48,522 bases of DNA from Candidatus Gastranaerophilales bacterium. Its GTDB lineage: Bacteria; Cyanobacteriota; Vampirovibrionia; Gastranaerophilales; Gastranaerophilaceae. Positions 1-48,522 of this stretch are shown here, one piece after another. The notes under the pieces are model-generated. The model worked only from the letters and a program-made list of their open reading frames with translations. It had not been told where the DNA came from and ran no database searches. The stretch is taken from assembly GCA_944325535.1 (NCBI GenBank), contig CALVAL010000005.1, positions 1 to 48,522 on the forward strand, given 5' to 3'. How positions within the stretch are numbered: position 1 is the stretch's first letter; the number at the start of each line of letters is the position of its first letter. The translations under genes were made by a program, and so were the position numbers.

Positions 1-70
1 CCCCAGGTTGGACTCGAACCAACAACCTACCGGTTAACAGCCGGTTGCTCCGCCATTGAGCTACTGAGGA
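1..70 (-). tRNA. tRNA-Asn (GTT), 3' end cut by window edge
   Basis: Read on the minus strand, the gene starts TCCTCAG at base 70 and folds as a cloverleaf. The anticodon loop CTGTTAA carries GTT (Asn), and the T-arm contains GGTTCGAGTCC. The 3' acceptor strand CTGGGG pairs with the 5' strand but lacks its last base and the discriminator, which lie outside the window. A second copy of its first 13 bases occurs about 100 bp upstream. Confidence 0.93.
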
Positions 71-158
71 TTATTTTCCAAAATATTCAATTTTCATTTC
101 CTCAATGCCGTCGCAACTGCTCCGATATCTTTTACCCGTTCCGCTTTCGCTTCACTTA

Positions 159-172
159 GGAGCTACTGAGGA
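159..172 (-). repeat. Fragment copy of the tRNA-Asn 5' end
   Basis: The minus strand reads TCCTCAGTAGCTCC here, repeating the acceptor 5' strand and start of the D-arm of the neighbouring tRNA-Asn, then diverges at once. No anticodon arm follows, so this is a remnant and not a gene. It could come from recombination or integration at the tRNA gene, or from decay of a second tRNA copy. Confidence 0.6.
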
Positions 173-230
173 ATATCTCCTTTATTATATTAACAAATAA
201 ATTTTTTTTGTAAAGGGGTTTTTTATTTTA

Positions 231-239
231 TGTTAAAAT
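231..239 (+). promoter_or_regulatory. Extended -10 box of a leaderless mrnC promoter
   Basis: TGTTAAAAT is an extended -10 (TGn plus TAAAAT) ending exactly 6 nt before the mrnC ATG. This would place the transcription start on the A of the start codon. No Shine-Dalgarno sequence lies in the 6 nt gap. No good -35 is seen at 17 nt, which an extended -10 can compensate for. Confidence 0.55.
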
Positions 240-245
240 CTCATT

Positions 246-617
246 ATGGAAATAGAAAATCTTTCACTTAAAAATTATGCTCATATTGGCGATGCTATTT
301 GGGAAGTATTCGTTAGAGAGTATGTGATATTTAGAACTTCTAATAGTAAACTTATGCACAAATTAACTACTGAAAGAGTCAATGCACATTTCCAAAAAGA
401 CATGCTTAATTTTATAACACCTGACCTTAATGAGCATGAACATGAACTGGTAAGAAGAGCTAGAAATTTGTCCATTCCTATTGCAAGAAAATCAATCCAA
501 GCTGATTACCGTCTTGCTACAGCTTTTGAAGTTTTAATTGGGTTTTGGTATCTTAATAATAAACAACGACTAAATTTCTTTTATGAAAAATTTAAAACCA
601 CAGAATTTTTTAATTAA
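246..617 (+). CDS. mrnC: Mini-ribonuclease 3 (MrnC)
   Basis: The 123-residue protein is a lone RNase III catalytic domain without the double-stranded RNA binding domain, the hallmark of Mini-III. Visible motifs are YAHIGDAIWE (catalytic Asp near residue 16), the RRARN segment around residue 70, and the C-terminal FEVLIGFWYL helix that forms the dimer. In Bacillus subtilis the family matures 23S rRNA ends; the family is typical of Firmicutes and cyanobacteria, which suits a Melainabacteria host. It stands alone, convergent with the TPR gene, whose stop codon overlaps its end by 8 bp. The ATG has no ribosome binding site, but a -10 box lies 6 nt upstream, so a leaderless mRNA is likely. Confidence 0.93.
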   Translation: MEIENLSLKNYAHIGDAIWEVFVREYVIFRTSNSKLMHKLTTERVNAHFQKDMLNFITPDLNEHEHELVRRARNLSIPIARKSIQADYRLATAFEVLIGFWYLNNKQRLNFFYEKFKTTEFFN

Positions 618-1644
618 GTCCCAATTCTAAATTTATTCTCTGCTGATAATCTTTTATAATTTCATTTTCCGGCGCTTCTTTTGAGAGCAAATCCAATTCT
701 TGTCTTGCTAGAGCAAAGTATCCTGTATCATATAAAATTATGGATTTTAATAGCCTTGCTTCAAAAAAATCATCACTTAATTCTTCCAATGCTCGTTTAT
801 AATGTTTTTCTCTATAATATAAATTAGCAAGTGCAAAATGAAAGTTCTTATTTTCAGGCTCTATAGAAATTGCTAAATTGTAATATTTTTTAGCATAAGA
901 GCCCTCGCCTAACTTAAAATATACATTCGCTAAATTATAATAATAAATGCCTTTCTGTTCCATTTTAATAGCATCTAGAAAAGATTTTATTGATTTTTGA
1001 TAATTTTCCCTATACATTTCAATTAATCCGATAAAATTGAGTAATTCCGGAGTTCGTTCAAAATTCTCCATTCTATTTAATATTTCAATACACTCTTCTT
1101 TTTTATTTTGAGCTAAACAGATTTGTCCTAATAACAAAATCCCAACAGAGCTAGCAGGTTCTTCCTCTAAATATTTATCTACACAAATTTTCGCATTTTC
1201 ATAATCTCTTTTTGAGAAATAAGCCCTAGCTAGTTCCAATGATATTTGAGGAGTTTGCTGTTCTATTTTATACTCAAATATCTCATCATATTTTCCTTGT
1301 ATATTAAGTATTTTTAATATTTCTAATAAATCATCACTACTATGTGAAATACAATAAATATTTTTTGCAGTCTGTTCAGCTTCTAAATAAGCTTTCTTAT
1401 CTATAAAAATCTTTTTCAATAGCTTTAAAGCATCTATATGAGTAGGATTTTTATCTAAGATTTGCTCCAAATATTCTAATGCTCGCTCATTATCTTGCAG
1501 CAAATAGTACAAATCTGCAACCTCTAGCAAAAGCTCCAAGCTTTGACTATCTTTTTCTATTGCTTTATAAAAAACTTCTATTGCTTTTTTATAATACCCT
1601 CTATTTTTTAAAGCAAACCCTTCTTTTATCAATTGTTCAATCAT
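610..1644 (-). CDS. TPR-repeat protein
   Basis: The 344-residue protein is built almost entirely of tetratricopeptide repeats, with helix pairs such as GYYKKAIEVFYKAIEKD near residue 15, ERALEYLEQILDKNPTH near 55 and GIYYYNLANVYFKLGEG near 230. It has no signal peptide or membrane segment, so it is probably a cytoplasmic protein-interaction scaffold. Its ATG overlaps the end of the upstream ftsB/divIC-like gene by 8 bp, implying translational coupling and perhaps a role tied to cell division. No catalytic domain is seen and the partner is unknown. Confidence 0.85.
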   Translation of the reverse strand: MIEQLIKEGFALKNRGYYKKAIEVFYKAIEKDSQSLELLLEVADLYYLLQDNERALEYLEQILDKNPTHIDALKLLKKIFIDKKAYLEAEQTAKNIYCISHSSDDLLEILKILNIQGKYDEIFEYKIEQQTPQISLELARAYFSKRDYENAKICVDKYLEEEPASSVGILLLGQICLAQNKKEECIEILNRMENFERTPELLNFIGLIEMYRENYQKSIKSFLDAIKMEQKGIYYYNLANVYFKLGEGSYAKKYYNLAISIEPENKNFHFALANLYYREKHYKRALEELSDDFFEARLLKSIILYDTGYFALARQELDLLSKEAPENEIIKDYQQRINLELGLN

Positions 1645-2083
1645 GCTTAATTAGTCCAATTATATTATGTTTATCAGCTTTTACAGCCTCTTCATTTTCT
1701 TTTGTAGAATTTATAATAACTAAGACTTCATCTTCTCCAGACATTTTTAAATTATTTCTTGCAATAGCCTCTAGTCCTGTAGCATTTGAGAAGTTCTTTA
1801 TATTATCCTGCAACTGCTCATTCAAAGCTTGTGCGGCATCCCTTGTCTTTGTAATTTGTACGATTTTAGCTTTATAAGATATTATTTTTGAAATATTTAA
1901 TACCGCACTAATTGTCACTTGAATAAGACACAATAAAAGCACGACAGTCAAAAAAGAATAATAGACACCACTTGAAGAATTTTTAGAACCGCTTTGGGGC
2001 TGACTAGAATTTCTTCTCTCGCTTGTTTTTTGTTTTTGAACACTATTTCTAGATTTTTTTTGTAACTGTCGCTGTCTCATCAT
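1637..2083 (-). CDS. FtsB/DivIC-like septum protein
   Basis: The 148-residue protein has a basic, Gln/Ser-rich cytoplasmic tail (1-40), one transmembrane helix around 43-65, a short periplasmic coiled coil (about 75-100) and the motif LEAIARNNLKMSGEDEVLVII. That last part is diagnostic of the FtsB/DivIC family, which forms the FtsQLB (DivIB-FtsL-DivIC) complex that activates septal peptidoglycan synthesis. The family is short (about 100-130 residues), so the Q/S-rich tail is slightly long. It forms an operon with the downstream TPR gene. The start is ATG-ATG, with TATAAT exactly 6 nt upstream and no Shine-Dalgarno sequence. Confidence 0.82.
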   Translation of the reverse strand: MMRQRQLQKKSRNSVQKQKTSERRNSSQPQSGSKNSSSGVYYSFLTVVLLLCLIQVTISAVLNISKIISYKAKIVQITKTRDAAQALNEQLQDNIKNFSNATGLEAIARNNLKMSGEDEVLVIINSTKENEEAVKADKHNIIGLIKHD

Positions 2084-2089
2084 AAATTA

Positions 2090-2095
2090 ATTATA
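2090..2095 (-). promoter_or_regulatory. -10 box of a leaderless promoter (ftsB/divIC-like gene)
   Basis: A perfect TATAAT on the minus strand is followed by 6 nt (TAATTT) and then the ATG. This is the same geometry as six other genes in the window. Transcription should begin at or next to the start codon. Confidence 0.55.
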
Positions 2096-2112
2096 TAAAA
2101 TATCTTTATTTA

Positions 2113-2832
2113 TTACAACTTAAAACCTGTAGAAAAACTTACCGCAGAACTCTGTCTGCCATTTGCATAATATGACTGTGCAACACCTAGTTCAAATTTC
2201 AAAGATTCTGCATACTTTTTTAAAGAAGGACAATACACCAAAGTAATCTCATTTTTGTTTTTGGGAGCATTTACATAATTAGTAAAAGAATCCTTTATCG
2301 TCAATTTATCAGTTATATGCCATTCTGGAGTAACTCTTACCGTTCCATATTGAGAACCAATATCCTGAGAAGCAGACTGTTTAAATACAGTCGATAATGT
2401 AAATTTCTTAGGAGAATCATATTGTACAAAAACACCGGTAGAAGACTCCATTTGAGACAAGGATAGCTCCTCTCCCCAAATCGTGCCATAAGAAAACCCC
2501 TTATAATGAGCTGTTAAGTCACCACTAAGAGGTAAAATGTCTTTCAAGTTATTTCTTGTTACTGCCGCCCTTGCAAGGGCACTCCTGGGCGTGTTGGTGT
2601 TTGTCATTATATTCAAAACACCAACTGGCAATGTTAAGGTCTTTTGTGGAATATTAATTTTTGGTTTATCAATATCTTCATCTAGATATATAGTCTCCAC
2701 AGGATTATCATCATACTCTACCTGTCCTTGCAGTTTATAAGTCTCTTTTATTTGTTGCTCTTCTGCAAAGCAAAATGGAATATTTATAACTAGTAGAAAT
2801 ATAATCAAAAATATCTTTCTCATACCAAACAT
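2113..2832 (-). CDS. Secreted protein, possibly a small outer-membrane barrel
   Basis: Family not recognised. The 239-residue product begins with a signal peptide (MRKIFLIIFLLVINIPFCFA, starting at Met4) with likely cleavage after FCFA. After a proline-containing linker, residues about 105-239 alternate polar and hydrophobic residues in strand-like stretches (FSYGTIWGEELSLSQ, KFTLSTVFKQSASQD, AVSFSTGFKL), as in small beta-barrel proteins of the outer membrane. It does not end in the canonical Phe. Either Met1 or Met4 could be the start; neither has a clear ribosome binding site. It is divergent from the Skp-like chaperone gene, which would fit an envelope role, but this is inference. Confidence 0.65.
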   Translation of the reverse strand: MFGMRKIFLIIFLLVINIPFCFAEEQQIKETYKLQGQVEYDDNPVETIYLDEDIDKPKINIPQKTLTLPVGVLNIMTNTNTPRSALARAAVTRNNLKDILPLSGDLTAHYKGFSYGTIWGEELSLSQMESSTGVFVQYDSPKKFTLSTVFKQSASQDIGSQYGTVRVTPEWHITDKLTIKDSFTNYVNAPKNKNEITLVYCPSLKKYAESLKFELGVAQSYYANGRQSSAVSFSTGFKL

Positions 2833-2943
2833 TTTAAATTAAATTATTCTTTATTTCAATTAATATTTTCTCCAAATAGCTAATGTTTTTTTTCAATACT
2901 CAGTTTATAAAGTATATTGAAAAATTTTAATAAGGGGTATTTT

Positions 2944-3375
2944 ATGAAAAAAAGTTTATTAGTGATTATGTTAGGATTTTTTCTTGCGACTAATTATGTT
3001 CAAGCAGCAGATTCGATTGCTGTTGTTGATTTACAAAAAATAGTAGCTAATTCCTCACAAGTAAAAGCCTTGAAACAAGAACATTCTAAAAAGATGGAGG
3101 AATTAGATAAAATAATTGTAAATGCAAGAGGAGCTATCTCTAACGAAACAGATAGTGCAAAAATTTTACAATTAGAAGAAAAATATACTAAAGAATTCAA
3201 TACAAAAAAAGCTGCGCTAGAAAAAGATTATAATGCTCGCTTAGATGCTATTGAAAAAACTATAAAAGATGAAATTGCTAAAAAAGCGCAAAAAGATAAA
3301 TATGATTATGTATTCGCCAAAAGCGTTCTTTTATATGGCGGTAAAGATATCACTAACGAAATTAATGTAAAATAG
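2944..3375 (+). CDS. Skp/OmpH-family periplasmic chaperone
   Basis: The 143-residue protein has a signal peptide (MKKSLLVIMLGFFLATNYVQAA), then the typical Skp start DSIAVVDLQKIVANSSQ and a long charged coiled coil from about residue 40 to 115. The C-terminus YDYVFAKSVLLYGGKDIT(N) matches the end of OmpH/Skp proteins, where it completes the trimer body. Skp binds unfolded outer-membrane proteins in the periplasm, so its presence supports a diderm envelope. The ATG follows AAGGGG at 6 nt; a TTG nine codons upstream lacks such a site and was not used. Confidence 0.9.
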   Translation: MKKSLLVIMLGFFLATNYVQAADSIAVVDLQKIVANSSQVKALKQEHSKKMEELDKIIVNARGAISNETDSAKILQLEEKYTKEFNTKKAALEKDYNARLDAIEKTIKDEIAKKAQKDKYDYVFAKSVLLYGGKDITNEINVK

Positions 3376-3462
3376 AAATAGTTTAATTATTTTAATGTTT
3401 ATATTCTTTTTTTAATGTTGTATAATATAGTTAATTAAACACATTAAAAGGAGAATATAATC

Positions 3463-3870
3463 ATGTCTAAAAAAATATTATTCTTAATGACAATTTTATT
3501 CATTGCAAATTCAGCAATGGCAGAATCTACTATTTATACTGATGACCTAGGCAGAATGCACTTTTTAGGTAAAGATGCCGCTACAGTTATGCAAAGATCT
3601 AGAATTGAATCTTTACAAAAAGAAGAAAACGAACTAAATAATATTATTTATAAAAACGAACAGCCTGATTCATCAGCAGAGACTCCTGTAAATAATGAGA
3701 CAAAAGTAAACTCTCAAGAACAGCATTCAAATAAATCAAAAGGATCTTTCACATTTAATAAAGGAGCTATGGACGCTTCTGATCCTTATACTTATGGAGA
3801 AACTAATATTACTCCAAAAAGTAATGAATCAAAACCTGTTGAAAAGAAACATTTTTGGGATAATTGGTAA
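3463..3870 (+). CDS. Secreted protein of unknown function
   Basis: Not recognised. The 135-residue product has a signal peptide (MSKKILFLMTILFIANSAMA) and a short ordered part that includes TIYTDDLGRMHFLGKD near residues 23-38, followed by a Glu-rich helix. The rest is low-complexity Asn/Ser/Glu sequence ending in an aromatic patch, KKHFWDNW. The layout resembles small periplasmic or surface proteins with a disordered tail. It has a good AAAGGAG ribosome binding site and is followed 8 bp later by tRNA-Gln on the same strand. Confidence 0.7.
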   Translation: MSKKILFLMTILFIANSAMAESTIYTDDLGRMHFLGKDAATVMQRSRIESLQKEENELNNIIYKNEQPDSSAETPVNNETKVNSQEQHSNKSKGSFTFNKGAMDASDPYTYGETNITPKSNESKPVEKKHFWDNW

Positions 3871-3877
3871 TAAATAT

Positions 3878-3948
3878 TCCCGGATCGTCTAGTGGCAGGA
3901 CGAAAGATTCTGGCTCTTTTAACGGTGGTTCGAATCCATCTCCGGGAG
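3878..3948 (+). tRNA. tRNA-Gln (CTG)
   Basis: The acceptor strands TCCCGGA and TCCGGGA pair fully. The D-arm is GTCTAGTGGCAGGAC, the anticodon stem AAAGA/TCTTT encloses the loop TTCTGGC with anticodon CTG, and the T-arm is GGTGG-TTCGAAT-CCATC. The CCA end is not encoded. CTG reads CAG (Gln); a TTG isoacceptor would be expected elsewhere in the genome. Confidence 0.93.
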
Positions 3949-3965
3949 TATGCCTTATAAAAAAT

Positions 3966-3990
3966 AAAGTGGGAAAATTTCCCACTTTTT
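3966..3990 (+). terminator. Bidirectional intrinsic terminator
   Basis: AAAGTGGGAAA pairs with its complement TTTCCCACTTT and is followed by T5, with A-rich sequence on the other side. It can end both the tRNA-Gln transcript and the convergent AAA+ ATPase gene, whose stop lies 2 bp away. Confidence 0.85.
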
Positions 3991-3991
3991 A

Positions 3992-5509
3992 TTATTTATT
4001 ATATCCAATAGGATTTCTTTTATTAATATTTTTACTCTTACTAAAAGATTCTATTGCTTTATCAAAATCCTCTGGTAGAATTTTGAATTCACTTATATCA
4101 GAATCCTTTAGAGTTTTATTTTCCATTTTTTCAAAAATCCCCGCTCTTTCATATCCGTTATTATGAGCTTCATTGATAATATATCTTATATCTGCCCCAC
4201 TAGCTTTTAAATCAAATAAGCGTTTTACAATATCTTCTTTTGAAATACTCTCATCCAATGGTTTATTTTTAGAATGTATATCATAAATTTTGCCTATCCC
4301 CTCTTTATCAGGAAGTGCTACTTCCAAATGTTTTCCAAAACGTCCTGATCGAGTAATCGCGGAATCTAAAGCCTTAAAGTTATTAGTTGCACCTATTACA
4401 TATACATCACTTGCTTCATTATCAATATCGGACATTAACGTTAAAATTTGGTTTACAACTTTATTTCCATATTCATCTTGACTATCTCTGCTTCTTGCTA
4501 CTGCATCAAATTCATCAATAAATATCACACAAGGCTGACTCTCTTTTGCAGTATCAAATAGAGCTCTCCAGTTTGCCTCTGATTCACCTACCCATTTTGA
4601 TTCCAATTCAAGACCATTAAGTTGGATAAACTCTGCATCAGCTTCATTAGCTAAAGCTCTTGCAATGTGCGTCTTACCTGTTCCTGGAGGACCATATAAA
4701 ATAAATCCGTGATTCACGTCAATATTTTGATATCCTTGAGGATAACGAATAGGATAAATAATGCTCTTTTTTAGCTCATCTATTAGTTTTTCTTGTCCAC
4801 CAACATCTGCAAAAGTAACTTTAGAAGGTCTTTTCTTTTCATCCGCAGCCAAAGATGCTATAGCTTTTTTATTAATTTTTTCTATTTCTGGAGTCACACT
4901 ATTCTCAAAATTAAATGAAGTAGAAAAATTCTTTCTAAAAAAGCTTAAATCCGTTTTTGGTTCATCTTTTATTTTTAATAAATTGCCCTTTAAATCTAAG
5001 ACATCATCTTTCAAAATATAAAAACTATCATTAGGATCCAAATCATATGTCTTATTATTAGAAATCAAATTTATCTTTTCTGGATTTAAATTTATAACTT
5101 CTCTTTCACCAGTAGGTATTGTTATAAAACCTAAATTACCGCCAATTTTTTCATCAGGAATAAAAAATGCCCTTTTAATAACATTCTTTAGCAATCCTGC
5201 AGACTGATACATAGCTTTTTTCGCAGTCTTAAGATCTTTTCCTATAAGAATTAAATCACCTATCATAAAATTTTGAAACAATGATGCTAGACGATCCTCT
5301 AATGGAAGCTGCTGCACTAAAGCTAAAGAAGTATTTTGTGCTCCTTTAAAATTTATCCCTACTTGTGAATAGGTATTATTAAGATGGTTCAAATTTATTA
5401 GATTTCGTTCCTCTGGAACACTGACATCACTATGAATATTGCCAAAACTTTTCTGTTTTGTAGACTTTGCATAACTAAAATTGTTGTTAGTAATTGGATT
5501 AATTCTCAT
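3992..5509 (-). CDS. AAA+ ATPase with lineage-type N-terminal signature
   Basis: The 505-residue protein has one classical AAA domain at its C-terminal half. Walker A is GPPGTGKT (273-280), Walker B VIFIDEFDA (about 328-336), sensor-1 is around ATNN (374-377), and the second region of homology contains TRSGRFGK with the arginine fingers. The domain start FADVGGQEKLIDELKKSI resembles FtsH, CDC48 and katanin-type AAA cores. No FtsH membrane or zinc-protease domain is present. The N-terminal 230 residues are not recognised; they begin MRINPITNN and include INFKG at 52-56, a signature shared with the array at 11.4-18.8 kb. A disaggregase or unfoldase role is likely; the substrate is unknown. TCCCTCCTTT upstream is a strong ribosome binding site on this strand. 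Confidence 0.85.
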   Translation of the reverse strand: MRINPITNNNFSYAKSTKQKSFGNIHSDVSVPEERNLINLNHLNNTYSQVGINFKGAQNTSLALVQQLPLEDRLASLFQNFMIGDLILIGKDLKTAKKAMYQSAGLLKNVIKRAFFIPDEKIGGNLGFITIPTGEREVINLNPEKINLISNNKTYDLDPNDSFYILKDDVLDLKGNLLKIKDEPKTDLSFFRKNFSTSFNFENSVTPEIEKINKKAIASLAADEKKRPSKVTFADVGGQEKLIDELKKSIIYPIRYPQGYQNIDVNHGFILYGPPGTGKTHIARALANEADAEFIQLNGLELESKWVGESEANWRALFDTAKESQPCVIFIDEFDAVARSRDSQDEYGNKVVNQILTLMSDIDNEASDVYVIGATNNFKALDSAITRSGRFGKHLEVALPDKEGIGKIYDIHSKNKPLDESISKEDIVKRLFDLKASGADIRYIINEAHNNGYERAGIFEKMENKTLKDSDISEFKILPEDFDKAIESFSKSKNINKRNPIGYNK

Positions 5510-5539
5510 TTTTCCCTCCTTTATGCCAGTGTAGTAATT

Positions 5540-5580
5540 AAAAAGGCTTGTAAATCTTTCTCGAATTTACAAGCCTTTTT
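5540..5580 (-). terminator. Terminator of the candidate small RNA
   Basis: A perfect 16 bp stem (5540-5555 with 5565-5580) contains GGCTTGTAAAT and a 9 nt loop, and on the minus strand ends in a run of T. It lies 31 bp upstream of the AAA+ ATPase start, so it also insulates that gene from read-through. Confidence 0.85.
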
Positions 5581-5746
5581 CAACAAAATTTTATTATTCC
5601 CCTAAGTTCATAGCCGTAAATCCGCACTTTCATTGCACACTAAAATGACCGAATGCATAAGCACATGTTTTCGGTTAATTAACGTGTTAATGAGTGTTCT
5701 TACTATTGCCAAAACCTAGCTCCTAATTAATTGTATTTTTTACACT
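5540..5746 (-). ncRNA. Candidate 6S-like small RNA
   Basis: A complete transcription unit without an ORF: a consensus promoter at 5753-5781, a predicted start near 5746, and a strong terminator stem at 5540-5580. The ~207 nt RNA folds by eye as one long irregular hairpin. CUAGGUU pairs with AACUUAG, AUAGU with GCUAU, and ACACU with AGUGU, then a large A/U-rich internal bubble is capped by a CCGA...UCGG hairpin. A long rod with a central open bubble is the architecture of 6S RNA, which mimics an open promoter and binds RNA polymerase. The primary sequence is not diagnostic, so the 6S identity is an inference; that the region encodes a stable RNA is better supported. Confidence 0.5.
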
Positions 5747-5752
5747 TATCAT

Positions 5753-5781
5753 ACTATATAGTATGTTTTTAATTCTGTCAA
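5753..5781 (-). promoter_or_regulatory. Sigma-70 promoter of the candidate small RNA
   Basis: On the minus strand TTGACA (5781-5776), a 17 nt spacer and TATAGT (5758-5753) match the housekeeping consensus closely. The box is followed by a region with no ORF or ribosome binding site, supporting an RNA gene. Confidence 0.75.
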
Positions 5782-5861
5782 TAGTCCAAATTTACAAATC
5801 TTATAAAATCAAATTATCCCTCTTATTATTTTTTTAACTTTATAGAAAAAAATGTTCTTAA

Positions 5862-5867
5862 TATAAT
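5862..5867 (+). promoter_or_regulatory. -10 box of a leaderless promoter (deoxyinosine glycosylase)
   Basis: TATAAT, then AAAAAT, then ATG: the -10 box again ends exactly 6 nt before the start codon. There is no Shine-Dalgarno sequence, and only a weak -35 region. Confidence 0.5.
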
Positions 5868-5873
5868 AAAAAT

Positions 5874-6371
5874 ATGACTCTATGTGAATCTTTCTTACCA
5901 TCTATAGATAAAAATTCTAAAATCCTAATTTTAGGTTCCATGCCTGGAGTAAAATCGTTAGAGCAACAACAATATTATGCTCATCCTCAAAATCGATTTT
6001 GGAAAGTTATGGCTGAAATATGTAATACTCCTAACTTATACAAACTGGATTATAAATTAAAACTCAATGTGTTATTAAAAAACAAAATTGCGCTTTGGGA
6101 TACTCTTAGTTTTTGTGAAAGATTGGGAAGCTTAGATTCCAAAATTATTAATGAAAAGCCTAATGATATTATAAAACTATTAAATGAATATCAAAATATC
6201 AAATTAATTTGTTTGAATGGTAATAAATCATATTCAGTATTCAAAAAATTTTTCCCTGATTTATTAAATAGATATTCATGTTACAAAATGCCATCAACAA
6301 GTCCTGCCAATGCAAAGTATCATTTAGAACTTTTAATAGAACACTGGAAATTATTAATTGATTATATTTAA
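5874..6371 (+). CDS. DNA-deoxyinosine glycosylase (UDG superfamily)
   Basis: The 165-residue protein carries the hypoxanthine-DNA glycosylase signature ILGSMPGVKSLEQQQYYAHP followed by QNRFWKVM, the active-site loop of this branch of the uracil-DNA glycosylase superfamily. The distal motif MPSTSPANAKY near residues 142-152 is the DNA-intercalation loop. The family excises deoxyinosine (hypoxanthine) formed by adenine deamination, the first step of base excision repair. Length fits the family (about 160-170). It is a single gene bounded by the 6S-like RNA and its own terminator. Confidence 0.93.
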   Translation: MTLCESFLPSIDKNSKILILGSMPGVKSLEQQQYYAHPQNRFWKVMAEICNTPNLYKLDYKLKLNVLLKNKIALWDTLSFCERLGSLDSKIINEKPNDIIKLLNEYQNIKLICLNGNKSYSVFKKFFPDLLNRYSCYKMPSTSPANAKYHLELLIEHWKLLIDYI

Positions 6372-6373
6372 AA

Positions 6374-6396
6374 AAGCTATTTTAAAAATAGCTTTC
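6374..6396 (+). terminator. Intrinsic terminator after the glycosylase gene
   Basis: AAAGCTATTTT pairs with AAAATAGCTTT just after the stop codon, followed by CTT. The stem is A/T-rich, so it is weaker than others in the window. Confidence 0.6.
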
Positions 6397-6397
6397 T

Positions 6398-6614
6398 TAA
6401 CTTAAATTATTTAATAATTTTCTTTATTAAATCAATACTATTACAATATTCTTGAGCAGGCTTTCTATTCATCGCTGCAAGCATTTCTTGAGATTTAAAA
6501 ATTTTTGCTGGATTACCATCACCAGTTCCACCAGGACAAGCGGCCTTTAAATTTTTTTAGGTTTGTTTTCTACAATTTTTTCATTGGCTCAAATCTTAGA
6601 GCTTTAATATTCAT
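6398..6614 (-). pseudogene. Small gene broken by two A-run frameshifts
   Basis: A strong AAAGGAGG ribosome binding site precedes ATG at 6614, and the reading frame begins MNIKALRFEPMKK. It hits a stop at once, but adding one A in the first A-run and one in the second (around 6552-6585) restores a continuous ~72-residue frame. The restored protein contains KAACPGGTGDGNPAKIF and EMLAAMNRKPAQEYC and ends in a Lys/Leu helix, stopping at 6398. Function is not recognised; a Cys-Pro-Gly-Gly core in a short peptide could belong to a modified or secreted peptide. Either real decay or homopolymer sequencing error explains the shifts. Confidence 0.6.
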
Positions 6615-6668
6615 ACGTTATAGCCTCCTTTTACTACAATATAAAACCTAAAAAATAAAATTTACTAA

Positions 6669-7064
6669 TTATTCTTGATTCAAATACTTATCAAAACTCT
6701 TATCCTCAACTTTATAACCACAACCTTCATGTAATCGTCCCGGATATCCAATTTTTTTTGCAGGATAGTTTCTACACATTTTCAACCTTTTATCATATAC
6801 AGAGCATAATCCTTCTTCTGTCACATATTTACATGCAAATATAAGATTTCCATCTTCATCCTTGCCTCTAATATAAAATCGGCGATATGCAGGGAATAAA
6901 AATTGCATAATTTTAAAATCGGTTGTTGTATAGGTATCAAAACTATACATATAACGACAGCATTTTCCACATTTTAAACATTCTCCTGTAATTTTATATT
7001 CCATTTTTTCAGGCACAAAGTATGACAATATTTCATTTTTTAAATTTGTCAAAAAACTTAACAT
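6669..7064 (-). CDS. YkgJ-family cysteine-cluster protein
   Basis: The 131-residue protein has the CxxCGxCC start (CLKCGKCC, residues 29-36), a middle Cys (FACKYV), and the pair LCSVYDKR ... MCRNYPA. This is the conserved pattern of the YkgJ/UPF0153 zinc- or iron-chelating family. The biochemical role of the family is poorly known. It stands alone on the minus strand, divergent from the PBP1A gene. Confidence 0.87.
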   Translation of the reverse strand: MLSFLTNLKNEILSYFVPEKMEYKITGECLKCGKCCRYMYSFDTYTTTDFKIMQFLFPAYRRFYIRGKDEDGNLIFACKYVTEEGLCSVYDKRLKMCRNYPAKKIGYPGRLHEGCGYKVEDKSFDKYLNQE

Positions 7065-7178
7065 AATCTTGAAAAACTCCCCATCTGTTTATTTATTTGA
7101 TAGAATGTTTGTTAGAAATATAGTACTAAGTAATACTAAAAAAGACAAGGATTTTGTCTAATTTTATGAGAGGATTTT

Positions 7179-9335
7179 ATGGGTAATTATAACATTCCAA
7201 AAAACAGAAAAAAAGGACGTTCAAAACAAGTTCAAGTTGATAATCCGCTTTTAGGAGTAATAATGGGCTTTATAGTCTTTGCACTTGGAGTAATGCTTGC
7301 AGGAATGATAGCCCTAAAACTATATTTAATGTCATTACCTCCTATAAAAAACTTAAACACGCTTAAACCAAATATAGTTACAACATTCTGTGCTAGTGAT
7401 GGCGAAGTTATCAAAACTTTTGCAGCATATACATACTCAAATGTAGAATTAAAAGAAGTTCCAGAAGACTTAGTCAAAGCACTCATTGCTACAGAAGATA
7501 AGAATTTCTACAAGCACCCTGGATATGATATGCTTGGGCTTGCAAGATCAATGGTTGCAAACGTTCTTGCAGGGCATGTTGTACAAGGGGCTAGTACCAT
7601 TACCCAACAATTATCAAGAATACTATTTTTATCAAATGAAAAAACTTTCACAAGAAAAATAAAAGAATTACAAGTTGCGGCTCAAATAGAAAAAACTATT
7701 TCTAAAGACAAAATTTTAGAAATGTATTTAAATAATGTATACCTAGGCTCTGGTGCATACGGAGTTAAAGGAGCAGCAAAAATTTATTTTAATAAGAATT
7801 TAAACCAATTAACTCTCCCTGAAATGGCTTTAATAGCAGGACTTCCACAAGCACCTTCTGTTTATTCGCCATATAACAACAAAAAACTAGCAGAACAAAG
7901 AAGAAATCAAGTTCTGCTAAGAATGTATAAGATGAGATATATCGATAAAAAAACATACGAAGAAGCTAAAAAAGCTCCAATCGTATTATCATCTATGCCA
8001 ATTATGTATGCAACAAATAAAGCCCCCTATTTTTGTGACTATGTAATGAAGGATTTACAAAAATTAGGCTTTAGCGAAGATGAAATCGTAAATGGTGGAT
8101 TTAGAGTAATTACAACTCTTAACTACAAAGCTCAAGTCACTGCAAATGAAGCAATCATAAAAAATCTTAACGCTTGGGGACTAAATAGAGACAAAAACCA
8201 AGCTGCAGTATTTTCATTCAGTCCAATAGATGGCAGAATTTTAGTTTACGCAGGTGGTAAAGACTATACAAAAAGTCAATATGATAGAGTAACTCAATCT
8301 GCAAGACCTTCTGGCTCAGCTTTTAAACCATTTATTTATACAGCAGCAATAGAAAAAGGTTTCTCTCCAAATGACATGATTGATGATTTACCATTTAAAG
8401 CAGGTGATTGGACACCTAAAAACTACGGCAACAAATATCGCGGTCCAATACCAATGTATACGGCATTAATGGTATCCTCAAATGTGTGTACCGCAAGACT
8501 GATGGAAATGGTAGGTGTAAGACCTGTAATACAATTAGCACGAGTTATGGGTATTACAACACCTATTCCTTATGACTATACAATCTCACTAGGCTCTAAC
8601 AGCGTTAAATTATTCGAAATGACAAGAGCATATGGAGTATTTGCTAATGGAGGCTACAAAGTTGAACCTTACGCAATTGAAAGAGTTGAATCTTCACGCG
8701 GAACCATTTTATATGAAGCTAAAAAAGCTCGTACAAGCAAAGTATTAAATATCAATACTGCCGCAACAATGACAGCTATAATGAAAACAGTTATTACAAA
8801 TGGTACCGGACGTGCAGCAAACATCGGCAAGCCTGCCGCAGGGAAAACAGGAACAACTGATGATAGCAGAGATGCTTATTTTATAGGATTCACACCTGAT
8901 GTTGTAACAGGAGTTTGGGTTGGAAATGATGATAACTCTCAAATGGGTGGTGTAACTGGCGGTACAATTCCAGCAAAAATATGGAAAGATGTTATGACAG
9001 TTGCAACAGAACCTTATGGTAATGTTGACTTTGAATATCCAGAGATTATACTTAATCCTTTCAAAGCTCCTGGAGTTTCAATTATTCCTCAAAGTGAAGC
9101 TAAAAAAGCTTTAGAAGAAAAGGAAAAAGAAAAATTAAAAGAAGAAGAAGCAAAAAATAAAGAACAAGAAAAACAAGCTGTTGTTAAACCGGATTCTATA
9201 AAACCTGTAGATATGATACCTTTTAGAAAAAAAGAAACCCCTACAGTTGAAGTAAAACAAGAAAGAGTTGAAGGTGCTCAAATAGAAAATCAATTTGCAC
9301 CAATCCCAATGACAACAGCACCGGTTGGACAGTAA
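7179..9335 (+). CDS. Penicillin-binding protein 1A (bifunctional glycosyltransferase/transpeptidase)
   Basis: A class A PBP of 718 residues. A short basic tail precedes one transmembrane helix (about 24-50). The GT51 glycosyltransferase domain shows ATEDKNFYKHPG (catalytic Glu near 106) and GASTITQQLSR (137-147). The transpeptidase domain shows SxxK as SGSAFKP (Ser380, Lys383), SxN as VSSNVC (433-435) and KTG at 556-558. It polymerises and crosslinks peptidoglycan at the outer face of the inner membrane. A Lys/Glu-rich tail after residue 640 ends in a Pro-rich segment, as in several PBP1A proteins. A GAGAGGA ribosome binding site supports the ATG. The next gene follows after 9 bp. Confidence 0.95.
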   Translation: MGNYNIPKNRKKGRSKQVQVDNPLLGVIMGFIVFALGVMLAGMIALKLYLMSLPPIKNLNTLKPNIVTTFCASDGEVIKTFAAYTYSNVELKEVPEDLVKALIATEDKNFYKHPGYDMLGLARSMVANVLAGHVVQGASTITQQLSRILFLSNEKTFTRKIKELQVAAQIEKTISKDKILEMYLNNVYLGSGAYGVKGAAKIYFNKNLNQLTLPEMALIAGLPQAPSVYSPYNNKKLAEQRRNQVLLRMYKMRYIDKKTYEEAKKAPIVLSSMPIMYATNKAPYFCDYVMKDLQKLGFSEDEIVNGGFRVITTLNYKAQVTANEAIIKNLNAWGLNRDKNQAAVFSFSPIDGRILVYAGGKDYTKSQYDRVTQSARPSGSAFKPFIYTAAIEKGFSPNDMIDDLPFKAGDWTPKNYGNKYRGPIPMYTALMVSSNVCTARLMEMVGVRPVIQLARVMGITTPIPYDYTISLGSNSVKLFEMTRAYGVFANGGYKVEPYAIERVESSRGTILYEAKKARTSKVLNINTAATMTAIMKTVITNGTGRAANIGKPAAGKTGTTDDSRDAYFIGFTPDVVTGVWVGNDDNSQMGGVTGGTIPAKIWKDVMTVATEPYGNVDFEYPEIILNPFKAPGVSIIPQSEAKKALEEKEKEKLKEEEAKNKEQEKQAVVKPDSIKPVDMIPFRKKETPTVEVKQERVEGAQIENQFAPIPMTTAPVGQ

Positions 9336-9344
9336 GGAGAAGAA

Positions 9345-10232
9345 ATGAAACTTGAAGATTTAAAAATCGAATATGGTGAAAATAATTACCAAAACGCTTA
9401 TATAGAAAAAAATGACAAAACCATTGACTATGAAACAAGCAAAGAATTAGCTTATGTAGATATAGTTGCTATAAATAAAGGCCTAAATGTTATAAGTGAG
9501 TTTTTTGATGTAAATGCTGTTGTTACAGTATCAGGAGTTGGAATTTGTGCTGTAGCACTTGGAAAATCATTAGAAGATGCGCTTTTAAAAGTAATGGATA
9601 GTAACCCTATAGATTTTATGTCCGCTACAATAATTTGTTCAACAGAAGTAGACAGTGATTTTGCAAAAAAATTAAAAAACACTAATAAAATTGTTGCTCC
9701 TAAATTTACTAAAAATGCTATAGAATTTTTAGAAACCCACGATATATGCTATGTAACAATACATACAGAATTAAAGGACTATAAAAAGTTTATCTCTAAT
9801 GATATTAAAGTCACTCCGCTTGGTACTTTAGTACAGACACCAAATGTTAGTGAACTAAATAAAGATACCTTCAAAGTTGTATCAGCTACAAAACCTAGCG
9901 TAGAACAAATAGAAGATGCCGTATTTGCCTGGAAAATAGCGAAACACGCTAATTCACAAGCAATAGTAATTGCAAAAGACTTAAAGACTTCTGCAATATC
10001 ACAAGGTCTACATTCTGCATCAGTAGAATTCGCACTAGACTATTCTTGTGATATGTCAAAAGAAGCAGTTATGGCATCTGATATGGGAATTACAATACAC
10101 GATTTAAATGTTGCAGCTCAAGGAAGAATCGGACTAATTATCATACCTTTTGCAGATAATGATTTAATTAAAGCTGCAGATAAATTCAATATCGCAATTA
10201 TAACTACAGGTTTTACAAATATGTTGTATTAG
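9345..10232 (+). CDS. Stand-alone AICAR transformylase-like protein (PurH C-domain)
   Basis: The 295-residue protein aligns by motif with the AICAR formyltransferase half of PurH. YGENNYQNAYI (10-20) corresponds to the PurH YGENPHQ start. KIVAPKFTKNAIEFLE (115-130) and GTLVQTPN follow in order. FAWKIAKHANSQAIVIAK (194-211) contains the catalytic Lys-His pair (200-201). The N-terminal IMP cyclohydrolase domain of normal PurH is absent, and the glycine-rich segment near 61-70 reads VSGVGICAVA instead of the usual S.FGGI..N. It may still transfer formyl groups to AICAR or have a changed substrate. It is co-transcribed with PBP1A and ends at a strong terminator; no purine gene is next to it. Confidence 0.8.
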   Translation: MKLEDLKIEYGENNYQNAYIEKNDKTIDYETSKELAYVDIVAINKGLNVISEFFDVNAVVTVSGVGICAVALGKSLEDALLKVMDSNPIDFMSATIICSTEVDSDFAKKLKNTNKIVAPKFTKNAIEFLETHDICYVTIHTELKDYKKFISNDIKVTPLGTLVQTPNVSELNKDTFKVVSATKPSVEQIEDAVFAWKIAKHANSQAIVIAKDLKTSAISQGLHSASVEFALDYSCDMSKEAVMASDMGITIHDLNVAAQGRIGLIIIPFADNDLIKAADKFNIAIITTGFTNMLY

Positions 10233-10253
10233 TTCAAAATAAGTTTTTGAAAT

Positions 10254-10287
10254 AAAAGAGGCTTGATTTAAAATCAAGCCTCTTTTT
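10254..10287 (+). terminator. Intrinsic terminator, bidirectional
   Basis: AAAGAGGCTTGATTT pairs with its exact complement and is followed by T5. It ends the PBP1A/AICAR-transformylase-like unit and can also stop the convergent rpsL-rpsG transcript. Confidence 0.87.
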
Positions 10288-10311
10288 AAGATATCTATAA
10301 ATTTAAAATTA

Positions 10312-10782
10312 TTAATATCTATAATGAGCAAAAGCTTTGTTAGCTTCAGCCATTCTGTGGGTATCTTCACGTTTTTTGCAAGCTGCACCGTTACCATTAG
10401 AAGCATCGATTAACTCGTTAGTTAATTTTTCTACAAATGATTTACCACTTCTGTTTTTAGCAGCAGCGATAATATTAGTAGAAGCTAATGCAAATCCTCT
10501 ATCAGGTTTTACATCGATAGGTACTTGGTAAGTAGAACCACCAATACGTCTTGCTTTTACTTCTAATAATGGAGTAGCATTTGTGATACCTTTTTGGAAT
10601 ACTTCAAGTCCTTTTTCACCAGTTCTTTCTTCAATTTTTGCAATTGTAGAATAGAATATTTTTTCAGCTAAAGACTTTTTACCACGTCTCATAATTCTAT
10701 TGATAAATTTAGATACATCTACACTGTTATAAATAGGGTCAGCTGCAGGAATTCTTCTTTCCGGTTTAGATCTTCTAGACAT
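10312..10782 (-). CDS. rpsG: 30S ribosomal protein S7
   Basis: The 156-residue protein starts [11 protein letters not shown] and shows the S7 signature around DPIYNSVDVSKFINRIMRRG (residues 16-35), then the conserved GGSTYQVPIDV and the C-terminal MAEANKAFAHYRY. S7 nucleates assembly of the 3' major domain of 16S rRNA and contacts the E-site tRNA. Its ATG overlaps the stop of rpsL by 1 bp, so the two are translationally coupled. The usual str-operon partners fusA and tuf do not follow; a terminator and a convergent gene do. Confidence 0.98.
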   Translation of the reverse strand: MSRRSKPERRIPAADPIYNSVDVSKFINRIMRRGKKSLAEKIFYSTIAKIEERTGEKGLEVFQKGITNATPLLEVKARRIGGSTYQVPIDVKPDRGFALASTNIIAAAKNRSGKSFVEKLTNELIDASNGNGAACKKREDTHRMAEANKAFAHYRY

Positions 10783-11165
10783 TATTTCTTACCTCCTTTA
10801 GCTCTTTTTGCACCATATTTAGAACGGCTTTGTGTTCTATTAGCAACACCAGCAGTATCTAAAGTACCACGAACGATGTGATATCTAACACCAGGAAGGT
10901 CTTTAACCCTTCCACCTCTTATAAGAACAACACTGTGTTCTTGTAAGTTGTGACCGATACCTGGGATATAAGAAGTTACTTCAAATCCGTTAGTAAGTCT
11001 GACTCTGGCAACCTTTCTCAATGCTGAGTTAGGTTTTTTAGGGGTTGTAGTGTACACCCTAGTACAAACGCCGCGTCTTTGTGGACAATTCATTAAAGCC
11101 GGCGATTTGGTTTTGTCTTGTAGCTTTTTACGTTCTGAACGTACAAGCTGGTTCATTGTAGGCAT
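10782..11165 (-). CDS. rpsL: 30S ribosomal protein S12
   Basis: The 127-residue protein has the decoding-site loop [19 protein letters not shown] (residues 39-57) with Lys at the position where streptomycin-resistance changes occur, and [13 protein letters not shown] further on. Both are the wild-type form. It acts in decoding in the 30S A site. It is the first gene of a two-gene operon with rpsG, preceded by an AAAGGAG ribosome binding site and a leader of about 170 nt with its own promoter. Confidence 0.98.
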
Positions 11166-11336
11166 AATTTTCTCCTTTTACCTTTTGTCCAATTCTACAT
11201 CTTTGAGTAAACAAAATTTTCATATAATTCTAAATCTAATCTTTTTTAAATACATCAAGCTAGCATTCAGGATTCAATCAAATTGTCATTTACCCCTCTA
11301 GCCGTCAAATCCGGCAAGAAAATTTCGACTAGAGTA
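11166..11336 (-). promoter_or_regulatory. rpsL-rpsG mRNA leader with hairpin
   Basis: The leader of about 170 nt from the promoter to rpsL holds no ORF of note. Near its 5' end CTCTAG and CTAGAG pair around a ~22 nt loop (about 11296-11334), flanked by partly complementary GTAC/GGGGTA. A long structured leader fits autogenous control by a ribosomal protein, but no match to a known S7 or S12 site was established. Confidence 0.4.
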
Positions 11337-11341
11337 CCCTA

Positions 11342-11370
11342 ATCGTAAGACGAACATGGGATTGTGTCAA
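11342..11370 (-). promoter_or_regulatory. Promoter of rpsL-rpsG
   Basis: Minus-strand TTGACA (11370-11365), 17 nt spacer, TACGAT (11347-11342). A second TTGACA overlaps slightly upstream (11379-11374) at a less suitable distance. Confidence 0.7.
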
Positions 11371-11411
11371 TCATGTCAAGGCTTTTTTGTAAATATTTAT
11401 GACGGAAAAAA

Positions 11412-14400
11412 TTAATTAAATACAATTATCGGAATATCATGCTTTTCGGCATATCTTCTTAAATAGGATGAAATATTTTGTGGAGTCTTATCATAACAGA
11501 ATATTGCTTGAATTTTTGGAGATGTTACAAGTATCTCATTATAATTTCTGCCATAGCTACGTTTTGATATTTCCATATCATTAAAAATCTTTCGATAAGC
11601 TTTGGCAACTTTGGGAGATTTTATCTCTAATTCTTCCAAAGTAAGATCTTCAATTTCATTAAATAGTTTAATATATTCTTTATCACTCAAATTTAATTCT
11701 TTTTTTAATTTTTCTGATATATAATTCCTTTGTTCATTATTTTGGAATAAATAAGTCTTAAATAAATCTCTGACTGTTTTTTTACAGCCTGAACCAAAAT
11801 CTCTCCAATATGCAGCATGAATATTAGTTGCAGGAACATCTAAGATAAACCCTTCTGATCTAAAGGCTCGATAGTTTTGCTTAGAATAAATAATATAAGA
11901 TGTACTTAACAAAGCTTTTGAATCAATCATTCCTAGAGCTTGGAACATTGAAGCACTATCTTCTGAATCAAGACCATGTACCAAAATATTAAAATCATTT
12001 AAGCTTTTGCAATTTTTAAACCCTGCTTTTTGTAAATCTATTCCCGATTTTAAATATAGTACCGTATTATTAATGCCATCTTTTGAGATTTTACTTACAT
12101 ATTTAGAATTTGTATTTAGTTCACTGGCCTTTGGAATTTTAGCTTGTGGTAAATTAATTGCAGTACTTTGCAATTCTTCTATAGATTGAGAAATTTTACT
12201 TACAGCACTTTTCAATTTATTTGCATGCTGCAAATAAAATTTGTCATTCTTTTTCACACCTTTTAAATCTGCCATAGTTAATATCGCTTGTAATTTAAAA
12301 GAATTTCCGCTACGCATATTAAATGCTAATTTTTTCTGCATTCGTTCGGAAAAATCATAATTAGCAAGCCAGCTATGGTTTTTTATTACTTGATATATTT
12401 TTAGTTTATCCTTTTCTTTCATATCAAATTTATCTAAAAGATAATAAACATCAAATGCACTATTTTTAGGATGATCACTGTCAGGTTTTGCTTCTGCTTT
12501 TGTTAAATCGTGGAACAAGGCAATTATTTGCATATGATATTTTTCTTTTTGTGACAATGTCTGGTATAAAGAAGTTTTCATAGCTCCTTGTAATACTTTT
12601 AGACAATGAACATCTAATGTAAAATCATGAGTTCCATGCTGAACTTTTCCAATAGTCGTCAAAAATTCCGGAAAAGCTTTGATAATATTAGTCAAATCTT
12701 TAGATAATTGTGGAGCATTTTGAATAGTAACACTATTATTTTGTGTAAATTTTATAACTTCTGGAGTTAATTTTGTTATCAAATTAAGGACATCTTTGTC
12801 TTTTATTCTTGCGAGTCTTCCATCCGGTTTATCCGCACTTGGAAAACCGGTCATTTCTAGTATTCCGTTATTATTTTTAAGTTCAAAACCGAAATAATCA
12901 AGAGCCTTTGTTCTGTCACTATAATGAGAATTTTTAACAATATTCCATATATTATTTTTAAAATCTTTTAATGAATAACCTAAATTGAGAATTGGAGTAT
13001 TATTGTTAAAATCTAAATTCATAAATTCAGAATTGGCATCTGATAAATTATTTAAAGCCTTGAAAAAATCCGCTTTCAATTCTTTAGAAAGTTTTGGAAC
13101 ATTAATACCAATAGAATGAGATAGTCTTGCAACTATATCACAATATTCGCTATCAGTATTTGGCAAAATCTTTGGATTTAATATAGACCTAAAAGTCCCT
13201 GATTGAATAATACTTTTATAATTTTTCAAAGCTTGCATTAAATCTCTTTTTTGACGCAGATTAAGCTGTGATAAGGAAGTTACATGTTCATACTTATATA
13301 ATTTTCTATATGCTGGAATAACATCTTCATACTGATCTAAATCTTTTCCTTTTTTCGATAAATTAATCAATAGTTTTATAACTTCTAAATCTATAACTCC
13401 ATGTCGGTCTTTAGAAAGATTAATAACTTTATTTACAGTTCTAGCACCTGCTGAATTTAAATTTTTTATTACTTGAATAACAACTTTCTGTTTATTAGAA
13501 TCAATTTCTTTATTAGAATTTTGAATCATTTTCAATAATTCAGACAATTTAATTTGTGATTTGTAACCTTGTAAATCAATAACAGCATTGATATTATTGG
13601 AGTTCATATTTCCGCTACTGTCTCTACATAAATCTACAATCTTTGGAAGGTCTTCTTCTATTTGATGATGACCCTTTTTTCTTAATGTTTCAATTAAATC
13701 AAGCCCTCTTTTAGAGAATTCTCCATCTTTATTTTTAAGAGCATTAGCTATTTTTAAAACATTACTTTTTATCCCTCGATTTTGAATTTCTTGTAATTGA
13801 GCAATTTTATTTTTATCAATATCACCATTAGTATCTATACAGCTTGTTAAAAATTTGGACATCTCTTGTCTATCACTAGAATTTGTATTTTTCAAAATAT
13901 CTACAACAGAACTAAATGTATTTTCTTTTAATTTCCCATTAAATTTAGACATTTTGAAAATATTTGGAATCTCTTCTAATAAATCCTCTTTTAGCAGAGA
14001 TGGTATTTTTTCAACAAATTCCGGGATTATATTCCCTTGAGAATCTGAAATTTCTTGTATAATTTGCTCAAAGACTTTTGTACCAGATTTTAGATTTTTT
14101 GCATCTAAAATATTTTTTAAAGCTGTAAAAATATTAATAAAATCCCATTGGATATCGTTATTTTTATTTTTTAATTGATTAATTGTATATATAATATTAG
14201 TGTGATTTAAATTCTTATTTGAAAAACTTCTAAGTGTTTTTATTAGATTTTCTGCTGCATCTTTTTTAACTATGCCATTATCATCTTTTACTATTTGAGC
14301 ATAATTTTTTAAAGCTTCTTTATCTTGAATTTTTCCTGATATTGATTTTACAAAATTTATATTATCATCATTTATATATCCATTTTTGTCTTTTAAAAAG

Positions 14401-15272
14401 TATGAATACTCTAAAAGATTTTTATCATTCTTAAAAATAGGAATTAACTTTTGATAATTGAATAAACGAGCTTCTCCACTTTGAGATTTAGAATGCGATA
14501 ATATTCTAATGATATCTTTTGGCTCAAAATTTTCTAAGTCATTATAAATAGCCTGAACCAATTTTTCTGAATCTTTGCCTTGACATAATTCTAAAATATT
14601 AAATAACTTTGTATTATCACTTAATTTTGTATAATATTTTTCGATTAGTTTTTGATTTTCTATTGGCAATGTCGATAATTTTTTCATAAAATCAGAAAAA
14701 GAATATAAAATTTTTTTCTTTGCAAAATAATTAAATAATTCTGAAGCGCTTTTTTTAATATTACCTTCTGAATCCTTACTATTTACAACTATATCTAAAT
14801 ATTTAGTAGGAGTTTTACTATCAAATTTTTTAATAACATTAGTCAAAAATTCTATGTTCTGTTCTGTATGATTATTTTTATCATTCTTATTTGCATCTAG
14901 CATATATGATAAAAAATTAAGTCCAAATTTTGAAATTACATTTTTATTTTCAGTATGACTAAAAACTTTTTTTATAGAGCTTTGAGCTTGTGGAATTAAG
15001 TCTTTTATGAGTTCAAATGCCGGCTGAAAGATATTACTATCAGCATTTGCACAAGCTTTATATATCATTTTAATTGAGTCTTTTCCATATTTTTTTAAAT
15101 TTGCGCCCATCCAATTTTCAGCTTCTTTATTTAAAAGAGCTTCTTTAGAAAGTGTAACCGTATCTTTTGGGGCAAATATTTTTTTAAGAAATAAGGAACT
15201 TCCTTGGAAATTTACATTTTCACGATTTATTTTATATTTAGTTGGAGTATTTATATCTTGTTGGATTTTCAT
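11412..15272 (-). CDS. Giant helical-repeat protein with HD domain
   Basis: The 1286-residue protein is not assigned to a known family. The start carries VNFQGS (20-25), the lineage signature. Residues about 60-690 form a helical solenoid in which a loop of the type D-x-x-G-x-I/F recurs (near 167, 295, 330, 410, 480, 515, 551 and 622, for example SQGNI, TNGDI, KDGEF). An HD domain follows: HGTHDFTLDVHCLKVLQ near 877 and ALFHDLTKAEAKPDSDH near 918 give the metal-binding His and His-Asp pairs; such domains usually hydrolyse nucleotides or phosphoesters. About 300 further residues are unassigned. There is no signal peptide. It is last in the minus-strand array, 13 bp after the 327-residue paralogue, with AAAGGTG before the ATG. 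It could be a secreted effector or nucleotide-processing enzyme; this is inference. Confidence 0.75.
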   Translation of the reverse strand: MKIQQDINTPTKYKINRENVNFQGSSLFLKKIFAPKDTVTLSKEALLNKEAENWMGANLKKYGKDSIKMIYKACANADSNIFQPAFELIKDLIPQAQSSIKKVFSHTENKNVISKFGLNFLSYMLDANKNDKNNHTEQNIEFLTNVIKKFDSKTPTKYLDIVVNSKDSEGNIKKSASELFNYFAKKKILYSFSDFMKKLSTLPIENQKLIEKYYTKLSDNTKLFNILELCQGKDSEKLVQAIYNDLENFEPKDIIRILSHSKSQSGEARLFNYQKLIPIFKNDKNLLEYSYFLKDKNGYINDDNINFVKSISGKIQDKEALKNYAQIVKDDNGIVKKDAAENLIKTLRSFSNKNLNHTNIIYTINQLKNKNNDIQWDFINIFTALKNILDAKNLKSGTKVFEQIIQEISDSQGNIIPEFVEKIPSLLKEDLLEEIPNIFKMSKFNGKLKENTFSSVVDILKNTNSSDRQEMSKFLTSCIDTNGDIDKNKIAQLQEIQNRGIKSNVLKIANALKNKDGEFSKRGLDLIETLRKKGHHQIEEDLPKIVDLCRDSSGNMNSNNINAVIDLQGYKSQIKLSELLKMIQNSNKEIDSNKQKVVIQVIKNLNSAGARTVNKVINLSKDRHGVIDLEVIKLLINLSKKGKDLDQYEDVIPAYRKLYKYEHVTSLSQLNLRQKRDLMQALKNYKSIIQSGTFRSILNPKILPNTDSEYCDIVARLSHSIGINVPKLSKELKADFFKALNNLSDANSEFMNLDFNNNTPILNLGYSLKDFKNNIWNIVKNSHYSDRTKALDYFGFELKNNNGILEMTGFPSADKPDGRLARIKDKDVLNLITKLTPEVIKFTQNNSVTIQNAPQLSKDLTNIIKAFPEFLTTIGKVQHGTHDFTLDVHCLKVLQGAMKTSLYQTLSQKEKYHMQIIALFHDLTKAEAKPDSDHPKNSAFDVYYLLDKFDMKEKDKLKIYQVIKNHSWLANYDFSERMQKKLAFNMRSGNSFKLQAILTMADLKGVKKNDKFYLQHANKLKSAVSKISQSIEELQSTAINLPQAKIPKASELNTNSKYVSKISKDGINNTVLYLKSGIDLQKAGFKNCKSLNDFNILVHGLDSEDSASMFQALGMIDSKALLSTSYIIYSKQNYRAFRSEGFILDVPATNIHAAYWRDFGSGCKKTVRDLFKTYLFQNNEQRNYISEKLKKELNLSDKEYIKLFNEIEDLTLEELEIKSPKVAKAYRKIFNDMEISKRSYGRNYNEILVTSPKIQAIFCYDKTPQNISSYLRRYAEKHDIPIIVFN

Positions 15273-15285
15273 TTAATAGGCACCT

Positions 15286-16269
15286 TTATTTTATCAAATT
15301 TTCTTTCAATTCTTCAAGTGTAATCTCTTTATTGTTATATAAATTAATTAATGAATCTGCTTTCATTTGAGATTCCGAAACTTCATTTCCCTCTATAGAA
15401 TTATTCACAGTATTATCATTTGATTCAGTAGAATTTTTTACCGCTTCATTATCACGTATTTTCTGCTCCAACATTTTAATATTTTCATAAATACCAGAAC
15501 TTTCTCTGTCTATTTTTCTCATTAAAAAGACATCGTTTGTAATAGTTCTAATATTTCCGTTTGAATCATAATAATATGTGTTTATTTTTTTCTTTGCACC
15601 TTCTTTAGCCTGCGTAATTCCATTTTTTTCTAACAAATTAACACATGCCTTTGCATTATAATCTTGAATTATATTTTGCATTTGCGATTTGTAATTATTA
15701 AAAGAAATCGAATCTTTTTTATACACATTTTCTAAAGAATCCGCTTTAAAAAAAGCTTCTTTTGCTAAATTGTTTAACTCAAAAATTTGTTCAGTATCAT
15801 TTTTATTTCCCGTAACTATTTTTTGCCATTTTTCAACATATTCTGTAACCCAATCCTCGCTAAATCGTTCTTTATTGTCTGAAAAGATATGAGACAACAA
15901 GTATACTATTGCCATGCAAGAAGCAATAATGAATACACCACATCCGTACATAGCCATCCGAAGCTCATCTAACTCCATCTTTCCTGTGACCCAATTTTTT
16001 TCATAAAAAAGAAATTCTTTTAATTTTTTTAAGGGATTACTTTTGGGGTATAAAATATTTCGGCTATCCAAATCATTTTGCCCATTTAAGTTTGAAGCTG
16101 TTTTGATTTTTTTTTCTACTTGCTTCTTTAAATTAGGTTTTGGTTTTATTTTTTCTTCTTGAGCTAAAGTAATTTTTTCCATCTCTTTGTAAATTTTGGA
16201 ATAATCCCTTTGGGATTTAAAACTTGTATTTGATTTGCTATAATTATCTATTGGATTTATATTTAACAC
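15286..16269 (-). CDS. Membrane paralogue, long form 2
   Basis: The 327-residue protein belongs to a four-member tandem family with no recognised function. The N-terminus INPIDNYSKSNTSFKS then QRDYSKIYKEMEKI is shared by all four. After a basic region comes one hydrophobic segment (MYGCGVFIIASCMAIVYLL, about 109-127). The distal part holds ADSLENVYKKDSISFNNYKS, a YYYDSNGNIRTI loop, and a C-terminal ADSLINLYNNKEITLEELKE repeat resembling the short SHOCT-type helical hairpin. It is the only member with both the middle and the C-terminal copy of that repeat. The start codon is GTG (16269), aligned with the ATG of the others. Confidence 0.75.
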   Translation of the reverse strand: MLNINPIDNYSKSNTSFKSQRDYSKIYKEMEKITLAQEEKIKPKPNLKKQVEKKIKTASNLNGQNDLDSRNILYPKSNPLKKLKEFLFYEKNWVTGKMELDELRMAMYGCGVFIIASCMAIVYLLSHIFSDNKERFSEDWVTEYVEKWQKIVTGNKNDTEQIFELNNLAKEAFFKADSLENVYKKDSISFNNYKSQMQNIIQDYNAKACVNLLEKNGITQAKEGAKKKINTYYYDSNGNIRTITNDVFLMRKIDRESSGIYENIKMLEQKIRDNEAVKNSTESNDNTVNNSIEGNEVSESQMKADSLINLYNNKEITLEELKENLIK

Positions 16270-16286
16270 TGTATTTTACCTTTTAA

Positions 16287-16802
16287 TTACTTATTTTTAT
16301 TTAATTTACCTAATTCTTCCTGAAATTTATCAAATGTGATAGCTTTATTTTTGTATAAATTGTATAAAGAGTCTGTTTTAAATTCTGTATCTCTACTACT
16401 TACATTTATTTCTAATGAATTTTGTAGCTTTTTAAATCCATAATATAGAGCAGCAACAATACCCAAAGGCAGTATAATATGTAACAAAACAACTCCTCCA
16501 ATCATGGCTACACGTTCGAAAATTTCATCAATTTTTTTAATAGCATCTATTAGTTTATCCAAAGCATTGAAAGCTATATCACCTACTTTTTCAAATCCTT
16601 TTTTAATAGCATTTGATATTTTTGATTTATTAAAATTTTTCAATTTACTAGCAGAAGTTTTATTGTTATTTTTTATAACTATTTTTTCTTGCTGCTCTAC
16701 TGCAAATTTTTCCATCTCTTTATAAATTTTTGAATAATCCTTTTGAGATTTAAAATTGATATTTGATTTGCTATAACTATTCATTGGATTTATATTTAAC
16801 AT
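16287..16802 (-). CDS. Membrane paralogue, short form 2
   Basis: The 171-residue member of the tandem family starts INPMNSYSKSNINFKS and KDYSKIYKEMEKF. A Lys/Asn-rich stretch and an amphipathic helix precede one transmembrane segment (about 93-115, VALIGG-type then LHIILPLGIVAALYYGF). It ends with TDSLYNLYKNKAITFDKFQ, the SHOCT-like repeat, at the very C-terminus. Its C-terminal 30 residues are almost identical to those of the 179-residue paralogue, showing recent duplication or gene conversion. Function unknown; the 18 bp gap to the next gene implies co-transcription. Confidence 0.75.
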   Translation of the reverse strand: MLNINPMNSYSKSNINFKSQKDYSKIYKEMEKFAVEQQEKIVIKNNNKTSASKLKNFNKSKISNAIKKGFEKVGDIAFNALDKLIDAIKKIDEIFERVAMIGGVVLLHIILPLGIVAALYYGFKKLQNSLEINVSSRDTEFKTDSLYNLYKNKAITFDKFQEELGKLNKNK

Positions 16803-16827
16803 TGTATTTTTCCTTTCTGTATTTTAT

Positions 16828-17577
16828 TTAAAATTGAGTTTCTTCATTTTTTCTCAATTTTTCTTTTAAGATTTCGATATTTTTATCAATTTCTTGGCAA
16901 TTAACATCTGTTACATAATCCGTATTAGAATAAGTATGTCTATTTTTTATATTTCCATTCCTATCAACATTATCAATTGTTGTAATTTTATTCTTTAAAA
17001 CAAGTTTTCCATTGTTATCATGATAGTATTTTTCTTTTACTTTATTTAAATCTCTTTCATTTGTATTATATCCCGCTTTTTGTAACAAGTTCATATGAGA
17101 CTTTACATCATAATTTAAAATTATATCTTGCATTTGTGCTCTATATTCACTAAAAGAAATCGCACCTTTTTTGTATGCATCTTCTAATAAATCTGCTTTT
17201 TCAAATGCTATTGATTCTAATTCTTTATTAGAATTATTAACTAGTTCGATATTATTAGAATTTTGTTGGGATTTTTTATCAGCAGATGGTATGAGACAAG
17301 TTATAATTGCAGCTAGAGTAAGCCCGCTTACAAATATCACAGGTTTATATACTTCGAAAAATTCTTTTAAATTTTCAAAGCAATTTGTTATCTTACTTGA
17401 AATATTAAATTTTTTTTGGGGAAAAACATTTTTAATTTTATTTTGCTTAGGAATTATCTTTTCTTCTTGAGTTACAAAAATTTTTCCCATCTCTTTGTAT
17501 ATTTTAGAGAAATCTTTTTGAGATTTGAAATTGATATTTGATTTGTTATAACTATTCATTGGGTTAATATTTAACAT
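16828..17577 (-). CDS. Membrane paralogue, long form 1
   Basis: The 249-residue member of the family. The common N-terminus (INPMNSYNKSNINFKS, KDFSKIYKEMGKI) is followed by one transmembrane segment (KPVIFVSGLTLAAIITCLI, about 79-97). Next are the middle repeat ADLLEDAYKKGAISFSEYR, a conserved YDVKSHMNLLQKAGY, and loops YYHDNNGKLV and VDRNGNIKNR. The middle and loop regions align with the 327-residue member, but the C-terminal repeat is absent. Function unknown. Confidence 0.75.
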   Translation of the reverse strand: MLNINPMNSYNKSNINFKSQKDFSKIYKEMGKIFVTQEEKIIPKQNKIKNVFPQKKFNISSKITNCFENLKEFFEVYKPVIFVSGLTLAAIITCLIPSADKKSQQNSNNIELVNNSNKELESIAFEKADLLEDAYKKGAISFSEYRAQMQDIILNYDVKSHMNLLQKAGYNTNERDLNKVKEKYYHDNNGKLVLKNKITTIDNVDRNGNIKNRHTYSNTDYVTDVNCQEIDKNIEILKEKLRKNEETQF

Positions 17578-17594
17578 TTTATTTATCCTTTTAA

Positions 17595-18134
17595 TTACTT
17601 ATTATTATTTAATTTATTTAATTCTTCTTGAAATTTATCAAATGTAATAGCTTTATTTTTGTATAAATCGTATAAAGAGTCAGTTTTATTTACTATTTCC
17701 TCCTCAGACTCGGCTTTGTTAGCATTAGAAGAGGTTTCACACTGTTTCTCAAGAAATGCCACAATAGCACTTGATCCAACTCCTAATATCACTGGCCACT
17801 TAATAAAATATACAAAACCATCAATATGTTCCCAGACATTCTTTATTTGCTTTATCAAGAATTTTAAACTTTTTTTAATACCACAATCACAATATATAAT
17901 TTCAGCAATATCTCTCAAAACATCAGTTATTGGAGATATCTTTAACTTGGAACTTTTTTTAATACCATTTTTTAATGCCTCAAAAATTTCTCCATTTTTA
18001 ATTTTAGGTTTAATTTTTTCTTCTTGAGTTACAGCAATTTTTTCCATCTCTTTGTATATTTTAGAAAAATCTTTTTGAGATTTAAAACTTGTATTTGATT
18101 TGCTATAATTATTTATTGGATTAATATTTAACAT
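17595..18134 (-). CDS. Membrane paralogue, short form 1
   Basis: The 179-residue member comes first of the four in transcription order. N-terminus INPINNYSKSNTSFKS with KDFSKIYKEMEKI; a Lys-rich region; an amphipathic helix; a hydrophobic stretch FVYFIKWPVILGVGSSAIVAF (about 104-124, split here by a Lys-Trp); an acidic linker; and the C-terminal TDSLYDLYKNKAITFDKFQ repeat. Its gene lies 36 bp after the phosphatase gene on the same strand. Function unknown. Confidence 0.75.
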   Translation of the reverse strand: MLNINPINNYSKSNTSFKSQKDFSKIYKEMEKIAVTQEEKIKPKIKNGEIFEALKNGIKKSSKLKISPITDVLRDIAEIIYCDCGIKKSLKFLIKQIKNVWEHIDGFVYFIKWPVILGVGSSAIVAFLEKQCETSSNANKAESEEEIVNKTDSLYDLYKNKAITFDKFQEELNKLNNNK

Positions 18135-18170
18135 TTTTCTTCACCTTCTCCATTTCCTTTTTAAAATTTG

Positions 18171-18812
18171 CTATTTTAATTTAGCCAAAATTTCATTAAT
18201 AAAACGACCTATTAATTTTAATCCCTGTTGAGCCAATTCAACTATCTTATTAATTGGAGCTTGATTTTCTTTAAAATCAATTATAAAAGGTATAATATTA
18301 GGATTATTATTCGCATCGTGTCCATATTTCATTAGCTCTTTTATAACATCTGATAATTTTACATTTTGATTCTTTAATCTGTAAATTGCAGAAAAAAGTC
18401 CTGTTCTATCAGCACCGTGTCTGCAATGAATAAAAACTTTTTTCCCCCTTGCTCTAGCACTGTCTGTTATATTAAAGAATTTATTTACATCTTCTAGAGA
18501 AGGATTTCTATTAGAACGCTCAGGTATCCAGTGAAAATTCATTCCAAGCTTTTTTGCCCAATTAGCTTCATCTGGAATAGTCCTTAGCTTAGGATTTTGT
18601 GGATTGTAATTAGTACAAAAACTTATAATGGTATCAATTCCATTACTTTTTAACTCCTTGAGTTGAGCTTCGGTAGGTTTTGCTCCTCGCATTAGAGTTT
18701 CATCAATTTTGTGAAAATTATTTATCGTAATTGGTAACTTAACCTTATTATTGCTAGTTTTTATTTTCATACCAGCATTAAAATTGACTGGTGCAACATT
18801 TTTTATTTTCAT
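18171..18812 (-). CDS. Cysteine-dependent (dual-specificity-type) phosphatase
   Basis: With the start at 18812 (ATG after AAAGGAG) the protein has 213 residues. The P-loop HCRHGADRTG (129-138) gives catalytic Cys130 and Arg136, and RGAKPTEAQLKEL (42-54) followed by IDTIISF is the usual early strand-helix of atypical dual-specificity phosphatases. No signal peptide is seen. The N-terminus MKIKNVAPVNFNAG carries a form of the lineage signature. The substrate could be phosphotyrosine or a phosphoinositide. It heads the minus-strand array leading to the four membrane paralogues and the HD protein. A longer reading frame from 18869 lacks a ribosome binding site. Confidence 0.87.
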   Translation of the reverse strand: MKIKNVAPVNFNAGMKIKTSNNKVKLPITINNFHKIDETLMRGAKPTEAQLKELKSNGIDTIISFCTNYNPQNPKLRTIPDEANWAKKLGMNFHWIPERSNRNPSLEDVNKFFNITDSARARGKKVFIHCRHGADRTGLFSAIYRLKNQNVKLSDVIKELMKYGHDANNNPNIIPFIIDFKENQAPINKIVELAQQGLKLIGRFINEILAKLK

Positions 18813-18923
18813 AATTTCTCCTTTTGTATTTATGCTAAAACCCGTAAAAATAAAATTTGCTATTTGCATAATTTCTAGAAACTATTTAATTCAGACCAAT
18901 TTACACATTTTCTTTTTTTATTG

Positions 18924-18929
18924 TATAAT
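18924..18929 (+). promoter_or_regulatory. -10 box for the transporter-ileS unit
   Basis: TATAAT lies about 70 bp upstream of the transporter gene. A possible 11-codon upstream ORF (ATG at 18946, starting MELSFLK) sits in the leader after GAGGGG, but the spacing is only 2 nt, so translation of it is doubtful. Confidence 0.4.
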
Positions 18930-18999
18930 TTACAATTGAGGGGTAATGGAATTAAGTTTTCTCAAGACAACAGCCCAATAATAAAAGAGGAAAAGATTT

Positions 19000-20334
19000 T
19001 TGAAACAATCACGATTAACAATAGCGATATTTACAGCACTATTTTTAGGAGTCATTGTAGGATGGGCATTTCCTGCATTTGCAATCAAAATGCACGTATT
19101 AGCTGAAATTTTCTTAAGAATGGTCAAAATGATTATAGCTCCTCTACTTTTTGCAACGTTAGTAGTTGGAATAGCTGGACACGGAGATGTAAAAAGCCTT
19201 GGAAGATTAGGCATAAAAACTATTGTATATTTTGAAATTGTGACTACTCTAGCTTTATTCATTGGTCTAGGCTTTGCAAACTTTTTCAAGCCCGGAGTAG
19301 GAATGGAAAATATAGCATCGGATCATACGGGACTTACTAGAATTGTAGAAATGGCATCTACTACTCAGCATAACTCTTTTGGAGACTTGCTATTAAGCCT
19401 ATGTCCTACTAGTATTTTCCAAGCAATGGCGGAAGGAAACTTACTCCAAATAGTAGTATTTTGTATTTTCTTTTCTATCGCTATTTGTGCAGTAGGCAAA
19501 AAAGCTCAGCCTGTTATTGATATCCTAAACTCTGTAGCCTCAGTTATGTTTAAGTTTACAGAATATGTTATGTTATTTGCTCCTGTAGGTATTTTCGGAG
19601 CTATTGCTTATACAGTTGGCTCAAATGGAATCGAAATTTTATATAACTACGGAAAAATAATTTTATCATTATATACAGCTTTAGCAGTTTTCGTAATTTT
19701 GGTATTATTTATTGCTTGTAAAATCGTAAAAATATCTCCAAGAGGACTTATTAAAGCTATCCAAGAACCGGCTCTACTTACATTCACAACTGCTAGTTCT
19801 GAAGCGGCTTTACCTAAAGCTATGGCAATTATGGAAAAATTTGGAGTTCCAAAATCTATAGTAAGTTTCGTTATGCCAACCGGCTATACTTTCAATCTAG
19901 ATGGTTCTACACTGTATCTTGCAATGGGTGTAATTTTTTCAACTCAATTAGTAGGACATCCGCTTACTTTTGAACAACAACTTGTAATAATGTTTGCCTT
20001 AATGCTAACTAGCAAAGGGGTTGCAGGAGTTCCTAGAGCGTCTTTAATTGTCCTAGCAGGAACTCTTACAAGCTTTGGAATCCCAATTCTAGGTGTTGCC
20101 GTTTTACTGGGTATAGACCAAATCTTAGATATGGGAAGAACTACAGTAAATTTAATTGGAAACTGCGTTGCAACAGTTGTTGTTGCTAGATGGGAAAACG
20201 CATTTGATTATGATAAAATGGCTGAATTTATTAAAATGAAGAGCTTAAAAACTAACACGCTTAGAAAAATTCAACATAATGTAAGCTATCAAAAAGATTT
20301 TGCTAAAAAGATTAATGAAAAAATAGAAGTATAA
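19000..20334 (+). CDS. Dicarboxylate/amino acid:cation symporter (DAACS family)
   Basis: The 444-residue membrane protein shows the diagnostic DAACS sequence: the serine-rich re-entrant loop TASSEAALPKAM near residue 265, and MPTGYTFNLDGSTLYLAMG near 290, matching the NMDGT ion- and substrate-binding motif. About eight hydrophobic segments are seen. Relatives (DctA, GltP) import C4-dicarboxylates, glutamate or aspartate with Na+ or H+; the exact substrate is not readable. It starts with TTG, supported by GAGG 9 nt upstream and by alignment of the first helix. ileS follows after 11 bp. Confidence 0.92.
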   Translation: MKQSRLTIAIFTALFLGVIVGWAFPAFAIKMHVLAEIFLRMVKMIIAPLLFATLVVGIAGHGDVKSLGRLGIKTIVYFEIVTTLALFIGLGFANFFKPGVGMENIASDHTGLTRIVEMASTTQHNSFGDLLLSLCPTSIFQAMAEGNLLQIVVFCIFFSIAICAVGKKAQPVIDILNSVASVMFKFTEYVMLFAPVGIFGAIAYTVGSNGIEILYNYGKIILSLYTALAVFVILVLFIACKIVKISPRGLIKAIQEPALLTFTTASSEAALPKAMAIMEKFGVPKSIVSFVMPTGYTFNLDGSTLYLAMGVIFSTQLVGHPLTFEQQLVIMFALMLTSKGVAGVPRASLIVLAGTLTSFGIPILGVAVLLGIDQILDMGRTTVNLIGNCVATVVVARWENAFDYDKMAEFIKMKSLKTNTLRKIQHNVSYQKDFAKKINEKIEV

Positions 20335-20345
20335 AGAGGTACGAA

Positions 20346-23159
20346 ATGGAATACAAAGAGACACTTAATTTGCCCTCTACCACACTAGAAATGAGAGCAA
20401 ACGCTACAAAAAAAGAACCTGAAACTCAAAAATATTGGGAAGAAATAAATGTATATCAAAAGAATCTTAATCAACGCGATAAATCAAATTCTTTTGTACT
20501 ACACGATGGTCCTCCATATTTGAGTTCTGAAAAAATCCACGTTGGTACAGCTTTAAACAAAATTTTAAAAGATATTTTAATAAAATATAAATCAATGAAA
20601 GGATACTACGCTCCTTATGTTCCAGGATATGACGGACACGGACTTCCTATTGAAAATGCAGTTGTAAAAAACATAAAAGGCGGAAGAGAAGCTCTAACTC
20701 CTGCTGAATTAAGAGAAAAATGCAGAGAATTTGCTCATAAAAACTTAAAAGGACAAGAATCAGAATTCAAACGCTTAGGTGTTTGGGGTGATTGGGAACA
20801 TCCTTATTTAACAATTAATCCAGAATTTGAAGCAGAACAAGTTCGAGTATTCGGTGAAATGTATAAAAAAGGATACATCGAAAAAGGACTTAAGCCTGTC
20901 TATTGGTGTGCTTCTTGTGAGACTGCTCTTGCAGAAGCAGAAGTAGAATATGCTGATCATACATCAACTTCTATTTATGTAAGATTCAAGTTCGATGATG
21001 ATGCGATAAATAAAATTGGTCAATTAGTAGACCTTCCAAATAAAAATGTTTATGCAGTTATTTGGACAACAACTCCTTGGACTATTCCATCAAATATGGC
21101 AATCAGTATGCACCCAAGATTTGAGTACACATTCTTTGGGGTAAATGGAACAGATGATATTTACGTAGTAGCTCAAGGTCTTTTAGCTTCATTCTTAGAA
21201 GGTGTTGCTTGGGAAGAAAAAGATATCAATGTAATTGGATCTTGCAAAGGCGAAGATTTAGAATTACTAAATACAAAACATCCGCTATATGATAGAAAAT
21301 CTCCTATTATTTTAGGCGAACACGTAACATTAGATGCTGGTACCGGTTCTGTACATACAGCTCCAGGACACGGTCTTGAGGACTATGAAGTAGGTTGCAG
21401 ATACAATATTGAAGTATTCTCGCCACTTGATAGCAAAGGTGTTTGGACTGAAATAGTCGGCGATAAAGATTTAGAAGGAATTCCTTATTATAAAGGGAAT
21501 AAAATTGTTATAGAAAAATTGGAAAACTGCGGAGCATTACTTGCAAAAGCTGATATCAATCACAGTTATCCTCATTGCTGGAGATGTAAAAACCCTGTAA
21601 TTTATAGAGCAACTCCTCAATGGTTTGTAAAAGTTGATAAATTTCGCAGCACAACATTAGAAGCAATTAAAAACGTAAAATGGATACCTGCAAGCGGAGA
21701 AAACAGAATTTCAAACATGGTAGAAAGCCGTGCTGATTGGTGTATTTCTCGTCAAAGAGCTTGGGGTGTACCTATTCCTGTATTCTATTGTGAAGAATGT
21801 GGTGAGCCAGTAGTTACAGATGAAACTATCGAAAATGTTGCAAAAATATTTGAGAAAGAAAGCTCTGATGCGTGGGTTAAATATTCAGCAGATGAATTAC
21901 TTCCACAAGGGTTTAAATGTCCTAAGTGCGGAAAAGAACACTGCTTCAAAAAAGAAACAGACATTATGGATGTTTGGTTTGATTCAGGTGTGACCTGGAG
22001 AGCTGTAGTTGAAAAACGCTCTGATGTATTAGGACACATTCCAGTTGATATGTATTTAGAAGGTTCTGACCAACATAGAGGCTGGTTCCAATCATCTCTT
22101 CTAACAGCTATAGCAACAGAAGGAAAAGCACCTTATAAATCAGTACTTACTCACGGATTTGTATTCGGTGAAGATGGTAGAAAAATGTCTAAGTCTTTAG
22201 GCAACTATATTAGACCTGATGATATTATTAAAAACTACGGTGCTGATATTCTAAGACTTTGGGCAGCTTCTGTTGATTATAGAAACGATACAAAAATCGG
22301 TGATAATATAATTAAACAGCTTGCTGAAATATTTAAAAAGACAAGAAACACTGCAAGATTCTTATTAGGTAACATTCACGACTTTAATCCAGAAAAAGAT
22401 TATGTACAATATGAAGATTTAAAACCTATTGATAAATTCGCTCTACATAAGCTTAATAAAGTTGTAGAAGAGGTAACTGTAGCGTTTGAAAATTATGAAT
22501 TCTACAAATATTTCCAATGCTTACAAAACTTCGCAGCGGTAGATTTAAGTTCTTTCTACTTAGATATCGTAAAAGACAGATTATATACAGCTGGTAAAAA
22601 ATCTTTATCAAGAAGAGCTTGTCAGACTGTTTTATATGAAACATTGCAAGTTTTAGTAAGAATTCTAACTCCTGTAATGCCTCATCAAGCAGAAGATATT
22701 TGGAGAAATACTCCAGAAGATAAACGTGGCGGCTTAGAGAGTATCCTTCTAGCTGACTGGGTAAAAGTAAATGAAAAATGGAATAATCCTAAGCTTGAAG
22801 AAGATTTTACAAAAATCCTTAAAACAAGAGAAGTTGTTACTCGAGCTATTGAACCTCTAAGAGCTGAAAAGAAAGTAGGAAGCTCTTTAGAAGTCGGTGT
22901 TTATGTAAAATCAGATGATAGCGCTGTATTAAAAGCTAATGAAAAAGATTTAGCAGATATCTTTATCACATCACAAGCATACGTTGCAGACTCCGCACCA
23001 TCTGATGTTTTAAATGAATACACTGAAAACGGTATCACAGTTTGGGTAGTAAAAGCAGAAGGTGAAAAATGCGAACGCTGCTGGAAATATAGAAAACTTG
23101 GAGAACACCAAGGATATGAAACAATTTGCTCTGACTGTTATGAAGCAGTAGTTGAGTAG
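20346..23159 (+). CDS. ileS: Isoleucyl-tRNA synthetase with altered HIGH motif
   Basis: A full-length (937 residues) bacterial-type IleRS. The HDGPPY block (53-58), the editing domain with WTTTPWTIPSN, DVWFDSGVTW, GSDQHRGWFQSS and KMSKS (about 613-617) are all present, and the C-terminal zinc site CERCW ... CSDC is intact. The adenylate-forming HIGH motif, normally ANG..H.GHA, reads SSEKIHVGTALNK: His65-Val-Gly-Thr68. The second His of HIGH is thus Thr. The codons (CAC GTT GGT ACA) are clear. No T-box is evident upstream; it is co-transcribed with the transporter. Confidence 0.97.
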   Translation: MEYKETLNLPSTTLEMRANATKKEPETQKYWEEINVYQKNLNQRDKSNSFVLHDGPPYLSSEKIHVGTALNKILKDILIKYKSMKGYYAPYVPGYDGHGLPIENAVVKNIKGGREALTPAELREKCREFAHKNLKGQESEFKRLGVWGDWEHPYLTINPEFEAEQVRVFGEMYKKGYIEKGLKPVYWCASCETALAEAEVEYADHTSTSIYVRFKFDDDAINKIGQLVDLPNKNVYAVIWTTTPWTIPSNMAISMHPRFEYTFFGVNGTDDIYVVAQGLLASFLEGVAWEEKDINVIGSCKGEDLELLNTKHPLYDRKSPIILGEHVTLDAGTGSVHTAPGHGLEDYEVGCRYNIEVFSPLDSKGVWTEIVGDKDLEGIPYYKGNKIVIEKLENCGALLAKADINHSYPHCWRCKNPVIYRATPQWFVKVDKFRSTTLEAIKNVKWIPASGENRISNMVESRADWCISRQRAWGVPIPVFYCEECGEPVVTDETIENVAKIFEKESSDAWVKYSADELLPQGFKCPKCGKEHCFKKETDIMDVWFDSGVTWRAVVEKRSDVLGHIPVDMYLEGSDQHRGWFQSSLLTAIATEGKAPYKSVLTHGFVFGEDGRKMSKSLGNYIRPDDIIKNYGADILRLWAASVDYRNDTKIGDNIIKQLAEIFKKTRNTARFLLGNIHDFNPEKDYVQYEDLKPIDKFALHKLNKVVEEVTVAFENYEFYKYFQCLQNFAAVDLSSFYLDIVKDRLYTAGKKSLSRRACQTVLYETLQVLVRILTPVMPHQAEDIWRNTPEDKRGGLESILLADWVKVNEKWNNPKLEEDFTKILKTREVVTRAIEPLRAEKKVGSSLEVGVYVKSDDSAVLKANEKDLADIFITSQAYVADSAPSDVLNEYTENGITVWVVKAEGEKCERCWKYRKLGEHQGYETICSDCYEAVVE

Positions 23160-23177
23160 TCAATTTATATGAAAACT

Positions 23178-23214
23178 AAAAGTAATGAAGTCTTATGGAC
23201 TTCATTACTTTTTT
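23178..23214 (+). terminator. Terminator of the ileS transcript
   Basis: AAAGTAATGAAGTC pairs fully with its complement across a 5 nt loop and is followed by T4-T6. Confidence 0.85.
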
Positions 23215-23221
23215 ATATGAG

Positions 23222-23250
23222 AAAAGCTCGGGCAAAATTCCCGAGCTTTT
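23222..23250 (-). terminator. Terminator of malQ
   Basis: AAAAGCTCGGG pairs with CCCGAGCTTTT, giving a T-run on either strand. It lies just beyond the malQ stop and next to the ileS terminator. Confidence 0.8.
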
Positions 23251-23271
23251 TAATAATCTTATATTATCATC

Positions 23272-25140
23272 TTATGATAATTTTTCTATCAAACTTGCAT
23301 GTCTTGATGCAAATTCTTTTCCTCTTGCAATTATTGCAGCTTTCAAAATCGAGTGCAAATCAAGTGGAGTAAGTTCTTTAAAATTATTTGGTAATCTTAA
23401 AGACCAATTCTGAGCACCTGAAGTTCCAGGTCTATTGTATACATCATTTATTTGGAAGAAATCAGTAAAGAACATTTGTACATTTTTAGCTTTTGAAGCA
23501 AAGATTTCTGTTAATTTAACAAATGTCAAATAATCTTTATCTTGAGTCAATCTTACAATGATATCATCTTTATTATCTGCCTCTGCAAATAAATCCTCTA
23601 CTAAATTCTTAGCATGCAAATACCCTTCATGAGTATTAATCATGCTCTCCGCCCACATAGCTATTGGATTATTATCATGAGTACCTACCATATTCCAAAC
23701 ATTTTCTGTAATATTCTTACAACGATAAGGGTGTTCTGGCTTTTCTGGAACAACAAATTGAGTAAGTCTCATACCTTGTAATTCATATTTTTTCATAACT
23801 GCATCTACTGGATTAGTTAGAGTGCCTAAGTCCTCGCAAACAATCGCATTTTTATCCAATCCACATTCTTCAGCAGCTGCAATAACTATTTTTTCAATTA
23901 ATCTGCCATATAAAGCAATTTGCTCATCATTCAAGCTCTTTACACGTTTTTCTTTATCAGCTTCTAGAGTCAAATCCAAATCTTCATATTTAGCAATTGC
24001 ATATTTATAAAGTTCAGGATGTTCAGGTGATGAATATAATCTGCCAGCACCTTCTTCACACATAGGCTTTTTACCAACCTTATAAACCCATGGGTCGATT
24101 AAGCCTACAATATGGTCAATTCTTACACCACCAGGGTTTTCTTGGAACATCTTTTTATAAAGACGTTTCATCAAAATTCCACCTTCGCCTAATGAGCCAT
24201 CTGCATTAAACATTTTTTCTGGATCCATAACCGGAAATCCCCAAGCTTGACCATCTTTTGAGAAATAATCAGGAGGACAGCCAAGGAACCAGCCTTCTAA
24301 GAATAATGATTGATATGCCCAAGTATCTCTATCAGAAAAAGCAACTTGACGGTCTGCAATCATTTTAATATTTTTTGAAAGAGCATATTTTTTAGTCTCT
24401 TCGTTTTGTACTTCAAGCACAAACTGACAGAACTTATAAAACTCTATTTCATCAGCATACTTATCTTTTATTTCTTTAATTCTAGCTTCATAAGCTTTCT
24501 TTTCATCCTCATTTTTTGGATTTTTTAAATTCTTATCCATAGAATTCTTCCAAGTATACCAAAAATCATTATCATTTTCGATAGAAAGAGCTTCATATAA
24601 AGAGTCATTATCTAGCCAGAAATCATTTTCTTTTTTAAATTTTTCAAAATCTTTTTTCAAAGAAGAACCAAATAATCCGCCATTCAAATCTTTAAAATTA
24701 TTCCAAGCTTCTTTTAAAGCTTCATTTTGAGCTTTTGTTATATAAGAATAAGCAGTTCTTCCTTGATTTTGATTAGGATTATTTTTTACAACCTTCTCAA
24801 AAGCTGCTTGAGATAAAATACAATCCCATTTCTTTTCAGTTAATTGTTTTAAATCAATAAATAATGGATTACCAGAAAAAATAGTTCCTGTATAAGGTGA
24901 TGAATCAGAACTTTTTGTCTTTCCTGCAGGTCCTAATTGTACTGCATTAAAAATACCTGAAGCATAATCAATAACTTCATGACCTACCTCAGAGTTATAT
25001 GTTCCAAAGCCAGTATCTTCACCATCTTTTGATGGGAAACTGCTACCATGAATTATTAGTGCAAAATTTTCTTTACCTAAAGCTTTTAAAGCTTCAGATA
25101 CAAGTTTAGTATCATTTTTTTGTGATGTTAAACAGACCAT
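23272..25140 (-). CDS. malQ: 4-alpha-glucanotransferase (GH77)
   Basis: The 622-residue protein has the GH77 catalytic set: GVRIDHIVGL (nucleophile Asp342), VCEDLGTL (acid/base Glu436), and VGTHDNN (Asp489). The N-terminus ALIIHGSSFPSKDGEDTGFGTY replaces the usual SSLPSP..IGDFG start of amylomaltases, and a charged helical insert of about 140 residues lies around 110-250. The enzyme transfers maltodextrin segments in glycogen or starch metabolism. It is a single gene with an AAGGAG site before the ATG, and a structured repeat lies just upstream. Confidence 0.9.
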   Translation of the reverse strand: MVCLTSQKNDTKLVSEALKALGKENFALIIHGSSFPSKDGEDTGFGTYNSEVGHEVIDYASGIFNAVQLGPAGKTKSSDSSPYTGTIFSGNPLFIDLKQLTEKKWDCILSQAAFEKVVKNNPNQNQGRTAYSYITKAQNEALKEAWNNFKDLNGGLFGSSLKKDFEKFKKENDFWLDNDSLYEALSIENDNDFWYTWKNSMDKNLKNPKNEDEKKAYEARIKEIKDKYADEIEFYKFCQFVLEVQNEETKKYALSKNIKMIADRQVAFSDRDTWAYQSLFLEGWFLGCPPDYFSKDGQAWGFPVMDPEKMFNADGSLGEGGILMKRLYKKMFQENPGGVRIDHIVGLIDPWVYKVGKKPMCEEGAGRLYSSPEHPELYKYAIAKYEDLDLTLEADKEKRVKSLNDEQIALYGRLIEKIVIAAAEECGLDKNAIVCEDLGTLTNPVDAVMKKYELQGMRLTQFVVPEKPEHPYRCKNITENVWNMVGTHDNNPIAMWAESMINTHEGYLHAKNLVEDLFAEADNKDDIIVRLTQDKDYLTFVKLTEIFASKAKNVQMFFTDFFQINDVYNRPGTSGAQNWSLRLPNNFKELTPLDLHSILKAAIIARGKEFASRHASLIEKLS

Positions 25141-25248
25141 AAATTTTTACTCCTTTTCTTCTTCTTAGTGCAGTGTATCATTTAAATAAACTTATTTCAA
25201 TAAAATGTAAATTGTAAGGAGTAAATAAAAAGAATATTTTTACAATCG

Positions 25249-25449
25249 GAGGATACGGAAAAATCCAAAAATTGACTGGCGAGAGCGGGAGCGTTGCACG
25301 AAGTACAAAAGCTCATTCTCGCAAATTTTTGAGATTTTTCAAATCCGACCTTCGGTGTGTGAGCATCAGGTCGTGTGCGGGATAGCACACAACCTGATGC
25401 AAAACCGTTCCCAAGAGTTTGCGAAAAATGTCAATTTTTCCGCAAACTC
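25249..25449. repeat. Structured ~200 bp dispersed repeat, copy 1
   Basis: This element recurs at 33045-33247 in the same orientation with about 90% identity by eye. Its ends are imperfect inverted repeats (GAGgaTaCGGAAAAAT and ATTTTTCCGCAAACTC). Inside lie a strong hairpin from GCATCAGGT to ACCTGATGC and, at 25415-25449, a 15 bp stem from GAGTTTGCG to CGCAAACTC. Flanks ATCG and ATCC could be decayed 4 bp target duplications. It carries no transposase, so it resembles a MITE or REP/BIME-type element. It starts 3 bp after the stop of the next small gene. Confidence 0.8.
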
Positions 25450-25452
25450 ATC

Positions 25453-25674
25453 CTATATCCCAAATTTTAAACCAAAATTATCAGATTGCTTCTCCAAAGC
25501 TTTTGCCGTTCGAGTAAGAATAACTGAAAGAGTCGCTACATCAGATTTGCTTAAATTTCCAGCATCATTTTGAATAAGCTCTTCTAGAATAATTGCTAAA
25601 TGTTTGACACAAGAAATCTCTATTGCGATTTTTTCAAGCTTTTTTGCAATAAAATCTTTTTCTTTTTTATTCAT
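25453..25674 (-). CDS. Small helical protein of unknown function
   Basis: From the ATG at 25674 (after GAGGTGGC) the protein has 73 residues: MNKKEKDFIAKKLEKIAIEI followed by three further helices and a Phe/Gly end. It is charged and fully alpha-helical in appearance, without motifs known to me. It is divergent from a small HTH gene, and the space between them holds a palindrome, so the two may form a regulatory pair. A longer frame upstream (to 25776) would cover that palindrome and lacks a ribosome binding site. Confidence 0.6.
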   Translation of the reverse strand: MNKKEKDFIAKKLEKIAIEISCVKHLAIILEELIQNDAGNLSKSDVATLSVILTRTAKALEKQSDNFGLKFGI

Positions 25675-25721
25675 AGCCACCTCTTTTGTTAAAAAATATA
25701 ACGCCTTTTTGGTTTCATTTA

Positions 25722-25753
25722 TCTTGTACAAGACATATTCATCTTGTATAATA
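25722..25753. promoter_or_regulatory. Candidate operator: palindrome plus repeat half-site
   Basis: TCTTGTACAAGA (25722-25733) is a perfect 12 bp palindrome. The half TCTTGTA recurs at 25742, 20 bp (about two helical turns) away. It lies between divergent small genes, one of which encodes an HTH protein, making autoregulation likely. Confidence 0.5.
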
Positions 25754-25769
25754 CACCTATAAGACATTT

Positions 25770-25798
25770 TTGTCAACTCAGCGACACATATGTATAAT
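25770..25798 (+). promoter_or_regulatory. Promoter of the HTH gene, leaderless geometry
   Basis: TTGTCA (25770-25775), 17 nt spacer, TATAAT (25793-25798), then 6 nt and ATG at 25805. This is the best-formed example of the leaderless arrangement, with both boxes near consensus. Confidence 0.7.
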
Positions 25799-25804
25799 AA
25801 TTGT

Positions 25805-26017
25805 ATGGAAAATCATGTAAGAAAACAAATTAAATTACTGCTATTACAAGAAGATACAATGCTAAAAGAACTAGCAGTAAAATTATCCGAAAAGACCAAA
25901 AAGAACTATACTCCAGATTCCTTATCACACAAGATTGGAAGAAATAGTATAACATATAGTGAAATGGTCTGCATAGCTGAGATTTTGGGATATGAAATTC
26001 AATTTGTAAAAAAATAA
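25805..26017 (+). CDS. Small helix-turn-helix DNA-binding protein
   Basis: The 70-residue protein begins MENHVRKQIKLLLLQEDTML and continues as a compact Cro/C1-like fold: LKELAVKLSEKTKKNYTPDS, a recognition-helix region SLSHKIGRNSITYSEMVCIA, and a closing strand YEIQFVKK. Such lone domains are usually repressors of small mobile or toxin-antitoxin units. The ATG at 25805 is preferred over the one at 25790, which overlaps the -10 box. A terminator follows within 35 bp. Confidence 0.75.
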   Translation: MENHVRKQIKLLLLQEDTMLKELAVKLSEKTKKNYTPDSLSHKIGRNSITYSEMVCIAEILGYEIQFVKK

Positions 26018-26045
26018 GGTGCTATCATTTGATAACACCTTATTT
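26012..26045 (+). terminator. Terminator after the HTH gene
   Basis: AAATAAGGTG pairs with CACCTTATTT, with an inner TATCA/TGATA pairing, immediately at the stop codon; A/T-rich tail. Confidence 0.7.
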
Positions 26046-26070
26046 AAATTTTTATATTTACCTTTACCCC

Positions 26071-26133
26071 TTAGCAGCCACAGTTATTTCCTAAAGAACT
26101 ATAAAAGGTTCTATTTATAAAAATTTCTGACAT
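26071..26133 (-). pseudogene. Relic of the glycyl-radical subunit C-terminus
   Basis: The minus strand encodes [13 protein letters not shown] and a stop, matching the end [13 protein letters not shown] of the intact glycyl-radical protein 1.4 kb away in the same orientation. Upstream similarity is lost, and only a ~20-codon frame from 26133 remains, without the radical glycine. The stretch from here to the promoter near 26457 (about 320 bp) holds nothing else I can recognise. Confidence 0.75.
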
Positions 26134-26456
26134 ATTAAGCAATCTCATTAATTAGATTGCTACAGAAACTGATGTGATTTTATTTATGACAGATTTTCAT
26201 GAATATAATCTATTAATTTATATAAAAATTTCAGAATTCAACTATCAACCATAACGATTCATTAAGCCTATAAATGTTACTTTATAGCCTAAAATCTTTG
26301 CTAAAAGATTTACTTCATTATATAAAATTGTTATATTTCTTAGTTTTGAGACAAGCTCACAAGTGAATAGTTTTTATTTTAAGCCTCACAATTTTTTTAA
26401 TCAGCTCTATTTCATTTACGGCTCTTTTTATATAAAATTTATATCTCATAAATATA

Positions 26457-26485
26457 TTGACATATCAATAAATATATGCAATAAT
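26457..26485 (+). promoter_or_regulatory. Promoter of the 312-residue protein gene
   Basis: TTGACA (26457-26462), 17 nt spacer, AATAAT (26480-26485) with TG one base upstream (extended -10). It is followed by a ~40 nt leader with an AAAGGAG site. Confidence 0.65.
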
Positions 26486-26531
26486 AAAGTATTAGTACTA
26501 TTTACCCACAAAATAAAAAAAAGGAGTTATT

Positions 26532-27470
26532 ATGGCAGAAAGTTTTGGCGTAGCTTTTTCTGGTCTCTCTGGAAGAGCTCAGAAATTTATTAAAGAAAAT
26601 ATTGATGATGGCGATGGCATCTTTAGCACAAATGAGCGAGAAGCATTAGGTCAATACTTAAGTGGTTCGAAAGAATTATCTGCTGAATATAGCGGTGTAC
26701 GCGAAGAATTAGAAGAGTTTAGCAGATATTATGATGTCGCAGCAGCAAGAAGTCAATTATATCCAGAAGAAGCAGACTCTGTTGAAATACGTTGCCAAAT
26801 GTTGGGACTAAACACTAATACAATTGACTGCGAAGATGACTATCAAACTGCAAAAGCTATTGCAAATGGTACAATACAAACAACTCCTCAACAGCAAGCT
26901 TATGCAAAGGCACTACTAGCACGTTCTCCTTATGCGCGTGAGAAAATGGCAAAAGAAGAAGGTGCAAAGCTATTAGAACAAAATCAAATATTATTATCAG
27001 AAAACAAGAGCTTAAAGGCACAGCTTGCTAAGTATGAAGGTCAAGCAAGAGATACCGAAGCTCTTGCAGAAAAAGCACTTAAGAGTTTACCTTCAATAAA
27101 TATTCCAGAAATTACAAAAAAAACATGTCAAAATGCTGCAGAAAAGATTGCATCAGCTTGTATTAGCATGATTTCAGCCATCACAAATACAGATGCTAAG
27201 CCTCAAGAGATAATAAAAAACATTAAAACGGCTCAAAATAATATTGCTGCAGCAAAAGCAGAAGGAAAGGCTGCTCTAGAGAGTGCAAATACTGATAACC
27301 CAGAATTAGCTGTTGAATCGCCATCTTTGAATTCTAGTGAAATGCCAGGTCCTACAAATGATAGCACTAGTACAGCTCCTAGTAATATGCAAAATGAACA
27401 GACTAAAACAATAGACCGAGAAAATATTGATGCTGGAATGGCAATTTTACAACAGTTATTCAATAACTAA
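26532..27470 (+). CDS. Coiled-coil protein of unknown function
   Basis: Not recognised. Residues 1-50 contain KENIDDGDGIFSTNEREALG, whose D-D-G-D-G-I core resembles an EF-hand-like calcium loop. A coiled coil runs around 140-180 (KLLEQNQILLSENKSLKAQL). An Ala-rich helical region follows, then a Ser/Pro/Thr-rich linker and a short C-terminal helix. There is no signal peptide. It has its own promoter and terminator, so it is a single transcription unit, and it lies between the pseudogene relic and the intact copy of the glycyl-radical gene, as if inserted between duplicated ends. Confidence 0.7.
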   Translation: MAESFGVAFSGLSGRAQKFIKENIDDGDGIFSTNEREALGQYLSGSKELSAEYSGVREELEEFSRYYDVAAARSQLYPEEADSVEIRCQMLGLNTNTIDCEDDYQTAKAIANGTIQTTPQQQAYAKALLARSPYAREKMAKEEGAKLLEQNQILLSENKSLKAQLAKYEGQARDTEALAEKALKSLPSINIPEITKKTCQNAAEKIASACISMISAITNTDAKPQEIIKNIKTAQNNIAAAKAEGKAALESANTDNPELAVESPSLNSSEMPGPTNDSTSTAPSNMQNEQTKTIDRENIDAGMAILQQLFNN

Positions 27471-27473
27471 AAA

Positions 27474-27503
27474 ATGGGTTAGGTTTTATAAAACCTAACC
27501 CAT
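27474..27503 (+). terminator. Intrinsic terminator, bidirectional
   Basis: ATGGGTTAGGTTT pairs perfectly with AAACCTAACCCAT over a 4 nt loop, right after the stop of the 312-residue gene and downstream of the convergent glycyl-radical gene. Confidence 0.82.
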
Positions 27504-27532
27504 AATTTATAAGTTTTGCTTAAAAGAGCCCC

Positions 27533-27787
27533 TTAGCAGCCACAGTTGTTTCCTAAAGAACTGTGGAATGTTCTTGAAATAACATCATCTTGTTGTTCTT
27601 TAGTTAATTTAATAAAGTTTACTGCATATCCTGATACTCTTACTGTTAATTGAGGATATTTTTCAGGATGAGCTTGTGCATCTAGTAAAGTTTCTCTGTT
27701 GAATACGTTAACATTTAAGTGGTGTCCACCTTTTTCAACATATCCATCTAATAAATTTATTAAATTTTCTTCTTGTTGAGTTGTCAT
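27533..27787 (-). CDS. Glycyl-radical subunit of split pyruvate formate-lyase (GrcA-like)
   Basis: The 84-residue protein is the C-terminal glycyl-radical domain of pyruvate formate-lyase on its own. [38 protein letters not shown] (radical Gly in RVSGYAV, near residue 53) and [12 protein letters not shown] are near-identical to PflB. It also has the DGYVEKGG linker that in PflB precedes the radical domain. In Escherichia coli such a protein (GrcA/YfiD) repairs oxygen-cut PflB. Here the pflB gene upstream lacks this domain altogether, so this protein should be essential for activity. It ends NNCGC, a short Cys tail. Both genes are on one strand, 182 bp apart. Confidence 0.93.
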
Positions 27788-27969
27788 ATTTTTATTCCTT
27801 ATTTTGTATAATCACATTTATATATTTTAGTTTATAAGTTTATAAGTTTAGGAGTTTATAAGAATTTTTTAAATATTTTTATTACTCATTTTTGTTTTTC
27901 CGTTGAGAAGAAATTATTTTTAACTTCTTCTCAACTTCTAAACTTATAAACTTCTCAACTGTGGTTGCA
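27788..27969 (-). promoter_or_regulatory. Structured spacer between the two formate-lyase genes
   Basis: On the transcribed strand a hairpin GTTGAGAAGA/TCTTCTCAAC (27902-27935) lacks a T-run, so it is not a normal terminator. It is flanked by repeated, mutually complementary blocks (TTATAAACT, AGTTTATAA), followed by AATAAGGAAT before the small gene. A second stem, GTGGTTGC/GCAACCAC (27961-27980), covers the stop codon of the large gene. Such stems could set processing or relative stability of the two parts. Confidence 0.45.
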
Positions 27970-30054
27970 CTAGCAACCACATGTTCCTTCGCAACATCCA
28001 CAATCTAATTGGATATCCAAATCGCCCATGAACACTTCATCTTTACCTAAAGCGTTAGGAATAATTGAGAATGTATTTGAGATACCATCTTGTGCATCGT
28101 TGAATGGTAACTTAGCAACAGATGCTAGAGATGCAACAGCACCGTGAGAATCACGACCATGCATTGGGTTAGCACCAGGAGCTAGAGGAACACCAGCTTT
28201 TCTACCATCTGGAGTATTACCAGTCTTCTTACCATATACTACGTTAGAAGTGATTGTTAAAATTGACATTGTAGGAATAGAATTTCTATAAGTATAGTGT
28301 TTTCTAATCATATTCATGAATTTCTTAACAATATTTACTGCGAATTGGTCAACTCTATCATCGTTGTTACCATATTTTGGATAATCGCCTTCTACTTCGT
28401 AGTCAACTACAATACCATTTTCATCTCTTATAGTTTTTACTTTAGCATATTTAATAGCTGATAAAGAGTCAGCAACTACAGAAAGACCTGCAATACCAGT
28501 TGCGAAATATCTTTTTACATCTCTATCGTGTAAAGCCATTTGAGATCTTTCGTAGCAGTATTTATCGTGCATATAGTGAATACAATTTAATGTATTAACA
28601 TATAGACCAGCAAGCCATTCCATCATATCTTCATATCTTTCCATTACTTCATCAAAATCAAGATATTCAGAAGTGATTGGTCTGAATCTAGGACCTACTT
28701 GTTCTTTCAATCTTTCATCAACACCACCGTTGATTGCATATAATAAGCACTTAGCTAAGTTAGCACGAGCGCCAAAGAATTGCATTTCTTTACCAACAAC
28801 CATTGATGATACACAACATGCGATAGCATAATCATCACCGTGAGTTACTCTCATCATATCATCGTTTTCATATTGAATAGATGATGTTGTGATAGAAATA
28901 TGAGCTGCATATTGTTTGAAGTTGTGAGGTAATCTCTTTGACCACAATACTGTCATGTTTGGTTCTGGAGCAGTACCTAAGTTTTCTAAAGTGTGAAGGT
29001 ATCTGAATGAGTTTTTAGTAACCATATGACGGCCATCAACACCAACACCACCAATTGATTCAGTTACCCAAGTAGGATCGCCTGAGAACAATGAATTGTA
29101 TTCAGGAGTTCTAGCAAATTTAACTAATCTTAACTTCATAATGAAGTGGTCAATCATTTCTTGAGCTTCTTCTTCAGTGATAACTCCATTTCTTAAATCT
29201 CTTTCAATGAAGATATCTAAGAAAGTAGAAGTTCTTCCTAAACTCATAGCAGCACCGTTTTGTTCTTTTACTGCTGATAAGTAACCGAAGTATAACCATT
29301 GAATAGCTTCTTTAGCATTTTTAGCTGGTTGAGAAATGTCATAGCCATAAGTTTGGCCTAATTGTTTCATTTCTTCTAAAGCTCTAATTTGTTCTGCTAA
29401 TTCTTCTTTTAATTGAATTTTATCTGGAGTCATTTCTCCATCAACAGAAGCGTGTTGTTCTTTTTTATCTTCAATCAATCTATCGATACCATAAAGAGCA
29501 ATTCTTCTGTAGTCACCTATGATACGACCACGACCGTATGCATCAGGAAGACCTGTTAAAATAGCAGCGTGACGTGCTTTTCTCATTTCTGGAGTATAAA
29601 CATCAAATACACCTTGGTTATGAGTTTTTCTATATTTTGTGAAAATTTCAGTAACTTCAGGATCAACTTCATAGCCATAAGATTTGCAAGAAGTTTCAGC
29701 CATTCTTATACCACCAAATGGTTGTAATGAACGTTTTAGAGGTGCATCTGTTTGAAGACCAACGATTTTTTCTAAATCTTTATCGATATAGCCAGCACCG
29801 TGTGAAGTAATTGTTGATACAATTTTTGTATCCATATCAACAACACCACCGTTTTCACGTTCTTTTTTGAATAAATCACAGCATTCTTGCCATAATTTTT
29901 TAGTAGCTTCTGTAGGGCCAGCTAAGAAGCTTGAGTCACCATCATATGGTGTGTAGTTTCTTTGGATAAAATCTCTTACATTGATTTCACTTTGCCATTT
30001 TCCGCCAACGAAATCAGTTGTAGAAGATTGTTTTTCTAATGTTAATTCTGACAT
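27970..30054 (-). CDS. pflB: Pyruvate formate-lyase catalytic part, lacking the glycyl-radical domain
   Basis: From ATG at 30054 (after AAAAGGAG) the protein has 694 residues, against about 740-760 for PflB. PFL landmarks run in order: [36 protein letters not shown] (171-189), and the two active-site cysteines in IACCVSSM (413-414). It follows PflB up to [15 protein letters not shown]. It then stops where PflB would enter its radical domain, with a tail [11 protein letters not shown] of five Cys instead. The missing part is the next gene. The enzyme splits pyruvate with CoA into acetyl-CoA and formate in anaerobic fermentation; the activating enzyme PflA is not in the window. The longer reading frame upstream is not translated in all likelihood. 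Confidence 0.95.
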
Positions 30055-30273
30055 TTTTATCTCCTTTTTTTTCGTCAAATTTGTGACAATTATTAACACT
30101 TCAAATTTTAATAATATTATAGCGCGTAAATAAAATATAGTACAGTTGTTTATACAACATATTATTAAGATTTTGTTAAGAATCAAGAACTAAAAAATAT
30201 TGTACTACACTTGACGTTTTTATAAAAAATAGTATAATAATAGTCTAAAGTGTTTAGTGGAGGTTATGTGTAT

Positions 30274-30633
30274 ATGAATTACATGAGCGTTCCAAGTTTT
30301 AAAAACCAACTAATCAAAAATAACTTTGAAAAGATTTATGCACATGAAAAAGCTCATAAAAACGCAGCCGGTGCTTTAGCCGGAGCTATTGTTATTGAAA
30401 AAAATGCACAAGGGATTCCTGTAGGTGGTCATGTTTCAATTAGAATGCCAACTTTGAATCCTAAAAATCCTAAACGTACAATTGAACATGCTGATACAGT
30501 TATAAATTCAGCAATGGCACCAGCAGATCCATCTAGTCAGGATTATAAAGTTGCTGCTCAAGCTAAAAATATTAAAGCTCAAGCAATAAATTTACAGGAC
30601 AAACAAAAAAAGAGGTTAGATTACTATGCTTAG
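30274..30633 (+). CDS. SprA-related putative metalloprotease
   Basis: The ~119-residue protein holds HEKAHKNAAG, an HExxH zinc motif followed by the family's small-residue stretch, then VGGHVSIRMP and a helical part MAPADPSSQDYKVAAQAKNI. This matches the compact SprA-related family, whose members share HEQAHxxA..(A)GG, a V(G)GEV strand and APAxPSxQDxxVAAQA. The role is not established. The ATG at 30274 is chosen; GGAGG lies 10 nt upstream, and GTG at 30268 is a possible alternative. The gene is divergent from pflB. Confidence 0.8.
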   Translation: MNYMSVPSFKNQLIKNNFEKIYAHEKAHKNAAGALAGAIVIEKNAQGIPVGGHVSIRMPTLNPKNPKRTIEHADTVINSAMAPADPSSQDYKVAAQAKNIKAQAINLQDKQKKRLDYYA

Positions 30634-30708
30634 AAACTTTTTTATTTTTGTAAATAATTTGATAAATCCGCAATATGCTTATGTTTTTATAAAAAAAGAG
30701 TTTTAACT

Positions 30709-30981
30709 CTAAAACAAGTCACTATGGCTTCCTGTTATAACTAAAGTCAAGACAAGAATGTCATTTTCGATTTTATATATTAATAACCAATCAGGTTCTA
30801 TATGGCATTCTCTGTATTTTGAATAGTTACCAGAAAGGCAGTGATCTTTATATTTTTGGGGTAATTCTTCTCCTGATGCTAAAATATTAATAACATGTTG
30901 TAACTTTGCTAAATCTTTTCCTCGCTTTTTCATCAACTTAAGCGAACGCTTCATTTGTGTAGAATATACTATTGAATACAT
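30709..30981 (-). CDS. YafQ-family mRNA interferase toxin
   Basis: The 90-residue protein has the RelE/YafQ fold: a basic start VYSTQMKRSLKLMKKRGKD, the conserved LSGNYSKYRECHIEPDWLLI (residues 50-68) and the end TGSHSDLF, which contains the catalytic His of YafQ. It cleaves ribosome-bound mRNA when freed of its antitoxin. It follows the antitoxin gene by 3 bp in the usual antitoxin-toxin order. Length is standard. Confidence 0.92.
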   Translation of the reverse strand: MYSIVYSTQMKRSLKLMKKRGKDLAKLQHVINILASGEELPQKYKDHCLSGNYSKYRECHIEPDWLLIYKIENDILVLTLVITGSHSDLF

Positions 30982-30984
30982 TAA

Positions 30985-31254
30985 TTAATCCTCTAGCATT
31001 GATTTCATAGCGTCTTCTACACTATTAAATTTACTAGATAGCCCAATCCCATTTTCTACATCTTCTATAGCTTTTATCGTTTCCGCGTTAGGATTATTTA
31101 TAGATATTTCAAAAGGAATTCTTTGTTCCCTAACAACAGTTCTTACAAACATATTTATAGCTGTAGACATTGTTAATCCAAACTCCTCACATAAGCTATC
31201 AAATTTTTGTTTTAAATTATCATCAATTCTAATACTTATATTTGATTGCGTCAT
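30985..31254 (-). CDS. DinJ/RelB-family antitoxin
   Basis: From ATG at 31254 the protein has 89 residues. The N-terminal ribbon-helix-helix segment SNISIRIDDNLKQKFDSLCE and GLTMSTAINMFVRTVVREQ are characteristic of DinJ. The acidic C-terminus binds and neutralises the YafQ toxin. With its partner it normally represses its own promoter. A start seven codons upstream is possible but overlaps the operator-like region. Confidence 0.9.
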   Translation of the reverse strand: MTQSNISIRIDDNLKQKFDSLCEEFGLTMSTAINMFVRTVVREQRIPFEISINNPNAETIKAIEDVENGIGLSSKFNSVEDAMKSMLED

Positions 31255-31273
31255 ACAAAAACCCCATTCTGTC

Positions 31274-31317
31274 AATACATTGTATCAACATTATAACATG
31301 TATTTAACCTTTTTCAA
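31274..31317 (-). promoter_or_regulatory. Promoter and operator of the dinJ/yafQ pair
   Basis: On the minus strand TTGAAA (31317-31312), 16 nt spacer, TATAAT (31295-31290). The predicted start falls in GATACAATGTATTG (31273-31286), an imperfect palindrome with a 4-5 bp arm suited to a ribbon-helix-helix repressor. Confidence 0.5.
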
Positions 31318-31333
31318 TAAAATATAAAATAAA

Positions 31334-33010
31334 TTAATTCATTATATTTTCTTTCATTTTTTTACTTCTAAGCTCTCTATGATAAGTTATCGCAAATCTA
31401 TGAGCTTCATCTCGTATGCGTTGGATTAAATAAAGTGCATTCGAATCTCTTGGAAGTAAAATTGACTCGGATTGATTAGGAAGAAAAACTTCTTCTTCTC
31501 TTTTGGCTAGCGAGACAAAATCAATCCCTCCTTTTCCAACCTTTATTCCCATTTCTTCAACAATTTGCATAACACTTGAAAGCTGACCTTTTCCACCATC
31601 AATTATAATCAAATCAGGCTTCTCCCATTTCTTCTCCCCTAAACGAGATAATCGGCGTGATAAAACCTCTTTCATTGATAAAAAGTCGTCAGGCTTGCCT
31701 TCTGTAGATTTGACTTTAAACTTGCGATAAGCAGTCTTTTTAGGAAGTCCGTTTTGAAAAACAACCATCGAAGCAACTGTATTAGTACCTTGAATATGTG
31801 AAATATCGTAACATTCAATTCTATTAGGGAAATTAGTAAGCTGTAATTTTTCGGCTAAATAAGAACCTACCTCATTAAAATCATCTCTTATTTGAGCCAT
31901 TTTTTTAAGTCTTGCATTAGCTAATAAATTATCCGCATTTTTATATGCAAGCTCTGATAATTCTTTATATTTACCCCTACCGTAATTAATCGTAATTTTT
32001 TTACCTGAAATAATTTTTAGCCAATCCTCATATAAAGACTTATCGCCAATTTCTTCCAAATCTTTGGATATAATTCTATCAGGAAATTCAAGCTTCAAAT
32101 TCGTATAATATTCTCTAAAAAATGTTTCAAAATATTCTGTTTTATCAATATTATCTACAAAATAAGTGAAATCTTTTTTATCAATCAATCGTCCTTCTCT
32201 AATCATCATAATAACGATTGCTAAAATGCCATCTTCATAAATTACCGAAATAATATCTTCATTAAGCTTCGTATTTTCATAGACAACTTTTTGTCTTTCT
32301 AATGTCTTTTGTAAATCCAAATAACTGTCACGCATTTTTGCTGCTTTTTCAAACTGCTCAGCATCAGCATATTTTTGCATCTGCTCTTGAATTTGTTTTA
32401 ATAATTCGCTCTGCTTACCGCTTAAAAATAATTCAACTTGCTTAATTAATTCCTGATACTCCTCAGGAGTAACTTTTCCTTGACAAGGAGCAAGACATTT
32501 CCCAATATGATAATACAGACAAGGTCTATTAGAAAATTTAGGAGTCTTGCACTGCTTTAGTGGAAAAAGTTTTTTCAAAAAATCCAATGTAGCATACATT
32601 GCACCTACATCTGTATAAGGACCATAAAACCTACCTTTATCAGGGTTTAAATTCTTCTTCCTTACAACCTGAATTCTTGGAAAATCCTCATCAGTAATCA
32701 GAAAATACGGATATTTTTTATCATCTTTTAATAAAATATTATATTTAGGCTTATGTTTTTTTATCAAATGCGATTCTAAAATTAAAGCCTCAACTTCAGA
32801 ATCCGTAATTATATATTCCAATTTCTCAATTTGTGATACTAGAACATTAGTTTTTACACTATCATGGTGCTTATGAAAATAGCTATAGACTCTGCGCTTT
32901 AAGTTTTTAGCTTTTCCAACATAAATAATCTCACCATCTTTATTGTAATAAAGATAGCAGCCAGGCTGTTCCGGAACAAGCTTTATAGTCTCACGCAAAA
33001 TATCATTCAT
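31334..33010 (-). CDS. uvrC: UvrC excinuclease subunit, lacking the C-terminal HhH domain
   Basis: From ATG at 33010 the protein has 558 residues. The GIY-YIG nuclease domain (GCYLYYN ... YVGKAKNLKRRV, 17-40), the Cys-rich LYYHIGKCLAPCQG, the UVR domain (KYADAEQFEKAAKMRD) that binds UvrB, and the RNase H-like 5' nuclease (CYDISHIQGT, IIIDGGKGQL) are intact. It ends HRELRSKKMKENIMN, at the point where most UvrC proteins continue into tandem helix-hairpin-helix DNA-binding motifs. It makes both incisions in nucleotide excision repair. The longer upstream frame is only repeat sequence. TATAAT lies 6 nt before this ATG, with no ribosome binding site. Confidence 0.95.
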   Translation of the reverse strand: MNDILRETIKLVPEQPGCYLYYNKDGEIIYVGKAKNLKRRVYSYFHKHHDSVKTNVLVSQIEKLEYIITDSEVEALILESHLIKKHKPKYNILLKDDKKYPYFLITDEDFPRIQVVRKKNLNPDKGRFYGPYTDVGAMYATLDFLKKLFPLKQCKTPKFSNRPCLYYHIGKCLAPCQGKVTPEEYQELIKQVELFLSGKQSELLKQIQEQMQKYADAEQFEKAAKMRDSYLDLQKTLERQKVVYENTKLNEDIISVIYEDGILAIVIMMIREGRLIDKKDFTYFVDNIDKTEYFETFFREYYTNLKLEFPDRIISKDLEEIGDKSLYEDWLKIISGKKITINYGRGKYKELSELAYKNADNLLANARLKKMAQIRDDFNEVGSYLAEKLQLTNFPNRIECYDISHIQGTNTVASMVVFQNGLPKKTAYRKFKVKSTEGKPDDFLSMKEVLSRRLSRLGEKKWEKPDLIIIDGGKGQLSSVMQIVEEMGIKVGKGGIDFVSLAKREEEVFLPNQSESILLPRDSNALYLIQRIRDEAHRFAITYHRELRSKKMKENIMN

Positions 33011-33016
33011 AAAAAT

Positions 33017-33022
33017 ATTATA
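33017..33022 (-). promoter_or_regulatory. -10 box of a leaderless uvrC promoter
   Basis: Minus-strand TATAAT, TTTTTA, ATG. The -35 region is poor and falls at the edge of the repeat element, so the repeat may have altered the promoter. Confidence 0.5.
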
Positions 33023-33044
33023 CAACATTTTTAAACTTGATATT

Positions 33045-33247
33045 GAGGATGCGGAAAAATCCAAAAATTGACTGGCGAGAGCGGGAGCGTTGTACGAAGT
33101 ACAAAAGCTCATTCTCGCAAATTTTTGAGATTTTTCAAATCCGACCTTAGGTGTGTGAACATCAGGTCGTATGCTGGATAGCACACGACTTGATGTGAAA
33201 CCGTTCCCTACAGTTTGCGTGAAAAATATTAATTTTTCCGCAAACTC
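33045..33247. repeat. Structured ~200 bp dispersed repeat, copy 2
   Basis: Same element and orientation as at 25249-25449. The terminal inverted repeats are clearest here: GAGgaTGCGGAAAAAT at one end and its complement with GAGTTTGCGG at the other. The 4 bp on either side are identical (TATT), consistent with a target duplication. It lies between uvrC and the nucleotidyltransferase gene, 2 bp from the stop codon of the latter. Confidence 0.82.
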
Positions 33248-33249
33248 TA

Positions 33250-33555
33250 TTAATTAAAAACAGATACATAATCCTTTTCTATTTCTTTTTGAAAACTAAG
33301 CGGAATTTTATCAAACTCTAAGATATCAACTATTATTGGAATATCACTGTCATTAATAAGCTCTTTTAGCTCAGAAAGACTTTTATTCACATCATTAAAA
33401 GATTTTACAACAAGATCCAAATCACTTGCCTCATGAGCCTCACCGTGAATCCTGCTTCCATAAGCCCAAATTTCAGCATTAGGACAATAGTTGTTAAAAA
33501 TATCTAAAAGGATTTGTAAATATTGAGGTTTAATAAAAAGTCTATCCATTTTCAA
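33250..33555 (-). CDS. MNT nucleotidyltransferase (antitoxin of HEPN/MNT pair)
   Basis: The 101-residue protein (or 99 from Met3) is a minimal nucleotidyltransferase. WAYGSRIHGEAHEASDLDL gives the GSx10DxD motif with Ser34, Asp45 and Asp47, and VDILEFDKI supplies the third acidic residue. In characterised HEPN/MNT systems the MNT protein adds AMP groups to the HEPN RNase and blocks it. The gene overlaps the end of the HEPN gene by 14 bp, and the repeat element begins 2 bp after its stop. Confidence 0.9.
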   Translation of the reverse strand: MKMDRLFIKPQYLQILLDIFNNYCPNAEIWAYGSRIHGEAHEASDLDLVVKSFNDVNKSLSELKELINDSDIPIIVDILEFDKIPLSFQKEIEKDYVSVFN

Positions 33556-33955
33556 TCATAGCCTTTAAATTCTTGACATCCCTTAAAAAATCATCAATCA
33601 GACATAAAGTCTCTTCTGTAAAAGCTCTGCCATAATCATGAGCGGTATTATTTCTATTATCTCTATATTTCATCCAGCGTTCAGCTTCTTCATTATTAAT
33701 CAATGAATATTTATAAGCGTGTCTGAATAAATCTTTAAAAGTTAGCGCATCCACAGCTTTTTTACTAGAAAGATAAGGTACAAGCCTTTTTCTTAAAAGC
33801 TTTCCAGCCTGCTCCAGTGTCATTTCAAAGCCTTTTACAAGAGAGTTTCTATACATTTCATAATCTATAGTTCCCTCTTTTGTTTGCTTGATTAGAGAAT
33901 ACGCTTTTTCTAACGTTTCAATACATCTTGATAAATATTCAGTATTAAGTTCCAT
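33542..33955 (-). CDS. HEPN-domain RNase toxin (nucleotidyltransferase partner)
   Basis: The 137-residue protein is all helical and carries the HEPN R-x4-H motif RNNTAHDYGR (Arg101, His106), with the downstream Tyr (HDY) that is the AMP acceptor in known systems. It matches the HI0074 'nucleotidyltransferase substrate-binding' family. The pair is a type VII-like toxin-antitoxin unit with order HEPN then MNT. AAGGA lies 5 nt before the ATG. Confidence 0.9.
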   Translation of the reverse strand: MELNTEYLSRCIETLEKAYSLIKQTKEGTIDYEMYRNSLVKGFEMTLEQAGKLLRKRLVPYLSSKKAVDALTFKDLFRHAYKYSLINNEEAERWMKYRDNRNNTAHDYGRAFTEETLCLIDDFLRDVKNLKAMIENG

Positions 33956-33999
33956 AAAAATCCTTACTAAAGCTTATAATTCATATATTATTATAACAT

Positions 34000-34605
34000 C
34001 TAAAGCTCTTTTGTTTTATAAATAAAATAGCCTTCGTAATTGTAACTTGCATCAATACCTTTCATATAGACCTCTCTATCGTCTATCTGACTAGTCAATG
34101 CTTGTTTTAACAATTCTCTAATTTCAACATCCTTAATAGGACTTCGCTCCATTGCAAGCAAATAATCCTCTTTATCAACCATATTCCAATCAACGACTTT
34201 ACCGATTTCCTTCTTCAAAATCAAATCCAGCCAAATACGAGTACTTCTTCCATTCCCCTCTCTAAAAGGATGAGCAACGTTCATTTCTACAGATTTTGCG
34301 CTTATTTCTTAATAAGTCGATTGAGGCATTTTTTCAATATGCTCTAAAGCTTGTTTCAAATACATTACAGGTGCAAAACGAAAATTACCTTTTGCAATAT
34401 TGACATCTCTAATTTCACCTGCAAAGTAGTAAATGTCATCAAACAAATATTTATGAATTTTGGATAGCGTATCAAAAGTTCCAGCTTCGAACGAATCAAG
34501 TAAACCTTTTTCAAACAATTCAAGAGCTTTTTTCTTACTTATCTTTTCTTCTTGACGAGCAAGTTCTGCTGAATCATTAATACCAAGCTTGTTTTCTAAA
34601 ACCAT
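34000..34605 (-). pseudogene. Fic AMP-transferase gene with one in-frame stop
   Basis: Two consecutive frames are actually one. Residues 1-98 (VLENKLGINDSAELARQEEK ... YLKQALEHIEKMPQSTY) end in TAA at 34311-34309. The same frame then continues [24 protein letters not shown] with no further stop to the end at 34000. HPFREGNGR is the intact Fic motif. Fic proteins transfer AMP from ATP to target proteins. Full length would be about 201 residues. Either a point change to TAA inactivated it or there is a sequence error; independent restart at the internal ATG (34284), just before the motif, would not give a whole fold. Confidence 0.87.
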
Positions 34606-34655
34606 ATAATACCTTCCAACACTATTGTACCATATAAAGCTCTTTTATTGAAACC

Positions 34656-34823
34656 CTAAGCTTTGTTTTCCTCTTTTTCTAATGAATCTTTTAGATAAAT
34701 TAAGTTACTAATTACACTCACTTCGCTCATAATATCCGCAACACTTTCATGCAAATACTGCAAGCTTTCATGCAAGCCATCAATTCTTCTATCAATTTTT
34801 CTCTCTAATTTCGCTTTTAACAT
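34656..34823 (-). CDS. Small coiled-coil protein (55 residues)
   Basis: An open frame begins with ATG at 34823 after AAAGGATT and gives 55 residues: MLKAKLERKIDRRIDGLHES, QYLHESVADIMSEVS, then NLIYLKDSLEKEENKA. The heptad spacing of Leu/Ile indicates a coiled coil. It includes a repeated LHES motif (LHESLQ, LHESVA). Function unknown; it sits between the fic remnant and an HTH gene on the other strand. Fair coding support from the ribosome binding site and composition only. Confidence 0.55.
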   Translation of the reverse strand: MLKAKLERKIDRRIDGLHESLQYLHESVADIMSEVSVISNLIYLKDSLEKEENKA

Positions 34824-34868
34824 ATTTTCCAATCCTTTCTAAATAATATAAATTAAAACCTCACCCTA

Positions 34869-34891
34869 CCCCTCTCCTATTAGGAGAGGGG
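34869..34891. other. GC-rich palindrome
   Basis: CCCCTCTCCTA faces TAGGAGAGGGG with a 1 nt centre: an 11 bp stem, unusually GC-rich for this DNA, without a T-run. It sits between divergent small genes. It could be a REP-like unit or protein site. Confidence 0.5.
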
Positions 34892-34987
34892 ATTATTATC
34901 AATAAAAAATACTCTTTTTAAAGAAATTAATAGTCTATAGTCTATTAAAAGAGATTATAGACTATCGATTAAATACTGTCAAGAATA

Positions 34988-34993
34988 TAAAAT
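34988..34993 (+). promoter_or_regulatory. -10 box of a leaderless promoter (HTH gene)
   Basis: TAAAAT, 6 nt (ACTACT), ATG at 35000; no ribosome binding site in between. Confidence 0.5.
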
Positions 34994-34999
34994 ACTACT

Positions 35000-35221
35000 A
35001 TGGACGAACAAAAAATATTAGAGAATTTTGGATTACATTTCAAACTATACAGAACAAAATTGAAAATTACCCAAGATATGGTAGTTGACAGAACTGGTTT
35101 CAGCAAAAGCTATATAAGCAATGTTGAATGTGCGAAACATAACCTCTCGCTTGTAAACGCTATCAAACTTGCAAATGTTGTCGGTAAAACCATAGAAGAA
35201 ATGGTTGCGGACTTAGATTAA
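35000..35221 (+). CDS. XRE-family HTH regulator
   Basis: The 73-residue protein is a single Cro/C1-type HTH domain: FGLHFKLYRTKLKITQDMVV, DRTGFSKSYISNVECAKHNL, then LVNAIKLANVVGKTIEEMVADL. Helix 2/3 with SKSYISNVE is the recognition region. Such lone domains are often regulators of toxin-antitoxin or restriction units, but no clear partner is beside it. The gene is convergent with uvrA, 17 bp apart. Confidence 0.87.
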   Translation: MDEQKILENFGLHFKLYRTKLKITQDMVVDRTGFSKSYISNVECAKHNLSLVNAIKLANVVGKTIEEMVADLD

Positions 35222-35238
35222 ATTTTTCTAATCATTAC

Positions 35239-38061
35239 TTATTCAAAAAAAGATTTCAAATACTGACCGGTATATGATTTTTTATTATCAATAATTTCTC
35301 TAGGAGTACCGCAAGCAACAATTTCCCCACCGGCATTTCCGCCTTCAGGACCTAAATCGATAATATAATCAGCAACTTTTATCAAATCCAAGTTATGCTC
35401 AATAATCAAAATCGTATTTCCATTATCTGCAAGCTTTTGAATAATTTTTATTAATTTGTCCAAATCATGCCAGTGAAGCCCAACAGATGGTTCATCTAAA
35501 AGATAAAGAGTCTTTCCAGTAGCACGTTTATTCAATTCAGCTGCAAGCTTAATTCTTTGTGCTTCACCACCTGAAAGAGTCGTAGCACTTTGTCCTAACT
35601 TAATATAGTCAAGTCCGACATCATTTAAGGTTTTGAGTTTATTCGCTATTTGAGGAATATTTTCAAAAAACTCATAAGCTTCTTTAACACTCATTTCTAA
35701 AACATCAGAAATTGTTTTACCTTTGTATTTAACTTCTAAAGTTTCGTTATTATATCTTTTGCCCTTGCAGACATCACATTTAACATAAACATCTGATAAG
35801 AAATTCATTTCTATTTTTAAAACGCCATCACCTGCACAAGCCTCACAGCGTCCGCCTTTCACATTAAAACTAAATCTTCCAGGCTTGTATCCTCGCATTT
35901 TTGCTTCATTAGTTTTTGCAAAAAGCTCACGAATCGGAGTAAATACGTCAGTATAAGTTGCAGGATTTGAACGTGGAGTTCTTCCAATCGGAGATTGGTC
36001 TATATCAATAATTTTATCTAAATGTTCAAACCCTAAAATTTCATCAACGCCTTGAGGTTTTGGTTTGTTCTTTCTTAACTTATGCAAAGCATACTCATAA
36101 ATCAGATCTTGCATCAATGTTGATTTTCCGGAACCTGAGACTCCTGTTAAAACAACAATTTTACCTAATGGAATATCTAAATCTATATTTTTTAAGTTAT
36201 TCAAATGAGCATTTCTTATTTGTAAAAACTCTCCATTCCCTTCTCTTATTTTTTTAGGCAAAGGAATGTGATATTCTCCGCTTAAATATTTACCGGTGAT
36301 GGAATCTTCAGCTTTAATAATATCCTCAACAGTTCCTTGAGCAATAATATTACCACCGTTTACTCCGGCTTTAGGACCAATATCCACGATATAATCAGCA
36401 TTTCTAATTGTATCTTCATCATGTTCTACTACAATTAAGGAATTACCCATATTTCTTAATTTAAGCAAAGTTTTGATTAAGCGTTCATTATCTCTTTGAT
36501 GCAGACCAATTGAAGGTTCATCTAAAACGTATAACACTCCTGAAAGTCCGCTTCCGATTTGTGTTGCAAGTCTGATTCTTTGAGCTTCACCCCCTGATAA
36601 TGTTCCTGATGTTCTTGCTAGAGTCAAATAATTAAGCCCTACATCACATAAGAACTTTAATCTAGCTCTAATTTCATCTAAAATTTGTTTCCCGATTTTC
36701 ATTTGGAAATCAGAAAGAGTCAAATACAAATCCGTTATAAATTCCAACTCTTTATCAATAGGCATTAAGCAAAATTCATGAATATTTTTGCCATTAATAC
36801 GAACAGCTAGAGGGAAAGGCTTAAGTCTTGCACCACCGCATTTCTCACAAGGAGTTGTTACCATGTATTTTTCAATTTCAGCTTTCCAATACTCACTATC
36901 TACATTGTAGTGTTTCATTAAAAATGGAATTACCCCAATAAATTTTTGCAAAGTTGTACGGTATCTTTTTGAGCCAAATTCGCGAATACGCATAGGAATT
37001 CTCTCATCTGAGCCATACAAAATAATTTGCTGATGTTCTTCTGGCATATCTTTAAATGGAATATCAAAATCCATTTTATATTCTACTTTGACAGCATTTA
37101 AAACATCTTCATAATACCCCGTAGAGGACTTACTCCAAGGGTAAATTGCTCCATCTTTTATACTCTTATCTCTATCAGGGACTACTAAATCAGGATCAAT
37201 CTTAAAATCAACTCCAATCCCACCGCATTTTTCACAAGCACCATAAGGAGCGTTGAAAGAAAATATGCGAGGAGTCAATTCTTCAAAGCTTAAATTACAA
37301 TCAGGACAAGCTAGCTTTTCGCTATAAATTAATTCCTCTCCTCCAATAACATCAATATTTGTAACTCCATCAGCTTTTTTTAGAGCAATTTGTACACTAT
37401 CAGCTATTCTAGATTTAGCTTCCGGTTTTACAACAACACGGTCTACTACGACAGAAATCGTATGAGCTTTAGTTTTAGCGAGCTTTATTTCATCCTCATC
37501 AAGATTATAAATTTCACCATCAACTTTTACCCTAACAAAGCCTTCTTGTTTTAATTCTTCAAATAAAGATTGAAACTCACCTTTTTTCCCTTTAGCAAGT
37601 GGAGCAAGAATTTGGATTTTTGTTCCAGTCTCTAATTTTAGAATACTATTTACAATTTCATCAATAGTCTGTGGCTTAATAGGCTTACCGCATTTTGGAC
37701 AAAACGGAGTCCCAACTCTTGCATATAAAAGTCTTAAGTAATCATAAATTTCAGTAACAGTCCCAACAGTTGAGCGTGGATTGTTACTTGTTGATTTTTG
37801 GTCAATTGAAATTGCAGGAGTAAGTCCGTCAATATAATCTACATCAGGTTTATCCATCTGCCCTAAAAACTGACGAGCATACGTAGAAAGGCTCTCGATA
37901 TAACGTCTTTGACCTTCCGCAAAAATAGTATCAAAAGCGAGCGAACTTTTACCAGAACCTGATACACCAGTAAATACAACCAGCTCGTTCCTTGGTATTT
38001 CCAAGGAAACATTTTTCAAATTATGTTCTCTTGCACCCTTAATCGTAATTTTGTCTGACAT
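35239..38061 (-). CDS. uvrA: UvrA excinuclease ATPase subunit
   Basis: Full-length UvrA (about 940 residues). Two ABC ATPase modules are seen: Walker [11 protein letters not shown] near 34 and GVSGSGKST near 645; signature LSGGEAQRI twice, with LDEPSIGLH and LDEPSVGLH Walker B boxes. Zinc-finger cysteines (CPKCGKP, CPDCN, CEKCGG, CEACAG, CDVCKG) are present. UvrA recognises DNA damage and loads UvrB. The ATG at 38061 ([12 protein letters not shown]) is preferred over the TTG two codons upstream, since TATAAT with TG one base before it lies exactly 6 nt from that ATG. uvrC is 5 kb away on the same strand, not in an operon with it. Confidence 0.97.
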
Positions 38062-38067
38062 ACTCAA

Positions 38068-38076
38068 ATTATATCA
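38068..38076 (-). promoter_or_regulatory. Extended -10 box of a leaderless uvrA promoter
   Basis: Minus-strand TGATATAAT is an extended -10; the hexamer ends 6 nt before the ATG. No Shine-Dalgarno sequence. Confidence 0.55.
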
Positions 38077-39058
38077 CGTGAAATATTTTTAAACGAATTT
38101 TAGTCACAATCTTCTTAATAAAAGACATATTACAATCCCCAATTCCTGCAATTTTTTTCATCATCATAAATTTATCAAGATAAGATGTATTTAACCTATG
38201 CCCAGCTTCATCAATAAATTCTGTAAATGTCTTTTCTGAAGTAGAAATTCCGACTTTTTTAGCTGCAGAAACACATTTTTCAAAAACTATTCGTGTATTT
38301 TTAATAAAATCTTTTTTCTCCTGCTCGTTCATACCTTTCATATATTTTACATAATTATGATAATCTACAAGCGGACAAAACATATCATAAACGGTATTTC
38401 TACCCATATCAGGCTCATATTTGTACGAATCTATTATATTAATTCTTTTATTCTTATAATCCAAAAGATAATTATTAGGATTAAAGCTGTCAGCTTTATA
38501 CCCATTTTTGTCAATTGTTTTAAGCATTTCTGCATATTTTATAAAACTTTCCTCTGGTAAATCCTTTATAAAATTTAAGTCTTTAATAAATTTTTCTACT
38601 TCTTTTCTACTTATTGTTATATCAACATAATCAGGCTTCCTTTTAGCCCAATCTTGAAAAGAGAGAGGAATCCCGAATACACGCTTTAAAATTGTATACC
38701 TATCTCCTATACGAGCAATTTCCTGACCTAAATTTTGAGGCGCAAAAACATCTGGTAATTGTTTTAATGCTCTGTTTTTATCATTAAAAGAAATATTTAA
38801 TTTTTTTATAACCCATTTCTTCAACTTAGGATTTGTAAAAGCATAAACCCCTTCACAATTTGAACCGGAACCAAGCATATTTTCTTGAGTACAATTTTTT
38901 AAAACATCACGCTCTTTTGCCTTTTTAAAAGCAGCTTTAAAGCTATCATATCCACAGCTATCATACTCTGATACTACAGCATTTAAGAAGAGTCTACAGT
39001 CTTCTTGAGAAGGGTTCATTATTGGTTTTTTACCGATATTTAATTTTGTTATGTTCAT
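38069..39058 (-). CDS. Divergent protein kinase-like protein
   Basis: From ATG at 39058 the protein has 329 residues. It resembles the protein kinase/aminoglycoside phosphotransferase fold: a glycine loop [14 protein letters not shown], an ATP-type Lys in WVIKKLN, and [18 protein letters not shown] followed by [11 protein letters not shown], which parallels D.NPxN..LD ... IDxD. The His-x-Asp catalytic motif is not canonical, and the DFG counterpart reads IDS. It may be a kinase, a pseudokinase or a nucleotidyl transferase of that fold. The stop is 8 bp upstream of the uvrA ATG, so its end overlaps the uvrA promoter. There is no signal peptide. Confidence 0.6.
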
Positions 39059-39103
39059 ACAACTTTCCACTTATATAAACAATGTAAAAATTTTTTTTGC
39101 CAC

Positions 39104-39121
39104 CTAGACCATCTGGTCTAG
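39104..39121. promoter_or_regulatory. Palindrome between divergent genes
   Basis: CTAGACCA and TGGTCTAG pair around a 2 nt centre, with A-rich sequence after it and a T-run before it. It lies in the 200 bp gap between the kinase-like gene and the flagellar cluster and could be a regulator site. The rest of the gap shows no clear sigma-28 or sigma-54 boxes. Confidence 0.45.
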
Positions 39122-39258
39122 ATGAATAAAAAAAATCTAATCCAAGGATTGATGTTGCTTGTCCGAAAATATATTACACTTTTATTGGGAAGAAATATCC
39201 TAAAATTGTAGAAAAATAGACTTGGGTAAGTAGAAAAATAAGAGGAAGGTGACGTAAG

Positions 39259-39804
39259 ATGAATCTTACGAGCTTAGATATAACATTACAAAGAATAAAT
39301 ATGATTGAAAATCAATTTCAATCACTTATGTCTTATGGTGCTAAGCCTGATGCAGATTTTCAAAAAATCCTCGACTCCTCTATTTCTAGCAAGAAAAATT
39401 CTACAGAAACCTCAAGAGCTGAAATCAACGAATTAATAGAAAAATATGCAGAAAAAAACGGCTTAGATGCTGATTTTGTAAAAGCTGTAGTAAAACAAGA
39501 ATCAGGATTTAATCCAAATGCAACATCTCATTGCGGAGCAATGGGACTAATGCAGTTAATGCCATCAACTGCTGAAGGTCTTGGTGTTACTAATGCTTAT
39601 GATGCAGAACAAAATATTCAAGGTGGCACAAAGTATTTAAAAGGTTTAATGGATAGATTTGATAATAACAAGTCATTAGCATTAGCTGCATATAATGCTG
39701 GACCTAATGCAGTAAAAAAATATGGTGGAATTCCGCCATATATGGAAACACAAAATTACGTAAAAAGTGTTTTAAACAACTATGACAAAATGAAAGGGGG
39801 GTAA
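39259..39804 (+). CDS. Flagellar lytic transglycosylase (SLT domain)
   Basis: The 181-residue protein has a soluble lytic transglycosylase domain: VVKQESGFNPNA (catalytic Glu about 78), GAMGLMQLMPSTAEGLG, and LAAYNAGPNAVKKYGG. No signal peptide is present; the N-terminal 60 residues look like a flagellar-export type leader. It cleaves peptidoglycan, most likely to let the flagellar rod pass the wall. It provides the muramidase activity that FlgJ has in other bacteria, since the FlgJ here lacks that domain. Its TAA is followed directly by the ATG of a mini-ORF. Confidence 0.92.
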   Translation: MNLTSLDITLQRINMIENQFQSLMSYGAKPDADFQKILDSSISSKKNSTETSRAEINELIEKYAEKNGLDADFVKAVVKQESGFNPNATSHCGAMGLMQLMPSTAEGLGVTNAYDAEQNIQGGTKYLKGLMDRFDNNKSLALAAYNAGPNAVKKYGGIPPYMETQNYVKSVLNNYDKMKGG

Positions 39805-39967
39805 ATGTATACTAGATTGATTTTAACCCGCCTAGCAAAAAAGAAAGGAGCGGGGTAAATGTACAATAGATTGATTTTAACCCGCTTAGCAAAAAAGAAA
39901 GGAGCGGGAGTAAATGTACAATAGATTGAATTTAACCCGCCTAGTAAAAAAGAAAGGAGCGAAGTAA
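39805..39967 (+). repeat. Three tandem 54/55 bp repeats, each a mini-ORF with its own ribosome binding site
   Basis: Between the transglycosylase stop and flgF lie three near-identical units. Each encodes a short basic peptide and carries AAAGGAG near its end, 7-9 nt before the next ATG. Unit 1 (39805-39858) gives MYTRLILTRLAKKKGAG; unit 2 (39859-39924) is four residues longer owing to one extra A; unit 3 (39914-39967) gives MYNRLNLTRLVKKKGAK. Unit 1 begins immediately after the previous stop, and unit 3's TAA overlaps the flgF ATG by 1 bp. ACCCGC and GCGGG(G)T within units 1 and 2 can pair around the binding site; unit 3 has lost that pairing. Confidence 0.85.
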
Positions 39968-40794
39968 TGATAGTAAGAAGTTTTGAATCAGCTGCTAACG
40001 GCATGCTCGCTCTTATGGATATGAACGATAATACTGCTAATAATTTAGCAAACGTTAATACAGTAGGGTATAAAAAAGGTTCTTTAAGATTCAAAGATGT
40101 TATGGAATCAGCTGTATATAACAAAGAAGGCTCTGTAGTTCGTAATCATTCTAATGAATATATTGGAAGCTTAAGTTGCGGAAGTCAGAGTATGCAATAT
40201 ACTCACGATTTTTCACAAGGAGCTTTGACAAAGACATCAAATCCTTATGATGTTGCAATCGAAGGCGATGGATTCTTTAAAATCCAAGATGCAGAGGGAA
40301 ATGTTTCATATACTCGTAACGGATCATTCGTTGTGGATAGAGGATATTGGCTTAAAACAAAACAAGGGGAATTTGTTTTAGATATCAATAATAGAAGAAT
40401 TAGAATGCTTCCTGAAGATATGGATGATGAAACTATTTTTAGAGATAGAAAAGATATCGTAATTGCGGAAAACGGAAATATTGAAATTAATTCATATAAT
40501 CAAAAGATTCCGCTTCAGACTATTGGAGTATACGATTTTGCAGATAAAGATGACTTATTTGAAATCGGAGATGCAAAATTTGTACCAAGAGATCTTGTAA
40601 ATAATCCAGAATTACGTTCAGAAAAATTTACAGTACAACAAGGAATGTTAGAGCTCTCAAACTCAAATGTAATCAAAGAAATGATTAATACAATTAATAC
40701 AACAAGGAATTATGAGAGCTTGACAAAACTTGTAAGTACAAATAGCGATATGCTAACAACAGCTGTCTCTGTAGGGAGAATAAGAACAAGCTAA
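39967..40794 (+). CDS. flgF: Flagellar basal-body rod protein FlgF
   Basis: The 275-residue protein starts VRSFESAANGMLALMDMNDN, with the rod-family motif NTANNLANVNTVGYKKG, and carries NPYDVAIEGDGFFKI in the D1 region. It ends with a FlgG-like helix SNVIKEMINTINTTRNYESL. These are common to FlgF/FlgG. It comes before the clear flgG and differs from it in the middle, as FlgF should. It builds the proximal part of the rod across the periplasm. Its ATG overlaps the third mini-ORF by 1 bp. Confidence 0.92.
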   Translation: MIVRSFESAANGMLALMDMNDNTANNLANVNTVGYKKGSLRFKDVMESAVYNKEGSVVRNHSNEYIGSLSCGSQSMQYTHDFSQGALTKTSNPYDVAIEGDGFFKIQDAEGNVSYTRNGSFVVDRGYWLKTKQGEFVLDINNRRIRMLPEDMDDETIFRDRKDIVIAENGNIEINSYNQKIPLQTIGVYDFADKDDLFEIGDAKFVPRDLVNNPELRSEKFTVQQGMLELSNSNVIKEMINTINTTRNYESLTKLVSTNSDMLTTAVSVGRIRTS

Positions 40795-40869
40795 TACAAT
40801 TAAGTTTTTAGGATAAAAATCGTCAACAGGGGTAAGGTTACCAGACTAAAATGAGGAAAAGAGGATAAA

Positions 40870-41655
40870 ATGTTAAGAGCATTAACAACAGCAGCAACAG
40901 GTATGATAGCACAACAAAACTATCTTGATGTAATTGCAAACAACGTAGCAAACGTCAATACTACTGCATTCAAACAATCAAGAATAGAATTTCAAGATTT
41001 GCTATCTCAAGCAGTAAGAACTCCTGGTGCATTAATGAACCAAGGTACTTACCAACCTGTAGGTATTGAAATCGGGCTTGGTGTAAAAACAGCTGCAACT
41101 ACACGTGTATTCACTCAAGGTGTTGCAATTTCAACAGGTCGTCAACTTGATATCGAAATCGAAGGGGAAGGTTTCTTACAAGTAATGAAAGAAGACGGCT
41201 CACTTGCTTATACTCGTGATGGTTGCTTACAAGTAGACTCTTTAGGTCAATTATGTACTAATGATGGGCTTTTGATTCAACCTTCAGTTTCAATTCCAAG
41301 AGATGCTACTGAAATTACGATTACTCAAGACGGTAATATATCAGTAACACTTCCTGGACAGACTCAACAATCTATTGTTGGTTCTCTTCAATTGGTAAAA
41401 TTCCAAAACCCTTCAGGTCTTTTATCAATCGGACATAATTTGTATAAAGAAACTCAAGCATCAGGGAACCCTGTTCAAGATACACCTGGACAAAACGGTT
41501 TGGGTTTGATTCAACAAGGTATGCTTGAAGGCTCTAACGTTCAAATTGTTGATGAATTAGTTGGTTTGATTAAAGCAGAAAGAGCTTTTGAATCTAATTC
41601 AAAAATAATTAACTCTTCAAGCAATATTCTTCAATTAACTAATAACATGTCTTAG
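40870..41655 (+). CDS. flgG: Flagellar distal rod protein FlgG
   Basis: The 261-residue protein has the canonical LRALTTAATGMIAQQ start, DVIANNVANVNTTAFKQS, the FlgG mid-motif LDIEIEGEGFLQV and the end GSNVQIVDELVGLIKAERAF. These match FlgG, whose usual length is 260-263. It forms the distal rod beneath the hook. It has an AAAGAGG ribosome binding site; the first of the heptamer-repeat spacers follows it. Confidence 0.97.
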   Translation: MLRALTTAATGMIAQQNYLDVIANNVANVNTTAFKQSRIEFQDLLSQAVRTPGALMNQGTYQPVGIEIGLGVKTAATTRVFTQGVAISTGRQLDIEIEGEGFLQVMKEDGSLAYTRDGCLQVDSLGQLCTNDGLLIQPSVSIPRDATEITITQDGNISVTLPGQTQQSIVGSLQLVKFQNPSGLLSIGHNLYKETQASGNPVQDTPGQNGLGLIQQGMLEGSNVQIVDELVGLIKAERAFESNSKIINSSSNILQLTNNMS

Positions 41656-41656
41656 G

Positions 41657-41700
41657 TTAGTGACTAGTGACTAGTGAATAGTGATTAGAATTTTGAAATA
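41657..41700 (+). repeat. Heptamer repeat spacer after flgG
   Basis: Variants of AGTGAAT/AGTGACT run in tandem (TTAGTGACTAGTGACTAGTGAATAG and on). The 7 bp period puts a TGA or TAG in each reading frame. Related blocks follow flgA, flgI and flgJ. Confidence 0.7.
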
Positions 41701-41741
41701 GGTTGGACTGATAAGCAAAACATAACAAATAAGGTAAGTAA

Positions 41742-42446
41742 ATGAAAAAATTTGTAGTAATAGCTTTAATAATGTTAGTAGGAAGTTTGGGAGCAAATGC
41801 CCAAATGCTATCTTCTAATGATGTTAAAGCTTCTGTTGCTCAAATTTTAGAAAACAACTACAAAAAATTAACATCAGGTGATGTAGAAGTTAAAGTTTCT
41901 GCAACACCATTTGCTCAATTACAATTACCAGATGGAAAAATATCTTATAAAATTGTATCAGGCGGAGATAAGATTTTACCTCGTGATATAAAAAGAGTTG
42001 ATGTTTATGTAAATAATGCTTTCATAAAATCTTTAAATTTGCCTGTACAAACAATTGTCTATGAAGAAGTTCTTGTAGCAAGTGATTTCATCGCAAGAGA
42101 ACAGACTTTAACTAAGGATTGTACAGAAGTAAAAAAAGTAGATGTTTCAATGAGAATGAATTATATTCTTACAGAAAAAATGTTAGAAAAAGAAATTACT
42201 ACTAAAAAAGCATTTCAAAAAGGTGAAATTATTGACAAAAGATTTGTAAAAATGCGTCCTGATGTAGCAAGAAATTCTGATGTAAGAATATTCTTTGTAT
42301 CAAATGGAGCAGTAATGATATCGATTGACGGAACTGCAATGATGGATGGAATGACCGGAGATTACGTCAATGTAGAAAACAAAAATTACAAAAAAGTGTA
42401 TAACGGAAAAGTAATTGGGGAAAATAAGGTTTTGGTAAATATATAA
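41742..42446 (+). CDS. flgA: P-ring assembly chaperone FlgA
   Basis: The 234-residue protein has a signal peptide (MKKFVVIALIMLVGSLGANA). An N-domain is followed by a SAF domain: LVASDFIAREQTL and FQKGEIIDKRFVKMRPDVAR, and near the end MTGDYVNVENKNYKKVYNGK. It is exported to the periplasm and helps FlgI polymerise around the rod. It stands directly before flgI, as is usual. The family is weakly conserved, so the call rests on SAF architecture plus position. Confidence 0.9.
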   Translation: MKKFVVIALIMLVGSLGANAQMLSSNDVKASVAQILENNYKKLTSGDVEVKVSATPFAQLQLPDGKISYKIVSGGDKILPRDIKRVDVYVNNAFIKSLNLPVQTIVYEEVLVASDFIAREQTLTKDCTEVKKVDVSMRMNYILTEKMLEKEITTKKAFQKGEIIDKRFVKMRPDVARNSDVRIFFVSNGAVMISIDGTAMMDGMTGDYVNVENKNYKKVYNGKVIGENKVLVNI

Positions 42447-42600
42447 AAAGTGATTAGTGAATAGTGAATAGATTAGTAAAAAGTGAAGTGCGAGGTGTGA
42501 TGAGTGAAGAGGGTGTTAAAAGTAGTAATTAGTAAATAGTGAATAGAAAAGAAAAATTTGAAATAAATTTCTCATTTCACCTCACTCCTCACTCATAACT
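42447..42600 (+). repeat. Heptamer repeats and inverted repeat between flgA and flgI
   Basis: AGTGATT/AGTGAAT heptamers are followed by GTGAAGTGCGAGGTG and later CACCTCACTCCTCAC, which can pair to a long imperfect stem. No gene is seen in this spacer. Confidence 0.6.
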
Positions 42601-42621
42601 CAAAACAAAAAAGGTAAGTAT

Positions 42622-43725
42622 ATGAAAAAAGTTTTATCAAGTATATTAATAATATTTATGATGTTAAGTGGACTAATTCCTTGTTATGCAATAGATGCAA
42701 AAGTAAGAATTATGGATTTAACTCATATTAAGGGAGTTAGAGAAAACCAATTAGTCGGCTATGGTGTAGTAGTTGGTCTTCCTGGAACAGGTGACAACTC
42801 TCGTTCTACTCAAATTACTAATAAAATGTTATTAAGAAACTTAGGTACTGTAATCGATCAAGAAAACTACATCCAAAAAGGAGCTTCTGCTGCAGTAATC
42901 GTAACAGCAACAGTTCCACCTTTCTCAAAAAACGGTGATAAAATCGATGTAACTGTATCAGCTATGGCAGATTGTAAGAGCTTAGAGGGTGGCGTTCTTG
43001 TACAGACAATCTTAAAAGCTCCAAACGGAGAAGCAGTAGCAGTAGCTCAAGGACCTTTATCAGTTGGTGGTATTAATAAAATCGCAGGAGGATCTTCTGC
43101 AAGAACTGCTATTACTACAACAGGTAGAATCCCTGGTGGAGCAATAATTGAAAGAGATATCTATACAGAAATCGGAGATGAAAATTCTATTACATTATCA
43201 ATTGACCGTTCTGATTATACTCTTGTATCAAGAATTGCAAAATCAGTATCTCAAATAGCACCGGCTCAAGCAATCGATGGCAGTTCAGTAAGAGTTGAAA
43301 TTCCTGCAAAATTCTTAAACGATAGAGTAACTTTCATTTCAATTTTAGAAAATTTAGAAGTCTCTCCTACTATGGATAGAGCAAAAGTTGTTGTTAATGA
43401 AAGAACTGGAACTGTTGTAATAGGTGCTGATGTCAAACTTCTTCCTGCTGCAGTAGCACATGGTAACATTACAGTTACTGTTTCAACTACAAATGAAGTA
43501 TCTCAGCCTAATGCATTCGCAAATGGCGGAACTGTTGGATTTGAAAATTCTGATATTGAAATTAATAAAGCTCCAGGAAGTCTCGTTACTATGCCTGCAA
43601 ATAGCAATCTTAATGACTTAGTAAGAGCATTAAATTCAATTGGTGTTGCTCCTGTAGATTTAATTTCTATCTTGCAAGCACTAAAAAAATCAGGAAGCTT
43701 ACAAGCTGATTTAGTAATTATTTAA
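42622..43725 (+). CDS. flgI: Flagellar P-ring protein FlgI
   Basis: The 367-residue protein has a signal peptide (MLSGLIPCYAIDA near its end) and the FlgI signature VRIMDLTHIKGVRENQLVGY, GVVVGLPGTGDNSRSTQ. Conserved ASAMADCKSLEGGVLVQT-like and GAIIERDI segments follow, and LVRALNSIGVAPVDLISILQ comes at the end. It forms the periplasmic P ring around the rod, so a peptidoglycan-diderm envelope is implied. Length is standard. Confidence 0.97.
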   Translation: MKKVLSSILIIFMMLSGLIPCYAIDAKVRIMDLTHIKGVRENQLVGYGVVVGLPGTGDNSRSTQITNKMLLRNLGTVIDQENYIQKGASAAVIVTATVPPFSKNGDKIDVTVSAMADCKSLEGGVLVQTILKAPNGEAVAVAQGPLSVGGINKIAGGSSARTAITTTGRIPGGAIIERDIYTEIGDENSITLSIDRSDYTLVSRIAKSVSQIAPAQAIDGSSVRVEIPAKFLNDRVTFISILENLEVSPTMDRAKVVVNERTGTVVIGADVKLLPAAVAHGNITVTVSTTNEVSQPNAFANGGTVGFENSDIEINKAPGSLVTMPANSNLNDLVRALNSIGVAPVDLISILQALKKSGSLQADLVII

Positions 43726-43790
43726 TTAGTGAATGGTGAGTAGTGATTAGTGAATAGAAATTTTTTTATAAACTTCTAAACTTAGAAAGG
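43726..43790 (+). repeat. Heptamer repeat spacer after flgI
   Basis: AGTGAAT-GGTGAGT-AGTGATT-AGTGAAT again forms a 7 bp-period block after the stop codon. Confidence 0.65.
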
Positions 43791-43795
43791 ATAAT

Positions 43796-44149
43796 ATGGA
43801 TTTTTCAACACCTACAATAGACTTAATAAAAAGCGGACTTCAAAATGCTCAAACTGTAAATTCTGATCAGGTTTTATATAACCAAATCAAGGGAGCAGGA
43901 GACTCAAAAGAGCAATTAAAAAAGGCTGCAACAGAATTTGAAAGTATTTTCATAACAAAAATGCTTTCTCAAATGGACAAAACCGTTGATAGAGAAAATG
44001 GTATTTTTGGAAAAGAATCACATTATGTTGATACATTTAAATCCATAGTTTATCAACAAATGGGACATGATATCGCAAATAATCCGAGAACAACCTTTGG
44101 TTTTGCAGATCAAATCTATAGACAGATGGAAAAATATGTTGGAAATTAG
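43796..44149 (+). CDS. flgJ: FlgJ rod-cap domain protein (no muramidase domain)
   Basis: The 117-residue protein is the N-terminal rod-binding domain of FlgJ: LKKAATEFESIFITKMLSQM and ESHYVDTFKSIVYQQMGHDI, with a C-terminal FGFADQIYRQMEKYV. The C-terminal N-acetylglucosaminidase of enterobacterial FlgJ is absent, a common arrangement. It caps the growing rod; wall cutting is probably done by the transglycosylase at the head of the cluster. Confidence 0.93.
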   Translation: MDFSTPTIDLIKSGLQNAQTVNSDQVLYNQIKGAGDSKEQLKKAATEFESIFITKMLSQMDKTVDRENGIFGKESHYVDTFKSIVYQQMGHDIANNPRTTFGFADQIYRQMEKYVGN

Positions 44150-44183
44150 ATAAGAATGAGTAAAATGCTCGACAAAAATAAAA

Positions 44184-44222
44184 AAAGTGATTAGTGAATA
44201 GTAAGTAGTGAATAGAATTATA
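44184..44222 (+). repeat. Heptamer repeat spacer after flgJ
   Basis: AGTGATT-AGTGAAT-AGTAAGT-AGTGAAT: the fourth block of the same 7 bp-period family, just before the next ribosome binding site. Confidence 0.65.
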
Positions 44223-44242
44223 AACTACGAAAGGAATAAATA

Positions 44243-44518
44243 ATGTTATCATCAATAGGACAAAATAATTCAGTACAACAGTTCAGCGCATTAAACGCTT
44301 TTAAAACAGCTCAAAATCCTCAAAAACAAGAGGATATTAATACTCCAGAAGTTTCTGAGGGCATTAATACAAGCTCAAATGTTAATTTACTAGATAAAAT
44401 TGACGTAAATGAACTTAGAAAATGTGCCGAAACAGTTGGAGAATTCAACATTTCGGATGATGACATTAAATACGGACTATTATATGGTAGAAGTGTTATA
44501 GCAGAGTATCTCTGCTAA
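44243..44518 (+). CDS. Small flagellar-cluster protein, possible FlgM-like
   Basis: Not firmly recognised. The 91-residue protein has a disordered Asn/Gln-rich N-half and a helical C-half, DVNELRKCAETVGEFNISDD then IKYGLLYGRSVIAEYLC. Size, position before flgN/flgK and this disorder-then-helix layout resemble the anti-sigma-28 factor FlgM, but no diagnostic motif is present. It has a good AAAGGAA ribosome binding site. Confidence 0.5.
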   Translation: MLSSIGQNNSVQQFSALNAFKTAQNPQKQEDINTPEVSEGINTSSNVNLLDKIDVNELRKCAETVGEFNISDDDIKYGLLYGRSVIAEYLC

Positions 44519-44536
44519 TAAAAGGGAGATATGTAA

Positions 44537-44929
44537 GTGAATAAGAAGACTATTTTAATGATAATTGTATTATTAAGTGCAAGTTTTGTAGTGTATGCTA
44601 ATAATGAACAAGATTTCTTTGATGTAGCAAAATCAGCATATTTGAATATAATGCCTTTTTATCAAAATATGCAGACTTGTACGCCATATCAATATACTAA
44701 TGTTGATGGAATGGTATATAAAGTATATGGAAAAGAAAAAACTACTTGCCATATTCAGGAAGGAGATAGACATTGTTACTTTCCGCAAGGGATTTACCAA
44801 AGGTATGCTACTAATAATATGCTTATAAACAAAAAAGCAATTTATGATTTAGAAAATGGAAGTTTTTCATATTCTAGTGATAAAAATTCTGATATACAAA
44901 ATTTGGTAAATACATATTGCAAGTATTGA
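44537..44929 (+). CDS. Small secreted cysteine-containing protein
   Basis: Not recognised. The 130-residue product has a signal peptide (MNKKTILMIIVLLSASFVVYA) and a mature domain with four or more Cys (QTCTPYQY, TTCHIQEGDRHCYFP, NTYCKY), so disulfides are likely. It lies in the flagellar cluster between the FlgM-like gene and flgH, with 18 and 32 bp gaps, and is presumably co-transcribed. A role in the periplasmic part of the motor or unrelated envelope function are both possible. Confidence 0.65.
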   Translation: MNKKTILMIIVLLSASFVVYANNEQDFFDVAKSAYLNIMPFYQNMQTCTPYQYTNVDGMVYKVYGKEKTTCHIQEGDRHCYFPQGIYQRYATNNMLINKKAIYDLENGSFSYSSDKNSDIQNLVNTYCKY

Positions 44930-44961
44930 TATAAAATTAGAACCGCTTTGAGGATAAAGAG

Positions 44962-45573
44962 ATGAAAAAAGTATTAACAGTTTTAGCTATAATAATATTA
45001 TCAACAATAATGAATGTTCAAGCTGAATCATTATTTACATTAGGAGCAAGTCAAAATTATTCAGGCGTACCTCGTTCATTATTTGGCGGAGTACAAGCAA
45101 GACAAGTTGGAGATTTAATTTCCATAATTATGGCTGAAAATGTTACTGTAAGTGATAACTTAACATATTCATCAGAAAAATCCTCAAATACAGTAGATAC
45201 TTTCACATCATTTTTTAATAAATGGTTTGGATTCTCTTTAAAAGATTCTGACGGTTTCGGCGGAACTAACGAAGTTTCAAATTCTGCAGCCGGTGGTCGT
45301 TCTATGACATTTGGAGATAAAATTGCAGTGCAAGTTGTCCAACAACTTCCTAACGGAAACTTAGCGGTACAAGGCAAAAAAGTCCTTGTTAACGGTAATG
45401 AAAGAATGGATTTCATTATAACAGGAGTTATAGATCCAAGATGGCTTAATGTGGATGGAGAAATCTATTCTTATAATGTTTCTAATCTACAATTTGCTCT
45501 ATCTGGTAGAGGAACTATTTCTAGAAACCAAAATGAAGGTATATTCAACAGATTTATCAAATACTTATTCTAG
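44962..45573 (+). CDS. flgH: Flagellar L-ring protein FlgH, without lipobox
   Basis: The 203-residue protein has a signal peptide (MKKVLTVLAIIILSTIMNVQA) and the FlgH body: VGDLISIIMAENVTVSDN, GNLAVQGKKVLVNGNERMDF, and VIDPRWLNVDGEIYSYNVSN near the end. FlgH is normally a lipoprotein; no LxxC follows the signal here, and cleavage after VQA by ordinary signal peptidase is expected. It forms the outer-membrane L ring. The fit to the family is otherwise complete. Confidence 0.94.
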   Translation: MKKVLTVLAIIILSTIMNVQAESLFTLGASQNYSGVPRSLFGGVQARQVGDLISIIMAENVTVSDNLTYSSEKSSNTVDTFTSFFNKWFGFSLKDSDGFGGTNEVSNSAAGGRSMTFGDKIAVQVVQQLPNGNLAVQGKKVLVNGNERMDFIITGVIDPRWLNVDGEIYSYNVSNLQFALSGRGTISRNQNEGIFNRFIKYLF

Positions 45574-45615
45574 GGTGTTTGAACATATTAAAAACAAGTT
45601 AATACAAGGATATAA

Positions 45616-46050
45616 ATGGATAAAAAAATATTTCACAATTTAATAGAAACTTTGGATAAAGAAATTGATGCCTATTCAAAACTAAAAGATTTATTTGAAG
45701 AAAAAAAAGAAATCTTAAAACAATCTAAAGCTGATGAATTAGGAAATGTTGATAATAGGATTATCGCTTTAAATAATGAAATCACCAAATTAAATAAAAA
45801 AAGAGAAGAAATTTCATTTGAAATCCTTGGTGAAAATGCGAATATGTCAAGATTTATCGAATTTTCAAAAGAAAACGCTCCTGAGTTTACTCAAGCTTTA
45901 GAGGAAAGAAAGGTTAAGATTTGTAACAAAATTTCTGAGTTAACGTTATTAAATAATCAAAATGTGGAATTATTAAAACATGGCATCATAATATCTAACA
46001 AGATGTTGGAAACAATTATTGATGCTTTTGCTCCTCAAGGATGTAATTAG
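45616..46050 (+). CDS. flgN: FlgN-family export chaperone
   Basis: The 144-residue protein is a long helical hairpin with the FlgN plan: an N-terminal LIETLDKEIDAYSKLKDLFE helix, the DNRIIALNNEITKLNKKREE coiled-coil, and a C-terminal NNQNVELLKHGIIISNKMLE amphipathic helix. It directly precedes flgK, which supports the chaperone call: FlgN holds FlgK and FlgL before export. It has no signal peptide. Confidence 0.88.
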   Translation: MDKKIFHNLIETLDKEIDAYSKLKDLFEEKKEILKQSKADELGNVDNRIIALNNEITKLNKKREEISFEILGENANMSRFIEFSKENAPEFTQALEERKVKICNKISELTLLNNQNVELLKHGIIISNKMLETIIDAFAPQGCN

Positions 46051-46170
46051 AATGGAGCAGGAAAAACAGATACACATGATATAGACATGTGGACCATAAA
46101 TGAAGAAGTCTAGAGGTCAATTAGACCATTAGGCTTTAGAGAACAAGCTTGAATCAAAAATGAGGTAAAA

Positions 46171-47772
46171 ATGGTTAGCTTATTATCAGCACTTAATATG
46201 ACAGCGAATACTCTTTCTGTAAATGAAAAAGCAATTGGAGTAGTATCACATAACGTTTCTAATATGAACACAGAAGGTTATTCTAAACAGAAAGTAAATC
46301 TAGCTACAAGAAATATCGGCGGAGCAATTGGAAACAATGTTACATCTCAAATACGCTCAAACGGTGGAGTTATGATTGCTAATGTTATGAGATATACAGA
46401 TTCTTATTTAAATAACTATTATCGCGATCAGTTATCTACTCAAAATAAGCTTGACCAACAACTTGATACACTAAACGATTTAGCTGATATTTTAGATGAC
46501 TTAGAAAGCGAAGGACTAGATGCCGCTTTGAGTGATTTTTACGAAGCTTTGAATAACTTAAATGAATATCCTGCTAGTTCTACTGCAAGAACAAATTTCA
46601 TTGAAACAGCAAAAACATTAACATCTGTTTTAAATTCAAAAAGCATAGAATTAGATGAACTAACTACTAAAGCCTTAGGTGATGGCATAAATCAAGAATC
46701 GTTAGAAAATTCTAAAATTTATGTACAATATACAGCTTTAAATGATAAATTAACAGAACTTGCAGATATCAACAGGGCACTACAAGTTACACAAACAGGC
46801 ACATTAGAAGCAAATAATCTTCTTGATAAAAGGGATACAATCCTTAATGAAATTGCACAATTTGTTGATATCTCAGTTGAAGAAAAAGATAATGGAACTG
46901 TAAATGTTTCAATTGGATCTACAGAAGTAGTTAAAGGTTCAAAAGTAGTCGGTAAACTAGATATTCAAACAGCAAAATCTTATTGTGAATCACAAAATCC
47001 TCCAATTGCATATCCTGATAATTGGGATGGAGAAAATGCTGTTATCAGTATCATAAATCCAGAAGAAAATAATAAAGTTGTAGTATCAAATGCTAATTCA
47101 ATGATAACAGAAGGTACACTAGGTGGGATTTTACACTCTACTACAGTTGGCGAAAATGGTGAAACAAATGCTGGTACAGTAAGAGAAAGTTTAGATACAT
47201 TAGCTCAAACTATTGCTGATATTTTTAATGAATTAAATACAAGAGAAGGAGCATACTGTATTGATCCAAATGATACTGGAAAGCTTATAGATAGTGCAGA
47301 TGACAACCTGCTTTTTGTTGGTGCAGATGGCACTGGAGAAGGAATTACAGCAGGAAATATTAAATTAAATGATGCACTATTAACAGAAAATGGTATATGG
47401 AACATTTCATGCGCTTATTTTGACGATCCTGCGAATGTGGATTTAAATGCAGTAGGTAACTCTCAAAACGTAGTTGCAATGCTTGGAACGAGAGACTCAA
47501 AACAAGACTCATTAAATGGAATGTCATTAGAAAGCTTTTATACTTCTCTTGTCGGAAAAGTAGCATCGGCAGGAAGCAGTATCCAAACACTTTATGATAC
47601 GCAAACTAGTGTTGTTGATTCTGTTTTAACAAAAATCAAAAACACTAGTGGCGTAGACTTAAATGAAGAACTCGTGGATCTAGTTAAATATCAAACTGCA
47701 TATTCTGCAGCAGCACAAGTATTCAACACTTGTAATAGTTGTCTTGACGTATTAATGACATTAGGAGGTTAA
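46171..47772 (+). CDS. flgK: Hook-filament junction protein FlgK
   Basis: The 533-residue protein starts VSLLSALNMTANTLSVNEKA, with the rod/hook family motif GVVSHNVSNMNTEGYSKQ, and ends with LDVLMTLGG after the axial helix DLNEELVDLVKYQTAYSAA. These are diagnostic for FlgK (HAP1). It joins the hook to the filament. The 120 bp gap from flgN holds only short frames. flgL follows after 4 bp. Confidence 0.97.
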   Translation: MVSLLSALNMTANTLSVNEKAIGVVSHNVSNMNTEGYSKQKVNLATRNIGGAIGNNVTSQIRSNGGVMIANVMRYTDSYLNNYYRDQLSTQNKLDQQLDTLNDLADILDDLESEGLDAALSDFYEALNNLNEYPASSTARTNFIETAKTLTSVLNSKSIELDELTTKALGDGINQESLENSKIYVQYTALNDKLTELADINRALQVTQTGTLEANNLLDKRDTILNEIAQFVDISVEEKDNGTVNVSIGSTEVVKGSKVVGKLDIQTAKSYCESQNPPIAYPDNWDGENAVISIINPEENNKVVVSNANSMITEGTLGGILHSTTVGENGETNAGTVRESLDTLAQTIADIFNELNTREGAYCIDPNDTGKLIDSADDNLLFVGADGTGEGITAGNIKLNDALLTENGIWNISCAYFDDPANVDLNAVGNSQNVVAMLGTRDSKQDSLNGMSLESFYTSLVGKVASAGSSIQTLYDTQTSVVDSVLTKIKNTSGVDLNEELVDLVKYQTAYSAAAQVFNTCNSCLDVLMTLGG

Positions 47773-47776
47773 ATAA

Positions 47777-48522
47777 ATGGTAGATAGAGTATCAACATCA
47801 GGCAGATATGCTCAATTAGTTGCTGATATGCAACAAAACCTTATAAATTATAACCGAATTAATGCTCAATTAAGTTCAGGGCACAAAATTCTTAATATTA
47901 CAGATGATCCAATAGCATCAGTAAATATTTTGAATACTAACAGACAATTAGGACAAATAGAAACTTTTTCTACAAATGTAGAAATGGCGAAAAGCGAACT
48001 GAGTGCTTTAGATGATTTAATGACGCTAGCTACAGGATACCTACAAAGCGCTTGGGACAAAGCAATGCAAGCTAATAACCAAACCTATGGTAACGACTCG
48101 CTTCAAGCCTTAAAAGTTGAAATAGATGAAACTATTAAGACAATGGTCGATCTTGCTAATACTGAATATAATGATAACTATATATTTGGCGGTGCAAATA
48201 CAAAAAATGTTCCATACACTATTACCGAAAATGGTGATATTGTATACAATGGAACACCATATGATAATAAAGATTATATAAGACAAACCGAAGTTGCTGA
48301 TGGCGTATTTGAAGTCATTAATACTACAGGAGATAAAGTTTTTGGATATTATAAAGCAGCTGTAGAACCTGGTAATGGTGTATATACAGATGCTAACGGA
48401 AAACGAGTCATTGAAACAACAGATGAACAAGGACAACCCGTCTATACATACGAAAATGGTGCAGCTTATACAGGTGATGTTGCTGATTTAACGGATGGAG
48501 CTCCTGACGGGGTCCCCGGCGG
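47777..48522 (+). CDS. flgL: Hook-filament junction protein FlgL, cut by window edge
   Basis: The frame begins with ATG at 47777, 7 nt after an AGGAGG site. It reads MVDRVSTSGRYAQLVADMQQ, then YNRINAQLSSGHKILNITDD with DPIASVNILN, the flagellin-like N-terminal helical domain of FlgL (HAP3). NDNYIFGGANTKNVPY is the characteristic YIFGG motif. It is open for 248 codons to the end of the window; the central domain and the C-terminal helix lie beyond. The last ~17 bases are much richer in GC than the rest. Confidence 0.94.
   Translation, partial: MVDRVSTSGRYAQLVADMQQNLINYNRINAQLSSGHKILNITDDPIASVNILNTNRQLGQIETFSTNVEMAKSELSALDDLMTLATGYLQSAWDKAMQANNQTYGNDSLQALKVEIDETIKTMVDLANTEYNDNYIFGGANTKNVPYTITENGDIVYNGTPYDNKDYIRQTEVADGVFEVINTTGDKVFGYYKAAVEPGNGVYTDANGKRVIETTDEQGQPVYTYENGAAYTGDVADLTDGAPDGVPG

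Follow-up and report, generated by a model that had tools for sequence, protein, structure and literature searches.

The transglycosylase–flgF junction

The window, a stretch of 48,522 nucleotides, belongs to a 1.99-Mb MAG of Gastranaerophilales (gut Melainabacteria), an uncultured gut bacterium from a group in which some members are known to have flagella (PMC4040986). The operon considered here comprises, in order, an SLT transglycosylase gene, flgF, flgG (the second rod-protein gene), flgA, and flgI. The SLT-domain lytic transglycosylase (39259–39804; Pfam SLT, PF01464, E 7e-33) is encoded by an ORF with the 3′ end GGGGGG-TAA, and the ORF of flgF (39967–40794) encodes Pfam flagellar rod/hook domains; both genes, and the repeat copies, mini-ORFs, Shine-Dalgarno (SD) sequences, and hairpins described below, lie on the forward strand. 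The operon also includes a separate gene for a FlgJ-N rod-binding protein. Transglycosylase and FlgJ-type rod-binding domain (43796–44149) are divided here between two genes, unlike in many proteobacteria, whose FlgJ is a two-domain protein. The G6 run at the end of the transglycosylase gene (39796–39804) stands directly before TAAATG, and a slip of one base would alter both the stop and the first link to the sequence that follows.

The 162 nt between the transglycosylase TAA and the flgF ATG (39805–39966) are three copies of one unit, of 54 bp (39805–39858), 55 bp (39859–39913), and 53 bp (39914–39966), which Tandem Repeats Finder reports as 3.0 copies of a 54-bp unit (score 284, 93% matches). 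Every copy begins with ATG and stays open, giving mini-ORFs of 17–21 codons. The ATG of mini-ORF 1 (39805–39858; MYTRLILTRLAKKKGAG) abuts the transglycosylase TAA (39802–39804), and its own TAA abuts the ATG at 39859 with which mini-ORF 2 (39859–39924; MYNRLILTRLAKKKGAGVNVQ) begins. Mini-ORF 2 ends in a TAG at 39924 and overlaps mini-ORF 3 (39914–39967; MYNRLNLTRLVKKKGAK) by 11 nt, and the TAA of mini-ORF 3 shares 1 nt with the ATG of flgF (TAATG). The ORF-to-ORF links along the chain are 0 nt, 0 nt, an 11-nt overlap, and a 1-nt overlap.

An SD-like AAAGGGG is located in the last transglycosylase codons (39793–39799), 5 nt before mini-ORF 1. Each copy carries an AAAGGAG 7–9 nt before the next ATG: at 39844–39850 for mini-ORF 2, at 39898–39904 for mini-ORF 3, and at 39953–39959 for flgF, where the spacing is 7 nt. 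AAAGGAG is complementary to the CTCCTTT of the 16S 3′ end of one congener, G041 (CCTCCTTT; GGATCACCTCCTTT); the anti-SD was taken from this single congener because a search for the 16S 3′ end in the window's own MAG did not find it. This anatomy agrees with an earlier note on the same DNA, which had described three tandem copies, mini-ORFs of 17–21 residues with an SD for the next ATG in each copy, and stops and starts that abut or overlap from the transglycosylase TAA through to TAATG.

The first two copies can also fold around their SD sequences, as that note had proposed. In copy 1, CCCGC (39827–39831) is predicted to pair with GCGGG (39850–39854), forming a hairpin at 39827–39854 (fold z −1.6), and in copy 2 the same elements (39881–39885 and 39904–39908) form a hairpin at 39881–39908 (fold z −3.0). 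Copy 3 has no such stem, and the SD of flgF is without the GCGGG arm; the last copy lacks the stem in 4/4 genomes that carry the array. The stem sequence of the internal copies never varies and is thus without covariation support. A ribosome translating an internal copy would open the predicted hairpin over the edge of the SD, which fits coupling. The flgF start itself has an ordinary predicted opening energy (9.1 kcal/mol, compared with a genus median of 8.5). Accessibility of this start was considered as the target of the array and rejected, since the opening is the same in array-free relatives. No promoter was found within the array, and an Rfam search of the array returned no match.

The array is real and not a chance arrangement: it is seen in independent assemblies, three congeners having two or three diverged copies. 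Dinucleotide shuffles of the gap gave a complete ATG relay in 20/20,000 cases. For a repeat, this result mostly reflects one unit, so the comparison between genomes counts more.

Junctions in related genomes

Transglycosylase matches were present in 142/144 relatives, and junctions were read at 91 distinct loci from two collections. Within the genus, the transglycosylase and flgF genes meet at −1 or −4 nt in 55/67 junctions and at 0 or +1 in two more (57/67 in total), and the SD of flgF usually lies within the last transglycosylase codons (...AAAGGAGCGAACTAATG). In more distant relatives, the junction is at −1 or −4 in 19/22. In two congeners the genes are 18 and 25 nt apart, with a strong SD and no bridge, and the remaining 8/67 genus junctions have gaps of 53–163 nt.

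These eight expanded junctions fall into two groups. The array is limited to one clade of four genomes (SH-aLRT 100) with three (G000), two (G022), three (G055), and three (G043) units. Four other congeners, G013, G035, G008, and G040 (loci L036, L041, L042, and L049), have gaps of 53–59 nt, each holding one mini-ORF of 17–18 codons (MHYNLSTTHTKYKGENK, MFGLWFYSFHKNIVGGQL, MYISGLNSKEDLPIRGLL, and MFFNSFSSFYKVGLRGLI, respectively). Their peptides are unrelated to those of the array and the geometry is the same: the single mini-ORFs begin 0 or 6 nt past the transglycosylase stop and overlap the flgF start by 4 nt. L042 compares well with a unit of G055 (0–1/500 shuffles), but this is one of about 30 comparisons and the branches are distant, and a common origin of array and single mini-ORFs was rejected.

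All gaps longer than 25 nt at this junction (8/8, at five tree positions) are bridged by a complete ATG relay, for which the shuffle chance is 1.0–3.1% per single mini-ORF and 0.1–0.5% for the arrays. As a control in the same genomes, the flgF-flgG and flgG-flgA junctions have 54 gaps of at least 40 nt, none of which is bridged. The difference corresponds to a Fisher P of 3e-10, or 2e-7 counting five lineages, values that are approximate because the control rows are phylogenetically non-independent. The true number of origins may be lower than five, the single mini-ORFs requiring at least two changes on the tree.

In every case the first mini-ORF is in the frame of the transglycosylase. The single mini-ORFs may be C-terminal extensions of this gene that a new stop, immediately ahead of a methionine, has cut off; at some loci of the genus (L007, L008, L010–L012, and L029), the transglycosylase does have a long in-frame tail that extends to flgF. 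The open frame of the single mini-ORFs is then possibly inherited, which weakens their shuffle probabilities. An inherited frame leaves unexplained the nearby restart ATG found in all cases, for which coupling provides an explanation. The translational coupling suggested by the earlier note thus gains support, at the level of sequence comparison, from an overlap that is the norm of the genus and from expanded junctions that appear to be kept bridged at this gene pair and not at its neighbors.

Origin and distribution of the unit

The 3′ half of the unit (AAAAAGAAAGGAGCGGGGGTAA) resembles the 3′ end of the transglycosylase gene. When units are aligned with the transglycosylase 3′ ends of array-free sisters (AAAATGAAAGGAGCGGGG with AAAAAGAAAGGAGCGGGG), 0/500 shuffles are as good for most pairs. 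The alignments strongly indicate that this half was copied from the transglycosylase 3′ end and hence that the array grew by tandem duplication of the junction. A colinear origin of the whole unit from the transglycosylase 3′ end (NYVKSVLSNYDKMKGAG with MYNRLILTRLAKKKGAG) was rejected, the 3′ half being clear and the 5′ half suggestive: at best 15–17/33 positions of the 5′ half are identical, with a p of about 0.01 that depends on the reference. An origin from the 5′ end of flgF scored no better than shuffles.

Five sister loci (L007, L008, L010, L011, and L012) have in-frame 12-bp repeats of the GGGGTAAATGCA type, encoding a (GVN)n peptide, that lengthen the transglycosylase tail to the flgF start. 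The sister repeats carry the same GGGGTAAAT motif as the unit and mark the junction as prone to tandem growth. In this sense, the junction is a hotspot where tandem growth occurs in two reading modes.

The 20-base core of the unit, allowing up to two mismatches, has no second locus in the genome or the genus, and other matches in the genus have three mismatches and are chance-like. For a dispersed, mobile repeat of the MIRU or REP kind inserted at the flgF start codon, there would be a precedent: MIRUs are believed to enter start codons in this way, forming coupled ORFs (PMC12548453). With the unit at one locus only, in its own genome and in three relatives, such an insertion is highly improbable.

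Substitutions in the units

Across the 11 units, a smallest-change network contains 6 synonymous and 17 nonsynonymous substitutions. The nonsynonymous share expected without selection is 65–71%, so the observed ratio matches neutrality, and no purifying selection on the mini-ORF amino acids is detectable in the 11 units. Given the substitutions, the freedom of these units from stops is not significant (P 0.18–0.40), and stop avoidance was therefore rejected as proof of coding. Invariant in the units are the ATG, AGATTG, a TTA, AAAAAGAAA, and GCG, of which AAAAAGAAA and GCG flank or form the SD. The earlier note had suggested comparing copy number and codon-level conservation in relatives; copy number varies between two and three, and the substitutions fit neutrality at the amino acid level.

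That the units encode functional basic peptides, for example a family of small regulators, was an alternative in the earlier note. All of the units are open (11/11), and a core of MYxRLxLTRLxKKKGA is recognizable. The run of invariant codons at the 3′ end, however, spells the SD, the substitutions are those of neutral sequence, the peptides of other lineages are unrelated, and the genome holds no further copy. Because the peptides are neutral and differ between lineages, a peptide family is not supported, and a peptide function is very unlikely. Neutral change of the peptides is what is expected if the act of translation alone matters.

Divergence of the array between genomes is 8–12%, below the dS of the flanking genes (mostly 0.2–0.6), and could result from nucleotide constraint or from concerted evolution. 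The units show a single indel, a switch between G4 and G5 at the unit end, and either state stops within reach of the next ATG. Unit 2 of G022 and unit 2 of G043 have a common body and different ends, which implies gain or loss of units within the array; the last copy always ends in GCGAAGTAATG.

These observations also bear on a neutral tandem duplication, in which replication slippage copied the transglycosylase end together with its SD, the open frames arose incidentally, and translation of flgF begins at its own SD without help from upstream. Such a history would account for the neutral amino acid changes and the stop-freedom that is not significant, for expansion at a junction where sisters have 12-bp (GVN)n repeats, and for the strong SD of flgF in the last copy. 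It would not account for the bridging of 8/8 expanded junctions against 0/54 at control junctions, for the mini-ORFs of other lineages, which are unrelated yet share the geometry, or for the genus-wide overlap of transglycosylase and flgF genes, and the low divergence of the array also speaks against it, though concerted evolution could cause this last feature. On balance, we consider neutral duplication unlikely.

Proposed relay of ribosomes

The array probably acts as a series of leader mini-cistrons and, through termination-reinitiation, maintains the translational coupling of flgF to the transglycosylase gene, a reading drawn from the sequence comparisons. A ribosome ending the transglycosylase at TAA would restart at the abutting ATG of mini-ORF 1. 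Each mini-ORF ends within reach of the next start, so the ribosome could restart in series, with the SD of each restart embedded in the final codons of the preceding ORF, and at the last stop (TAATG) it would start flgF. The mini-genes would most likely serve this hand-over of ribosomes between genes rather than the production of useful peptides. Selection for coupling would be the reason that only bridged expansions survive.

In Escherichia coli, an added 38 nt between stop and start reduces reinitiation by 80–90% or more, and the last 15 nt of the upstream gene suffice (PMC10666635); some other studies, covered in a review, found a weaker distance dependence (PMC12548453). Without a relay, 162 nt would abolish the ancestral coupling, whereas with it every step would remain within reach. 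Use of the chain by ribosomes is what we infer from this arrangement. Against the relay, flgF has its own strong SD and an ordinary predicted accessibility, so an independent start is possible, and the gaps of 18 and 25 nt in two congeners are unbridged. The reason for coupling this pair might be that flagellar assembly calls for a wall-cutting enzyme and a rod protein at one and the same step.

On top of the relay, the number of units could set how much flgF is made per transglycosylase, as in the tuning considered by the earlier note, if a fraction of the ribosomes were lost or gained at each restart. Copy number does differ between species (two or three), internal starts have the predicted hairpin and the last copy is without it in 4/4 genomes, and in Mycobacterium tuberculosis, fpg1 expression has been linked to the length of an upstream tandem repeat (PMC2734929). 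Only two copy-number states in four species are available, however, and the predicted opening energy of flgF is that of its relatives; tuning by copy number is quite unlikely. As a broader proposal, and one we would put forward only tentatively, the locus may represent, outside the mycobacterial MIRUs, a natural serial relay of throw-away mini-cistrons that arose by accordion-like duplication of the junction and that fixes, by how many there are, the ratio in which two adjacent flagellar proteins are translated.

The proposed relay of leader mini-cistrons suggests that translational coupling at a specific gene pair can be preserved after the junction is broken open, via ORFs selected solely for being translated. 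The natural series of zero, one, two, and three leaders provides a test of whether termination-reinitiation passes several stops, and the array warns against taking ORFs of this size for peptide genes.

Comparison with known systems

In the synthetic bicistronic design (BCD; Mutalik et al. 2013), as described in PMC5995908, the BCD2 leader has 17 amino acids, an embedded SD, and a stop and start shifted by one base. Similar to BCD, the array has leaders of 17–21 codons (17 amino acids for mini-ORF 3) whose 3′ ends contain the SD for the following start, and the stop of mini-ORF 3 overlaps the flgF start (TAATG). The array differs in being natural, in having two or three leaders in series, and in probably being fed by the upstream gene, whereas BCD is fed by a promoter-proximal SD.

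The mycobacterial interspersed repetitive units (MIRUs; Supply et al. 1997, cited in PMC12548453 and PMC2734929) are intergenic tandem units of 40–100 bp, variable in copy number, in which a small ORF is coupled to the start of the gene that follows; they are scattered over about 41 sites and apparently mobile. The array likewise comprises intergenic tandem units (53–55 bp, two or three copies) whose ORFs meet the next start (TAATG, TAA-ATG, and the 11-nt overlap), so coupling is possible. In contrast to MIRUs, the unit is at one locus rather than dispersed, with a 3′ half that comes from the upstream gene.

Overlapping gene pairs with termination-reinitiation (PMC6728339, PMC10666635) share the −1/−4-nt overlaps, the SD in the upstream gene, and a distance dependence that the relay would bypass. 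The array differs from them by several serial restarts on ORFs without an apparent product. The uof-fur pair of E. coli has a coupled short upstream ORF that delivers ribosomes to the downstream gene. Short ORFs coupled to downstream genes are also described for mycobacteria (Shell et al. 2015, cited in PMC12548453). Both are single, not tandem, and not derived from a neighboring gene. In the open-access literature on natural tandem leaders, nothing closer than BCD and MIRUs was found. By analogy, the array may best be read as a natural, tandem counterpart of synthetic BCD that would be MIRU-like in its working and is not dispersed.

Other spacers of the operon

The flgG-flgA (41656–41741) and flgA-flgI (42447–42621) spacers contain many short GTGA(A/C)TAGTGA(A/C)TAG-like repeats, with ACTCGTGAATCGTGA in L079, that are reminiscent of the short tandemly repeated repetitive sequences of cyanobacteria. 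In the flgF-flgG spacer (40806–40855), a core of AGGATAAAAATCGTCAACAGGGGTAAGGTTACCAGA is invariant across 4/4 array genomes, although the dS of flgF reaches 0.6.
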